A DNA stretch of 41,621 bases. It comes from Myxococcales bacterium. Its GTDB lineage: Bacteria; Myxococcota; Myxococcia; Myxococcales; JAKAPL01. Numbering within the stretch: position 1 is the first letter of the stretch; each line of letters starts with the position of its first letter. Where the stretch lies: NCBI GenBank assembly GCA_021807105.1, contig JAKAPL010000029.1, positions 1 to 41,621 on the forward strand, written 5' to 3'. The notes under the pieces were generated by a model. The model was not told the DNA's origin. It searched no databases and was given only the letters and a program-made list of their open reading frames with translations. Below are positions 1 to 41,621 of the stretch, one piece after another. The translations under genes and the position numbers were made by a program.

Positions 1-192
1 CCGCGACCCATCGTCGAAGAGCGGCGACAAGAGATCGATCAGAGCCCGCGATCGATCGATGTCGCGGGACAAACGATCGAGCAGCCGCGACCCATCGTCG
101 AAGAGCGCCGACAAGAGATCGATCAGAACTCGCGATCGATCGATGTCGCGGGACAAACGATCCAACAGCCGCGACAAATCGTCGATCACGCG
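1..192. repeat. 84-bp tandem repeat, two full copies plus the start of a third
   Basis: The unit starts with CCGCGACCC at 1 and again at 85. The third copy starts at 169 and changes after about 15 bases into the 21-bp array. The two full copies differ at only a few positions. The unit is rich in GATCGATCGAT-type palindromes, and 84 is four times 21, the period of the array that follows. The repeat reaches the window edge, so its full size is unknown. I see no convincing gene in it. Confidence 0.85.
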
Positions 193-654
193 GTCTCTTT
201 GGTCGATCGCGCCGTCTCTTTGGTCGATCGCGCCGTCTCTTTGGTCGATCGCGCCGTCTCTTCGGTCGATCGCGCCGTCTCTTCGGTCGATCGCGCCGTC
301 TCTTTGGTCGATCGCGCCGTCTCTTTGGTCGATCGCGCCGTCTCTTTGGTCGATCGCGCCGTCTCTTCGGTCGATCGCGCCGTCTCTTTGGTCGATCGCG
401 CCGTCTCTTTGGTCGATCACGCGGTCTCTTCGGTCGATCGCGCCGTCTCTTCGGTCGATTGCACGGTCTCCTCGGTCGATTGCACGGTCTCCTCGGTCGA
501 TTGCGTGGTCTCTTCGGTCGATCGCGCCGTCTCCTTGGTCGATTGCACGGTCTCCTTGGTCGATTGCGTGGTCTCCTTGGTCGATTGCGCGGTCTCCTCG
601 GTCGATTGCGCGGTCTCCTTGGTCGAGTGCACGGTCTCTTCGGTCGATCACGCC
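193..654. repeat. 21-bp tandem array, 22 contiguous units
   Basis: Twenty-two head-to-tail units start with GTCTC every 21 bases from 193 to 634, with core TTTGGTCGATCG. Units 1-12 are nearly identical; units 13-21 are more diverged. Changes are mostly transitions at fixed positions (units' positions 6, 8, 16, 17, 19, 20). There are no spacers, so this is not CRISPR. Because 21 is a multiple of three, all plus frames stay open. One minus frame reads a heptad of the type Ser-Thr-Glu/Lys-Glu-Thr-Ala-Arg/Gln, but it is broken by TGA at 648-650, 417-419 and 186-188. It could be a decayed repeat protein, a satellite, or a phased protein-binding array. Confidence 0.9.
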
Positions 655-963
655 CCCTGATCGGTCGTTTGTCGCCTCTCCTCGGGCGATTGAGCCGCCC
701 CATCGATCGATCGCGGGCCCTCCTCGACCGATCCTCCCACCTCCGCCGATCTCCGTCCCCGACGACACCCCTGCGCTCGCCCCCTGAGACCCGCCCGTGT
801 CCACAACTTGGACGATCGACCGCCACGATCGTCCACCCGCTCGACAGCCCACGACCTCACAGCGGCACGGCCAAGCCCTCGACGCGTGCGCGATGGCGCG
901 CACCCATTCCGCGGACGGCGACGACGTCGCCCCGGCACCCGAGCATTCCTTCGAGGTTCACGA
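655..963. other. Stretch without a recognised gene between repeat array and hsdM stub
   Basis: About 310 bases between the array and the hsdM fragment. I read all frames for the missing part of HsdM, such as the NPPY catalytic motif or the SAM-binding region, and found none. Short open frames exist on both strands but their products are Arg/Pro-rich, as expected from chance frames in high-GC DNA. The stretch from 700 to 850 still contains CGATCG-type words related to the repeats, so part of it may be decayed repeat. Confidence 0.6.
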
Positions 964-1164
964 TCAACGCACCGCGATCGAGCTGGCTCCGTTGGCGCCG
1001 GCCTTCAGGCGCGCCCGCAGCTCGCGATCGGACTCCTCCTCGTCGAGGAGCTTCAGGAAGATGAGGTAGGAGAGCTGCTCGATGTAGGTGACGGGGTTCG
1101 TCACGCCCCCGGCCCAGAGGATGTCGGTGAGGCGGTCGAGCTTGCGGCGGATCTCCTGGTTCAT
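964..1164 (-). pseudogene. hsdM: Truncated type I methylase subunit (hsdM 5' stub)
   Basis: The 66-residue product starts MNQEIRRKLDRLTDILWAGG and continues with VTNPVTYIEQLSYLIFLKLLD, the typical helical N-terminal domain of type I DNA methylase M subunits. Normal M subunits have about 500 residues. Here similarity stops near residue 55 and a stop codon follows, with no catalytic domain and no hsdS. The ATG at 1164 has a GGAG about 10 bases upstream and follows the TOPRIM-like gene by 16 bases, so it was the last gene of the hsdR operon. Methyltransferase activity is impossible from this fragment. The break lies next to the tandem-repeat region, which suggests a rearrangement or deletion there; an assembly join is the alternative. 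Confidence 0.85.
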
Positions 1165-1180
1165 GGCGGGCGGGCTCCGA

Positions 1181-1747
1181 TCAGACGGGCGCGGGCTGCT
1201 GTTGCCAGGCCTGGATCCTTTGCTGGAGGTCACGCAACTCGGGGCAGGTGTCGTGGAGGCTCCGCCACTTGCCAGAGAGGGCGCGCATGGCCGCCTTCCG
1301 GCCTCGACCGGGACCGTTGGAGCCGAGCTCTTTCAGCAGCGGATCCGCCCAGCGCTCCTTGGGGTCGCAGTCCTCGCGAACCTTGGTGAACGTCTCCTGG
1401 ACGCTGTCCTTGTAGAGCGCCAGCAACCAGACCTCGACCTCCTGGCAGGCGAGGCAGGCGAGCAGCTTGTCCGGGTGCTCGGCCTGGCGCTGCGCGGCCT
1501 TCTCTTCGTGGTTCTCGCGGTTGCAGTCCCGATCGACGATCAGGAGGAAGAGATCCGCCATGGGATTCTCCGCGACGATGGTCGCGACCGTGCCCTGGTC
1601 GAGCGCCTCCCCGGCGCCGCGGAGCCTCGGCTCCGGCAGTACAGTGACGTCCGGCGTCTGGCGGATGGCGGCGAAGAGCGCCTCCACGACCGGCTTCACG
1701 ATGTACCGGTCCAGCTCCTGATCCTCCGGGATGATCAGGACCTTCAA
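1181..1747 (-). CDS. TOPRIM-like (DUF4276/RloB-like) partner of the AAA ATPase
   Basis: The 188-residue product starts at TTG 1747, whose TTGA overlaps the stop of the ATPase gene. A TTG start in this overlap is preferred because the upstream part of the open frame is only the shadow of the ATPase gene. Residues 3-9 (VLIIPED) give a beta strand followed by an acidic residue (Glu8). Residues 67-74 (FLLIVDRD) give a second strand followed by Asp-x-Asp (72 and 74). This spacing resembles the metal-binding pattern of TOPRIM folds such as DUF4276, DUF4435 and RloB. CQEVEVWLLA (101-110) resembles the conserved Glu-rich helix of DUF4276. If correct, it would be the nuclease-like effector of a two-gene ATPase plus TOPRIM module. 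The family assignment is from pattern reading only; an unrelated fold is possible. Confidence 0.6.
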   Translation of the reverse strand: MKVLIIPEDQELDRYIVKPVVEALFAAIRQTPDVTVLPEPRLRGAGEALDQGTVATIVAENPMADLFLLIVDRDCNRENHEEKAAQRQAEHPDKLLACLACQEVEVWLLALYKDSVQETFTKVREDCDPKERWADPLLKELGSNGPGRGRKAAMRALSGKWRSLHDTCPELRDLQQRIQAWQQQPAPV

Positions 1748-2790
1748 AGCGCCCGCTCCAGCCAGCCCGTCGAGATCAGGTGCTCCATGTCCTTCGAGTC
1801 CCGCAGCGTCTCGAAGTGGGGCAGATCGCCGAGGCGCCGGCAGTGGGTGTCGCCGGTGTCGGCGTCTCGTCCGAATGCGACCACGTTGGCGAGGGCCTCG
1901 GGCGAGAGGTGCGCGAGGAGCGTGGCGGAGTGGGTCGTCGCGATGACCTGGATGTTGCGATCGCGCGTCACGTTTTCGAGCAACTCGGCGAGCAGCCGGA
2001 TACGGGACGGATGGAGGCCGATGTCTGGCTCCTCGACGACCAGCAACGTCCCGGCTGGCGCGGTCAGCAGCGCGACGAGATGTCCAAGGAAACGCAACGT
2101 GCCGTCGGAGACACTGCGGGCCGAGATCCTTCGTCCGCCCCGTTCGACGAGCATCATCATGAATTCCTTGAGCCCCGTGCCCACGAACTCGATGTCTTCG
2201 ATCTGCGGGCCGCACAGTTCGGACAGCCAGTCGACGATGTCGCCCCTGGTGTCGTTGGGTAGGCGGATCAACACCGGCGAGATGTTCTCGCCCGAGGTTC
2301 CGAGGACCGGCGACAAGGGCTGGTAGTCCCGCATCCTCGAAGGCTGGATGTCGAGGAAGACTATTCCCCGCAATGCGCGTCGAAGCTCACCCGCATGATC
2401 CGGCGGCGCGGTCTTCGTGATCTCATCTCGCTTAAAAGGCAGGCCGGAGTCATCGGTCGATACCGAGATCTGATAGGTTGCGGGACCGTCTGACAGCTTC
2501 CACGAAGACTTCACCGTGAAACGCACGGTCCCGACATGCGGCGCTTCGACAATTCCCCCCCGGATCGGCGGCCAGATCAGGCGCTGACCTTCCCAATGGC
2601 CATTGAGGACCTCTGCCTGGGGGAAGCCCAAGGCGTCGCCTTGCAGAAATCTCAGCGCGTCGAGAACGTTGCTCTTGCCGGAGGCGTTCGGGCCGACGAG
2701 GAGGGTCAACGGGGCGAAGGGAAGCGGCGGATTCGCCGGCCCCTCGGGCCCGAAGCTCTTCCAGTTCGTCAGGCTCAGTTGCGTCAGCAT
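1744..2790 (-). CDS. RecF/OLD-like AAA_21 family ATPase
   Basis: The 348-residue protein has the complete ABC/SMC-like ATPase signature. Walker A is GPNASGKS (33-40) after the typical start LTNWKSFG. A signature-like loop SVSDGTLR lies at 226-233, Walker B LLVVEEPD at 249-256, and the switch-type THS (His287) in ATTHSATLL. It has no long coiled coil and no fused nuclease domain, so the effector is probably the overlapping downstream gene. The ATG at 2790 follows GGGGAG. It lies 76 bases after hsdR and before the TOPRIM-like gene and hsdM stub, within one apparent operon. Family members with TOPRIM partners (OLD, RloA/B, PARIS) act in phage defence; that role is inferred here from context. Confidence 0.9.
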   Translation of the reverse strand: MLTQLSLTNWKSFGPEGPANPPLPFAPLTLLVGPNASGKSNVLDALRFLQGDALGFPQAEVLNGHWEGQRLIWPPIRGGIVEAPHVGTVRFTVKSSWKLSDGPATYQISVSTDDSGLPFKRDEITKTAPPDHAGELRRALRGIVFLDIQPSRMRDYQPLSPVLGTSGENISPVLIRLPNDTRGDIVDWLSELCGPQIEDIEFVGTGLKEFMMMLVERGGRRISARSVSDGTLRFLGHLVALLTAPAGTLLVVEEPDIGLHPSRIRLLAELLENVTRDRNIQVIATTHSATLLAHLSPEALANVVAFGRDADTGDTHCRRLGDLPHFETLRDSKDMEHLISTGWLERAL

Positions 2791-2866
2791 GGGCCGCTCC
2801 CCGGGGGGCCGAAGCTGTCAACAAGGGCCCTCGATGTCAACCGCGCCGAAGCACCCATCGCGGGCC

Positions 2867-5152
2867 TCACCCTCGCGCTCCCGTGCCGTTGCCGCGGGCC
2901 GGGGCAAGAATGCGCTCGTCGAGGTCCCCGACCGTGCGCTTCAGGCCGTCCTCGCCGAATAGCTTGACGCCGACTTCGCCGGCGTTCTGGATCGAGAGCG
3001 GCGGCTCGAAGAGGTCGTCGACCGTGAGCCTCCCGAGGACGGCGCCGCGGTTCTTGAGGAGCGAGAGGTACTGCGCCTGCTCGGGCGTCGGCGACCGAGC
3101 CACGAGCCAGGCCCGGAAGTTCTCCTCGATGCGCTCTTCGCGGCTCTTGACATGTCCGACCCCGAGGGCGGCGCGCACGAAGTCGATCAGGGTGCCGCCC
3201 GGGCTCCGGTAGGCCCGGCGGAGGTTCTCTTCGTTGAAGTAGTACTGCGGCTGGTTCAAGCGCTGGGCGAGGGCCTCTTCCTCGTCGGGAGAGAGCGGCT
3301 GGCGCTTTCGGACCTTCTCGAGGACGGCGTCTGCGCGCGCCTGCCGCCGGACCGTGCTCTCCCAGTGCGTCTGGTAGTCGCGCTTGTCGACGCGCTCGCC
3401 GTCGGGCCCGACCTCGACGTAGGCGACCGCGTCGAGCCACTCGTCCGCGAGGCCCAACTCGACCAGGTCGTGCCAGCCCGCCGACGCCCTGCGGGCGGCG
3501 CCGGGCGCGTGGCCGCCGCCGGTGCCGGTGAAGATGTCGGTGTCGCTGTCGTTAAAGTGCTGGTGGTTGCCGAAGAAGTCGTAGATGACGAAGCGCCGCT
3601 TGCCGATGTGCGGCGCCGTGCGGGTGCCGCGGCCCCGAATCTGCTGGTAGAGGATCGGGCTGCGGATCCGGCGCGCGAGGACGAGGTGCAGGACCTCGCG
3701 GCAGTCGAAGCCCGTGTCGAGCATCCCGACGCTCACGGCGACCTGGGGGTAGGTCTCGCGCTTGAATCGCCGGATGGCGGCCTTGGCGTCGGGCAGGTCG
3801 CTCGTGACGACCTCCGCGTAGCGTCCTTGCTGCTCGGGGTGGCGCTCGTTCAGGTAGTGGGCGAGGCGCGCCGCGTGGTGCTTGGTGATGGCGAAGACGA
3901 TCGCCTTGCCGGGCGCGGTCTTCTGGCCGGGGGCGAGGTCGAGGTACTGATCGCAAGCGCGCCGGTCGAACTCGTCGATCATCAGCCGGTTCGTCTTCTC
4001 GTTCGTCCAGGTCCGCTCGAACTCCGCCGGGTCGTAGTGCTCCTCCTGCACGTCCGCGCCCTTCGAGATGAGCTCGGTGATGCCCGTGGCGAAGCGGTAC
4101 GGCACCAGGTAGCCGGCGGCGAAGGCCTGCTGGATCGGGTAGGCGAAGTCGGGTTGGCCGTCCTTGCACCGGTAGAACTCGAAGGTGTTGCGCTCGATGT
4201 AGGCCGCCGGGGTCGCGGTCAGGCCGACGTGCAGTGCGTCGAAGTGGGTGAGCGCGACCTGCCAGGCGCCGTAGATGGACCGGTGGGACTCGTCGGCGAC
4301 GACCACGTCGAAGTAGCCGCTCGTGTACTCCTGGTACCGTCCGATCATCGTCTGGAGCAGGCAGACGGTGATCTGCCGCTCCTCGCGTTGCGCACCGGCC
4401 TTCAACCAGTAGCTCGGGTGCCCTGCCAGGACGTCCTGGAACACGCCGCGGGCCTGTTCGGCGAGCTGCTCTCGGTCCACGAGGAAGAGGATGCGCTCCG
4501 CGCGGCCGGACTGGATGAGCCGCTTCAGGTAGAGGGCGATGATGTCCGTCTTGCCGGTCCCGGTCGGCAGCTCGATGAGAAACCGGCGCTTGCCCAGCTC
4601 GATGGCCCGATCGAGGGCGCGCATCGCGTCCTTCTGGTAAGGTCGCACGTCCCGCGCCTCGCCGTCGCGGACGTACGTCTCGGGGATCGGAACCGTCGCG
4701 AGCGCCCTGCGGTCCTTTCGCAGGGCAACGAGCCGTTCGAGATCGCGTCGCGAGTAGAACGAGCCGACGAGGCGGGCGTCACCGTGCGCGTGATCCCAAA
4801 AGTAGATCAGCTCGCCGTTCGTGAGGAAGATGAACGGTGCCCCCAGCTCCTGCGCATAGGGCAAGGCCTGGGACTTGGCGACGTAGGGCTGGATGGCCTG
4901 TTTCTTGGCCTCGATGATCGCGAGCGGGCGGCCATCTTGCCCGTAGAGCACGTAATCCGCACGGCCCGCTGCGTTCGGGACAGGCGGGTCGTAGTCGTGC
5001 AACCCCTCGGCGGCTTGGGGGATCGGGCGGGAGGCGATCTGGACGTGGACTTCGGCGCGGACCTGCCGCTGATCGGCCGGATCCCAGCCGGCGGCGCGGA
5101 GCGCGCCATCGATGACGATCCTCGCCTCCGCTTCGGTTCCTCGTGGGCGCAT
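2867..5152 (-). CDS. hsdR: Type I restriction enzyme R subunit (EcoEI-like HsdR)
   Basis: The 761-residue protein has all parts expected of an R (motor/endonuclease) subunit. The PD-(D/E)xK nuclease shows Asp66 and Glu81-x-Lys83 (IIEAKK). Superfamily 2 helicase motifs follow: PTGTGKT (196-202), DESH (287-290), TATP (312-315) and QQIRGRGTR near residue 490. The EcoEI-type C-terminal domain that contacts the methylase follows. Length is close to the EcoEI subunit and no frame break is seen. The enzyme normally translocates DNA and cuts only in complex with M and S subunits. Only a stub of M and no S is present here, so the enzyme is probably inactive unless another locus supplies partners. It is the first gene of the minus-strand operon, with ATG at 5152. 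Confidence 0.94.
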   Translation of the reverse strand: MRPRGTEAEARIVIDGALRAAGWDPADQRQVRAEVHVQIASRPIPQAAEGLHDYDPPVPNAAGRADYVLYGQDGRPLAIIEAKKQAIQPYVAKSQALPYAQELGAPFIFLTNGELIYFWDHAHGDARLVGSFYSRRDLERLVALRKDRRALATVPIPETYVRDGEARDVRPYQKDAMRALDRAIELGKRRFLIELPTGTGKTDIIALYLKRLIQSGRAERILFLVDREQLAEQARGVFQDVLAGHPSYWLKAGAQREERQITVCLLQTMIGRYQEYTSGYFDVVVADESHRSIYGAWQVALTHFDALHVGLTATPAAYIERNTFEFYRCKDGQPDFAYPIQQAFAAGYLVPYRFATGITELISKGADVQEEHYDPAEFERTWTNEKTNRLMIDEFDRRACDQYLDLAPGQKTAPGKAIVFAITKHHAARLAHYLNERHPEQQGRYAEVVTSDLPDAKAAIRRFKRETYPQVAVSVGMLDTGFDCREVLHLVLARRIRSPILYQQIRGRGTRTAPHIGKRRFVIYDFFGNHQHFNDSDTDIFTGTGGGHAPGAARRASAGWHDLVELGLADEWLDAVAYVEVGPDGERVDKRDYQTHWESTVRRQARADAVLEKVRKRQPLSPDEEEALAQRLNQPQYYFNEENLRRAYRSPGGTLIDFVRAALGVGHVKSREERIEENFRAWLVARSPTPEQAQYLSLLKNRGAVLGRLTVDDLFEPPLSIQNAGEVGVKLFGEDGLKRTVGDLDERILAPARGNGTGARG

Positions 5153-5172
5153 TCGTGAATCTCTCGCGATCG

Positions 5173-5201
5173 ATTCTAGCCGGGCGCGAGGATCGGGTCA
5201 C
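5173..5201 (-). promoter_or_regulatory. Probable promoter of the hsdR operon
   Basis: On the minus strand GTGACC (5201-5196), a 17-base spacer and TAGAAT (5178-5173) form a good sigma70-like match (4/6 and 5/6). It lies 20 bases before the hsdR ATG, with a GAGAG ribosome-binding-like stretch in between. It is the only such match noted between the gene and the repeat element that begins at 5253. Confidence 0.5.
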
Positions 5202-5252
5202 GCTCGGAGTGGACCCGTGGCATGGATGGGGCGGGCGACACGAGGAAGGATC

Positions 5253-5503
5253 AACCCGTCTTATTCACGGTACGGCGTAGCGAGCCGTTCGAGACCGCGA
5301 GCCGAGAAGGGCAAGCGAGAGCGACGACCGACGAGGCGTCGCGTAAAGCACCTCCCCCCCAAGTCGTTTGGAGGGTGGCAAGCCCCCCGCGAGGAGGTAC
5401 GGAGCGAGCACACCCCCCATGTCGTTAGTAGGGGTGGCAAGCCCCCCCTTCGGGAGGCGCGGGATCGGACGCCGCAGCAGCCGGACCGTGAATAAGACGG
5501 GAT
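5253..5503. repeat. Dispersed repeat element 1, copy 1 (MITE-like, complete ends)
   Basis: A roughly 250-bp unit is bounded by a perfect 17-bp inverted repeat, CCCGTCTTATTCACGGT at 5255-5271 and its complement at 5485-5501. Inside, the segment with GGTGGCAAGCCCCCC occurs twice (around 5373 and 5433), an internal duplication of about 65 bases. The same unit recurs in shorter form at 29484-29666 and inverted and truncated at 41176-41319. No transposase is encoded. A minus-strand open frame reading LFTVRLLRRPIPRLP is conserved in the copy at 41176, but this follows from DNA conservation. The element sits between the hsdR promoter and the dehydrogenase operon. Confidence 0.85.
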
Positions 5504-5522
5504 CAGCGTGGGCGGAAACAGC

Positions 5523-5551
5523 TTGACGGCGGGGGAGCCCCTGGGTAGAGG
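5523..5551 (+). promoter_or_regulatory. Possible promoter of the GMC dehydrogenase operon
   Basis: TTGACG (5523-5528) and TAGAGG (5546-5551) are 17 bases apart, 5/6 and 3/6 matches to sigma70 boxes. They lie about 30 bases before the ATG at 5581. The -10 box is weak, so this is tentative. Confidence 0.3.
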
Positions 5552-5580
5552 GAATCCGGCCGGCAGCCCGGTCTTCCTCC

Positions 5581-6480
5581 ATGGAGCCAAGAGATCGCTG
5601 GGGGCGGTGGTCGAGACGGGACTTCCTCCGTGGTGTGGCCGCGGGGGCGGTCGGCGTAGCCCTCCCGGTCGCCTGCGGGCGCCCCTCCTCGGGGTCGCCT
5701 CCGGCGGCAGCGACCTCCGGCGGCGCGACCGGATTCTTCAGCTCGGAGGAGGCCGCCGCCCTCGGCCGCCTCGCGGACTTCGTCTTCCCGCCCGATTCGT
5801 CGGGACCCGGCGGCAGCGCGCTCGGCACGGTCGCCTACGTCGAGCAGCTCCTGACCGCGCTCGACGGGACGGCGCCGCAGCTCTGGCGGGACGGGCCGTA
5901 CTCGGGCCGGGCGCCGTGGCCGGACGTGCATGGCCAGGCGACGACCGACTTCCCGAGCGACGACTTCGACGACTTCCTCCCGCTCGACCGCGTGCACCTC
6001 GCCGGCTGGAAGGTCAGGCTCCTCGGCTCGAGCGCGGTGGGGGGCGCGCCGAACGACGCCGTTGCGGGCATCGGGCCGGTCGTGGGCCAGCGCGACCAGA
6101 TGAAGCAGCTCCTGGGCGCGGCGCTCGCGGCGGCCCCGAGCCTCGCCTCGATGGACGATTCGGCGCTCGTCCAGGTCTGGGGCGGCCTCTCCGCGGGGGA
6201 GCGTTCCCTCGTCACGGCCTTCACGATGCAGGCCGTTTTCGGCGCGCCGGAGTATGGGGGCAACGTGAAGCTGGGCGGCTGGGCGCAGAGCCACTTCCCG
6301 GGCGACCAGCTCCCGTTCGGTTACTGCCAGTATGATGCGGAGACGGGCACCCTCGTCGAACGCGCCGATCTCCCGCTCACCAAGGCCGATCCGACCCCCG
6401 ACCCCGATCCGATGGATTCGACGACCCTCGCGCTCCTCGACAGCCTCGCCGCCGGATCCGGCGGAAGGAAGTACTATTGA
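5581..6480 (+). CDS. Gluconate 2-dehydrogenase subunit 3 family protein, Tat-exported
   Basis: The 299-residue protein is the small subunit that accompanies membrane- or periplasm-bound GMC-type dehydrogenases. Residues 11-17 (SRRDFLR) are a twin-arginine export motif, followed by a hydrophobic stretch and a possible lipobox with Cys32 (LPVAC). The body has the helical layout of the family (FFSSEEAAALGRLADFVFP, then GDQLPFGYC near the end). In characterised FAD-dependent sugar dehydrogenases the small subunit carries the Tat signal and the catalytic subunit is exported with it. The next gene overlaps by 4 bases (TTGA) and encodes that catalytic subunit. Substrate cannot be read from sequence; gluconate is only the family name. 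No clear ribosome-binding site precedes the ATG. Confidence 0.88.
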   Translation: MEPRDRWGRWSRRDFLRGVAAGAVGVALPVACGRPSSGSPPAAATSGGATGFFSSEEAAALGRLADFVFPPDSSGPGGSALGTVAYVEQLLTALDGTAPQLWRDGPYSGRAPWPDVHGQATTDFPSDDFDDFLPLDRVHLAGWKVRLLGSSAVGGAPNDAVAGIGPVVGQRDQMKQLLGAALAAAPSLASMDDSALVQVWGGLSAGERSLVTAFTMQAVFGAPEYGGNVKLGGWAQSHFPGDQLPFGYCQYDAETGTLVERADLPLTKADPTPDPDPMDSTTLALLDSLAAGSGGRKYY

Positions 6481-8192
6481 GCGCCCCCGTCATCGGAAAC
6501 TCGTCGCTCACCCGCTTCGACGTGCTGATCGTCGGCGCCGGGCTCGGCGCCTCGGCCGCGGCGGAGATCCTCTGCGCGCAGGGGCAGAAGGTCCTCCTGC
6601 TCGAGGCGGGGCAGTCCCTCATCGACGGGCTGGACGATCCCGACCCGAGCCACCTCCGCTCCCACTTCTCGAACGACGAGGTCAAGCTCCACAGCCGCGG
6701 CCTGGTCTACGCCGATTCGATCATGGAGCCGCGGACCTTCCGCCCCTCGCCCGCGGACGGCGACCGGACCTACGTCGGGGACGTGAACGGGCTGCCGAAG
6801 ACCGTCGGCGGCGGGATGCTGCTTTCGGACATGAAGCTGATCCGCTTCCGCCCGACCGACTTCCAGCTCGGGACGCTCCTCGGCGAGGTGCCCGGCGCGA
6901 GCTTCGCGGACTGGCCGGTGACCTACGACGAGCTGGAGCCCTTCTATCTCCACGCCGAGACCGTCATGGGCGTGCAGGGGCAGGCGGGCTCGGATCCGAC
7001 CGAGCCGCCGCGCAGCGGCCCGTATCCGCTCCCGCCCGGCCTGCCGATGTACGCCGCGGTCCTCGCGCAGGCGGGGGCGCAGAAGCTTGGTTACACGGCG
7101 TTCCCGTATCCGGAGGGGATCGCGTCGCGCCCCTACGACGGCCGGCCCGCCTGCGCCCAGTGCGGCTTCTGCTCGGGCTTCGGCTGCCCGACGAACGCCA
7201 AGGGCGCCCCCGGGGTGACCACGTTGCGCCACGCGCTCCTGACCGGCAACTGCCAGCTCTGGCCGGAGACGCGGGTGATCAAGCTCCTCCTGTCGGCCTC
7301 CGGCAACGAGGTCACCGGCGTGCAGGCGATCGGCTCCGACGGCTCGCCCCTCCAGTTCACCGCCGACCGCTACATCCTCGCGGCGAGTCCGATCGAGGAC
7401 GTGCGGCTCCTGCTCCTCTCCGACCCCGGCGGCCCCGGCGTCGGCAACTCGAGCGGCCTCGTCGGGCGCAACCTCACCTTCCACCTGGAAACCGACGCGG
7501 CGGGGATCTTCGAGGAGCGCGTCCACGCCTACCGGGGAACCGGGACGTCCTGGGCGCTCACCGAATTCCGAGGCGTGCCGAACGACCCCGCCCGGCCGCT
7601 CGGCGGCGTCGTGGAGATCGGCGGACCCGTGGGGCCGGTGGACGAGACCGCGATCTACGCTGGCCAGCTCGGCATGAACGGCGCGCGCCTCAAGGCGCTG
7701 ATGCGGCAGAGCCCGCTGCGCGACCGGGTGCTCGGCCTGACGATGCACGGCGAGGACGCGCCGCAGCCGACCAACCGGGTCGACCTCGATCCGGCGGTGC
7801 GGGACATCGACGGGCTGCCGGTCGCCCGCGTCACCTACCAGAACCATTCCTTCGAGCTGAACGCCCGGGCCTTCTACGTCCCGAAGCTGCTCGACCTGCT
7901 CGGCGCGGCCGGCGCGAAGTACGGCTTCGTCGACCCGATCTCCTCCGTCCCATCGTCCCGCCACATCATGGGGACCCTCCGCTTCGGGACCGACCCGAAG
8001 AAGAGCGTCTGCGACGCGACCGGGCTCTTTCACGACGTCGGGAACCTGTACGCGACCGACGGAGCGCTCTTCCCGACCTCCTCCGGTTTCAACCCGAGCC
8101 TCACGATCGGGGCGCTCGCGGCCTTCGTCGCGGGCGGCATGGTCTTCCCCGGCTCGCCGCAGAAGGTGCTCGGCGCCAGCCAGCCAGGGTAG
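6477..8192 (+). CDS. GMC family FAD-dependent oxidoreductase (dehydrogenase large subunit)
   Basis: The 571-residue protein has an N-terminal FAD-binding fold (FDVLIVGAGLGASAAAEIL, Gly-rich loop 20-25) and the GMC C-terminal domain with HIMGTLRFG and FNPSLTIGALAAF, which hold the usual His and Asn of the active site. A four-cysteine motif, CAQCGFCSGFGC at 226-237, is present. In related FAD glucose dehydrogenases, cysteines in this part bind a 3Fe-4S cluster, so an iron-sulfur relay is plausible. It has no signal peptide of its own, which fits export with the Tat-tagged small subunit. The TTG start overlaps the upstream stop and follows GGAAGGAAG. No cytochrome c subunit is adjacent, so the electron acceptor is unknown. 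Confidence 0.9.
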   Translation: MSAPVIGNSSLTRFDVLIVGAGLGASAAAEILCAQGQKVLLLEAGQSLIDGLDDPDPSHLRSHFSNDEVKLHSRGLVYADSIMEPRTFRPSPADGDRTYVGDVNGLPKTVGGGMLLSDMKLIRFRPTDFQLGTLLGEVPGASFADWPVTYDELEPFYLHAETVMGVQGQAGSDPTEPPRSGPYPLPPGLPMYAAVLAQAGAQKLGYTAFPYPEGIASRPYDGRPACAQCGFCSGFGCPTNAKGAPGVTTLRHALLTGNCQLWPETRVIKLLLSASGNEVTGVQAIGSDGSPLQFTADRYILAASPIEDVRLLLLSDPGGPGVGNSSGLVGRNLTFHLETDAAGIFEERVHAYRGTGTSWALTEFRGVPNDPARPLGGVVEIGGPVGPVDETAIYAGQLGMNGARLKALMRQSPLRDRVLGLTMHGEDAPQPTNRVDLDPAVRDIDGLPVARVTYQNHSFELNARAFYVPKLLDLLGAAGAKYGFVDPISSVPSSRHIMGTLRFGTDPKKSVCDATGLFHDVGNLYATDGALFPTSSGFNPSLTIGALAAFVAGGMVFPGSPQKVLGASQPG

Positions 8193-8194
8193 CG

Positions 8195-8896
8195 TTGACC
8201 GTAACCCTGCTGCTCTTCGCCGGCGCGCGCGAGGCGGCCGGCCGCGCGCGGGACGAGATCGACGTCGCCCCCGGGGCGACCGCGGGCGACGTGAAGGCCG
8301 CGGCGGTCGCCCGCTTCCCCGCCCTCGCCGAGCTCGCGACCGCGCTCCAGGTCGCGGTCGACCGGGAGATCGTCCCGCCCGAGACGCCCGTCCGTCCGGG
8401 CGCGGAGGTCGCGCTGCTGCCCCCCGTGGCCGGCGGCAGCGGCGAGGGGCGCTTCCGGCTCGAGGCGGGACCCTTGCGCCCGGAGGAGGCCGAGCGGCTC
8501 GTCCGCGATTCGGGCTTCGGCGCGCTGGTCACCTTCGCCGGCACCGTCCGCGGCGAGGGGCGGGTCGGGCGCGTCGTCCGGATCGACTACGAGGCGTACG
8601 AGCCGATGGCGCTGCGTCAGATGGCCGCCCTCGCCGCCCGGATCGAGGCCGCGCGCGGCGCGCGGCTCGCCCTCTTCCACCGCGTGGGACCGGTGGCGCC
8701 GGGCGAGATCGCGGTCGTCGTCTGCGCCGCGGCCCCCCACCGCGGCCCGGCGTTCCGCGCTTGCGAGGAGGCCGTCGCCGCACTCAAGGTCGAGGCGGCG
8801 ATCTGGAAACGCGAGGTCGGCGTGGACCGCGCGGAGTGGATCGGATCGTCTCCGTCCAGCGGATCCCCCCCGCGTCCACGAGGGACGGAATCGTAG
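8195..8896 (+). CDS. moaX: MoaD-MoaE fusion, molybdopterin synthase
   Basis: The 233-residue protein joins both subunits of molybdopterin synthase. Residues 1-81 are MoaD-like, ending in LLPPVAGG, the position of the thiocarboxylated C-terminal Gly-Gly of free MoaD. Residues 87-216 are MoaE-like, with LVTFAGTVRG, HRVGPVAPGEIAV and LKVEAAIWKRE carrying the expected active-site lysines (198 and 205). Such fusions are known as MoaX in mycobacteria, where the chain is cleaved after the Gly-Gly. An SGEG linker directly follows the Gly-Gly here, consistent with the same need. The TTG start lies 2 bases after the GMC stop, preceded by AGGGT; the longer upstream frame is a shadow of the GMC gene. No other Mo-cofactor genes are nearby. 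The stop lies inside repeat element 2. Confidence 0.9.
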   Translation: MTVTLLLFAGAREAAGRARDEIDVAPGATAGDVKAAAVARFPALAELATALQVAVDREIVPPETPVRPGAEVALLPPVAGGSGEGRFRLEAGPLRPEEAERLVRDSGFGALVTFAGTVRGEGRVGRVVRIDYEAYEPMALRQMAALAARIEAARGARLALFHRVGPVAPGEIAVVVCAAAPHRGPAFRACEEAVAALKVEAAIWKREVGVDRAEWIGSSPSSGSPPRPRGTES

Positions 8897-9094
8897 CGCG
8901 GCCATCCATCGCCGCGAACCCAACGCGGTGAACGCGGTGGAAGGGGCTTCCCGGCGCTCCATCTTCCGGACCGCCTGACGGCGGTCCTCTGGCGGGGGGA
9001 GCTCAGCTCCCCCGCACCCCCATCCACTCTCGCCTCCGCTGCTCGCCGGAGAAACCTTCGCATCGCACGAGCATTCTCGGAAGGAGTAGATCAG
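8892..9094. repeat. Dispersed repeat element 2, copy A (multi-hairpin)
   Basis: The roughly 200-bp unit starts CGTAGCGCGGCCATC and includes the stop codon of the MoaD-MoaE gene. It holds three hairpins: an imperfect GCGGCCATCC-ATCGCCGC, the stem GGACCGCC-TGAC-GGCGGTCC (around 8967-8986), and GGGGAGCT-C-AGCTCCCC (around 8997-9013). A tail follows with GGAGAAACCTTCGCATCGC and GCATTCTCGG. The copy at 37980-38172 keeps the same order through the same tail. The copies at 18014 and 35126 are partial. It carries no gene; a structured RNA or a mobile extragenic repeat are the main options. Confidence 0.85.
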
Positions 9095-9202
9095 ACGCGA
9101 GGCGCGGCGAGCCGCCAGTGGGAACGCCGGCGCTGCCGCTCCGTCCGGCGAAGACGCCGGCACGGGAACCGTTTCCGGGAGGTAGCGGGCGTGGGCTCCG
9201 GC

Positions 9203-9228
9203 CCCCCTGACGCCGTGAAGTCAGGGGG
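9203..9228 (+). other. Hairpin, 9-bp perfect stem
   Basis: CCCCCTGAC (9203-9211) pairs perfectly with GTCAGGGGG (9220-9228) across an 8-base loop. No T-run follows, so it is not a typical terminator. It lies in the 320-bp gap between repeat element 2 and the AgmX-like gene. Confidence 0.6.
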
Positions 9229-9270
9229 CGAGCGGGAGCGGAGATCCCCGCGCGGTGACCGCCGGCCGTG

Positions 9271-9344
9271 GAGCGGCGGAAGACCCCGGAGATCGCGGCC
9301 TGGATCTCCGGGGTCTTTAGTCTGCGGCGGGCCGTCCGCCGCTC
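9271..9344 (+). terminator. Long nested hairpin, possible terminator
   Basis: AAGACCCCGGAGATC (9280-9294) and its exact complement (9303-9317) form a 15-bp stem with an 8-base loop. Outside it, GAGCGGCGG (9271-9279) can pair with CCGCCGCTC (9336-9344), which would enclose the first hairpin. Only TCTTTAG follows the inner stem, so a rho-independent terminator is possible but the T-tract is poor. It could instead be the end of another dispersed repeat. Confidence 0.45.
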
Positions 9345-9397
9345 CCCCTTCGGGCTGCGCTCCTCCGATGCCCCTCTCGCCCCGCGCGGCGATCGGG

Positions 9398-9403
9398 TAT
9401 ACT
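9398..9403 (+). promoter_or_regulatory. -10-like box close to the start codon
   Basis: TATACT ends 10 bases before the ATG at 9414, and no Shine-Dalgarno-like sequence is obvious. No clear -35 box is seen. The spacing would give a very short or leaderless transcript. Confidence 0.35.
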
Positions 9404-9413
9404 GCGCCGGGAC

Positions 9414-10253
9414 ATGGGCGCGAGCACGGGACCGTCGTCGATCGATCTCGGCACCGGCGGCGGCAGGTGGATGTTCAAGGACGGGGGGATGGTCTTCGGG
9501 CCCATCCCGGCGCGGATGCTCATCGAGAAGCTCTACCGCGGGGAGATCGGCCCGGAGACCGAGGTCGCGCTGGAGGACCACGAGGACTTCCGGAGCCTGC
9601 GGGAGATCGACTTCTTCACCGTCCACCTCGCCAAGGCCCAGGCGAAGCTCCGCGTCGAGCGGGACGAGAGCCGGCGGGCGGAGCAGGCTCGCCGGCGGCG
9701 CTACATCCGGGCGGCCGGGGCTGGGGCGGTCCTGCTCGCCGCGCTCGCCGTCGCGGGCGGGGGCGCGTACTGGGCCGTCAAGACCCGCCAGAGACGGCTC
9801 GCGGACGAGGTGACCGAGATCCCCATCACGCCCAACCCCCCGGTGCTCGCCACCGCCGAGACGCGCCCCCATGAGGACGACGTGGCGATCCCGACCGCGG
9901 CAGGGACGACGCGGCGGGAGGAGCACGGGCCCGCGCCCGCGGGCGGTTCGCCGGACATCGTGGCCGCGCGTTACGACAAGGGGTCAATCATCGGGGCGGA
10001 GGCCCGGCAGAAGGGCGAGCTGATCCCGTGCATCCGCGACGAGCTGCGGCGGACGCCGGACTTCCGAGGCGACATCCAGTTCAGCCTCGCGGTCGGCAAC
10101 GACGGCCACGTGGCGAAGCTCTGGATGGAGGATGCCCGCTTCAAGGACGGCCCGCTGGAGGCGTGCTTCCGGCAGGCGATGGACCGGTGGCGCTTCCCGC
10201 TCTACGAGGGCGAACGGGCGACGGTGTCCGACTCCTTCCACGTGGGCCGCTGA
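9414..10253 (+). CDS. GYF-like / AgmX-PglI C-terminal domain membrane protein
   Basis: The 279-residue protein has three parts. Residues 18-60 (RWMFKDGGMVFGPIPARMLIEKL) resemble the GYF_2/DUF4339 fold seen at the start of many Myxococcota regulators. Residues 99-121 form one transmembrane helix after an Arg-rich cytoplasmic stretch. Residues about 195-279 (ELIPCIRDELRRTPDF to WRFPLYEGERATVSDSFHV) match the TonB-like C-terminal domain shared by AgmX and PglI of Myxococcus. In that genus those proteins were linked to gliding motility, but many paralogues have unknown roles. The predicted layout is cytoplasmic sensor, one helix and periplasmic TonB-like domain. It stands alone, so no partner can be inferred. 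Confidence 0.8.
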   Translation: MGASTGPSSIDLGTGGGRWMFKDGGMVFGPIPARMLIEKLYRGEIGPETEVALEDHEDFRSLREIDFFTVHLAKAQAKLRVERDESRRAEQARRRRYIRAAGAGAVLLAALAVAGGGAYWAVKTRQRRLADEVTEIPITPNPPVLATAETRPHEDDVAIPTAAGTTRREEHGPAPAGGSPDIVAARYDKGSIIGAEARQKGELIPCIRDELRRTPDFRGDIQFSLAVGNDGHVAKLWMEDARFKDGPLEACFRQAMDRWRFPLYEGERATVSDSFHVGR

Positions 10254-10386
10254 CGAGCGGCGGCCCGCCCACCCGGACTGCGGGCGCGCCCGGCGCGTGT
10301 CTATATTCGGAGCGACGAATGAGGATGGGAAGTGCCGGCGCGGAGGCGTGTTGGTGTAGAATGGGATCCGGCGAGCGAGGCGCGAC

Positions 10387-11673
10387 TTGAGCCGCAACAA
10401 AGAGCACCCACAGAATCTCTCCTGCTCCTTCTGCGGCAAGGGGCAACGCGAGGTGCGCAAGCTCATCGCCGGGCCGACGGTCTACATCTGCGACGAGTGC
10501 ATCCGCCTGTGCAACGACATCATCGCCGAGGACGCCGAGCGGGAACAGGCGCGCCCGCAGGTCCGGCTGCCGACGCCGGAAGAGATCAAGAGCTTCCTCG
10601 ACGATTACGTCGTCGGCCAGAGCCAGGCGAAGAAGGTCCTCTCGGTCGCGGTCTACAACCACTACAAGCGTATCTTCCCCCGGCGCTCCGGGAAACCGCG
10701 GCCGCGCCCCGGCGCGATCCGCCCGCCGGGCGAGGAGGTCGAGCTGCAGAAGAGCAACATCCTCCTGCTCGGCCCTACGGGCTCCGGCAAGACCCTGCTC
10801 GCCCAGTCGCTCGCGCGCTTCCTGGACGTCCCCTTCACCATCGCCGACGCGACCTCCCTCACCGAGGCCGGCTACGTCGGGGAGGACGTCGAGAACATCA
10901 TCCAGAACCTGCTCCACGCGGCGGACTACGACGTGGAGAAGGCCTCGCGCGGCATCGTCTACATCGACGAGATCGACAAGATCGCCCGCAAGGGGGACAC
11001 GCCGTCGCTCACCCGGGACGTGGGCGGGGAGGGGGTGCAGCAGGCGCTCCTCAAGATCATCGAGGGGACGCGGGCCAACGTCACCCCGCGGGGCGGCAAG
11101 AAGTACAACCAGCAGGAGTACATCCAGGTCGACACCGGCAACGTCCTCTTCATCTGCGGCGGCGCCTTCCACGGGCTCGAGCAGGCGATCCGGCGGCGCG
11201 TGGGGGTGAAGGGGCTCGGCTTCGGCGCGAAGGTCGACAAGTCGCGCGACGCGCGGGTGGGCGAGCTGCTCGCCCAGGTCGAGCCGCAGGATCTCGTCAA
11301 GTTCGGCCTCATCCCCGAGTTCGTGGGGAGGCTCCCGGTCATCGCCACCCTCTTCGACCTCGACGAGGACGATCTCGTCACCATCCTCACCCAGCCGAAG
11401 AACGCGCTCGTGAAGCAGTACCAGCGGCTCTTCGAGCTGGAGAAGGTCAAGCTTTCCTTCACCAAGGAGGCGCTGCGGGCCATCGCCCACGAGGCAATGG
11501 CGCGCAACTCCGGCGCGCGCGGCCTTCGGGCGATCATCGAGGACGCGATGCTCGACATCATGTACGAGGTCCCGTTCCGCGACGGCGTGAAGGAGTGCAA
11601 GATCACCGAGGGGGTCGTGCTCCGCCACGAGAACCCGCTGCTCTCCTACGAGAAGGAGAAGAAGAGCGCGTGA
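10387..11673 (+). CDS. clpX: ATP-dependent Clp protease ATP-binding subunit ClpX
   Basis: The 428-residue protein is a full-length ClpX unfoldase. The N-terminal zinc finger has Cys13, Cys16, Cys35 and Cys38. Walker A is GPTGSGKT (129-136), followed by the pore loop GYVGED, Walker [10 protein letters not shown] and the [17 protein letters not shown] region. The ClpP-binding loop reads LGF in place of the common IGF. ClpX unfolds tagged proteins and feeds them to ClpP; no clpP gene is adjacent, unlike in many genomes. The TTG start at 10387 is preceded by GAGG and places the zinc finger at the usual distance. A TAGAAT box at 10357-10362 may belong to its promoter. Confidence 0.97.
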
Positions 11674-11793
11674 GGGGGGCGGCGGGCGGGGAGCTCCTCC
11701 TCGACGCCGGAGCAGGACGTCCCGCGGGAAAGGCTTGCGCTGGCCGGCGCCCGCGGCCATGATGCGCGGCTCTTCCCGAACGAGGTGACCGCG

Positions 11794-14415
11794 ATGACTC
11801 TCACATGGCTGGCGTCGAGCCTGGCGCTCCTCTTTGTGCCCGTCCCGGTTTCGCGGACTCCCGCGACCGTCATGACGATCGGGGCTCCCCTGCCCGACGA
11901 GGCGCCGTCCCGCGTGGCCGTCTCGTTGCGAGTCGCCGATCCGGCGGGGCTGCGCGCGTTGCTCTCCGCCCAGCAGGACCCCGCCTCACCCCTCTGGCAC
12001 CACTGGATCACGCCGGCCGAGTTCGGTGCGCGCTTCGGGCAGCCCGCGGCGGTCATCGAACGCGTGACGGCATGGCTCGGGTCGACGGGGCTCGTCGTGC
12101 GCGTGGCGCCCGATCGCATCTACCTGGAGGCGATGGGCACGGCCGCGCAGGTCAACCAGCTCTTCGGGATCCGCCTCCACCTGGCGGCCGGCGCCGCGGG
12201 TCGGACCTTCCGCACGTTCACCGGCACCCCGCGGCTGCCCGATGGCCTCGCGCCGGTGGTGCTCACCGTGCAGGGGTTGGACACGCGGATGCGCTTCTCC
12301 CGGAGGCTCCCGATCGGAAGGAAGAACTTCAATTCCTTCGGCCCCCAGGATCTGCGCCGCTTCTATGACATCCAGCCGCTGCTCGATCAGGGCTTCACGG
12401 GTCGGGGGGCGCATCTCGCGGTGCTCGCCGCCGCGGTCGAGCCGCCGGAGATGGTCCACCTCGAGGACATCGAGTACTTCTACGGGTCGGTCTCCGACAC
12501 CCGGGCGGAGCTGGTGATCGACTCCCTGCCGAACCCCCATAACGACGTCGACCCAGAGCCGGGCGGGCGCCAGGAACAGGAGATGGACGTCGAGCTGCAG
12601 ACCGTCGCCGCGCCCGGAGCGGCCACCGTGACCCTCGTGCTCCCCCCGGCGAGCGAGATCTTCACCACCGGCATCCAGTCGATCGTGAACGACTTGCAAG
12701 AGACGGCCCCGATCAGCGCGGTCAGCACCTCGTACGGCGGCTGCGAGCTCCAGGGCCTCTCGACCGGCGACGGAATGGCGGCGGAACAGCTCATCCAGCA
12801 GGGCAACGCCGAGGGGCAGACGTGGGCGTCGGCGGCCGGCGACGACGGCGCCGATGACTGTCGCGACGGCAGCGGCCCGGCGGTGGACTTCCCGTCGTCC
12901 ATCCCCGAGATCGTCGCGGTCGGCGGCACCGAGACCAACGCCGCGTTCGACAAGAACGGCGCGATGCCGGGCTGGTGGCAGGAGGTCGTCTGGAACGACG
13001 GGCAGTACGGCGGCGCGGGCGGCGGCGGGGTCAGCACCATCTTCTCCAAGCCCGACTGGCAGGCCGGCGTCTCTCCGGCGGACGGCTACCGCGACCTGCC
13101 GGACGTCTCCTTCCTCTCTTCGCCGCTGCCCGGCGTGGTCGCCGACAACAGCCTGGCGGGGCAACTCAGCCCGAACGGCGGGACGAGCGACGCGGCGCCT
13201 CTCAGCGCGGGCATCTTCGCCCTGATCGGCGACCGGATCGGCGGGCGGCTCGGCGGCGTGAACCCGGTGCTGTACGCGCTCGGCAAAGCTCAGCTCGACG
13301 GCGGCGTCGCGGCCTTCCATGACGTGACCTCGGGAAACAACTCGTTCAACGGCGTGACGGGCTACGCCGCGGGACCGGGGTTCGACCTCGCCTCGGGCTG
13401 GGGCTCGCTCGACGTGGCGGTGGCGGCGGCGGCATGGCCCGTCGCGGCGGCGTCGCTCGACGCCGGGGAGGAGGACGCCGGCCTCGACGCCGGAGCGGAC
13501 GCGGGGATGGCCGACGGGGGCGTAGCGCCCGACGCGGGCGCGGACGCCGGAGTCGAAGACGCGGGCCTCATCCCGTATAATCCTTGCGCGCTGCTGGCCT
13601 GCGACGGGGGAGAGACTTGCGAGACGATCCCCGAGGGCCCCTCCTCCTGTACGGTCTTCTGCGACGCGGGCGTCCTCTCCTCCTGTGCGGCCGGCACCAT
13701 CTGCGCCGGCCGATTCGAGGACGCCGGGGTCTGCGTCCCGGGCTGCACCCAGGACGCAGACTGCCCGCAGGGGCAGGCGTGCTTCTCATGTACCCGCTCG
13801 TGCTACAGCATGGGGAAGGAGACCTCGAAGATCGGCGACCGCTGTTACGCCTCGACCGAGTGCCCGACCGCGGGTTACTGCCTCACCGCCCAGGATGGCC
13901 TGCCCGGCGGATACTGCACCATGCCCTGCCATCCCGACTCCTGCCCTTGCCCGGGCAACGGGAGCTGCCAGGCCATCGATCAGCAGGGCGATTACCTCTG
14001 CTTCGCGGGCTGTGCCCAGCCGGGCGACTGCCGCCAGGGGTATGTCTGCCAGTGGCTCGGCGGCGCGCAGTCGATCTGCCTGCCTGCCTGCACCAGCGCC
14101 CAGGACTGCTCGATGGCGGTCGGCGGCGGCACCTGCGACGTGGACGCGGGGGTCTGCGTCGACTTCCCCGGGGCCGACGCTGGGACGCCGGAGGTGGCGC
14201 CCGCCGACGCGGGGATCGACGCCGGACGACCGGCGGTCGAAGACGCCGGATCGACGCCGGCCCCCGACGGGGGCAGCGCGGCGCGAGCCAGCGCGGATGG
14301 GGGAGCCAAGCCCGCTGCCACGCCGAAAGGATGCGGCTGCGGCGGCGGCGGCGGCGCGGATGCCTCCGCCCTGCTCGCGCTGCTCACGTTGGCGACGCGC
14401 CGCCGGCGGCGGTAA
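11794..14415 (+). CDS. Sedolisin (S53) protease with Cys-rich region and MYXO-CTERM tail
   Basis: The 873-residue secreted protein begins with a signal peptide (MTLTWLASSLALLF), then the pro-kumamolisin activation domain (residues about 30-180). The peptidase S53 domain has the acid pair Glu261 and Asp265 (EQEMD) and the nucleophile Ser465 in GGTSDAAP, where the usual motif is SGTSxxxP. Then come Asp-Ala-Gly-rich linkers, a Cys-rich region (about 600-790) with repeats such as QDADCPQGQACFSC, and a C-terminus with GCGCGGGGG, a short hydrophobic helix and five arginines, a MYXO-CTERM-type sorting tail. It should be an acid-type serine-carboxyl protease anchored at or processed on the cell surface. 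The ATG at 11794 follows GAGG; a GTG at 11785 is the alternative. Confidence 0.92.
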   Translation: MTLTWLASSLALLFVPVPVSRTPATVMTIGAPLPDEAPSRVAVSLRVADPAGLRALLSAQQDPASPLWHHWITPAEFGARFGQPAAVIERVTAWLGSTGLVVRVAPDRIYLEAMGTAAQVNQLFGIRLHLAAGAAGRTFRTFTGTPRLPDGLAPVVLTVQGLDTRMRFSRRLPIGRKNFNSFGPQDLRRFYDIQPLLDQGFTGRGAHLAVLAAAVEPPEMVHLEDIEYFYGSVSDTRAELVIDSLPNPHNDVDPEPGGRQEQEMDVELQTVAAPGAATVTLVLPPASEIFTTGIQSIVNDLQETAPISAVSTSYGGCELQGLSTGDGMAAEQLIQQGNAEGQTWASAAGDDGADDCRDGSGPAVDFPSSIPEIVAVGGTETNAAFDKNGAMPGWWQEVVWNDGQYGGAGGGGVSTIFSKPDWQAGVSPADGYRDLPDVSFLSSPLPGVVADNSLAGQLSPNGGTSDAAPLSAGIFALIGDRIGGRLGGVNPVLYALGKAQLDGGVAAFHDVTSGNNSFNGVTGYAAGPGFDLASGWGSLDVAVAAAAWPVAAASLDAGEEDAGLDAGADAGMADGGVAPDAGADAGVEDAGLIPYNPCALLACDGGETCETIPEGPSSCTVFCDAGVLSSCAAGTICAGRFEDAGVCVPGCTQDADCPQGQACFSCTRSCYSMGKETSKIGDRCYASTECPTAGYCLTAQDGLPGGYCTMPCHPDSCPCPGNGSCQAIDQQGDYLCFAGCAQPGDCRQGYVCQWLGGAQSICLPACTSAQDCSMAVGGGTCDVDAGVCVDFPGADAGTPEVAPADAGIDAGRPAVEDAGSTPAPDGGSAARASADGGAKPAATPKGCGCGGGGGADASALLALLTLATRRRRR

Positions 14416-14721
14416 TCTTCTGGCCGTCGAGAAGGATGCCTCCGGGGCGTTGCTCGGTCGCGCCGGGGTCATCGTTCACAGGGCGAATCCGTCTCTCCCA
14501 TGGAGATGGAAGTGGAAAGCCATGAGCCCAGAAAGAGCAGCCCCTCCATGGCTCCGGGCTCCCTGATCTCTTCATGGGCGGCGACTTCCCCGAGCGGTGA
14601 ATGGTCGCGCACCCGGCTTCGGCGCCCTTCTCGACGAGCGGGAGGAAGCCGTGGGCGTTCTCGTCTCCCGCGGGCGGACCGGGAATCTTCGGCGGCGAAC
14701 CAGCCTGGGGACCGCCTGGCG
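14416..14721. other. About 300 bases without a recognised gene
   Basis: No supported gene is seen. An 11-bp inverted repeat, CGTCGAGAAGG at 14425-14435 and its complement at 14626-14636, brackets much of the stretch and may mark another decayed element, but the inner sequence shows no copy elsewhere in the window. An open frame runs upstream of the DUF3105 gene through part of it, but the composition is that of a chance frame. Confidence 0.5.
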
Positions 14722-15273
14722 ATGGTGGTGCTCGCCGCCGTGCTCGCCGCGTGCGGTCACGGCCGGGCCGCGGTTCCCGAGCCGGCCCCCACGCCGGCGT
14801 CGGACGGGGGAGTCTGCCCGCCGGGCACCGTCGCCTCGGTCGCGCCGTGCAGCTACACCCACGTGGCACTGGGGACGCAGGTGCAGTACGCGAGCAACCC
14901 GCCCGCCTGCGGCGACCACTATCCCATCTGGTCGGAGTGGGGCATCATGGCCAACCCGGTCCCTCCAGAGTACTTCGTCCACAACGAGGAGCACGGCGGC
15001 GTGGTTCTGTTGTACAACTGTCCGTCGAGTTGCCCGTCGATCGTGACCACGCTGACCCAAGTCCTCGAAAACCAACCAGCGGACCCGCTCTGCGCGGGCA
15101 GCGGCGTCAACGCCCGGATGTTGCTCACCCCGGACCCTTCGCTCGACGTCCCCGTGGCTGCCGCGGCGTGGGGATGGACCTGGCGGGAGCCGGACGCCTG
15201 CGTGGACACCGCGTCGCTCCAAGCGTTCATCGACGCCCACTACGGACAAGGGCGGGAGGCCATCTGCCCATGA
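14722..15273 (+). CDS. DUF3105 domain lipoprotein
   Basis: The 183-residue protein starts with a very short signal sequence and a lipobox (VLAAC, Cys11), so it is probably a lipoprotein. The body carries the DUF3105 hallmarks: CSYTHVALGTQVQY, PPACGDHYPIWSEWG, and YFVHNEEHGGVVLLYNCPSSC with the conserved His-rich stretch. The biochemical function of DUF3105 is unknown; conserved His and Cys suggest metal or redox chemistry, which is inference. The ATG at 14722 has GGGGA about 10 bases before it. A signal peptide without basic residues is unusual, so a slightly earlier non-ATG start is possible. It overlaps the following hydrolase gene by 4 bases (ATGA). Confidence 0.82.
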   Translation: MVVLAAVLAACGHGRAAVPEPAPTPASDGGVCPPGTVASVAPCSYTHVALGTQVQYASNPPACGDHYPIWSEWGIMANPVPPEYFVHNEEHGGVVLLYNCPSSCPSIVTTLTQVLENQPADPLCAGSGVNARMLLTPDPSLDVPVAAAAWGWTWREPDACVDTASLQAFIDAHYGQGREAICP

Positions 15274-16256
15274 CCCAGGGGAAGCGCGAGAGCTGGCGCC
15301 GCCGAGCGGGAGCCTTTCTCACCGACGGCTTCTTCCAGGGCTCTTCGGACATCGGGCGGCGGCTTCCCCTGGCCGATCCGGCGCGCCACCACGTCGAAGT
15401 CATCCGCGACATCGCGTACCGAGACGGCGGCCTGGCCGAGCATCGCCTCGACATCTACCGCCCGGCGGGCCAGACCGGCCCCTGGCCCGTGGCGCTCTAC
15501 CTGCACGGGGGTGCGTTCCGGATCCTGTCGAAGGACACCCACTGGCTCTTCGGGCTGATCTTCGCCCGCCGTGGCTATCTCACGATCAACGCGAGCTACC
15601 GGCTCGCGCCCGACCACCCGTATCCGGCGGCACACGAGGACGCGGCGGCGGCGCTGCTCTGGACGCTGCGCGAGGTCTCGCGCTTCGGCGGCGATCCGGC
15701 GCGGCTCGTGATCGCGGGAGAATCCGCGGGGGCGAACCTCGCGACCTCGCTCGCGGTCGCTTCCGCGTGGCGTCGTCCAGAGCCTTGGGCGCGGGAGGTC
15801 TTCGACGCCGGGGCGCACCCAGGGGCGGTGATGGCCGCCTGCGGCGTCCTCCAGGTGAGCGACACCGATCGATTCCGACGGGCCGGGGGCATCTCCTGGT
15901 TCACGCTCGATCGGCTGGCCGAAATGGAGGATGCGTACCTCCCGGACGGACCGCCGGATAGCCCACGGCCGAGCCTCTGTGATCCGCTGCTCGTGCTCGA
16001 GCGGGCGGGCGCGCCCGAACGCCCGCTGGCGCCTTTCTTCGCGCCGGTCGGCGGGTGGGATGTGCTCAAGGACGACACGCGACGGCTCTCGGAGGCGCTC
16101 GACCGACTCGGCGTGCCCTGCGAGCCGCGCTACTTCCCGCGGGAGATCCACGCGTTCCACGCCTTCATCTTCCGCAAGCCGGCGCGCCGCTGCTGGACCG
16201 AGACGTTCGAGTTCCTCCACCGCCACGTCCCGGCGGCCGGAACGGGTCCCGGATAG
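15270..16256 (+). CDS. Alpha/beta hydrolase (HSL/esterase family)
   Basis: The 328-residue protein is a member of the hormone-sensitive-lipase-like esterases. The oxyanion motif HGGA is at 79-82, the nucleophile Ser152 lies in GESAG, and downstream VGGWDVLKDD and EIHAFHAF supply the acid and the His of the triad. No signal peptide is evident, so it should be cytoplasmic and act on small esters or lipids. The start codon overlaps the stop of the DUF3105 gene, so the two are translationally coupled. No functional link between them is known to me. The substrate cannot be told. Confidence 0.88.
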   Translation: MTQGKRESWRRRAGAFLTDGFFQGSSDIGRRLPLADPARHHVEVIRDIAYRDGGLAEHRLDIYRPAGQTGPWPVALYLHGGAFRILSKDTHWLFGLIFARRGYLTINASYRLAPDHPYPAAHEDAAAALLWTLREVSRFGGDPARLVIAGESAGANLATSLAVASAWRRPEPWAREVFDAGAHPGAVMAACGVLQVSDTDRFRRAGGISWFTLDRLAEMEDAYLPDGPPDSPRPSLCDPLLVLERAGAPERPLAPFFAPVGGWDVLKDDTRRLSEALDRLGVPCEPRYFPREIHAFHAFIFRKPARRCWTETFEFLHRHVPAAGTGPG

Positions 16257-16439
16257 TCGGCTCGGAACACCGTCGCCACGGCGCCTTCGACGTCCCTCTC
16301 CGGCGGCGGTCCGCCGCTTGCTGGCTGCGGCCAGGGTGTCTGCGGGTCGGATCCAAAGTCTGCTGCCCGGCGCGGCTGACGCCGGTGGCCCGCGTCGCGC
16401 CCGGGGGCCCTGTGTCCGGGAGGCGCGCGGTTGACAGGG

Positions 16440-17021
16440 ATGGCGGCCCAGCTTCACGATGGCGCCGTGCGCACCCGGCGTCTGGTCGCCTGCAGCCTCC
16501 TCGTCTTCTCCGCTCGCGCGGCGGCTTCGATCGCGGTGGCGTTGCCGGTCGAGGACCTCGCTTCACGCGCGGACGCGGTCGTGGTCGGCCGGATCGTCGC
16601 CCAGGAGGCCCGCTGGAACGACACGCACCGGCGCATCTTCACCCGCGTCTCCGTCGCGATCGACGCCCGCTGGCTCTGGCGGCCCGCGGCCGGCCCGGGC
16701 GACGAGACGATTGTCGTCGTCCGGCCGGGAGGCGAGCGGGGCGGGTTCGGGCAGGAGGTCTTCGGCGAGCCGACCTTCACGACCGGCGAGCGCGCCGTCC
16801 TCTTCCTCGTCCGCCGTGGCGCGATCTTCCGGGTCGTCGGGATGGCGCAGGGGGTCTTCCACCTCGATGCCGGCGGCCGTGCGGTCCAGGACCTCTCGGG
16901 CCTCGCCCTGGTCCGATCCCAAGCGGGAACGAGGATCGTCGGGGCGCACGGGGCGGGCGGCGAGCCGCCGTTGCGGCTGCCCGATCTGGAGAGACGGGTG
17001 GCCCGTGGCGCCGCGCGCTAG
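16440..17021 (+). CDS. Secreted protein of unknown function, upstream of matrixin-like protease
   Basis: The product (193 residues from the ATG at 16440) has a signal-peptide-like segment RTRRLVACSLLVFSARAAAS. A soluble domain follows, with DAVVVGRIVAQEARWND, ITRVSVAID-like strands and GERAVLFLVRRGAIFRVVG. The pattern looks like a beta-rich envelope domain. I do not recognise a named family. It overlaps the next gene, a secreted metalloprotease, by 17 bases, and may be its partner, chaperone or inhibitor (inference from overlap only). A GTG at 16467 would give a cleaner signal peptide and is a good alternative start; a TTG at 16431 is also in frame. No ribosome-binding site decides between them. 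Confidence 0.65.
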   Translation: MAAQLHDGAVRTRRLVACSLLVFSARAAASIAVALPVEDLASRADAVVVGRIVAQEARWNDTHRRIFTRVSVAIDARWLWRPAAGPGDETIVVVRPGGERGGFGQEVFGEPTFTTGERAVLFLVRRGAIFRVVGMAQGVFHLDAGGRAVQDLSGLALVRSQAGTRIVGAHGAGGEPPLRLPDLERRVARGAAR

Positions 17022-17958
17022 CCTGCTCGCCACGCTGCTGCTCTGTGGCTTCGTGCGGGAGCGTGTACCAACGCCGACGGGCGACGGGCCGTACCTCTTC
17101 TGGGCCTCACGCTCGCCGACGTATGCGGTGAACGAGAGGGGATCGATCCACCTGACCGGCCCCGCGCAGTTCTCCGCGGTGAAGGCGGGCTTCGACGCAT
17201 GGTCGCAGCCGACCTGCACCGACATCCGCCCCCAGGACCTCGGGCTCACCCCCGACACCGAGATCGGCTTCGCTCCCGGCGCCGGGTCTGAGAGCGCGGA
17301 CGGGGGCCGCGACGGCCTCGTCGTCTGGCGGCCGGTCCTGTGCGGGGACGTGGCGCCCAAGTCCGATCCCTGCTGGGCCGAGGCGGACTGCGACGACACG
17401 CACGACTGCCTCGACGACGGCGAGGACGTGGCGGTCGCGGTCACGAGCTTCTTCTTCCGGATCGACACGGGAGAGATCGTGGGCGCGGGTACGGAGCTGA
17501 ACGACCACGGGTTCGTCTTCAGCACGGTGGATTCGCCCCCCTGCGATCCGGGCCGCCCGGCCGCTTGCGACGGAGGCGCCGGGGAGCCCGGCGGGTGCGC
17601 CGCCTACGGCCCACCCATGCCCGCCGCCGACGCGGTGAACCCGACCTGCGTGGCCTTCGACGTGCAGAACACGATGACCCACGAGGCGGGCCACTTCCTC
17701 GGATTCGGGCACACTCCGGTCGCCGGAGCGACGATGAATCCGACGACCGTGGCGGGCGATCTCGGCAAGCGGACGCTCCATCCGGACGACGTGGAGGCCG
17801 TCTGTACGGTCTATCCGGCGCAACCGCCCCAGGACGCCGGCCCGGTTCACGTCGAGGTCGCGGGCGGCTGCGCCTGCGGGCAGACCTCGGGGGGTGCAAC
17901 GATCCTGGCTGTCCTGCTGCTCGCGCTCGGCGTCCCGAGGCCTCGGCGCTCACCGTGA
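17005..17958 (+). CDS. Matrixin-like zinc metalloprotease with MYXO-CTERM tail
   Basis: The 317-residue protein has a short hydrophobic N-terminus (LLATLLLC, perhaps a lipobox at Cys14). Its metzincin zinc motif is HEAGHFLGFGH (226-236), with a Met-turn candidate at Met244 (GATMNP). DVEAVCTVYP after it is the usual end of this matrixin-like domain. The C-terminus GGCACGQTSGG, a hydrophobic helix and PRPRR form a MYXO-CTERM-type sorting tail, as in the sedolisin upstream. It is expected to be a surface or secreted zinc protease. The GTG at 17005 lies within the end of the preceding gene and places the signal sequence directly at the N-terminus; the frame is open much further upstream but as a shadow. 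Confidence 0.85.
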   Translation: MAPRASLLATLLLCGFVRERVPTPTGDGPYLFWASRSPTYAVNERGSIHLTGPAQFSAVKAGFDAWSQPTCTDIRPQDLGLTPDTEIGFAPGAGSESADGGRDGLVVWRPVLCGDVAPKSDPCWAEADCDDTHDCLDDGEDVAVAVTSFFFRIDTGEIVGAGTELNDHGFVFSTVDSPPCDPGRPAACDGGAGEPGGCAAYGPPMPAADAVNPTCVAFDVQNTMTHEAGHFLGFGHTPVAGATMNPTTVAGDLGKRTLHPDDVEAVCTVYPAQPPQDAGPVHVEVAGGCACGQTSGGATILAVLLLALGVPRPRRSP

Positions 17959-18013
17959 GGGAGGGCGGACGAGTTGACCGGGGCCGGCGGGTGCCGATCT
18001 GCCCAATCATGCC

Positions 18014-18098
18014 GCAGCGCGGCCATTCATGGCCGCAACCCAACGCGGCAAGAGGGTTGGCGCGCGACGTCTTCCGGACCGCCTGACGGCGGTCCTCC
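18014..18098. repeat. Dispersed repeat element 2, copy B (partial)
   Basis: GCGGCCAT-TC-ATGGCCGC (18019-18036) is a perfect hairpin. AACCCAACGCGG and CTTCCGGACCGCC-TGAC-GGCGGTCC follow, as in copies A and C. The copy stops after the second hairpin and lacks the GGGGAGCT hairpin and the tail. It lies about 55 bases downstream of the metalloprotease gene. Confidence 0.85.
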
Positions 18099-18218
18099 GA
18101 TTTCCTCGTCCCGGATCATGAGGTCGACGGCGGCGAGCTCGCCTAGGCGCTCCGCCTCGACCTCGATGCGGAGCGGGAGTCTGAACGATCACGCCGGCAA
18201 AGGTGTTAGTGTCGACCC

Positions 18219-19634
18219 GTGGATCCCAACCTCCCGGCGGCCGCGAAGGTCTCCGCGCGGGCGGCCCTCATCGACCTCGCGCAGATTGCGCTCTGGACGC
18301 TCCTCGCCGAGTGGCTCCTGCCACCCGGCGGCCACTTCCATCTCGACGAGGCCGTCCTTTACGACCACGCCCTCCAGGTCGCGCGCACCCTTCACCTCGC
18401 GGCGTACGGTACGCCCGCCTCGACGACGGGCGTCCTCGCGGCCGGTGGCGCGCAAGTGAACCTCCTCGCGCCCGCCTTTTTCTTCGCGCGCGATCCGATC
18501 GCCGGCGCGCGCTGGGTCGTGCTGCTCTCCGCGATCGGCGTCTTCGCCTTCGACCGCGCCCTCGGTCGCCTCGCCGTCGCGCCCTTCTTCCGCGTCGCGG
18601 CGGTGACGCTCCTGCTCTGGAGCCGCTGGCACGCGGCGTTCGCCGACCGGATGTGGCCGCCGCACCTGCTTCTCTTCGCGGTCCCGTTGCTCCTGTGGCT
18701 CTCCGCCGCGCTGCTCACCGCGTCGCGGGGCCGCGGCCCACTCGCCCTCGCCTGGGGCGCGACGGCCGCGACCGTCTTGCAACTGCACGGCTCTGGAACC
18801 GTGGCGGTGGCGCTCTGCTTTCTGCTGCTCCTGCCGGCCGAGGATGGCGGGGGGCTCTCGCCGCGCCTCTTCCCCGCCGCCCTGCTCGGCGTGATCGTCG
18901 CGTACGCTCCGTACCTCGTCGCGGAGTGGCCGAAGTTCGCGAACCTCCGGGCATGGATCGCGCCGGGCCTCCGCCCGCGGCTCGACTGGACGGCGCTGCG
19001 CCTCGGCGTGGAGAGCTTCGCGATCCTCCCCTCGCACGCCGCCGCCTCGATGCCCGGCCACCTCGGGAGCGGCGTCCTCGGCGCGGCCCAGCCCCTCACG
19101 TTCTGGATCGCGGCGGCCTCCACGCCCTTCGGCTTCCTCGTGCGCGGCCGCTGGCGGCGGCCCTCTGCGGCGGCGCTCGTGCTCATACCGTCGTCGCTCT
19201 GGTTCTCCGGACGCGGTTACGCCCACCATTACGTCGTCGCCGCGATGCCCTTCCTCGTCCTGCCCGTGGCCGCGGGCCTCTGGTTCTGGGCGAGGCGGAG
19301 CCGGGAGCTCGCGGGGCTCGCAACCGCCTACCTCGTCGCGTTCGTCGGGATCGGCGCGGCGCTGATGGTCCGCGACTGGCGGCTCCACCCGCCGGAGGCC
19401 ACCCTCGCGCGGCAGGAGCAGATCGCCGCGGCGCTGGTTCGCGCCGGTCCGGACATCCAGCTCGAAGGGTCGCTCGCCGCCGACGCGATCCCCTACGAGA
19501 TCCTCGCCCGGCGACTCTCGAACGTCGAGCTTTCCTTCGGCCGGGGCGTACCCTGCGCGCTCGTCGATCCTCCACCGCCGGGCAATCAGACGCCTCCCGC
19601 TGGCCCGAGGTTCGTCCGGTGCGAGACGAGGTGA
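18219..19634 (+). CDS. Polytopic GT-C (GT39-like) glycosyltransferase family membrane protein
   Basis: The 471-residue protein has about ten hydrophobic helices and, after the first one, HFHLDEAVLYDHA, where an acidic Asp-Glu pair sits in the first outer loop as in dolichyl/undecaprenyl-phosphate-sugar transferases (PMT, ArnT type). A soluble tail with two Cys ends the protein. It probably transfers a sugar from a lipid carrier to an envelope acceptor, but many of these proteins have no known substrate. The GTG at 18219 is chosen because a helix starts soon after; AAAGGTG about 14 bases upstream is a weak ribosome-binding site. It overlaps the next GT-C gene, so the two probably work together or arose by duplication. 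Confidence 0.75.
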   Translation: MDPNLPAAAKVSARAALIDLAQIALWTLLAEWLLPPGGHFHLDEAVLYDHALQVARTLHLAAYGTPASTTGVLAAGGAQVNLLAPAFFFARDPIAGARWVVLLSAIGVFAFDRALGRLAVAPFFRVAAVTLLLWSRWHAAFADRMWPPHLLLFAVPLLLWLSAALLTASRGRGPLALAWGATAATVLQLHGSGTVAVALCFLLLLPAEDGGGLSPRLFPAALLGVIVAYAPYLVAEWPKFANLRAWIAPGLRPRLDWTALRLGVESFAILPSHAAASMPGHLGSGVLGAAQPLTFWIAAASTPFGFLVRGRWRRPSAAALVLIPSSLWFSGRGYAHHYVVAAMPFLVLPVAAGLWFWARRSRELAGLATAYLVAFVGIGAALMVRDWRLHPPEATLARQEQIAAALVRAGPDIQLEGSLAADAIPYEILARRLSNVELSFGRGVPCALVDPPPPGNQTPPAGPRFVRCETR

Positions 19635-21073
19635 GGACGTCCGCCGCTGGCCTCGCCGCGGCGTCGGCCCGGTCGTGGCGCCGCTTTCCGACATACGTGG
19701 CCGCCGCGTCGGGGGTCCTCTTCGCGGGCGCGCTCTTCGAGTACGGCTACCTCGAGGGCGACACGCGCGCGCTCATCAGGGACGCCGCCGCCATCGTCTC
19801 CTGCCTGCGCGCGGGCCAGGCGCACTGCCCCGGCGCGGGCAAGTTCCCGCCGTTCCAGCTCCTCATCACCGTCCCGGCGCTCGCGCTCGGCGCGTCCCCG
19901 AACCTCGCGATGCGGTTGCTCGCGGCGACGAGCACGCTCTGCTTCCTCGGGCTGCTGCTCGTGACCTGGCGGCTGCTCGTCGGCCGCTCGCGCGCGGTCG
20001 CGCTCTCGCTGCTCCTCGTCTTCGGCAGCGGCGAGCTGATCCACTACTCCACCCACTCGTTCGCGGAGATGGCGACCGCGTTCTTCGCCCTCGGGATGGC
20101 CGCGAGCTGGCTGACCGGGAAGACCGCCTGGATCGGCGCCACCGCCTTCCTCGCCGCCACGACGAAGGAGACCGCGGCCCCGCTGCTCGTCGTGCTGGCC
20201 CTCCTCTGTACGCTGGTCCCGGGCGAAGGTCCGTCGTTCTGGCGCCGGGAGCGTGGTCGCTTCCTGGCGCTCTTCGCGGGCCTCGCCGCCGCCGCCGCCG
20301 CGATTGCGGGCCTCAATGAGTGGCGCTTCGGCGTCCCGTGGAACCGCACCTACCTCCTAGAGGCCCGGATGTCGCCGCACGGCTGGACGCACGCCCGCTT
20401 CGCCGCCGCGCTCTGGCTCGCCCCGAACGGGGGGTGGCTCTTCTTCTGGCCCCTTGCCGTCGCGGTCCTCGCCTGCCTCCCCTGGGCCGAGAAGCTGCGC
20501 GCCGGCGATCGGCGCCCGGATCGCCGTCTCATCGTTGGCGCGGCGGCCTACCTCGTCCTCACGACCTACCTCGCGTCGGCCTGGTGGGCCCCGTTCGGCT
20601 GGTGGTGCTGGGGACAGCGGCTGATGCTGCCGTGGCTCCCCCCGCTCCTGCTGCTCGCCGGCTTTGCTTACGCTCCGGGGCTGGCGAGGCTCTGGCGGCC
20701 TCTCGTCGCCACCCCGACCCGCTCCGTCCTCCTCGCCCTCCTGCTCGCGACGCTCGCCCTCCCTCACGTCGCGAGCCTCTTTCGCGGCGAGGTCCTCATC
20801 CACGACACCTTCATGTGGGACGGCGGCTGCCCGTCACCGAGCGTCGGAGCGGCGGAAGCCCACCACCGCTGCATCGAGGGCGAGGCCTTCCGCGGGCCTT
20901 CGCCCCTGCTCCCGGCCTACCGAATGCTCTGGCACCCCTTCGTGCGCGGCCGGGCGTTGCTCTACACGCTGCTCCTCTTCGCCGGGGTCTTCCTGCTGCG
21001 GACGGCCTTCGAGGACGCCGAGGAGCGGGGGCGCAGCTACCCCGCATCGGGACACCCGCCGTCGGGAACGTAG
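19619..21073 (+). CDS. Second polytopic GT-C-like membrane protein
   Basis: The product (484 residues) has about ten membrane helices. EYGYLEGDTRALIRDAA in the first outer loop corresponds to the acidic loop of GT-C transferases, and TKETAAPLLVVLALL resembles a conserved inner segment of this fold. Near the end MWDGGCPSPS and HHRCIEGEAF place cysteines in an outer loop. The GTG at 19619 overlaps the previous gene by 16 bases and has GAGG 8 bases before it; a GTG at 19631 (GTGA overlap) is the alternative. It converges with a minus-strand lipoprotein gene, overlapping its end by 37 bases. Function is inferred at the fold level only. Confidence 0.72.
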   Translation: MRDEVRTSAAGLAAASARSWRRFPTYVAAASGVLFAGALFEYGYLEGDTRALIRDAAAIVSCLRAGQAHCPGAGKFPPFQLLITVPALALGASPNLAMRLLAATSTLCFLGLLLVTWRLLVGRSRAVALSLLLVFGSGELIHYSTHSFAEMATAFFALGMAASWLTGKTAWIGATAFLAATTKETAAPLLVVLALLCTLVPGEGPSFWRRERGRFLALFAGLAAAAAAIAGLNEWRFGVPWNRTYLLEARMSPHGWTHARFAAALWLAPNGGWLFFWPLAVAVLACLPWAEKLRAGDRRPDRRLIVGAAAYLVLTTYLASAWWAPFGWWCWGQRLMLPWLPPLLLLAGFAYAPGLARLWRPLVATPTRSVLLALLLATLALPHVASLFRGEVLIHDTFMWDGGCPSPSVGAAEAHHRCIEGEAFRGPSPLLPAYRMLWHPFVRGRALLYTLLLFAGVFLLRTAFEDAEERGRSYPASGHPPSGT

Positions 21074-21303
21074 CGGGGGGACTCGGAGAGGCAGCGGCCT
21101 TGCGCGCAGCCGAAAGGCGCCGGGCAGTCGCAGGCGCTCTGGCAGCCGCGCTGCTCGCAGGCGCCCGCCTGACAGAAGTAGTCGGTAGGGCAGTCCGCGT
21201 CCGCACGGCAGCCTTCGACGAGAGGGGGAGAGCCGCTCTGCACCGGACCGACGCAAGCGGTCAGGGCAGCGGTGAGGATGGCGGCGGCGAATCTCGTGGC
21301 CAT
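21037..21303 (-). CDS. Small Cys-rich lipoprotein
   Basis: The 88-residue product begins MATRFAAAILTAALTAC, a lipoprotein signal peptide with lipobox LTAC. The mature part has ten or so cysteines in pairs (CRADADCPTDYFCQAGAC, then CQSACDC), resembling the Dickkopf/EB-like Cys modules common in Myxococcota surface proteins. The ATG at 21303 begins one base after the stop of the cytochrome c gene, so it is coupled to it. It may be a small exported partner of the cytochromes or simply co-transcribed. Its 3' end overlaps the convergent GT-C gene by 37 bases. Confidence 0.7.
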   Translation of the reverse strand: MATRFAAAILTAALTACVGPVQSGSPPLVEGCRADADCPTDYFCQAGACEQRGCQSACDCPAPFGCAQGRCLSESPRYVPDGGCPDAG

Positions 21304-21304
21304 G

Positions 21305-21832
21305 TCAGGGGACAAAGAGCCTTCCGGGTGCGGTGAAGGCCGGCGGTTGGGTGTGGCAGACGTTGCACGAACGGATGTCCGGGGGCAGCGGGAACGTCGG
21401 CCCCAGGTTCATCGCGATGCGGCGCGATCCGTTCTGAACCATCACGCTCGACAGCGGCAAGGCGAGCGGCTCCGCGGTGTAGAAGTTCCCGGCGGCGTTG
21501 GTGGTGAGGGTGAGCGTCTTGCCCGTCGCGTCCGTGACGATGACCTGGGCGGAGGCGACCCCGTCGGAGACGCCGGCGTCGGGATCCCCATAGACCGTTC
21601 CCGCGGCCGTCCACGCTTTTTGGCTGGCCCGGCACGGCGTCGTGGAACACCGGGCCGAGCTGTCCGGCGAGTGGCAGAGCAGGCAGTCCATGCCGGGGTC
21701 CATGGTGGGGCTGCCCGACCAGCCGGCGACGACGTCCAGGGGCGAGGGGCTCCCGTTCCCGGTGGCCGGGGAGCCGCAGGCCGTCAGGGCGGCCAGGCCG
21801 AACGCCGCCGCCCACATCGCGCTCGCCCGCAT
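21305..21832 (-). CDS. Di-heme c-type cytochrome lipoprotein with carboxypeptidase-regulatory-like domain
   Basis: The 175-residue protein has a lipoprotein signal (LAALTAC, Cys19) and two CxxCH heme-binding motifs, CLLCH at 50-54 and CNVCH at 156-160. Between them lies a beta-sandwich segment (AGTVYGDPDAGVSDGVASAQ, then TNAAGNFYT) like the carboxypeptidase-regulatory domains fused to cytochromes in other bacteria. It should be a heme protein tethered to a membrane and facing the periplasm or cell surface. The gene starts directly after the stop of the membrane protein gene and is followed one base later by the Cys-rich lipoprotein. This suggests a small electron-transfer module. Confidence 0.82.
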   Translation of the reverse strand: MRASAMWAAAFGLAALTACGSPATGNGSPSPLDVVAGWSGSPTMDPGMDCLLCHSPDSSARCSTTPCRASQKAWTAAGTVYGDPDAGVSDGVASAQVIVTDATGKTLTLTTNAAGNFYTAEPLALPLSSVMVQNGSRRIAMNLGPTFPLPPDIRSCNVCHTQPPAFTAPGRLFVP

Positions 21833-22471
21833 CTATCTGAAGAAGAGCGCGGTGACGCCGGTCGCGACGAATCCGGCGGTCGTGTAGCCGATGACCAGGT
21901 GGGTCGTCGCCAGGGTGGGCTGATTGAGATATCCCTCCCGTGAGACGGTCAGGATGCCGAGGACGATCTCGGCCGCGAACCCCACGGTCGCAGCGAGCAT
22001 GGAGTACTCGTGGATCTTGATGGTGTCGATCCCCTCGCTCTTCTTCTTCACCGGCTCGGGGGCGAGGAGGGCGAGCAGGCCCGCGGCCGCGAAGGTGAGC
22101 ACGGTCCCGGCCTCGAAGCCGTCGTGCCACAGCTCGTAGCGGCCGGTCGCGGGAAGGCCCGCGAAGCGGTCGGAGTAGTTGAGCTGCCCGGTGACGACCG
22201 TCCCGATCAACCCCGCGGCCATCGCGAGGCCGAGTCCCTGGTGCAGGGTGAGCAGGGTCCGCCGCGTCCGCAGCGCGCTCTCGAGGCGGGCGGCCTTCCG
22301 GGCCTCGGGCTTCTTTTCGGGCGGCAGCAGTTCGAAGCCGAAGCCAGGCTCAGCGGGGGGAGCGCTCGATCCCGACGCCACGAGATCGTGCGCGGGCGCC
22401 AGGCGCAAGGGACCAGCGCCGGCGACCGCGGGTAGCGCGGCGAGGATGGGGACGAGGAGGACGGAGGTCAC
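21833..22471 (-). CDS. Four-helix membrane protein, possible b-type cytochrome
   Basis: The 212-residue protein has a signal peptide, a Pro-rich periplasmic stretch and four membrane helices (about 73-97, 120-138, 155-175 and 189-210). Histidines lie at or near helix ends: TLHQGLG, ELWHDGFEAG, IKIHEYSML and ATTHLVIGYTT. Paired histidines in a four-helix bundle are what a diheme cytochrome b (b561 or DUF4405 style) would need. The downstream partner is a c-type cytochrome. Quinone-linked electron transfer to that cytochrome is the working idea; no family is certain. The GTG at 22471 follows GGAAAG. The gene is divergent from the phosphatase gene. Confidence 0.65.
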   Translation of the reverse strand: MTSVLLVPILAALPAVAGAGPLRLAPAHDLVASGSSAPPAEPGFGFELLPPEKKPEARKAARLESALRTRRTLLTLHQGLGLAMAAGLIGTVVTGQLNYSDRFAGLPATGRYELWHDGFEAGTVLTFAAAGLLALLAPEPVKKKSEGIDTIKIHEYSMLAATVGFAAEIVLGILTVSREGYLNQPTLATTHLVIGYTTAGFVATGVTALFFR

Positions 22472-22611
22472 GGCTTTCCGGAGGATGGCCGCCCGATGCT
22501 AACCGCAGGGAGCGCGGCTGCCAAGACGGCGGAACGATTCTCTAGGTTTTCTCAAGGCCCGTGTTAGGATGAGGCCGCTTCATCCACCGCCGTCGTCCCT
22601 AAGGAGGCGCG

Positions 22612-23694
22612 TTGTCCAAGACACGCAGGCGACGAGCCAAGCAGGCTCGATCCCGAGCGCGGGAGCCCGCGCCCGCGGCGGCCACGCCGGCGCCACCGCT
22701 CCTCTTGGTCCAGCCGGTCGCCCCAGCCCCGGCGAGTCCCCCGCCGCTCCCGCCGACGCCGTCTCCTCCCACCGTGGCCGCGCCGATCGTCGAGCCGCTC
22801 CCCACGCCCCCTCTGGACGCGGCGGCGCCGCCCCCGAACCCTCGGTCCGAGCCGCCACCCGCGCCCCCGCCTCCGGACGTACCCTCGGGAACCGAGGCCC
22901 CCTCCCTGGTGGGCCTCGACGAGAAGAAGCCGGCGCGCTTCGCCGCCTTCGGAGCGACCGACATCGGCCGCCGGCGGGAGACCAACCAGGACGCCTTCCT
23001 CGTCGACTCGGATCTCGCGCTCTTCATCGTGGCCGACGGCATGGGGGGCCACGCCGGAGGAGGGACCGCCTCGCGGCTCGCCGTCGAGACCATCCACGAC
23101 GAGATGGCCAGGGCCCGCACCAACCGGCCGGATGCCTTCCAGGAATCGTCCGCGCTCGAGAGCTCGCCGCTCCCCGATCTCCTCGGGCAGGCGGTCGAGG
23201 CAGGCTGCGCCCGGATCTACCGCCGGTCGCGGGAGGATCCGAGCCTCGCGGGGATGGGGACGACCGCCACCCTCCTGCTGCTCAACGGTCTGAACGCTTT
23301 CGTCGCCCACGTGGGCGACAGCCGCCTCTATCTCGTCCGGGGCGGCGACATCTGGCAGATCACCGAGGATCACTCGCTCGTCAACGAGCAGATCAAGGCC
23401 GGCGTGCTCACCCCCGAGGAGGCGCGCCGCAGCCAGTTCAAGAACGTGATTACCCGGTCGGTCGGCTTCGAGGAGGACGTCCTCGTCGATCTCCTGGGCC
23501 TCTCGGTCCGTGGCGACGACACGTTCATCGTCTGCTGCGACGGTCTCTCGAACATGGTCGAGGACGCGGAGATCGCGGCGGCGGTCCAGCGGGAGCCGCT
23601 CGCCGATCTGCCCGCCCGGCTCATCGCCCTGGCGAACGACCGCGGCGGCGACGACAACATCACCGTCGTGGCGGTCCGCATTCTCGCCCCCTGA
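22612..23694 (+). CDS. PP2C-type serine/threonine protein phosphatase with Pro-rich N-terminus
   Basis: The 360-residue protein has an Arg-rich start, a Pro/Ala-rich low-complexity region to about residue 100, and a complete PP2C domain. Its motifs are RRRETNQDAFLVD, FIVADGMGGHAGG, GMGTTATLLLL, HVGDSRLYLVRGG and RGGDDNITVV, holding the metal-binding aspartates. Such phosphatases reverse serine/threonine kinases, which are abundant in Myxococcota; no kinase is adjacent. The Pro-rich part may be a flexible tether or interaction segment. The TTG start is well supported by AAGGAGG seven bases upstream. Confidence 0.93.
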   Translation: MSKTRRRRAKQARSRAREPAPAAATPAPPLLLVQPVAPAPASPPPLPPTPSPPTVAAPIVEPLPTPPLDAAAPPPNPRSEPPPAPPPPDVPSGTEAPSLVGLDEKKPARFAAFGATDIGRRRETNQDAFLVDSDLALFIVADGMGGHAGGGTASRLAVETIHDEMARARTNRPDAFQESSALESSPLPDLLGQAVEAGCARIYRRSREDPSLAGMGTTATLLLLNGLNAFVAHVGDSRLYLVRGGDIWQITEDHSLVNEQIKAGVLTPEEARRSQFKNVITRSVGFEEDVLVDLLGLSVRGDDTFIVCCDGLSNMVEDAEIAAAVQREPLADLPARLIALANDRGGDDNITVVAVRILAP

Positions 23695-24346
23695 CGTTCC
23701 CGGCTTCGCGCCAACCGGTATCCACCCCGCTCCCGATCCGGGAGCCCCCTCCCCCAAGGCGGCCATTGGGTGCAGGGCCCCGGCAAGGTCGACCCGGGCT
23801 GACCGCTCGCGCCCGTACCCGAGGCCCAAGACCTCATCGGGCAACGGGACCTCGGGTCCGTCGCTCGGGGACGGGGACGGATTTTGCCGCGCACTGTTGT
23901 TTCCCTCTCTGTTTCGCGAACCACCGGCGGTGGGGGACCTAAATCGAGGGCGTGAGGCTCGGTGGGGTGGGGCGGCGAAGGGCGGAAGACGCGGCCGAGA
24001 ACGAGGAGAGACGGCGGTGAGCGTTCTTGATCCGAAGTCGACCCAGCCGGCGCCCCGACACCCGGGGTGCCGGGTGCCCGCCGTCGGGTCGGTGCGGAGG
24101 TCGGTGCCGGCCGACGTCGCCCTCAGCGGCGGGCTGTCAGCGCGTCAGACGCGGGCCTTGCTCCATCCCCTCACGCGCCGACGCGCTGGAGAGGCCCCCT
24201 CGGCCACGCTGTCCCGCTGGCCGCAGCTCCCGTTCTCACCCGACTCTGTCCGTGGCCCTGGTTCGCGGGCTGATCTCTCTACCCCCGCGGTTCGACCCGT
24301 GTTATGCACAAAACGTCCGCGGACTCGCGGCGCGAGAGGAGAGCCG
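23695..24346. other. About 650 bases without a recognised gene
   Basis: This is the longest gap between genes in the window. Frames on the plus strand are open through part of it, but their products are low in sequence order and match nothing I know. Small GC-rich hairpins are present (around 24056-24085, with CACCCGGGGTGCC). A relatively AT-richer point, TTTTGCCGCGCACTGTTGTTTCC near 23881, may hold a promoter. None of the dispersed repeats described here occurs in it. It may hold a long leader, a small RNA or a decayed gene. Confidence 0.5.
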
Positions 24347-25483
24347 ATGAACCCGTTCACCGAGGAGCACCAGCAGTTTCGCCGCACCGTCCGCCAGTTC
24401 GTCGAGAAGGAGATCGCCCCGCACGCTGCCGAGTGGGACGAGGCCGGGATCTTCCCCCGCGAGATCTTCCGCAAGATGGGGGAGCTCGGCTTCCTGGGCA
24501 TTCGCCATGACCCGAAGTACGGGGGCAGCGGGCTAAACTACTGGTACGTCGTCGCCTTCGCCGAGGAGCTGTCGTACAGCCGCAGCGCGGCGATCAACAT
24601 GGCGGTCCTCGTCCAGTGCGAGATGGCGACGCCGATCATCGACAAGATCGGCACGGACGAGCAGAAGCAGCTCTTCCTCGCCCCGGCCATCTCCGGCGAG
24701 AAGATCGCCGCGCTCGGGATCAGCGAGCCCTCGGCCGGCTCGGACGTCGCGAGCCTCAAGACGACCGCGCGGCGCGACGGCGACGACTACGTGATCAACG
24801 GCAGCAAGCAGTGGATCACGAACGGCACCCGCGCAGACTTCCTCACGCTGGCGGTCCGCACCGGTGAGGCCGGCTACGGCGGCATCTCGCTGCTCACCTT
24901 CCCGACCGACGTGAAGGGCTACTCGGTGGCGAAGAAGCTGCACAAGGTGGGCAACCTCGCCTCGGACACTGCGATCCTCTACTTCGAGGACTGCCGCGTC
25001 CCCCGCCGCTTCCTGCTCGGCGGGGAGAACGAGGGCTTTTATCACATCATGACGAACTTCCAGGGAGAGCGGCTGGTCGCGTCGGTCGGCGCCTGCGAGG
25101 GGATGAAGAGGATGGTGCAGGAGGCGATCGCCTACGGCAACGAGCGCGAGGCGTTTGGCCGGCCGCTCATCAAGTTCCAGGTCTGGCGTCACAAGTTCGC
25201 CGAGCACCTCGCGGCCATCGAGGCGGGCCGCCAGCTCGGCTACCACGCGGTCGAGAAGTTCGAGCAGGGAGAGGACTGCACGCTCGAGGTCAGCATGGCG
25301 AAGCTCTACTGCGGCGACCTCGCCCAGCGCGTCGCGTACGACTGCATGCAGTTCCACGGCGGCATGGGCTACGTCGTCGAGACCGACATCGCCCGGGCGT
25401 GGCGCGACGTCCGGCTGCTCACGATCGGCGGCGGGACCAGCGAGGTCATGAAGGAGATCATCGCGAAGTACTCGGGCTTCTGA
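24347..25483 (+). CDS. Acyl-CoA dehydrogenase (isovaleryl/long-chain type catalytic layout)
   Basis: The 378-residue protein is a complete acyl-CoA dehydrogenase flavoprotein: ISEPSAGSD (125-133), QWITNG (155-160), REAFGRPLIKFQ and the C-terminal FHGGMGYVVETDIARAWRD. The usual short/medium-chain catalytic Glu before GTSE is Gly here (IGGGTSEVM), whereas Glu241 in GERLVAS matches the position of the catalytic base in isovaleryl- and long-chain-CoA dehydrogenases. A branched or longer substrate is therefore more likely than short straight chains. It oxidises acyl-CoA to enoyl-CoA with electrons passed to electron-transfer flavoprotein. GAGAGGAGAG precedes the ATG at 24347. The stop overlaps the cutA start by one base (TGATG). 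Confidence 0.93.
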   Translation: MNPFTEEHQQFRRTVRQFVEKEIAPHAAEWDEAGIFPREIFRKMGELGFLGIRHDPKYGGSGLNYWYVVAFAEELSYSRSAAINMAVLVQCEMATPIIDKIGTDEQKQLFLAPAISGEKIAALGISEPSAGSDVASLKTTARRDGDDYVINGSKQWITNGTRADFLTLAVRTGEAGYGGISLLTFPTDVKGYSVAKKLHKVGNLASDTAILYFEDCRVPRRFLLGGENEGFYHIMTNFQGERLVASVGACEGMKRMVQEAIAYGNEREAFGRPLIKFQVWRHKFAEHLAAIEAGRQLGYHAVEKFEQGEDCTLEVSMAKLYCGDLAQRVAYDCMQFHGGMGYVVETDIARAWRDVRLLTIGGGTSEVMKEIIAKYSGF

Positions 25484-25947
25484 TGCCCCCGGCCGCCGTC
25501 GTCGCGTTCTCGACGGTGGCGAGCGCCGCCGCCGCCCGCGCGCTCGCCCGCGCGCTCGTCGACGAGCGGCTGTGCGCCTGCGTGAGCGTCGTCCCCGGCG
25601 TTCGGTCGATCTACCGGTGGCGCGGCAGGGTCGAATCCGCGGCGGAGTGGCTGCTGGTGATGAAGGTGTCGCGCGCGCGCCTCGCCGCGCTGAAGAAGCG
25701 CCTCCCCGAGCTCCATCCGTATGAGCTGCCGGAGCTGATCGCCCTCCCGGTCGTCGGCGGACATCGCCCCTATCTGGACTGGATCGCGGCCGAGACGGCC
25801 ACCGGCCGGAAGGACGATCCCGGATCGAGACGTCGGAGCAACTCGGGGCGCACCGCCGCCTCTCGTGCCATCCCATCGGGCACGGGGCCTCGGGAACGTG
25901 GAGCGGGAACGGGAAGATCCCGGACGGGGAGCAGCGGCCGGAAGTGA
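25483..25947 (+). CDS. cutA: CutA1-type divalent ion tolerance protein with extra C-terminal tail
   Basis: Residues 1-107 form the compact CutA fold, with LVDERLCACVSVVPGVRSIY, RWRGRVESAAEWLLVMK and LHPYELPELIALPVVGG. CutA is a trimeric cytoplasmic protein first linked to copper tolerance in E. coli; its true role remains unclear. The usual length is about 105-115 residues. Here about 45 Arg/Ser/Gly-rich residues follow the core, probably a disordered tail, or simply read-through of non-conserved DNA to the next stop. The start is the ATG in TGATG, coupled to the acyl-CoA dehydrogenase. Confidence 0.88.
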   Translation: MPPAAVVAFSTVASAAAARALARALVDERLCACVSVVPGVRSIYRWRGRVESAAEWLLVMKVSRARLAALKKRLPELHPYELPELIALPVVGGHRPYLDWIAAETATGRKDDPGSRRRSNSGRTAASRAIPSGTGPRERGAGTGRSRTGSSGRK

Positions 25948-25984
25948 CCGCGCCGCGCAGGCCGCGACGGGGTGCGGGCCCCAT

Positions 25985-27298
25985 TCAGGCGTGGTAGATG
26001 CGCTCTCGATGGCGCTCGACGCGCGCGGTCGCCCGCCGGGCATCGACGACGATCGGGATGGCGTCGACGACCGCCTGGTAGTCCACGGTCGAGTGATCCG
26101 TCACGATCACCGCCGCGTCGTGGCGCCGGAGTTCCTCGGCCGTGAGCGGCACGGACGCGAGGGTCACCTTGTGGGCTCGCATCGGCGGCACGGAGGGGAT
26201 GTAGGGGTCGTGGTAGGCGACCTCGGCGCCACGCTCCCGGAGTAGCTCGATGACCCGGATGGCCGGGCTCTCGCGCATGTCGTCCACGTCCCGCTTGTAA
26301 GCGATGCCCAGGACGAGGACCCGGCTCCCCTTGAGAGGCCTGCCGGCCTCGTTGAGGGCCTCCATCGTCCGCTGCACGACGTAGAGCGGCATCCCGCTGT
26401 TGATCTCGCCGGCGAGCTCGATGAACCGGGTGGAGAACTCGAACTCCCGCGCCTTCCAGGTCAGGTAGAAGGGATCGATGGGGATGCAGTGACCGCCGAG
26501 GCCGGGCCCCGGATAGAAGGGCTGGAACCCGAACGGCTTGGTCGCGGCCGCGTCGATGACCTCGAAGACGTCGATCCCCATCCGGTGGCAGAGCATCTTC
26601 AGCTCGTTGACGAGGGCGATGTTGACCGAACGGTAGATGTTCTCGAGGAGCTTCGTCAGCTCAGCCGCCCGGGTGCTGGAGACTGGCACCACCCGCTCGA
26701 TGGCCGCGCCGTAGAGGGCCGTCGCCGCCGCGAGGCAGTCGGGCGTCATGCCCCCGACCACCTTCGGGATCTTCGCGGTGTGGAAGCTCGGATTGCCCGG
26801 GTCCTCGCGCTCCGGGCTGAACGCGAGGTGGAAGTCGGTGCCGGCGCGCAGCCCGCTCTTCTCCAGGATCGGGCGCAGGCACTCCTCGGTCGTGCCCGGA
26901 TAGGTCGTGGACTCCAGCACCACGAGCTGTCCGGCGCGCAGGTGGGGCCAGAGGGACTCGCCCGTCCCGGTGATGTAGGAGAGGTCCGGCTCCCGCGCGA
27001 GGGTGAGCGGCGTCGGCACGCAGATGATCAGGCAGTCGGCCTCCCGCGCGCGGGAGAAGTCCGTGGTCGGCTCGAACCGTCCCCGGGAGACCGCCTCCCG
27101 GACGGCCGCCGAATCGATGTGGCGGATGTAGCTCTGGCCCAGGGCGAGCTTCTGGACCTTCCCGGGATCGACGTCGAAGCCGATGACCGGGAACCCGCTG
27201 CGGCCGAAGGCGAGCGAGAGCGGCAGTCCGACGTAGCCGAGCCCCACGATCCCCACCTTGGCTTCGCGGGAGTGGATCTTGTCTAGCAGGCCGGGCAT
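25985..27298 (-). CDS. wbpA: Nucleotide-sugar dehydrogenase (UDP-N-acetylglucosamine 6-dehydrogenase type)
   Basis: The 437-residue protein has the NAD-binding start [18 protein letters not shown] (15-32), the central domain with [16 protein letters not shown], the catalytic Cys271 in [16 protein letters not shown], and the C-terminal UDP-binding domain ([19 protein letters not shown]). SYIRHID after the first domain is typical of the WbpA/WecC group, which oxidise UDP-GlcNAc (or related sugars) to uronic acids for O-antigen, capsule or exopolysaccharide. The exact substrate is not provable here. An AGGAG precedes the ATG at 27298. It converges with cutA, and no other polysaccharide gene is adjacent. 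Confidence 0.9.
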
Positions 27299-27381
27299 GG
27301 CTTCGATTCTCCTCGGGAGGAGGCTCCCGTCCTCAGGAGTGGTAGTTCCTTAGCCGCGGCGCGTCAAGCCGGGCCGCCCAC

Positions 27382-29010
27382 TCACGCGATCTCTTTCGCG
27401 GACGACCTCCCGCTCGCCTGCATGACCGCCTCCCCCAGGTTCGCGACGATGCCGTTGATCCGGCGCAAGTAGACGAGCAAGTCTAGGTGCATCCCCGAGG
27501 TCTCCAGCGACTCTCGCAGGCTTCGGTGGAGCCGCTCGATGTGGCGTTGCTTGGCCTCGGTCTCGATCTCGATGAGCTTGCTCCGGTGGCGCAGGACCTT
27601 CTGGGCCAGCTCCTCGTCCCCCGTGGAAAAGGCCGAGAGGGCGAGGTCGAAGTTCTCGGCGACCTTCGAGTGGAACTCGACGAGCTCCTTCCAGCCCTCC
27701 TCGCTGAAGACGAGGTTGTGGGCGATCTTCTTCTGGGCCAGGGCGAGGATGTTCTTGTTGACGATGTCGCCCGCGTTCTCGATGTCCGCGGTCAGGGTGA
27801 TCAAGCTCATCTGGCGCTGCGCCTGCTCGGTGGTCAGGGTCTCGAGCGCGAGACGGGCGAGATAGAAGCGGATCTCACGGTTCAGGATGTCGACCTTGTC
27901 GTCACGGGCCTCGATGTCCGCGAGCAGGTCGAGGTCGTTGTTCTCGAAGACCAGGATCGAGTCCTTGAACATGTCGGCGACGATGTCCGCCATCCGCAAG
28001 AACTCGCGCTGCGCGTTCGCGAACGCGAGCGCGGGCGCCTCGATGGCCGATGGATCGAGGTACTTCGGACGAAACTTCGGCTCCTTCTCCGGCGGGCGGT
28101 ACCAGCGCTCCAGGGCCCTGGCTCCGGCGGCGACGGCGGGCAGGAAGAGGAGGGCCAAGGCGACGTTGAAGAGGGTGTGCGCGTTGGCGATCTGGCGCGG
28201 CGTCCCGGGGGCGGTGAGCCGGCAGAGCGACTCGAACGGACCGAGCAGGGGGAAGAGCGCGACCGCCCCGACGGTCTTGAAGAGGAAGTGGGAGATCGCG
28301 ACCCGCTTCCCGGCGGCGCCGGCGTGGAGCGCCAGGACCACGGGGGTGAAGGTCGTGCCCACGTTGGCGCCGATCACGATGGGCAGCGCCGCCGCCAGGG
28401 AGAGGGCATGGGTCTGGGCGGCGGAGATCACCAGGCCGATGACGGGGGCCGAGCCTTGCAGCGCGACCGTGACCACGGCCGCGAGGGCGGCGGCCGTACC
28501 CGGGTTCTCGCCGAGGTAGCGGACGACGTCGGCGAAGTAGGGGGAGGCGGAGAGCGGATCGACCGCTTCGCCCATGAGCTTCATTCCGAAGAAGAGCAGG
28601 CCGACGCCCAGCACCATCTGGCCGGCGTACCGGGCGCGCCGCTTCTTGGCGACGAAGCGCGCGAAGAACCCGACGGCGACGAGGAGGAGCGCGTAGGCCG
28701 AGAGCTGGAGGGCGATGATCTGGACGACCACCGTCGTGCCCACGTCGGCGCCGAGCAGGACGGCGTTCGCCTGGGTGAGGCTGACCAGGCCCGAGTCGGC
28801 GAAGCCGACGAGCATCACCGTCGCCGCGGTCGAGGACTGGAGCAGGATGCTGGTGATGCCTCCGGAGAGGACTCCGAGGAGACGGTTGCCCGTCAGGGAG
28901 AAGAGGATGGTCCGCAGCTTGTCGCCGGCTAGGAGCTGGAGGCTCGCCCGGGTCTCGTCGAGTCCGAGCAAGAAGAGGGCGAGCCCCCCCGAGAGGCCTA
29001 TGAGATCCAT
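27382..29010 (-). CDS. Na/Pi cotransporter family protein with PhoU-like C-terminal domain
   Basis: The 542-residue protein has two inverted Na/Pi-cotransporter repeats. The first contains LLQSSTAATVM and LLGADVGTT, the second ALQGSAPVIG and VIGANVGTT. The QSS motif is thus intact in repeat one but reads QGS in repeat two. Residues about 335-530 form a helical PhoU-like domain (RMADIVADMFKDSI, TLTADIENAGDIVNKNI), as in YjbB/NptA-type proteins, which may control transport. The ATG at 29010 is preferred; a TTG at 29019 is in frame. It is divergent from the PilZ gene. Phosphate export or uptake is inferred from the family. Confidence 0.92.
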   Translation of the reverse strand: MDLIGLSGGLALFLLGLDETRASLQLLAGDKLRTILFSLTGNRLLGVLSGGITSILLQSSTAATVMLVGFADSGLVSLTQANAVLLGADVGTTVVVQIIALQLSAYALLLVAVGFFARFVAKKRRARYAGQMVLGVGLLFFGMKLMGEAVDPLSASPYFADVVRYLGENPGTAAALAAVVTVALQGSAPVIGLVISAAQTHALSLAAALPIVIGANVGTTFTPVVLALHAGAAGKRVAISHFLFKTVGAVALFPLLGPFESLCRLTAPGTPRQIANAHTLFNVALALLFLPAVAAGARALERWYRPPEKEPKFRPKYLDPSAIEAPALAFANAQREFLRMADIVADMFKDSILVFENNDLDLLADIEARDDKVDILNREIRFYLARLALETLTTEQAQRQMSLITLTADIENAGDIVNKNILALAQKKIAHNLVFSEEGWKELVEFHSKVAENFDLALSAFSTGDEELAQKVLRHRSKLIEIETEAKQRHIERLHRSLRESLETSGMHLDLLVYLRRINGIVANLGEAVMQASGRSSAKEIA

Positions 29011-29068
29011 GCCGGCCAAGGTGGACTATTCTCGCTCCGTCCCAGTCCGGGCGCAAAAAAACGGCGTC

Positions 29069-29097
29069 TTGCCCTGGGTTCGCCGATCTGGTATCCA
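29069..29097 (+). promoter_or_regulatory. Possible promoter of the PilZ gene
   Basis: TTGCCC (29069-29074), a 17-base spacer and TATCCA (29092-29097) lie downstream of an A-run at 29055-29061 that could act as an UP element. The -10 box ends 7 bases before the ATG at 29105 and there is no Shine-Dalgarno sequence, so the transcript may be leaderless. Confidence 0.3.
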
Positions 29098-29104
29098 ACT
29101 CGCA

Positions 29105-29455
29105 ATGGCCGAGGACGCGACCCATCCCACGCCGCTGCGCCGCTTCGTGCGCAAGCCGGTCGCGGCCGAGATCCGCTGCCGGTCTTCGCTGGGTCCCGGC
29201 TACCTCTTCTTCGATTCCCAGGATCTCTCGATGGGAGGGGCGTTCCTGCGGACCGACCTGCTGCTCGAGGAAGGGGAGCCGATCGAGGTCGAGATCTCGC
29301 TCCCGGGGAGCAATCGCGTCCTCCACGCCCAGGCCCGGGTCGCCTGGATCCGCCGCGACGAATCGGCGGAAGGAAGTCCGGGCATGGGCATCCAGTTCGC
29401 GTCGATGTCGCCGGCCGATCACGACGCCCTGGCCGCGTATCTCGAAGAGAGCTGA
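29105..29455 (+). CDS. Single-domain PilZ protein (c-di-GMP binding)
   Basis: The 116-residue protein is one PilZ domain. The c-di-GMP-binding residues are present: the RxxxR motif at Arg12 to Arg16 (RRFVRKP) and the D-x-S-x-x-G motif DLSMGG at 40-45. VARVAWIR-like strands and PGMGIQFASMSPADH close the barrel. Small PilZ proteins of this kind are numerous in Myxococcota, where they act as c-di-GMP effectors in motility, polysaccharide or cell-cycle control. There is no partner domain, so its target must be another protein. The gene is divergent from the Na/Pi cotransporter and followed by repeat elements. Confidence 0.92.
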   Translation: MAEDATHPTPLRRFVRKPVAAEIRCRSSLGPGYLFFDSQDLSMGGAFLRTDLLLEEGEPIEVEISLPGSNRVLHAQARVAWIRRDESAEGSPGMGIQFASMSPADHDALAAYLEES

Positions 29456-29483
29456 TCGACGACTTCCGGTTTTGGCGAGGGCC

Positions 29484-29666
29484 AGCCCGCATGATTCACG
29501 GGATGGCGCGACGAGGCGTTCGAGACCGCGGCCGAGAAGGGCAAGCGCGAGCGACGAACGCCGGGGCGTGCTGAAGCACCCCCCACAGTCGTTGTAGGGG
29601 TCGCCAGCCCCCTTTACCGGCGCGGGTTCGGACGCCGCAGCAGCCGGACCGTGGACCAAGCGGGCT
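29484..29666. repeat. Dispersed repeat element 1, copy 2 (short form)
   Basis: The unit begins AGCCCGCATGATTCACGG (29484-29501) and ends with the imperfect complement CCGTGGACCAAGCGGGCT (29649-29666). Inner parts TTCGAGACCGCGGCCGAGAA and GGACGCCGCAGCAGCCGGAC match copy 1. It is about 65 bases shorter than copy 1 because it has the GTAGGGGTCGCCAGCCCCC segment only once. Its right end abuts the next inverted-repeat element. Confidence 0.8.
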
Positions 29667-29852
29667 AGGAGGCTGGTGTGAAATGGCTGCCTGCTGCGAA
29701 AGCCGATCCCTTCGCTGCGACGGGCGGCCTCGTCGCTTCGCTGCAAAACGTACTGCAAAGAGAACGTTTCCGCGGTTCACTCCTCGGGCGCCCGTCTCGC
29801 CTTAGGTCTCGGTTTTCTCGCGACGGCACCCATTTCACACCAGCCTCCTAGC
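29664..29852. mobile_element. MITE-like element with 23-bp perfect terminal inverted repeats
   Basis: The first 23 bases (29664-29686, starting GCTAGGAGGCTGGTG) are exactly complementary to the last 23 (29830-29852). The 189-bp unit encodes no transposase. It starts in the last bases of element 1 copy 2, so the two are adjacent or overlap, and its right end contains the TAG stop codon of the minus-strand DnaJ gene (29848-29850). This suggests insertion at the 3' end of that gene. Direct target duplications are not clear. Confidence 0.8.
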
Positions 29853-31641
29853 GCGGCGGGGTTTGCCGGTGTTTGCGCAGCTCGATATGTCGCAGCTCCG
29901 ACCCGGCCTCGGCTAGGCCGGGGTCGATCTCGACCGCCTTGCGAAAGTGCTGCTCGGCCTCGTCGACGCGGTTGGCCCGGCGGGCGAGGATCCCGAGGTA
30001 GTAACAGGCGCGAGCCGCCCGTGGGTGCGCGGCCACCTCCGAGAGCCGCTTCTGCAGCGCGGCGAGCTCGCCCTGGCGGGTCGGGTCGGCGATGCCACTC
30101 CAGATCTCCGCGGCCAGGTGGTCGGGGTGGCGGGAGCGCTCATGGGCCTCCTGAAAGGCCCGCGCAGCTCCCGCGTAGTCGCCCCTGGCGAGCAGCGCAT
30201 CCCCCCGGGCCGCGGCTTCCCGGGCCTGTTTTTCCGACGGCCGCTCGTTGGACCGCGCCTGGGGCCGGCGCCCGCTGGCGGCGAGGTACTCCTGCCGCTT
30301 GGCGTCGTCGGAGAGGACGTCGTAGGCCTCCTTGATGGCGGCGAAGAGCCCGCGTTGCTTGTCCGTGAGGTGGGCGAGCTTCTTCGGCAGGTGGTCCGGA
30401 TGAAAGATCTGGGCCGCCCGGCTGAACGCGGCCTTGATCTGGGGGGTGGTCGACCGGCGGTTGACGCCCAGCCGATCGAAGAAATCCTGGCTCGGGAGCA
30501 GCGCGCTCCGATCCAGGATGAGCGCCTCGAGCTGCCGCTCCTCCTGGGTGAGCGGCCGATCGTCGGCCGGCGGCGGAGGCGGGCCGGGGTTCGCCGGGGG
30601 GGGGGCCGGCGGCGCGGTCCGACTCTTGCGGGCGAACGCCTGCGCTAGGACGCTGGTGGCGTTGCTCGCGATCGCCCGCTGGCGAAGCCTCTGGCGGCGC
30701 TCGCGGTCGTCCTCGATCGAGCGGTGGCGCTGCGCGACCGGCGCCTGAGGCGTCGCGTGCATCAACGCGGCGAGCTGCTCTCGCGCCGCCTCGGCCTCCC
30801 GCCGATCCGGGCTCGGCGGCCGGGCGTCGAGGGGCGAGGTGTCCTCCGTGGCCGCGTAGGCGACCAGCACTCCGGTGAGCGCCAGCTCCGCGGCGAGCGC
30901 CCTGGACCGCGCCCGCGGCAGGGTGGAATCGTCCCAGAACGTGGCGAGCGGCATCCGATCGAGCAACCGCCTTGCCGCGGCCTCCTCGTCGTCCTCGAAG
31001 TCGAAGTACTCGAACGTCGAGGCGAGATGCGCGGGGATCCGGACCGGGACCTGCTCTCCCCCGAGGCGCTCGATGAGCCGGTCGACGACGGGGGCTGACG
31101 GGTCGGCGATCATGACTTCGCGCAGCGTGCGCAGGGCGTTCGGCGGCACGCCGGCCGCCCAGGGTGGCGGCGGGCGCCCTTCCCGGAACTCCAGGCGGCC
31201 TTGTCCGAGCTTCGCCATCTCGACGAGATTACGAATCTGGAGCAGCCGCAGGCCACGGTCGAGTTGCTCCGCGTCGACTGCGCCGATCTCGACGAGCGCC
31301 TCGCCCTGCCGGCGGCCGCGCGCCATCAACTCGATGGTCCGTTCCAGCGCGGTCGCGTCGATCCAGCCCAGCTCGAGCAGGAGTCGCCCGATCGGCTTGA
31401 AGACCCGCATGACCCTCGTCCCGTTGGGGACTCCGGCCCGAAAATAGATGCAGTCCTCCCCGAGGTCGTGCCGGACCCCCAGCTCGCCGGTGACCTTCTG
31501 CTTGATCGCCGCGATGAGCACGCCGGCGAGGGGGGTCTGCGCGAGATCGCTCCCCAGAATCGTCCGCCTGCCCTCGTCCACGTCCACAGGCTGCCATCCT
31601 ACCTCGGATTCCACCCGCCGCAAAAACTGCCGTGAATCCAC
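29848..31641 (-). CDS. DUF4388-like / DnaJ / TPR fusion protein
   Basis: The 597-residue protein combines several parts. Residues about 30-170 resemble DUF4388/PATAN domains (LAGVLIAAIKQKVTGELGV, CIYFRAGVPNGTRVMR). A middle region and a Pro-rich linker follow. A J domain lies at about 393-460, with the HPD motif in IFHPDHLPKK and AIKEAYDVLSDDAKRQEYL. The C-terminus has TPR repeats (YYLGILARRANRVDEAEQHFRKAVEIDP). Such fusions occur in Myxococcota and may link an Hsp70 partner to signalling or protein-complex assembly; the actual role is unknown. The GTG at 31641 follows GGAAG. The stop codon lies in the end of an inserted inverted-repeat element, so the native C-terminus may differ by a few residues. 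Confidence 0.85.
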   Translation of the reverse strand: MDSRQFLRRVESEVGWQPVDVDEGRRTILGSDLAQTPLAGVLIAAIKQKVTGELGVRHDLGEDCIYFRAGVPNGTRVMRVFKPIGRLLLELGWIDATALERTIELMARGRRQGEALVEIGAVDAEQLDRGLRLLQIRNLVEMAKLGQGRLEFREGRPPPPWAAGVPPNALRTLREVMIADPSAPVVDRLIERLGGEQVPVRIPAHLASTFEYFDFEDDEEAAARRLLDRMPLATFWDDSTLPRARSRALAAELALTGVLVAYAATEDTSPLDARPPSPDRREAEAAREQLAALMHATPQAPVAQRHRSIEDDRERRQRLRQRAIASNATSVLAQAFARKSRTAPPAPPPANPGPPPPPADDRPLTQEERQLEALILDRSALLPSQDFFDRLGVNRRSTTPQIKAAFSRAAQIFHPDHLPKKLAHLTDKQRGLFAAIKEAYDVLSDDAKRQEYLAASGRRPQARSNERPSEKQAREAAARGDALLARGDYAGAARAFQEAHERSRHPDHLAAEIWSGIADPTRQGELAALQKRLSEVAAHPRAARACYYLGILARRANRVDEAEQHFRKAVEIDPGLAEAGSELRHIELRKHRQTPPR

Positions 31642-31780
31642 GGCTTCCAGAAAGCCTGCCGCGCGAAGACGTCAGGACGCTCCTACGACGCCCCCACGAA
31701 GACGAAGTGGATGGGGTGGAGCGGGAGGAGGCGGCTTCTGGGCTCCTTGATCCCCGGCCCACCTCTGTCATGATTGGGTC

Positions 31781-32137
31781 GTGATCGAGCGGGCCTACAA
31801 CGCAACTCGCGGGTGCGTGCTGGCCGAACGGAGCCTGAAGGCCGCGGCGATCGGCCAGCGGCTCAAGGGCCTCCTCGGGCGCGCGTCGCTGCCGCGAGGG
31901 GAGGCGCTGCGCATCGCTCCCTGCAACTCGATCCATACGTTCTTCATGCGTTTCCCCATCGACGTGCTCTTCCTCGACGGCGGTGGGACGGTGCTCCGGG
32001 CGATCCCCCGGATTCCGCCGTGGCGGGCGACCCGCGTGTACCCGGCCGCGCGCGAGGTCCTCGAACTGCCGGCGGGCGTCATCGAGGAGACGGGGACGGC
32101 CCCGGGCGACCGGATCGAGTACGGTTCGGCGCGCTGA
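31781..32137 (+). CDS. DUF192 family protein
   Basis: The 118-residue protein has the DUF192 pattern: RLKGLLGRASLPRGEALRI, then PCNSIHTFFMRFPIDVLFLD and VLELPAGVIEETGTAPGDRI. Members are small beta-barrel proteins of unknown function found in many bacteria and archaea, often exported. No signal peptide is visible here, so this one should stay in the cytoplasm. The start is GTG 31781. It is divergent from the DnaJ fusion gene and convergent with murU. Confidence 0.88.
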   Translation: MIERAYNATRGCVLAERSLKAAAIGQRLKGLLGRASLPRGEALRIAPCNSIHTFFMRFPIDVLFLDGGGTVLRAIPRIPPWRATRVYPAAREVLELPAGVIEETGTAPGDRIEYGSAR

Positions 32138-32157
32138 TCAGCGCAGCCTTCGAAGGC
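32131..32157. other. Two perfect palindromes at the end of the DUF192 gene
   Basis: GCGCTGATCAGCGC (32131-32144) is a perfect 14-bp palindrome that includes the TGA stop. GCCTTCGAAGGC (32146-32157) is a perfect 12-bp palindrome directly after it. They lie between two convergent genes and could act as a bidirectional transcription end, although no T-tract is present. Confidence 0.5.
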
Positions 32158-32248
32158 CGAAAAGGGAGCCCTCCGCTCATCGGCGCGCCGAACGCCCATG
32201 GGTTGGCCGGAACCTTCGCGCGCCGCGAACAATCTCGGAGGTCGAAGA

Positions 32249-33193
32249 TCAGCTCGCCGCGGGGACCCGGAGCTCGCCCGCGGCGACGCCATCGACGAGC
32301 CGTTCCCCGGGGCGAAGGACGGTGCCGGGCCAGAGAACCGAGCGGATCACGACCGCCCCCGCGGGTACCAGCGCCTCCGCGCCGATGACCGAGCCGCGGA
32401 CTTCCCCCTCGACGCGCGCCCCAGGGCCGAGGTAGCTTTCTCCGACCGGGGGGAGATCGAGGAGGGCGAACCGACCGCGCGGCAGCGCGTTCCTAAGAAG
32501 CGCCAGGTTCCCCTCGCGGTATCGGGCGGGGGTGCCGAGGTCGTTCCAGTAGCCGTCGTCGCGGTGGGCGCAGACCTTCGCCCCGGCCGCGAGGAGCGGT
32601 CCGTAGCCCGCCTCGTGCAGGCCGCTCGCGCCGGGCGGCAGCGGGCCGAGGATCTCCGGCGTGAGGACGTGGACGCCGGTGAAGAGCCAGGGCGTCGTGC
32701 CGCGCGGCGGCGGACCGTCACCCGCGATCCGGACGACCTGGCCACGCCCGTCGACGTGAACCGGCCGCCACGGCGCGCCGGGGGGCATCGGCCGCATGAC
32801 CATGGTCGCCACGGCCCCCTCCCGCCGGTGGGCTTCGATGGCGGCCGGGAGATCGACGTCGAACAGGATGTCGCCGTTGAGCACGACGAATGGTTCGCTG
32901 CCGAGCCAGCCGGAGAGACGCCGCAGGGCGCCGCCCGTCCCCAGGATCTCCGGCTCGTGGGACGCCGTCACCGCGACCCCGAGCCGCCGGGCGCCTTCCC
33001 GGGCCACCTCCGCGAGCTTCTCCGCCAGGTGGTGGCTGTTGAACGCGACCTCCCGGATGCCCGACCGGGCGAGCAGCGCGAGGCCGTACCAGAAGAGCGG
33101 CCGATCGAGGACAGGGCAGGCGGGCTTGGGAAGGTGGTCGGTCAGCGGCCGCAGCCGGGTCCCCATCCCGGCGGAGAGGATGACCGCGCGCAC
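32249..33193 (-). CDS. murU: Sugar-1-phosphate nucleotidyltransferase, MurU-like
   Basis: The 314-residue protein has the nucleotidyltransferase start AVILSAGMGTRLRPLTDHLPK, then EILGTGGALRR and VVLNGDILFDVDLP, whose Asp binds the metal. A C-terminal left-handed beta-helix-like part (GSVIGAEALVPAGAVVIRSV) follows. MurU makes UDP-MurNAc from MurNAc-1-phosphate in the peptidoglycan recycling route that bypasses de novo synthesis. The assignment rests on the adjacent AmgK-like kinase, one base upstream (TGAGGTG); alone, the sequence could also be a mannose-1-phosphate guanylyltransferase. The beta-helix tail is longer than in Pseudomonas MurU (about 220 residues), so some caution is needed. Confidence 0.75.
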   Translation of the reverse strand: MRAVILSAGMGTRLRPLTDHLPKPACPVLDRPLFWYGLALLARSGIREVAFNSHHLAEKLAEVAREGARRLGVAVTASHEPEILGTGGALRRLSGWLGSEPFVVLNGDILFDVDLPAAIEAHRREGAVATMVMRPMPPGAPWRPVHVDGRGQVVRIAGDGPPPRGTTPWLFTGVHVLTPEILGPLPPGASGLHEAGYGPLLAAGAKVCAHRDDGYWNDLGTPARYREGNLALLRNALPRGRFALLDLPPVGESYLGPGARVEGEVRGSVIGAEALVPAGAVVIRSVLWPGTVLRPGERLVDGVAAGELRVPAAS

Positions 33194-33194
33194 C

Positions 33195-34238
33195 TCAGGC
33201 GCCCATCTCCGGGTGGAAGCCCCGGAGGAGATCGAGGAGGGGCCGATGTTCAGGGAGTCGGGCGAGGGCGCGGGCGGCGTGGCGAAGAGAGGCCGGGACG
33301 TGGGGCAGGAAGGACGGGTTGCCCTTCACCCGGTGGATGTACTCGAAGCGGCCACCGTCCTTGAGCTTGCGCTGGACGGCCATCAGGTCGAACGCCCGGC
33401 GGAAGGCCTCGGGGGCGGTCCGGACCCCGAGCCGGTCGAGGTAGCGCGCCACCAGGGAGTCGACGAGCGGCTCCGGCAGCTCGACGTAGCTGTCGCGCAG
33501 GAGCGCGACGAGGTCGTAGGGCCTCGGGCCCAAGAGCGCGTCCTGGAAGTCGAGCACGACGAGCCCGCGCGGCGTGACCATGAGGTTGCGGCTCTGGTAG
33601 TCCCGGTGGGTGAAGCCGCGGGGCAGCCCGGCGAGTGTTCGGCAGATCCGGTCCCCCTCGGAGGCGAGCAGCGCGGCCTGGACGGGCGACGGATGGCGGC
33701 CGGTCCGGGCGAGGAGGCCGTACTCGATGTAGTGGTCCCACTCCCAGCGGAGCAGATCGAAGTCGAAGGCGCGGCCGAAGGCGACGCTGCCGCCGGGCCG
33801 GGCTTCGGCGCGCGCGTGGATGTCGGCGAGCAGGTCGACGGCCTCCCCGTAGAGTCGCTCGCGGGTCCTGGCGTCGCCGCCCGTGACGGCGGCCTCGAGC
33901 GTCACGTCGCCGAGGTCCTCGAGCAGGAGTAGACCCGCGTCGAGATCGACCCGGTGGACGGCTGGGACGGGCACGCCGCGGGAGGCGAGGTAGCGCTGCA
34001 CGTCGAGGAAGGGGAGCTCAGGGGGCGGCGCCCCCTTGCTCGCCTCCTCGCTCCGGCCGGCGTCGGCCGGCAGCACCATCGCGACGAACGACGGCCCGCC
34101 GGGCCGGGCCACGCGCCAGTAGGCGCGGCTGGAGGCGTCGCCCTTGAGCTTCGTCGCGAAGAACCCGTTCTCCGGTAGGCCGGCGGCCTTTGCGGCGAAC
34201 CGGACGAGCGATCCTGGCAACTCCTCGGGGGCCGTCAT
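33195..34238 (-). CDS. amgK: Aminoglycoside phosphotransferase family sugar kinase, AmgK-like
   Basis: The 347-residue protein has the APH kinase fold: KGDASSRAYWRV near the start, the LLLEDLGDVTLE hinge, the catalytic loop HRDYQSRNLMV and the metal-binding VLDFQDALLGP. AmgK phosphorylates MurNAc and GlcNAc at the anomeric carbon, and MurU then activates the product. The two genes are adjacent here with a one-base gap, as in Pseudomonas putida. The C-terminal RRAFDLMAVQRKLKDGGRFEYIH is also typical of this group. The ATG at 34238 is chosen because the fold begins soon after; a -10-like TAGGCT (34252-34247) ends 8 bases before it. The open frame further upstream is not needed. Confidence 0.82.
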   Translation of the reverse strand: MTAPEELPGSLVRFAAKAAGLPENGFFATKLKGDASSRAYWRVARPGGPSFVAMVLPADAGRSEEASKGAPPPELPFLDVQRYLASRGVPVPAVHRVDLDAGLLLLEDLGDVTLEAAVTGGDARTRERLYGEAVDLLADIHARAEARPGGSVAFGRAFDFDLLRWEWDHYIEYGLLARTGRHPSPVQAALLASEGDRICRTLAGLPRGFTHRDYQSRNLMVTPRGLVVLDFQDALLGPRPYDLVALLRDSYVELPEPLVDSLVARYLDRLGVRTAPEAFRRAFDLMAVQRKLKDGGRFEYIHRVKGNPSFLPHVPASLRHAARALARLPEHRPLLDLLRGFHPEMGA

Positions 34239-34323
34239 GGGCGGCCAGCCTACACCAGGTCCGGCCGTTCCGTGGATCCCGCGGGGTGGCGGACTCGGAA
34301 CGAAAATACGGTAGACTGCCGCC

Positions 34324-35052
34324 GTGGCCATCGCCCAGCGAATTGCCGGCTCCCCGTTCGTGGCCGGCCTCCTGTCGCTGGCCATCCTCGCGGCGTGCGG
34401 GTCCTCCTCCTCCGGCCAGCCGCCGCTCCAGAGCCCGATCGCGTCGGGCTGCCCGAACATCTTCGTCTATGACGGCGGCGCGGTCGGTTCGGCGCTCGAC
34501 GTCTTCCCCACCGCCCGGGCGGCGATCGATGATTGGACGAGCGGCCTCTTCCTCACCGGAGTCTCGGGCAGCGTCGGCCGCGACGGGACCGACCAGGACG
34601 GCGGCTACTGGATGTTCTCCTTCGAGAATCCGAAGAGCGGCTTGGCAACCGTCCGCCCCGAGCCCCATGAGACCCTCGTGACCGGCTCCTGCACGGCCCC
34701 GTGCCCCTCGCCGAAGGACCCGAGCTGCCGTCCTCCGCCCGTCATCGTGGGCTGGAAGGTGGACAGCACCGGCGCGCTCGCCGTCGCCGCCGACGCCGGC
34801 TGCCGGCTCACTCCCCCGGTCGGGCTCCAGCTCCGCTCCTCGAACGACCCCGGCTCGCCTCTCTGCGGCGTCGACCCCGCGTGGCTGGTCGCGGCTGGGC
34901 TGCCCGACGGCGGGCAGGGGATCTGCGTCGTCGACGCGGCCACCGGCGCCTTCGGGCTCCCTCGGCCCGACGGAGGATCCGGCGCCTGCGTTCCCTCGGC
35001 CGGCGGCTCGAGCGATGCGGGCGACGGCGGCCCGCAGGCGGATGGCGGCTGA
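34324..35052 (+). CDS. Lipoprotein of unknown function
   Basis: The 242-residue product has a lipoprotein signal peptide (GLLSLAILAAC, Cys25) followed by a Ser-rich linker. The mature part contains several Cys pairs (GSCTAPCPSPKDPSC, GCRLTPP, LCGVDPAW), a segment GTDQDGGYWMFSFENP that looks beta-rich, and an Asp-Gly-Gly-rich C-terminus typical of Myxococcota surface proteins. I do not recognise a family. The GTG at 34324 follows a TAGACT box by 6 bases, with no Shine-Dalgarno sequence. It is divergent from amgK-murU and followed by a repeat. Confidence 0.75.
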   Translation: MAIAQRIAGSPFVAGLLSLAILAACGSSSSGQPPLQSPIASGCPNIFVYDGGAVGSALDVFPTARAAIDDWTSGLFLTGVSGSVGRDGTDQDGGYWMFSFENPKSGLATVRPEPHETLVTGSCTAPCPSPKDPSCRPPPVIVGWKVDSTGALAVAADAGCRLTPPVGLQLRSSNDPGSPLCGVDPAWLVAAGLPDGGQGICVVDAATGAFGLPRPDGGSGACVPSAGGSSDAGDGGPQADGG

Positions 35053-35125
35053 TCGACTGCGCCCGACGATGTTCCTGCCGCTCGAACATCGAGGGAGGGC
35101 TCGTACGGAGGCTGCGGTGGAATGG

Positions 35126-35187
35126 GGCGACGCGGGGGGATCTAGACTCCCCCGCTGGAGGACCGCCGCCCGGCGGTCCGGACGGTG
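35126..35187. repeat. Dispersed repeat element 2, copy D (partial, inverted)
   Basis: GGGGGA-TCTAGAC-TCCCCC (35135-35153) and GGACCGCC-GCCC-GGCGGTCC (35160-35179) are the second and third hairpins of element 2, in reverse order and orientation relative to copy A. The tail part upstream is only weakly similar. Loops differ from the other copies while stems are kept. Confidence 0.7.
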
Positions 35188-35246
35188 AGCCGAACCATTT
35201 TGCTGCGCCGCCGGCTCTCACGGTCGATGATCGTCCAGGAGGCACA

Positions 35247-35948
35247 GTGACCCTATTCAACGCGCAGGACGTGAAGGCGCTCCGCAAGGAGCTCTCCGAG
35301 CTGATGACCGGTCCGGTGACCGTGGACCTGTACTTGCGCAAGGAGGGGAGGATCCTCGTGCCGGGCCGCGAGCCCTGTGAGACTTGCGAGACGGCCTTGC
35401 AGATCGCGACCGAGGTCGCCGCGCTCTCGGACGCGATCACCTTGAACGTCCACGACGTGGACGCCGAGGCCGGCCCCGCGCCCGCGCGCCTTCCCGCCCT
35501 CTTCCTCTCCGGCGCAGCGCGCGGTCAGGTCCGCTACTTCGGCCTGCCGTCGGGCTACGAGGTCGGAACCCTACTGCGCGACGTCGTCTACGTCTCGTCG
35601 GGCAACGCGGGCCTCTCCCCGGACACGCGAGATTTCCTGGCCGCCCTCACCGGGCCGGTCCACCTCCAGGTCTTCGTCACCCCGACCTGCCCGTACTGCC
35701 CGCAGGCGGCCGCCATCGCCCACGCCTTCGCGGTCGAGAGCGACAAGGTGACCGCCGACGTGGTCGAGATCTCCGAGTTCCCGGACATGGCCCGGGCCTA
35801 CCGCGTGCAGGGGGTCCCCAAGACCGTGATCGAGCGGCCCGCGGTGGCGATCTCCGCGGGCGGCCGCGGTCAGGCCATGCCCATCGAGCTGGTGGGCGCC
35901 CAGCCGGAAGCCGCGTTGCTGGACGCGCTCCGCCGCGCGGTCGCGTAG
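35247..35948 (+). CDS. Tandem thioredoxin-fold protein disulfide oxidoreductase (PDO/glutaredoxin-like)
   Basis: The 233-residue protein has two thioredoxin folds. The first carries CETC at 44-47 and the second CPYC at 148-151 (TPTCPYCPQA), with the cis-proline in QGVPKT. This matches the two-site layout of archaeal-type protein disulfide oxidoreductases and the N-terminal part of AhpF. No signal peptide is present, so it should act in the cytoplasm, reducing disulfides or feeding a peroxidase. The CETC site in the first fold is unusual compared with the second. The GTG at 35247 has a strong AGGAGG seven bases upstream. Neither a thioredoxin reductase nor a peroxiredoxin gene is adjacent. Confidence 0.85.
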   Translation: MTLFNAQDVKALRKELSELMTGPVTVDLYLRKEGRILVPGREPCETCETALQIATEVAALSDAITLNVHDVDAEAGPAPARLPALFLSGAARGQVRYFGLPSGYEVGTLLRDVVYVSSGNAGLSPDTRDFLAALTGPVHLQVFVTPTCPYCPQAAAIAHAFAVESDKVTADVVEISEFPDMARAYRVQGVPKTVIERPAVAISAGGRGQAMPIELVGAQPEAALLDALRRAVA

Positions 35949-35994
35949 TCGTCGCGTTGCGTGGCGTCCCGGGCGGGTGTTATCCCGGGCGCCG

Positions 35995-37713
35995 ATGCGC
36001 CTCTCGGTCGCGACACGGATCTTCCTCTGCTTCGCGGCGGCGCTCACCGCCTTCGGCTCGGTCTCGATCACCGCGATCTGGAGTCTCCATCGCCTGGGGT
36101 CCGACCTCGGCGTCGTCTCCGAGTGCTACCTGCCCCTGGCCACCGCGGTCGCCCAGATCGAGAGCTTCCACCAGAACAAGGAGCGGGACACCGATCGCAT
36201 CCTCCAGGAGAAGGACCGGGCCACCGAGCGTGTGCTCATGGGCTACACCCGCGTCTTCTTCCCGAAGATGATGCGCGACCGCGTGCAGGCGGCGCGCGGC
36301 GTGCTCGGCAAGGCCCGCCAGCTCGCCCGGGGAGGCGACCGCGAGTTCCTCGGCCAGCTCGACGGGGAGCTCGCGGACCTCTACAACCGCTACGGCGACT
36401 ACAACGAGGCCGCGACCGCCCTCTACGACGCCCTCTCCCGCGACCCAGCCGCCCTGCGGGGCCCGCGCGGCGCATGGGAGCGGCCGCTCGCGAACCTCGG
36501 CCTGCGTCACGCCGCGCCTCCACCGCTCTCCCCCGCCGACGCCCGCGTCCCGCCCGCGGAGCGGATCGACCGCAAGGCCAAGGCGTTCAAGCAGATCGAG
36601 GGGCTCATCGGCCGGGACGTGCAGATCCTCTCGGCCCGCCTCGCCGCCCGCATCTCCCACCGCATGAGCCTCGTCCACGGCCAAGAGGTCCGGGCCGCCT
36701 GGGCGATCATCGGTCTCTCGCTCGGCGCCATCCTCGTCGGCCTGCTCGCCACGGGCCTCGCCCAGCGCACGCTCCAGCCGATCCGCAGCCTCACCGAGGG
36801 CGTCAAGGGCATCAGCCGCGGCGACTTCGCTCTTGAAATCCCTCCGCGATCGCACGACGAGCTCGGCCTCCTGGCCCAGGAGTTCAACTCCATGGCCGCG
36901 TCGCTCCGCGAGCGCGAGAGACAGCTCCTCGAACAGCGCGAGCGGCTGCTGCGCAGCGAACGGCTGGCGGCGATCGGCCGCGTCAGCGCGCAGATCACCC
37001 ACGAGATCCGCAACCCGCTCTCGTCCATCGGCCTGAACGCCGAGCTGCTCGGGGACGAACTCGCCGCGGCGACCTTCCCCGAGCCGAAGAAGCGCGACGA
37101 GGCCCTCGCGCTGCTCTCCGCCATCGCCCGGGAGATCGACCGGCTCACCGACATGAGCGAGCAGTACCTCGCCTTCGCCCGTCCGCCGCGCCCCTCGGCC
37201 GGGCAGCCGATCGACGTGGCCGAGCTGGCCGGCGACCTCGTCCGCTTCCTGCAACCGGAGCTGAGCGCCGCCCGCGTCGAGCCCGTGCTCGCGCTACCCG
37301 CCGGCCTCTCGGTCCTGGGTGACGAGGCGCAGCTCCGCCAGGCGCTGCGCAACCTGGTACGCAACGCGACCGAGGCCATGGCCCCGTCCGGCGGCCGGCT
37401 CACCGTCCGCGCGCGCGCCGACGGCCCGTTCGTTCGGATCGAGGTCTCGGACCAGGGGCCGGGCGTCTCCCCCGAGGCGCTCGCCCACCTCTTCGATCCT
37501 TTCTTCTCGACCAAGGCGCAGGGGACGGGCCTCGGCCTCGCCCTCACCCAGCAGATCGCGGTCAACCACGGCGGCGCCCTCACCTGCGACAACGAGCCCG
37601 GCGGCGCGACCTTCACCCTGACCCTGCCGGCCGCGGGCGGCGAGGCGGCGCCCCTCGAGCCCACCCGCGCCGCTGCGGGCGGCGCCCAACCCCCTGCCTC
37701 GCCGGACGGATGA
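35995..37713 (+). CDS. Membrane sensor histidine kinase with HAMP domain
   Basis: The 572-residue protein has a first membrane helix (about 10-31), a periplasmic helical sensor region with Arg/Glu-rich heptads (about 45-225), a second helix (236-257) and a HAMP domain (258-310). The HisKA H-box has His336 in AQITHEIRNPLSSIG. The ATPase domain follows, with LRNLVRNATEAM, SDQGPGVS and FFSTKAQGTGLGLAL. It ends in an Ala/Pro-rich tail. All kinase motifs are intact. No response regulator is next to it, so it is an orphan kinase, common in Myxococcota. The ligand is unknown; the sensor region resembles four-helix-bundle sensors. A GTG at 35977 is the alternative start. Confidence 0.92.
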   Translation: MRLSVATRIFLCFAAALTAFGSVSITAIWSLHRLGSDLGVVSECYLPLATAVAQIESFHQNKERDTDRILQEKDRATERVLMGYTRVFFPKMMRDRVQAARGVLGKARQLARGGDREFLGQLDGELADLYNRYGDYNEAATALYDALSRDPAALRGPRGAWERPLANLGLRHAAPPPLSPADARVPPAERIDRKAKAFKQIEGLIGRDVQILSARLAARISHRMSLVHGQEVRAAWAIIGLSLGAILVGLLATGLAQRTLQPIRSLTEGVKGISRGDFALEIPPRSHDELGLLAQEFNSMAASLRERERQLLEQRERLLRSERLAAIGRVSAQITHEIRNPLSSIGLNAELLGDELAAATFPEPKKRDEALALLSAIAREIDRLTDMSEQYLAFARPPRPSAGQPIDVAELAGDLVRFLQPELSAARVEPVLALPAGLSVLGDEAQLRQALRNLVRNATEAMAPSGGRLTVRARADGPFVRIEVSDQGPGVSPEALAHLFDPFFSTKAQGTGLGLALTQQIAVNHGGALTCDNEPGGATFTLTLPAAGGEAAPLEPTRAAAGGAQPPASPDG

Positions 37714-37815
37714 ACCGCTCCGCGCCGCGTCGTTGCTCCCCCCGTCGCCGCTCCCCCCGGATGACCACCGAACACGCTATTCTCGATCGCCGTGCCCAGC
37801 GCTGGAACCACCTCA

Positions 37816-37938
37816 GACTTGGGTTTCGCCATTTTCGTTGTCGCGAGGTCGAGGATGGGGCGGCGCCGCCGCGAGCACCGAAGCGCCGGCCGCGCCGGAC
37901 CGACCGCGAGCAGGCGGGAAAAGGGCGAAACCCAAGTC
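37816..37938. mobile_element. Short element with 21-bp terminal inverted repeats
   Basis: GACTTGGGTTTCGCC at 37816-37830 is exactly complementary to 37924-37938, and the match continues to 21 bases with one mismatch (ends 37836 and 37918). The 123-bp unit lies between the histidine kinase and repeat element 2 copy C and has no gene. Only one copy is seen in the window, so mobility is inferred from the ends alone. Confidence 0.6.
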
Positions 37939-37979
37939 AGTTTCTTTCTAGACGGCCAGGCGACGGGAGAGGGCTGATC

Positions 37980-38172
37980 CGTAGCGCGGCCATTCATGGC
38001 CGCAGCCCAACGCCGCGAGGGGTGCGGCGGCGCACCGTCTCCCGGACCGCCTGGCGGCGGTCCCCTGGCAAGGGGAGCCCGGCTCCCCCCACCCACCCCA
38101 TCCACCCTCGCCGTCGGTGCCAGCCGGAGAAATCTTTGCGCCGCACGTGCATTCTCGGGAGTAGTAGAACAG
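37980..38172. repeat. Dispersed repeat element 2, copy C (full length)
   Basis: CGTAGCGCGGCCATTCATGG starts the copy. The hairpin GCGGCCAT-TC-ATGGCCGC is perfect, GGACCGCC-TGGC-GGCGGTCC follows, then GGGGAGCCCGGCTCCCC. The tail has GGAGAAATCTTTGCGCCGCAC and GCATTCTCGG, matching copy A base by base in most places. The copy ends 12 bases before the start codon of the M16 peptidase gene, so it would be part of its leader. Confidence 0.85.
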
Positions 38173-38184
38173 GCTCCAGACCCC

Positions 38185-39492
38185 ATGCCCCTCCCCTACC
38201 GCCCGAAGAGCACCGTCCTCGACAACGGCCTGCGCGTGCTCACCGTTGAGCTGCCCCACGTCCACCAGGTCCTCCTCTCCCTCTACGTGCGCGTCGGCTC
38301 GCGCCACGAGACCCGGACGACCAACGGCGTCTCCCACTTCCTCGAGCACCTCTTCTTCCGCGGCAGCCGCGCCTTCCCGGACAGCGCGGCCATGCACGCG
38401 GTGATCGAGGACGCGGGCGGGAGCCTCAACGGCTACACGAGCCGCGACCACGGCGCCTACTTCACGCCCGTCCACCCGGACGCGCTGCCGGTCGCCTTCC
38501 GCGTCCTCTCGGACATGATGGCCGCGCCGCTGCTCGACCGGCCGGCGGAGATCGAGCTCGAACGGCAGGTGATCCTCGAAGAGATGCTCGACGAGGTGGA
38601 CGAGCGGGGCCGCGACGTGGATCTGGAGAACCTCGCCAAGCGGGCCCTCTGGGGAGACCACCCCATGGCCTTCAAGATCGCCGGCACGCCCAGGACGGTG
38701 CGGGCGATCGGCGAGCGGGCCCTGCGCGCCCACCACGCGCGCGAGTACGGCGGCGAGAACCTCGTCCTCTGCACGGTCGGGCCGGTCGAACACCGGCGGG
38801 CGATCGACCTCGCCCGCCGCCACTTCGGCCGCCTGCCGCGCGGGACGCGCTCGACGGAGCGGCCCCCTCCCGCGCCGCCCCCGGGGCCCACCTTCCATCT
38901 CTTCAATCACGACGAGAGCCAGACCGAGTTCCGGATGAGCTTCATCGCTCCGCCGGAGGATCGGCCGGGCTTCCTCGCGCTCGGCCTCCTGCGCCGGATC
39001 CTCGACGACGGCCTCTCCTCGCGCCTGCCCTTCGAGATCGTCGAGCGGCGCGGCCTCTGCTACGCCCTCCACTGCGGGGTGGACAGCTTCGACGATGTCT
39101 CGGTCCTGGAGGTCGAGGGCGCGGCGAGCCACCCGAAGGTCGCCCGCGCGGTCCGTGAGATCGGCCGCGTGCTCGGGGAGGTCGCCCGTCAGGGTCCCAC
39201 GCCGGCCGAGCTTTCCCGCGCCAAGCGCCGCACGCGGATGGCGCTGGAGGTGAGCCTCGACTCGGTCTATGAGATGGCCGCCTGGTTCGGCGGCACCGCG
39301 CTCTTCCGCGAGCCTCCGTTGCTGGAAGCCCGCGCGGACGAGGTGGACGCGGTGACGGGCGAGGAGGTCCGCCAGCTCGCGCGCCAGGTGCTCTCCCGGG
39401 AGAACCTGACCTTCGCCGCCGTCGGGAGCCCGACCGCGCGGCAGGAGGCGCGGCTCCGCGAGGTGGTCGAGGAGGCGGAGGGGCTCGCGTAG
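38185..39492 (+). CDS. M16 family zinc peptidase (processing-peptidase type)
   Basis: The 435-residue protein has the inverted zinc motif HFLEH (His51, Glu54, His55) with the downstream glutamates in VILEEMLDE (around 132) as third ligand. The layout is the single-subunit M16B type: an active first half and a second half with DDGLSSRLPFEIVERRGLCY, which has the conserved Arg/Tyr segment. There is no signal peptide, so it probably acts in the cytoplasm or after non-classical export. Many bacteria encode two M16 proteins side by side; here there is only one. The ATG at 38185 lacks a clear ribosome-binding site and directly follows repeat element 2 copy C. It converges with ackA, leaving a 3-base gap. 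Confidence 0.92.
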   Translation: MPLPYRPKSTVLDNGLRVLTVELPHVHQVLLSLYVRVGSRHETRTTNGVSHFLEHLFFRGSRAFPDSAAMHAVIEDAGGSLNGYTSRDHGAYFTPVHPDALPVAFRVLSDMMAAPLLDRPAEIELERQVILEEMLDEVDERGRDVDLENLAKRALWGDHPMAFKIAGTPRTVRAIGERALRAHHAREYGGENLVLCTVGPVEHRRAIDLARRHFGRLPRGTRSTERPPPAPPPGPTFHLFNHDESQTEFRMSFIAPPEDRPGFLALGLLRRILDDGLSSRLPFEIVERRGLCYALHCGVDSFDDVSVLEVEGAASHPKVARAVREIGRVLGEVARQGPTPAELSRAKRRTRMALEVSLDSVYEMAAWFGGTALFREPPLLEARADEVDAVTGEEVRQLARQVLSRENLTFAAVGSPTARQEARLREVVEEAEGLA

Positions 39493-39495
39493 CGT

Positions 39496-40626
39496 TCAGC
39501 CCGCGGCGGCGCTGCGAAGCCAGGCCGCGCCCTCCCGCGCGAGCAGCCGTTCCTCGTCCACCGGCAGCACCCAGGCCGCGATCCGGCTCTCCGGCGCGGT
39601 GATTCGCGCCTCCCTCCCCACCGCCGCGCCGTTCTCCGGCGAGAGGCGCAAGCCCGCCCACTCGAGGCCCCGGAGGATCTGGGCGCGGACCTCGGGCTGG
39701 TGCTCGCCGATCCCGCCGCCGAAGAGGACGCCGTCCGCGCCGCCGAGCAGCGCGAGATATGCGCCCAGGTACTTCTTCGCGCGCCGGCAAAAGACCTCGA
39801 TGGCGAGGGCCGCCGCGCGCGCCTCCTCCCCCTCGCCCGCCTCCTTCGCGAAGAGCACCCGCGGGTCCGCGCTCGTCCCCGACAGGCCGGCGAGCCCCGA
39901 CTGCCCGTTGAGCATCGCCTCGATCTTCGCGACGTCCCCCCCCTCTTTCCGGACGAGGTAGAGGACGAGGCCGGGATCGACGTCGCCGCTGCGGGTCGCC
40001 ATCACCAGCCCTTCGAGCGGCGAGAAGCCCATCGACGTGTCGACGGGCCGGCCCCCATCGATGGCCGCCGCCGAACAGCCGCCGCCGAGCTGGAAGCTGA
40101 TGACGCGGCCTCCGTCCGGCAGATCCGGCCGAAGTTCTCGCCATCGTTCCCACATCGAGCGGTGCGCGACCCCGTGGAAGCCGTAGCGGCGCAGGGAAAG
40201 CTCGCGGGACAGCTCCCGGGGCAAGGCGTAGGCCGCCGCCGCCTCGGGGAGGCCGGCGAAGAAGGCGGTATCGAAGACCGCGAGCTGCGGCACGGACGGC
40301 CCGAAGAGCTCCTTGCAGCGGTGAATCCAGGCGAGCGCGGGTGGGTTGTGCAGCGGCGCCAGCTCCGAGAGCCGGTCCATCTCCGCCTCCAGCGCGCCGT
40401 CCACCCGGTGCGCGCCCTCGCCCCGCCCGCCGCCGTGCACGACCCGGTGGACGACCGCCGCGGGCCAAAAGTCCGACCGGCCCGAGAGAAACCGTTCGAG
40501 CGTCTCGACCCGGCCGCTAGCCGGTGGCTCGCTCCGCTCGGCGAGGATCCGCCGCTCGCCCGAGAACGCCGACAGCCGCAGCGACGAGCTGCCGGCGTTG
40601 ACCGTGATCAGGGGCGAGGCGGGCAT
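39496..40626 (-). CDS. ackA: Acetate kinase family protein
   Basis: The 376-residue protein has the phosphate-binding start ITVNAGSSSLR, VVHRVVHGGG, LAPLHNPPALAWI, RRYGFHGVAHRSM, LGGGCSAAAI, STSMGFSPLEGLVMATRSGDVDPG-type motif and FGGGIGEHQPEVR. It converts acetyl phosphate and ADP to acetate and ATP, or the reverse. It is slightly shorter than the usual 395-400 residues. The motif that is FDTAFHQTMP in most members reads FDTAFFAGLP here, so the conserved His is replaced by Phe and substrate handling may differ. No phosphotransacetylase gene is adjacent. The ATG is at 40626. Confidence 0.9.
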   Translation of the reverse strand: MPASPLITVNAGSSSLRLSAFSGERRILAERSEPPASGRVETLERFLSGRSDFWPAAVVHRVVHGGGRGEGAHRVDGALEAEMDRLSELAPLHNPPALAWIHRCKELFGPSVPQLAVFDTAFFAGLPEAAAAYALPRELSRELSLRRYGFHGVAHRSMWERWRELRPDLPDGGRVISFQLGGGCSAAAIDGGRPVDTSMGFSPLEGLVMATRSGDVDPGLVLYLVRKEGGDVAKIEAMLNGQSGLAGLSGTSADPRVLFAKEAGEGEEARAAALAIEVFCRRAKKYLGAYLALLGGADGVLFGGGIGEHQPEVRAQILRGLEWAGLRLSPENGAAVGREARITAPESRIAAWVLPVDEERLLAREGAAWLRSAAAG

Positions 40627-40680
40627 CGCGGGGGCCCCTCTCCCCGGAGGGTAGGAGTGCGATTCATCCCCGACCTTCCT

Positions 40681-41109
40681 TCAGAACTCGATCGAAGCTG
40701 CCTGCTGCGCCTGGTCGATGTCGAGCTTCGCCTCCGCGAGCGCGGCCTCGACCTCGCCGTGCCGGCCGCCGCGGGACGCCCGGTCGATCCGGGCGAGCGC
40801 GCTCGCCGCCTTCGCCTCCCAACCTGCCTCGACCGGCACGTCGCCCCGCGCGGCCGAGGCGTGGGCGAGGTCCAGGAGGCGGGCCGTCCGGAGGAGGGCG
40901 TCGTCCGCGGCCGCCCTCCGGTGCAAGGCGTCCTCCGCCTGCGAAAGCGCCGCCGACGCGCCGGAGAGGAACGAGATCCGGTCCGTCCGCTGGACCTTGG
41001 CGAGCGGCGTCGGCCGGCCAATCGGTACCTCGTCGCTCTCGGCGCGGTGGCAAGCCGAAAGCGGGGAGCAGAGAGCCGCGAGGACGAGCGAGGAAACGAG
41101 GACGCGCAT
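40681..41109 (-). CDS. Small helical lipoprotein of unknown function
   Basis: The 142-residue product has a lipoprotein signal (MRVLVSSLVLAALCSPLSAC, Cys20). The mature part is Ala-rich and probably all alpha-helical (ALSQAEDALHRRAAADDALL, EVEAALAEAKLDIDQAQQAA), with no Cys pairs. It might form a coiled-coil bundle in the periplasm. I do not recognise a family. It lies upstream of ackA by 54 bases on the same strand and could be co-transcribed with it. The ATG at 41109 is chosen because the signal peptide begins there. Confidence 0.75.
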   Translation of the reverse strand: MRVLVSSLVLAALCSPLSACHRAESDEVPIGRPTPLAKVQRTDRISFLSGASAALSQAEDALHRRAAADDALLRTARLLDLAHASAARGDVPVEAGWEAKAASALARIDRASRGGRHGEVEAALAEAKLDIDQAQQAASIEF

Positions 41110-41175
41110 GTCGAGCCCCGGGGAGAGGAACCGGGACAATCTTATCGGCGGCCGAAACGAATTCAACCGTGAATG

Positions 41176-41319
41176 ATCCCGTCTTATTCACGGTCCGGCT
41201 GCTGCGGCGTCCGATCCCGCGCCTCCCGAAGGGGGGCTTGCCACCCCTACGACGACATGGGGGGGTGCTCGCTCCGTACCTCCTCGCGGGGGGCTTTACG
41301 CGACGCCTCGTCGGTCGTC
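41176..41319. repeat. Dispersed repeat element 1, copy 3 (inverted, truncated)
   Basis: ATCCCGTCTTATTCACGG starts the copy (41176-41193), and the following bases are the reverse complement of copy 1, including the GCTTGCCACCCCTAC segment and GCGACGCCTCGTCGG. The second GGTGGCAAGCC unit is missing. The match ends near 41319, where a 21-bp array begins, so the far end with the other inverted repeat is lost. Just before the copy, AACCGTGAAT is complementary to ATTCACGGT of its end. Confidence 0.8.
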
Positions 41320-41607
41320 CGCGGCCCCGTCCGCAGCCTCCAGGGCTCCGTCCGCAGCCTCCAAGGCTCCGTCCGCAGCCTCCAAGGCCCCGTCCGCAGC
41401 CTCCAGGCTTCCGTCCGCAGCCTCCGGGCTTCCGTCCGCAGCCTCCGGGCTTCCGTCCGGCGGCGCCGCGGCTCCGATCGCGTCGGACGGCCCGTCGTCC
41501 GGTGGCGTGGGGCCTTCGTCGATGGCCCCCAAGCCTCCGTCCGAGCCGCTGAAGCTTCCGTCGGGACCGGACGAGCCTCCGTCCGCGCCGGACGAAGCCT
41601 CGTCCAC
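41296..41607 (-). CDS. Low-complexity heptad-repeat protein fragment, running off the window
   Basis: The minus-strand frame reads repeats of Asp-Gly-Ala-Leu-Glu-Ala-Ala and Asp-Gly-Ser-Pro-Glu-Ala-Ala, after an Asp/Gly/Pro-rich stretch (SSGADGGSSGPDGSFSGSD). Asp-Gly-rich linkers of this type are common in Myxococcota secreted proteins. The frame is open to the window edge, so the N-terminus lies outside and the given upstream end is only the last in-frame GTG. The C-terminal residues come from inside repeat element 1 copy 3, so the original end was probably lost when the two were joined. A non-coding satellite cannot be excluded. Confidence 0.45.
   Translation of the reverse strand: MDEASSGADGGSSGPDGSFSGSDGGLGAIDEGPTPPDDGPSDAIGAAAPPDGSPEAADGSPEAADGSLEAADGALEAADGALEAADGALEAADGAADDRRGVA
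41329..41454. repeat. 21-bp tandem array, six units
   Basis: Six units begin GTCCGCAGCCTC every 21 bases from 41329 to 41434; a degenerate seventh starts at 41455. Units differ only at a few positions near their ends. The unit length equals that of the left-end array, but the sequence differs. Confidence 0.85.
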
Positions 41608-41621
41608 CGCGGACGGAGCGC

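Follow-up and report, generated by a model that had tools for sequence, protein, structure and literature searches.

The gene pair situated between hsdR and an hsdM stub in the window (the whole stretch of DNA analysed, 41,621 nucleotides, which takes up its entire contig) is likely to be a phage-triggered abortive-infection switch, an autonomous cassette within a type I restriction locus that is broken. It comprises an ABC-type ATPase of 348 amino acids and a small protein of 188 amino acids, for which a TOPRIM fold and two-metal nuclease chemistry are predicted. The best reading of the data is that the pair enters restriction operons as a plug-in and is able to persist beyond them.

The ORF and Pfam analyses bore out the gene order described in the sequence-only reading, that is, hsdR, the ATPase, an overlapping 188-residue protein and an hsdM stub, all in one direction on the minus strand. 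The hsdR gene (2867..5152) encodes a type I restriction subunit R of 761 amino acids with an EcoEI-type C terminus; Pfam ResIII, EcoEI_R_C and HSDR_N all scored above cut-off, while the NCBIfam model restrict_EcoAI gave 271.9 bits, below its curated 550. The ATPase gene (1744..2790; Pfam AAA_21) is followed by that of the predicted TOPRIM nuclease (1181..1747), whose TTG start overlaps the ATPase stop in the bases TTGA (1744..1747), as read from the sequence. The truncated hsdM stub (964..1164) has 66 amino acids and matches HsdM_N (39.5 bits, cut-off 24.5; 1e-09), its homology stopping near residue 52, about 1,000 bases short of the contig end. No intact HsdM, and by that criterion no functional type I R-M system, was found in the genome (assembly 94.9% complete), where N6_Mtase matched only three times (the best match, E 1.5e-9, being within a frame of 1256 residues). 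Two HsdS queries detected no HsdS in the window, which is weak evidence of absence since HsdS is highly variable. The type I restriction locus in the window is broken and, given the hsdM stub and the lack of an intact copy among the genes found, the pair cannot now guard the type I enzyme of the window.

Searches at E ≤ 1e-3 identified 263 of 454 scored candidates as homologues. The TOPRIM-like acids pointed out earlier, Glu8, Asp72 and Asp74, are present and were kept in at least 80 of 81 distinct sequences (Glu8 in 80; Asp72, Asp74, Glu103 and Glu105 in all 81). The ATPase gene lies directly upstream of the small protein in 48 of 52 loci, a count in which three fragments (L033, L059 and L131) and L024, without an ATPase match, were kept. 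The number of homologues, the kept acids and this gene order together argue that the gene pair is not due to chance. As had been suspected, the protein is separate from DUF4435 and RloB: DUF4435 matched neither the window protein at E ≤ 1 nor 46 relatives at E ≤ 0.1 (set A1, 46 of 120 listed homologues of the 263), and RloB (PF13707) reached 14.9 bits, below its gathering score of 31.5. DUF4276 (PF14103, gathering score 30.2 bits) had no match in the window protein at E ≤ 1, and 17 of the 46 relatives matched it at E ≤ 0.1 (best 2e-4). HEC-01B, which we take to be DUF4276 and for which no curated cut-off is given, matched the window protein with a best E of 0.0024 and, with one model, 32 of the 46 relatives at E ≤ 0.1 (best over all models 2.6e-5). 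With hhalign, the small-protein profile aligned to that of DUF4276 at 93.0% over residues 1-184, at full length and with the acids in register. The alignment used excluded L019, L020, L033, L034 and L059 (fewer than 150 matched residues each), and the DUF4276 set held 25 of 38 matches (of 30 with loci); a further set, A2, had 31 sequences, taken from the first 35 loci with L006, L013, L024 and L033 left out. Judged by these profiles, the small protein is remotely related to DUF4276, below the Pfam cut-off, and the CDPKE and GPGxGRK blocks are peculiar to its family. In the fold search, the best solved match was an OLD TOPRIM domain, with unrelated lumazine synthases scoring about equally high, and no Foldseek match reached E ≤ 0.001. 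The fold search by itself was thus rejected as proof of a TOPRIM, and the TOPRIM case rests on the profile alignment and the residue positions. PI3K regulatory subunits, obtained in a profile search of the small-protein alignment against solved chains, were chance matches only.

The motifs of the ATPase, of which the Walker motifs were previously described as complete, are present and aligned with those of relatives (GPNASGKS, SDGTLRF, VVEEPDIGLHP and TTHS). The protein scored 129.3 bits against Pfam AAA_21 (cut-off 27) and 58.3 bits against AAA_15, and its best PADLOC family was PDC-M07A with 234 bits (five M07A models match, best 5.9e-70; no curated cut-off is given), while NF047739 (MADS, MAD3) gave 79.9 bits, below the curated cut-off of 420. 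An ABC-head fold is predicted, which resembles DNA-bound Rad50/SMC heads. A phage product would be sensed by the ATPase, which would then release the nuclease; recognition probably lies with the ATPase, whose most length-variable segment is the one separating Walker A from the signature. In the closest ATPase lineage the partner is PIN-like, and PIN domains are generally RNases. AriB, the TOPRIM effector of the two-gene PARIS system, cuts tRNA as described in PMC12409363. For these two reasons the effector would cut RNA rather than DNA, presumably arresting the infected cell. Both points also stand against a DNA nuclease of the OLD/Gabija kind, which would break down phage or host DNA once the ATPase is triggered, a reading that we regard as unlikely, although the best solved match was the OLD TOPRIM, which PMC10568477 describes as a DNA nuclease, and the ATPase fold is like that of DNA-bound heads.

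Comparison with known systems suggests, at the sequence level, that the window pair is a variety of its own within the two-gene ATPase/TOPRIM systems. The ATPase matches M07A of PDC-M07, a PADLOC phage-defence candidate of M07A ATPase and M07B, but its partner is TOPRIM-like whereas M07B-like proteins are PIN-like as we read them; no PDC-M07B partner occurred among the window-protein matches at E ≤ 1, and PDLC04394 was not found in the genome. The ABC ATPase and DUF4276 pairs (PADLOC HEC-01) have the same two-gene layout, and 23 of 25 canonical DUF4276 genes, from 19 pair-carrying genomes, adjoin an ATPase of the same HMM; their profile aligns end to end with the window family, yet the window protein itself has no DUF4276 match. 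PARIS (AriA/AriB) answers anti-restriction proteins such as Ocr. Present in 5.2% of surveyed genomes, it is detected by a DUF4435 partner scoring at least 27 and by AAA_21 or AAA_15 thresholds of 27 and 32, respectively, for the ATPase (PMC9122126); the window ATPase scores above the latter thresholds, but its partner is not a DUF4435 protein. DUF4435 proteins were found in four of 25 genomes, one of them over the cut-off, too few for a profile. The R-linked ORFs RloA and RloB, which can lie in type I loci, are likewise an ATPase and a small TOPRIM-like protein, and the best viral structure match was RloB-like; however, RloB aligned to the window protein at 4% in hhalign, with only five RloB sequences (of 8 matches) behind the profile, and the RloB-linked ATPases fall outside the branch of the window in a tree rooted on them. 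In OLD class 1 and Gabija GajA, as defined in PMC10568477, ATPase and TOPRIM form a single polypeptide, whereas the window has two overlapping genes and so lies outside that class. TOPRIM-linked OLD-ABC proteins were proposed as backup effectors of BREX and of DUF499/DUF1156 BREX-related systems in PMC12839542, which also mentions PIN-paired OLD-ABCs and whose main text does not contain the terms DUF4276 and hsdR. The distant pairs L116, L117 and L119 share this setting, being placed between DUF1156 and DUF499 genes, whereas members of the window's branch are either located in type I loci or stand away from any restriction genes. The literature search returned nothing on PDC-M07, DUF4276 (alone or with ATPase and defense), PADLOC HEC-01 or MADS mad3/mad4.

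The nearest relative of the window pair, L002, has an intact pair and no hsd genes. The stretch common to both (1121..2871, minus strand; blastn and base-level alignment) begins at the last codon of hsdR and ends at codon 15 of hsdM, with blastn blocks at 2871-2526 and 2361-1121 of 79.9% and 83.8% identity, respectively. The flanks of L002 match the window over 81 bases upstream (86.4%, E 7.3e-23) and 54 bases downstream (92.6%, E 7.6e-18), and on this alignment the L002 pair is placed between remnants of hsd flanks. The dN/dS of both genes of the pair was well below 1, and it stayed below 1 at loci with missing or damaged hsd genes.

The proposed tie of the pair to type I loci was upheld as recurrent placement in restriction-type operons but not as a fixed tie, since hsd genes were beside the pair in two of 52 loci, and the 38 loci whose flanks each exceed 3 kb had none. 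The neighbourhood survey, set beforehand as the refuting test, was mixed: with the queries used, most relatives had no adjoining restriction gene, and several were in methyltransferase-based loci. In fourteen of the 52 loci, the window and L003 included, one flank is no longer than 3 kb, and there the absence of hsd is weaker evidence. The local search for HsdR, HsdM and HsdS used few queries and missed the hsdM stub of the window itself, and the Pfam search covered part of the neighbouring genes at 32 of the 51 non-window loci. HSDR_N, sought over 48 genomes, was within 20 kb of the pair in two of the 29 genomes with known pair positions (that in G195 inferred from the L003 contig coordinates). 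A dedicated guard of the type I enzyme, sensing its inhibition or dismantling and then killing or arresting the cell, would account for the TOPRIM pairs of the window, L003 and the L002 scar in hsd loci, for the PIN-like sister lineage sharing the slot in L141, L142 and L147, and for the operon-like gene overlaps of a few bases in L003 and L141. Such a role is nonetheless decidedly unlikely, considering the 50 of 52 loci without an adjoining hsd gene by the queries used, the 27 of 29 genomes without HSDR_N within 20 kb, and the persistence of dN/dS below 1 after hsd loss or breakage. Under the preferred reading of an autonomous cassette, the pair may answer phages that disarm restriction when it is in an operon, and would act as a free-standing system without one. 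Chance could account for the position of metG upstream of the pair in L006 and L022, so a link to that gene was given up, and a weak hsdM-like stretch behind the L006 pair (39 residues with a gap, E 0.015) was also treated as chance.

In L141, L142 and L147, sister ATPases with a predicted PIN-like partner occupy the slot between hsdS and hsdR. In the tree, ATPases from seven loci having an M07B-like partner are sister to the branch of the window; IQ-TREE gave support of 100 both to that branch and to its union with the PIN-paired ATPases, while an earlier FastTree analysis gave 0.51 and 0.993, respectively. The PIN-paired ATPases are nested inside the TOPRIM-paired ones only when the tree is rooted on RloB-linked ATPases. 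The profile search of the PIN-like alignment against solved chains gave chance matches only. The sharing of one slot by TOPRIM-paired and PIN-paired sister ATPases implies an effector swap. More tentatively, one sensor lineage might serve as a universal plug-in alarm, which would swap its RNA-cutting effector (TOPRIM or PIN) in the same slot between specificity/modification and motor genes, arrest restriction-disarmed cells, and survive free-standing after decay, as in the window and L002.

Two-gene ATPase/TOPRIM systems are widespread, and the function of most defence TOPRIMs is described as unknown in PMC12409363. The loci presented here form a natural experiment: a single ATPase lineage is accompanied, in one and the same operon slot, by either of two predicted nucleases unrelated to each other, and the pair persists where restriction genes are gone. 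Sensor and effector are thereby set apart. The prediction that follows is that the pair functions by itself, with an RNase as its TOPRIM protein.

The distribution of the pair is patchy, with carriers, counting the centre genomes, in 13 of 195, 1 of 369, 7 of 396 and 7 of 392 genomes. Patchiness, recurrent embedding in restriction-type operons and the far better match of the ATPase to PADLOC candidate-defence models than to the general Pfam ones make it improbable that the pair is a housekeeping or stress ATPase-nuclease drifting between loci, even though many of the scanned neighbours are housekeeping genes and, according to PMC12796447, an archaeal ATPase of the OLD family plays a part in the cell cycle. 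No relatives were found in phage records or in viral contigs, where none of the 27 stretches that fitted a pattern could be confirmed, and one was found among plasmids. The start/stop junction had a gap of 0 in 24 of 25 close-branch loci, the exception being L019, where the frame is broken. In the window, the contig end beside the hsdM stub is occupied by tandem arrays (1..715), with units of 84 and 42 bases at 1-193 and of 21 bases from 181, as detected by Tandem Repeats Finder.

The ABC-type (AAA_21) ATPase gene of the window (2790-1744) and the gene of the 188-residue protein, a predicted TOPRIM nuclease (1747-1181, with a TTG start overlapping the ATPase stop), are located on the minus strand between hsdR (5152-2867) and an hsdM stub (1164-964), in the succession hsdR, ATPase, 188-residue protein, hsdM stub. 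The window is the whole of contig C123 of its genome (G000), and tandem arrays form its end past the hsdM stub. Because the HsdM homology of the stub ceases near residue 52, approximately 1,000 bases short of the contig end, and because only three N6_Mtase matches were found in the genome (94.9% complete; best E 1.5e-9), the type I system of the window is either broken or incomplete; this holds with the caution that roughly 5% of the genome could be absent and that the arrays may be misassembled. Arrays of 21-base units, differing in consensus, lie near both contig ends (1-715 and 41323-41615) and are probably the reason why the assembly stops there. A tRNA-His called by ARAGORN at 5600-5688 falls within a 299-residue open frame, which appears to begin with a Tat-like signal, and the call is probably spurious.

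The small protein was found at 52 loci (the window, 34 from genome contigs, six further ones from the phylum of the window, six from that of genome G208 and five from that of G200), with the ATPase gene directly upstream in 48; the exceptions were three fragments (L033, L059, and L131) and one locus with no ATPase match (L024). The pair represents a real, well-conserved branch of its own among ATPase/TOPRIM pairs. ATPases of the same HMM also adjoin 23 of 25 canonical DUF4276 genes and, at lower scores, each of the five RloB genes examined.

The sequence-only reading had proposed the pair as a second line of defense, acting when the type I enzyme is inhibited. In the neighborhood survey, hsd genes adjoined the pair at two of the 52 loci, the window and L003 (hsdM-hsdS-ATPase-TOPRIM-hsdR, the contig end cutting hsdR), and at none of the 38 loci flanked on each side by over 3 kb of sequence. 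Many of the remaining neighbors scanned were housekeeping genes. HSDR_N was present in 36 of the 48 genomes searched; in the 29 for which the position of the pair was known, only G000 and G195, the source of L003, had a match no farther than 20 kb from it. By chance, 0.16 pairs within 5 kb would be expected among the 48 genomes, and the two observed give P = 0.011; when the window was excluded, since it had been picked for its hsd neighbors, one in 47 gave P = 0.14. A guard role, which resembles the backup role proposed in PMC12839542, is possible where the pair sits in an operon, though the pair seems not to rely on it.

The nearest relative among the loci, L002, is on a contig of G057, from a different genus of the same family, and its TOPRIM protein is 83% identical to that of the window. 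It is surrounded by glycogen and GalT genes, and no hsd genes were found around it by the queries used. Similarity to the window starts at the last hsdR codon and stops after hsdM codon 15; behind the TOPRIM stop, L002 encodes MNREIRRKLGRLTDI and the window MNQEIRRKLDRLTDI, and the downstream hsd flank matches over 54 bases (92.6%, E 7.6e-18). Among 48 loci searched, such flanks exceeded chance level only in the window, L002 and L003. Given these remnants, the L002 pair has either shed its hsd neighbors or been relocated with a small part of their flanks. Between the window and L002, dN/dS was 0.23 for the ATPase and 0.33 for the TOPRIM gene, while dS was 0.88 and 0.30, respectively, and the two genes have therefore diverged unevenly. 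Identity to L002 falls to 53-59% within the central part of the ATPase gene (2590-2391) and is 94-95% across the ATPase/TOPRIM junction; the dip may reflect recombination or, alternatively, fast change of the presumed sensing segment.

The operon slot of L003 is filled by a different pair at L141 and L142 (Photobacterium and Vibrio plasmids) and at L147 of G297 (a wider view of L140, with genes assigned by similarity), where the genes run hsdM, hsdS, ATPase, PIN-like gene, hsdR. The PADLOC model PDLC04394 corresponds to PDC-M07B, and seven PDC-M07B sequences share four invariant acids (Asp8, Glu51, Asp125, and Asp150), read as a putative PIN site. The PIN-like partner matched neither Pfam nor solved-structure profiles; among 120 listed homologs of the L141 protein, two bear the name PIN domain-containing and one is labeled VapC family. 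In a tree of 84 sequences, the seven PIN-paired ATPases (support 95) were sister to the 25 ATPases that make up the window's branch (100), with joint support of 100, and further TOPRIM-paired lineages branched outside this group (93, 88). The simplest reading of this topology would be a single replacement of TOPRIM by PIN. No hsd context was detected for the PIN loci L143, L145, L146, and L148 by the queries used. Homologs of the PIN-like partner (L141:9293-9775; 1031 of 1055 candidates) greatly outnumbered those of the TOPRIM partner (263 of 454) in the protein collection, and by these counts PIN-paired systems may be more common than TOPRIM-paired ones. The chief interest lies in this effector exchange within one operon slot and in the survival of the pair where restriction genes are gone.

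Embedding of the pair in restriction-type loci recurs. At L116, L117, and L119 it lies between DUF1156 and DUF499 genes, all in one direction and assigned by Pfam, save the DUF499 gene of L119, whose identity to its two counterparts is 52% and 88%; PMC12839542 describes both families as components of BREX-related systems. At L115, an N6_N4_Mtase gene is directly upstream, and a fragment resembling this methylase recurs farther upstream, past a RhuM-family gene (L115:11239-18281). Two further loci in the genome of the window are arranged similarly and contain canonical DUF4276 genes: L149 on C62 (DUF1156, ATPase, DUF4276, DUF499) and L150 on C124 (a DUF1156-like end assigned by similarity only, ATPase, DUF4276, HEPN_Swt1 protein, gap, DUF499). 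HEPN_Swt1 occurs in L150 both on the separate 345-residue protein and at the N-terminus of the DUF499 protein.

Pair-bearing genomes numbered 13 of 195 in the phylum of the window, 1 of 369 in the class of G199, and 7 of 396 and 7 of 392 in two further phyla. Each count includes its center genome; G221, which had been reached earlier, is included in the last as well. Since this presence is patchy, it is compatible with a horizontally moving cassette; one relative was found among plasmids and none in viral contigs or phage records.

For the pair, the layout of the locus, the conservation, the linkage of the two genes, the hsd scar and the change of partner are observed, and the folds and nuclease sites are predictions. 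In PARIS, according to PMC9122126 and PMC12409363, the ATPase detects an anti-restriction protein and then frees AriB, a TOPRIM nuclease that cleaves tRNA. The pair probably works by the same logic, the ATPase sensing and the predicted TOPRIM nuclease then being released, and its target would be RNA, given the PIN-like effector of the sister lineage. A Hen1-type RNA-repair gene downstream of the pair in L016 (5477-6859) is suggestive if the effector cuts RNA. In two distant relatives (L006 and L022), a methionyl-tRNA synthetase gene directly precedes the pair on the same strand, and a Clp-type AAA+ gene is directly upstream at both L128 and L129, which come from one phylum.
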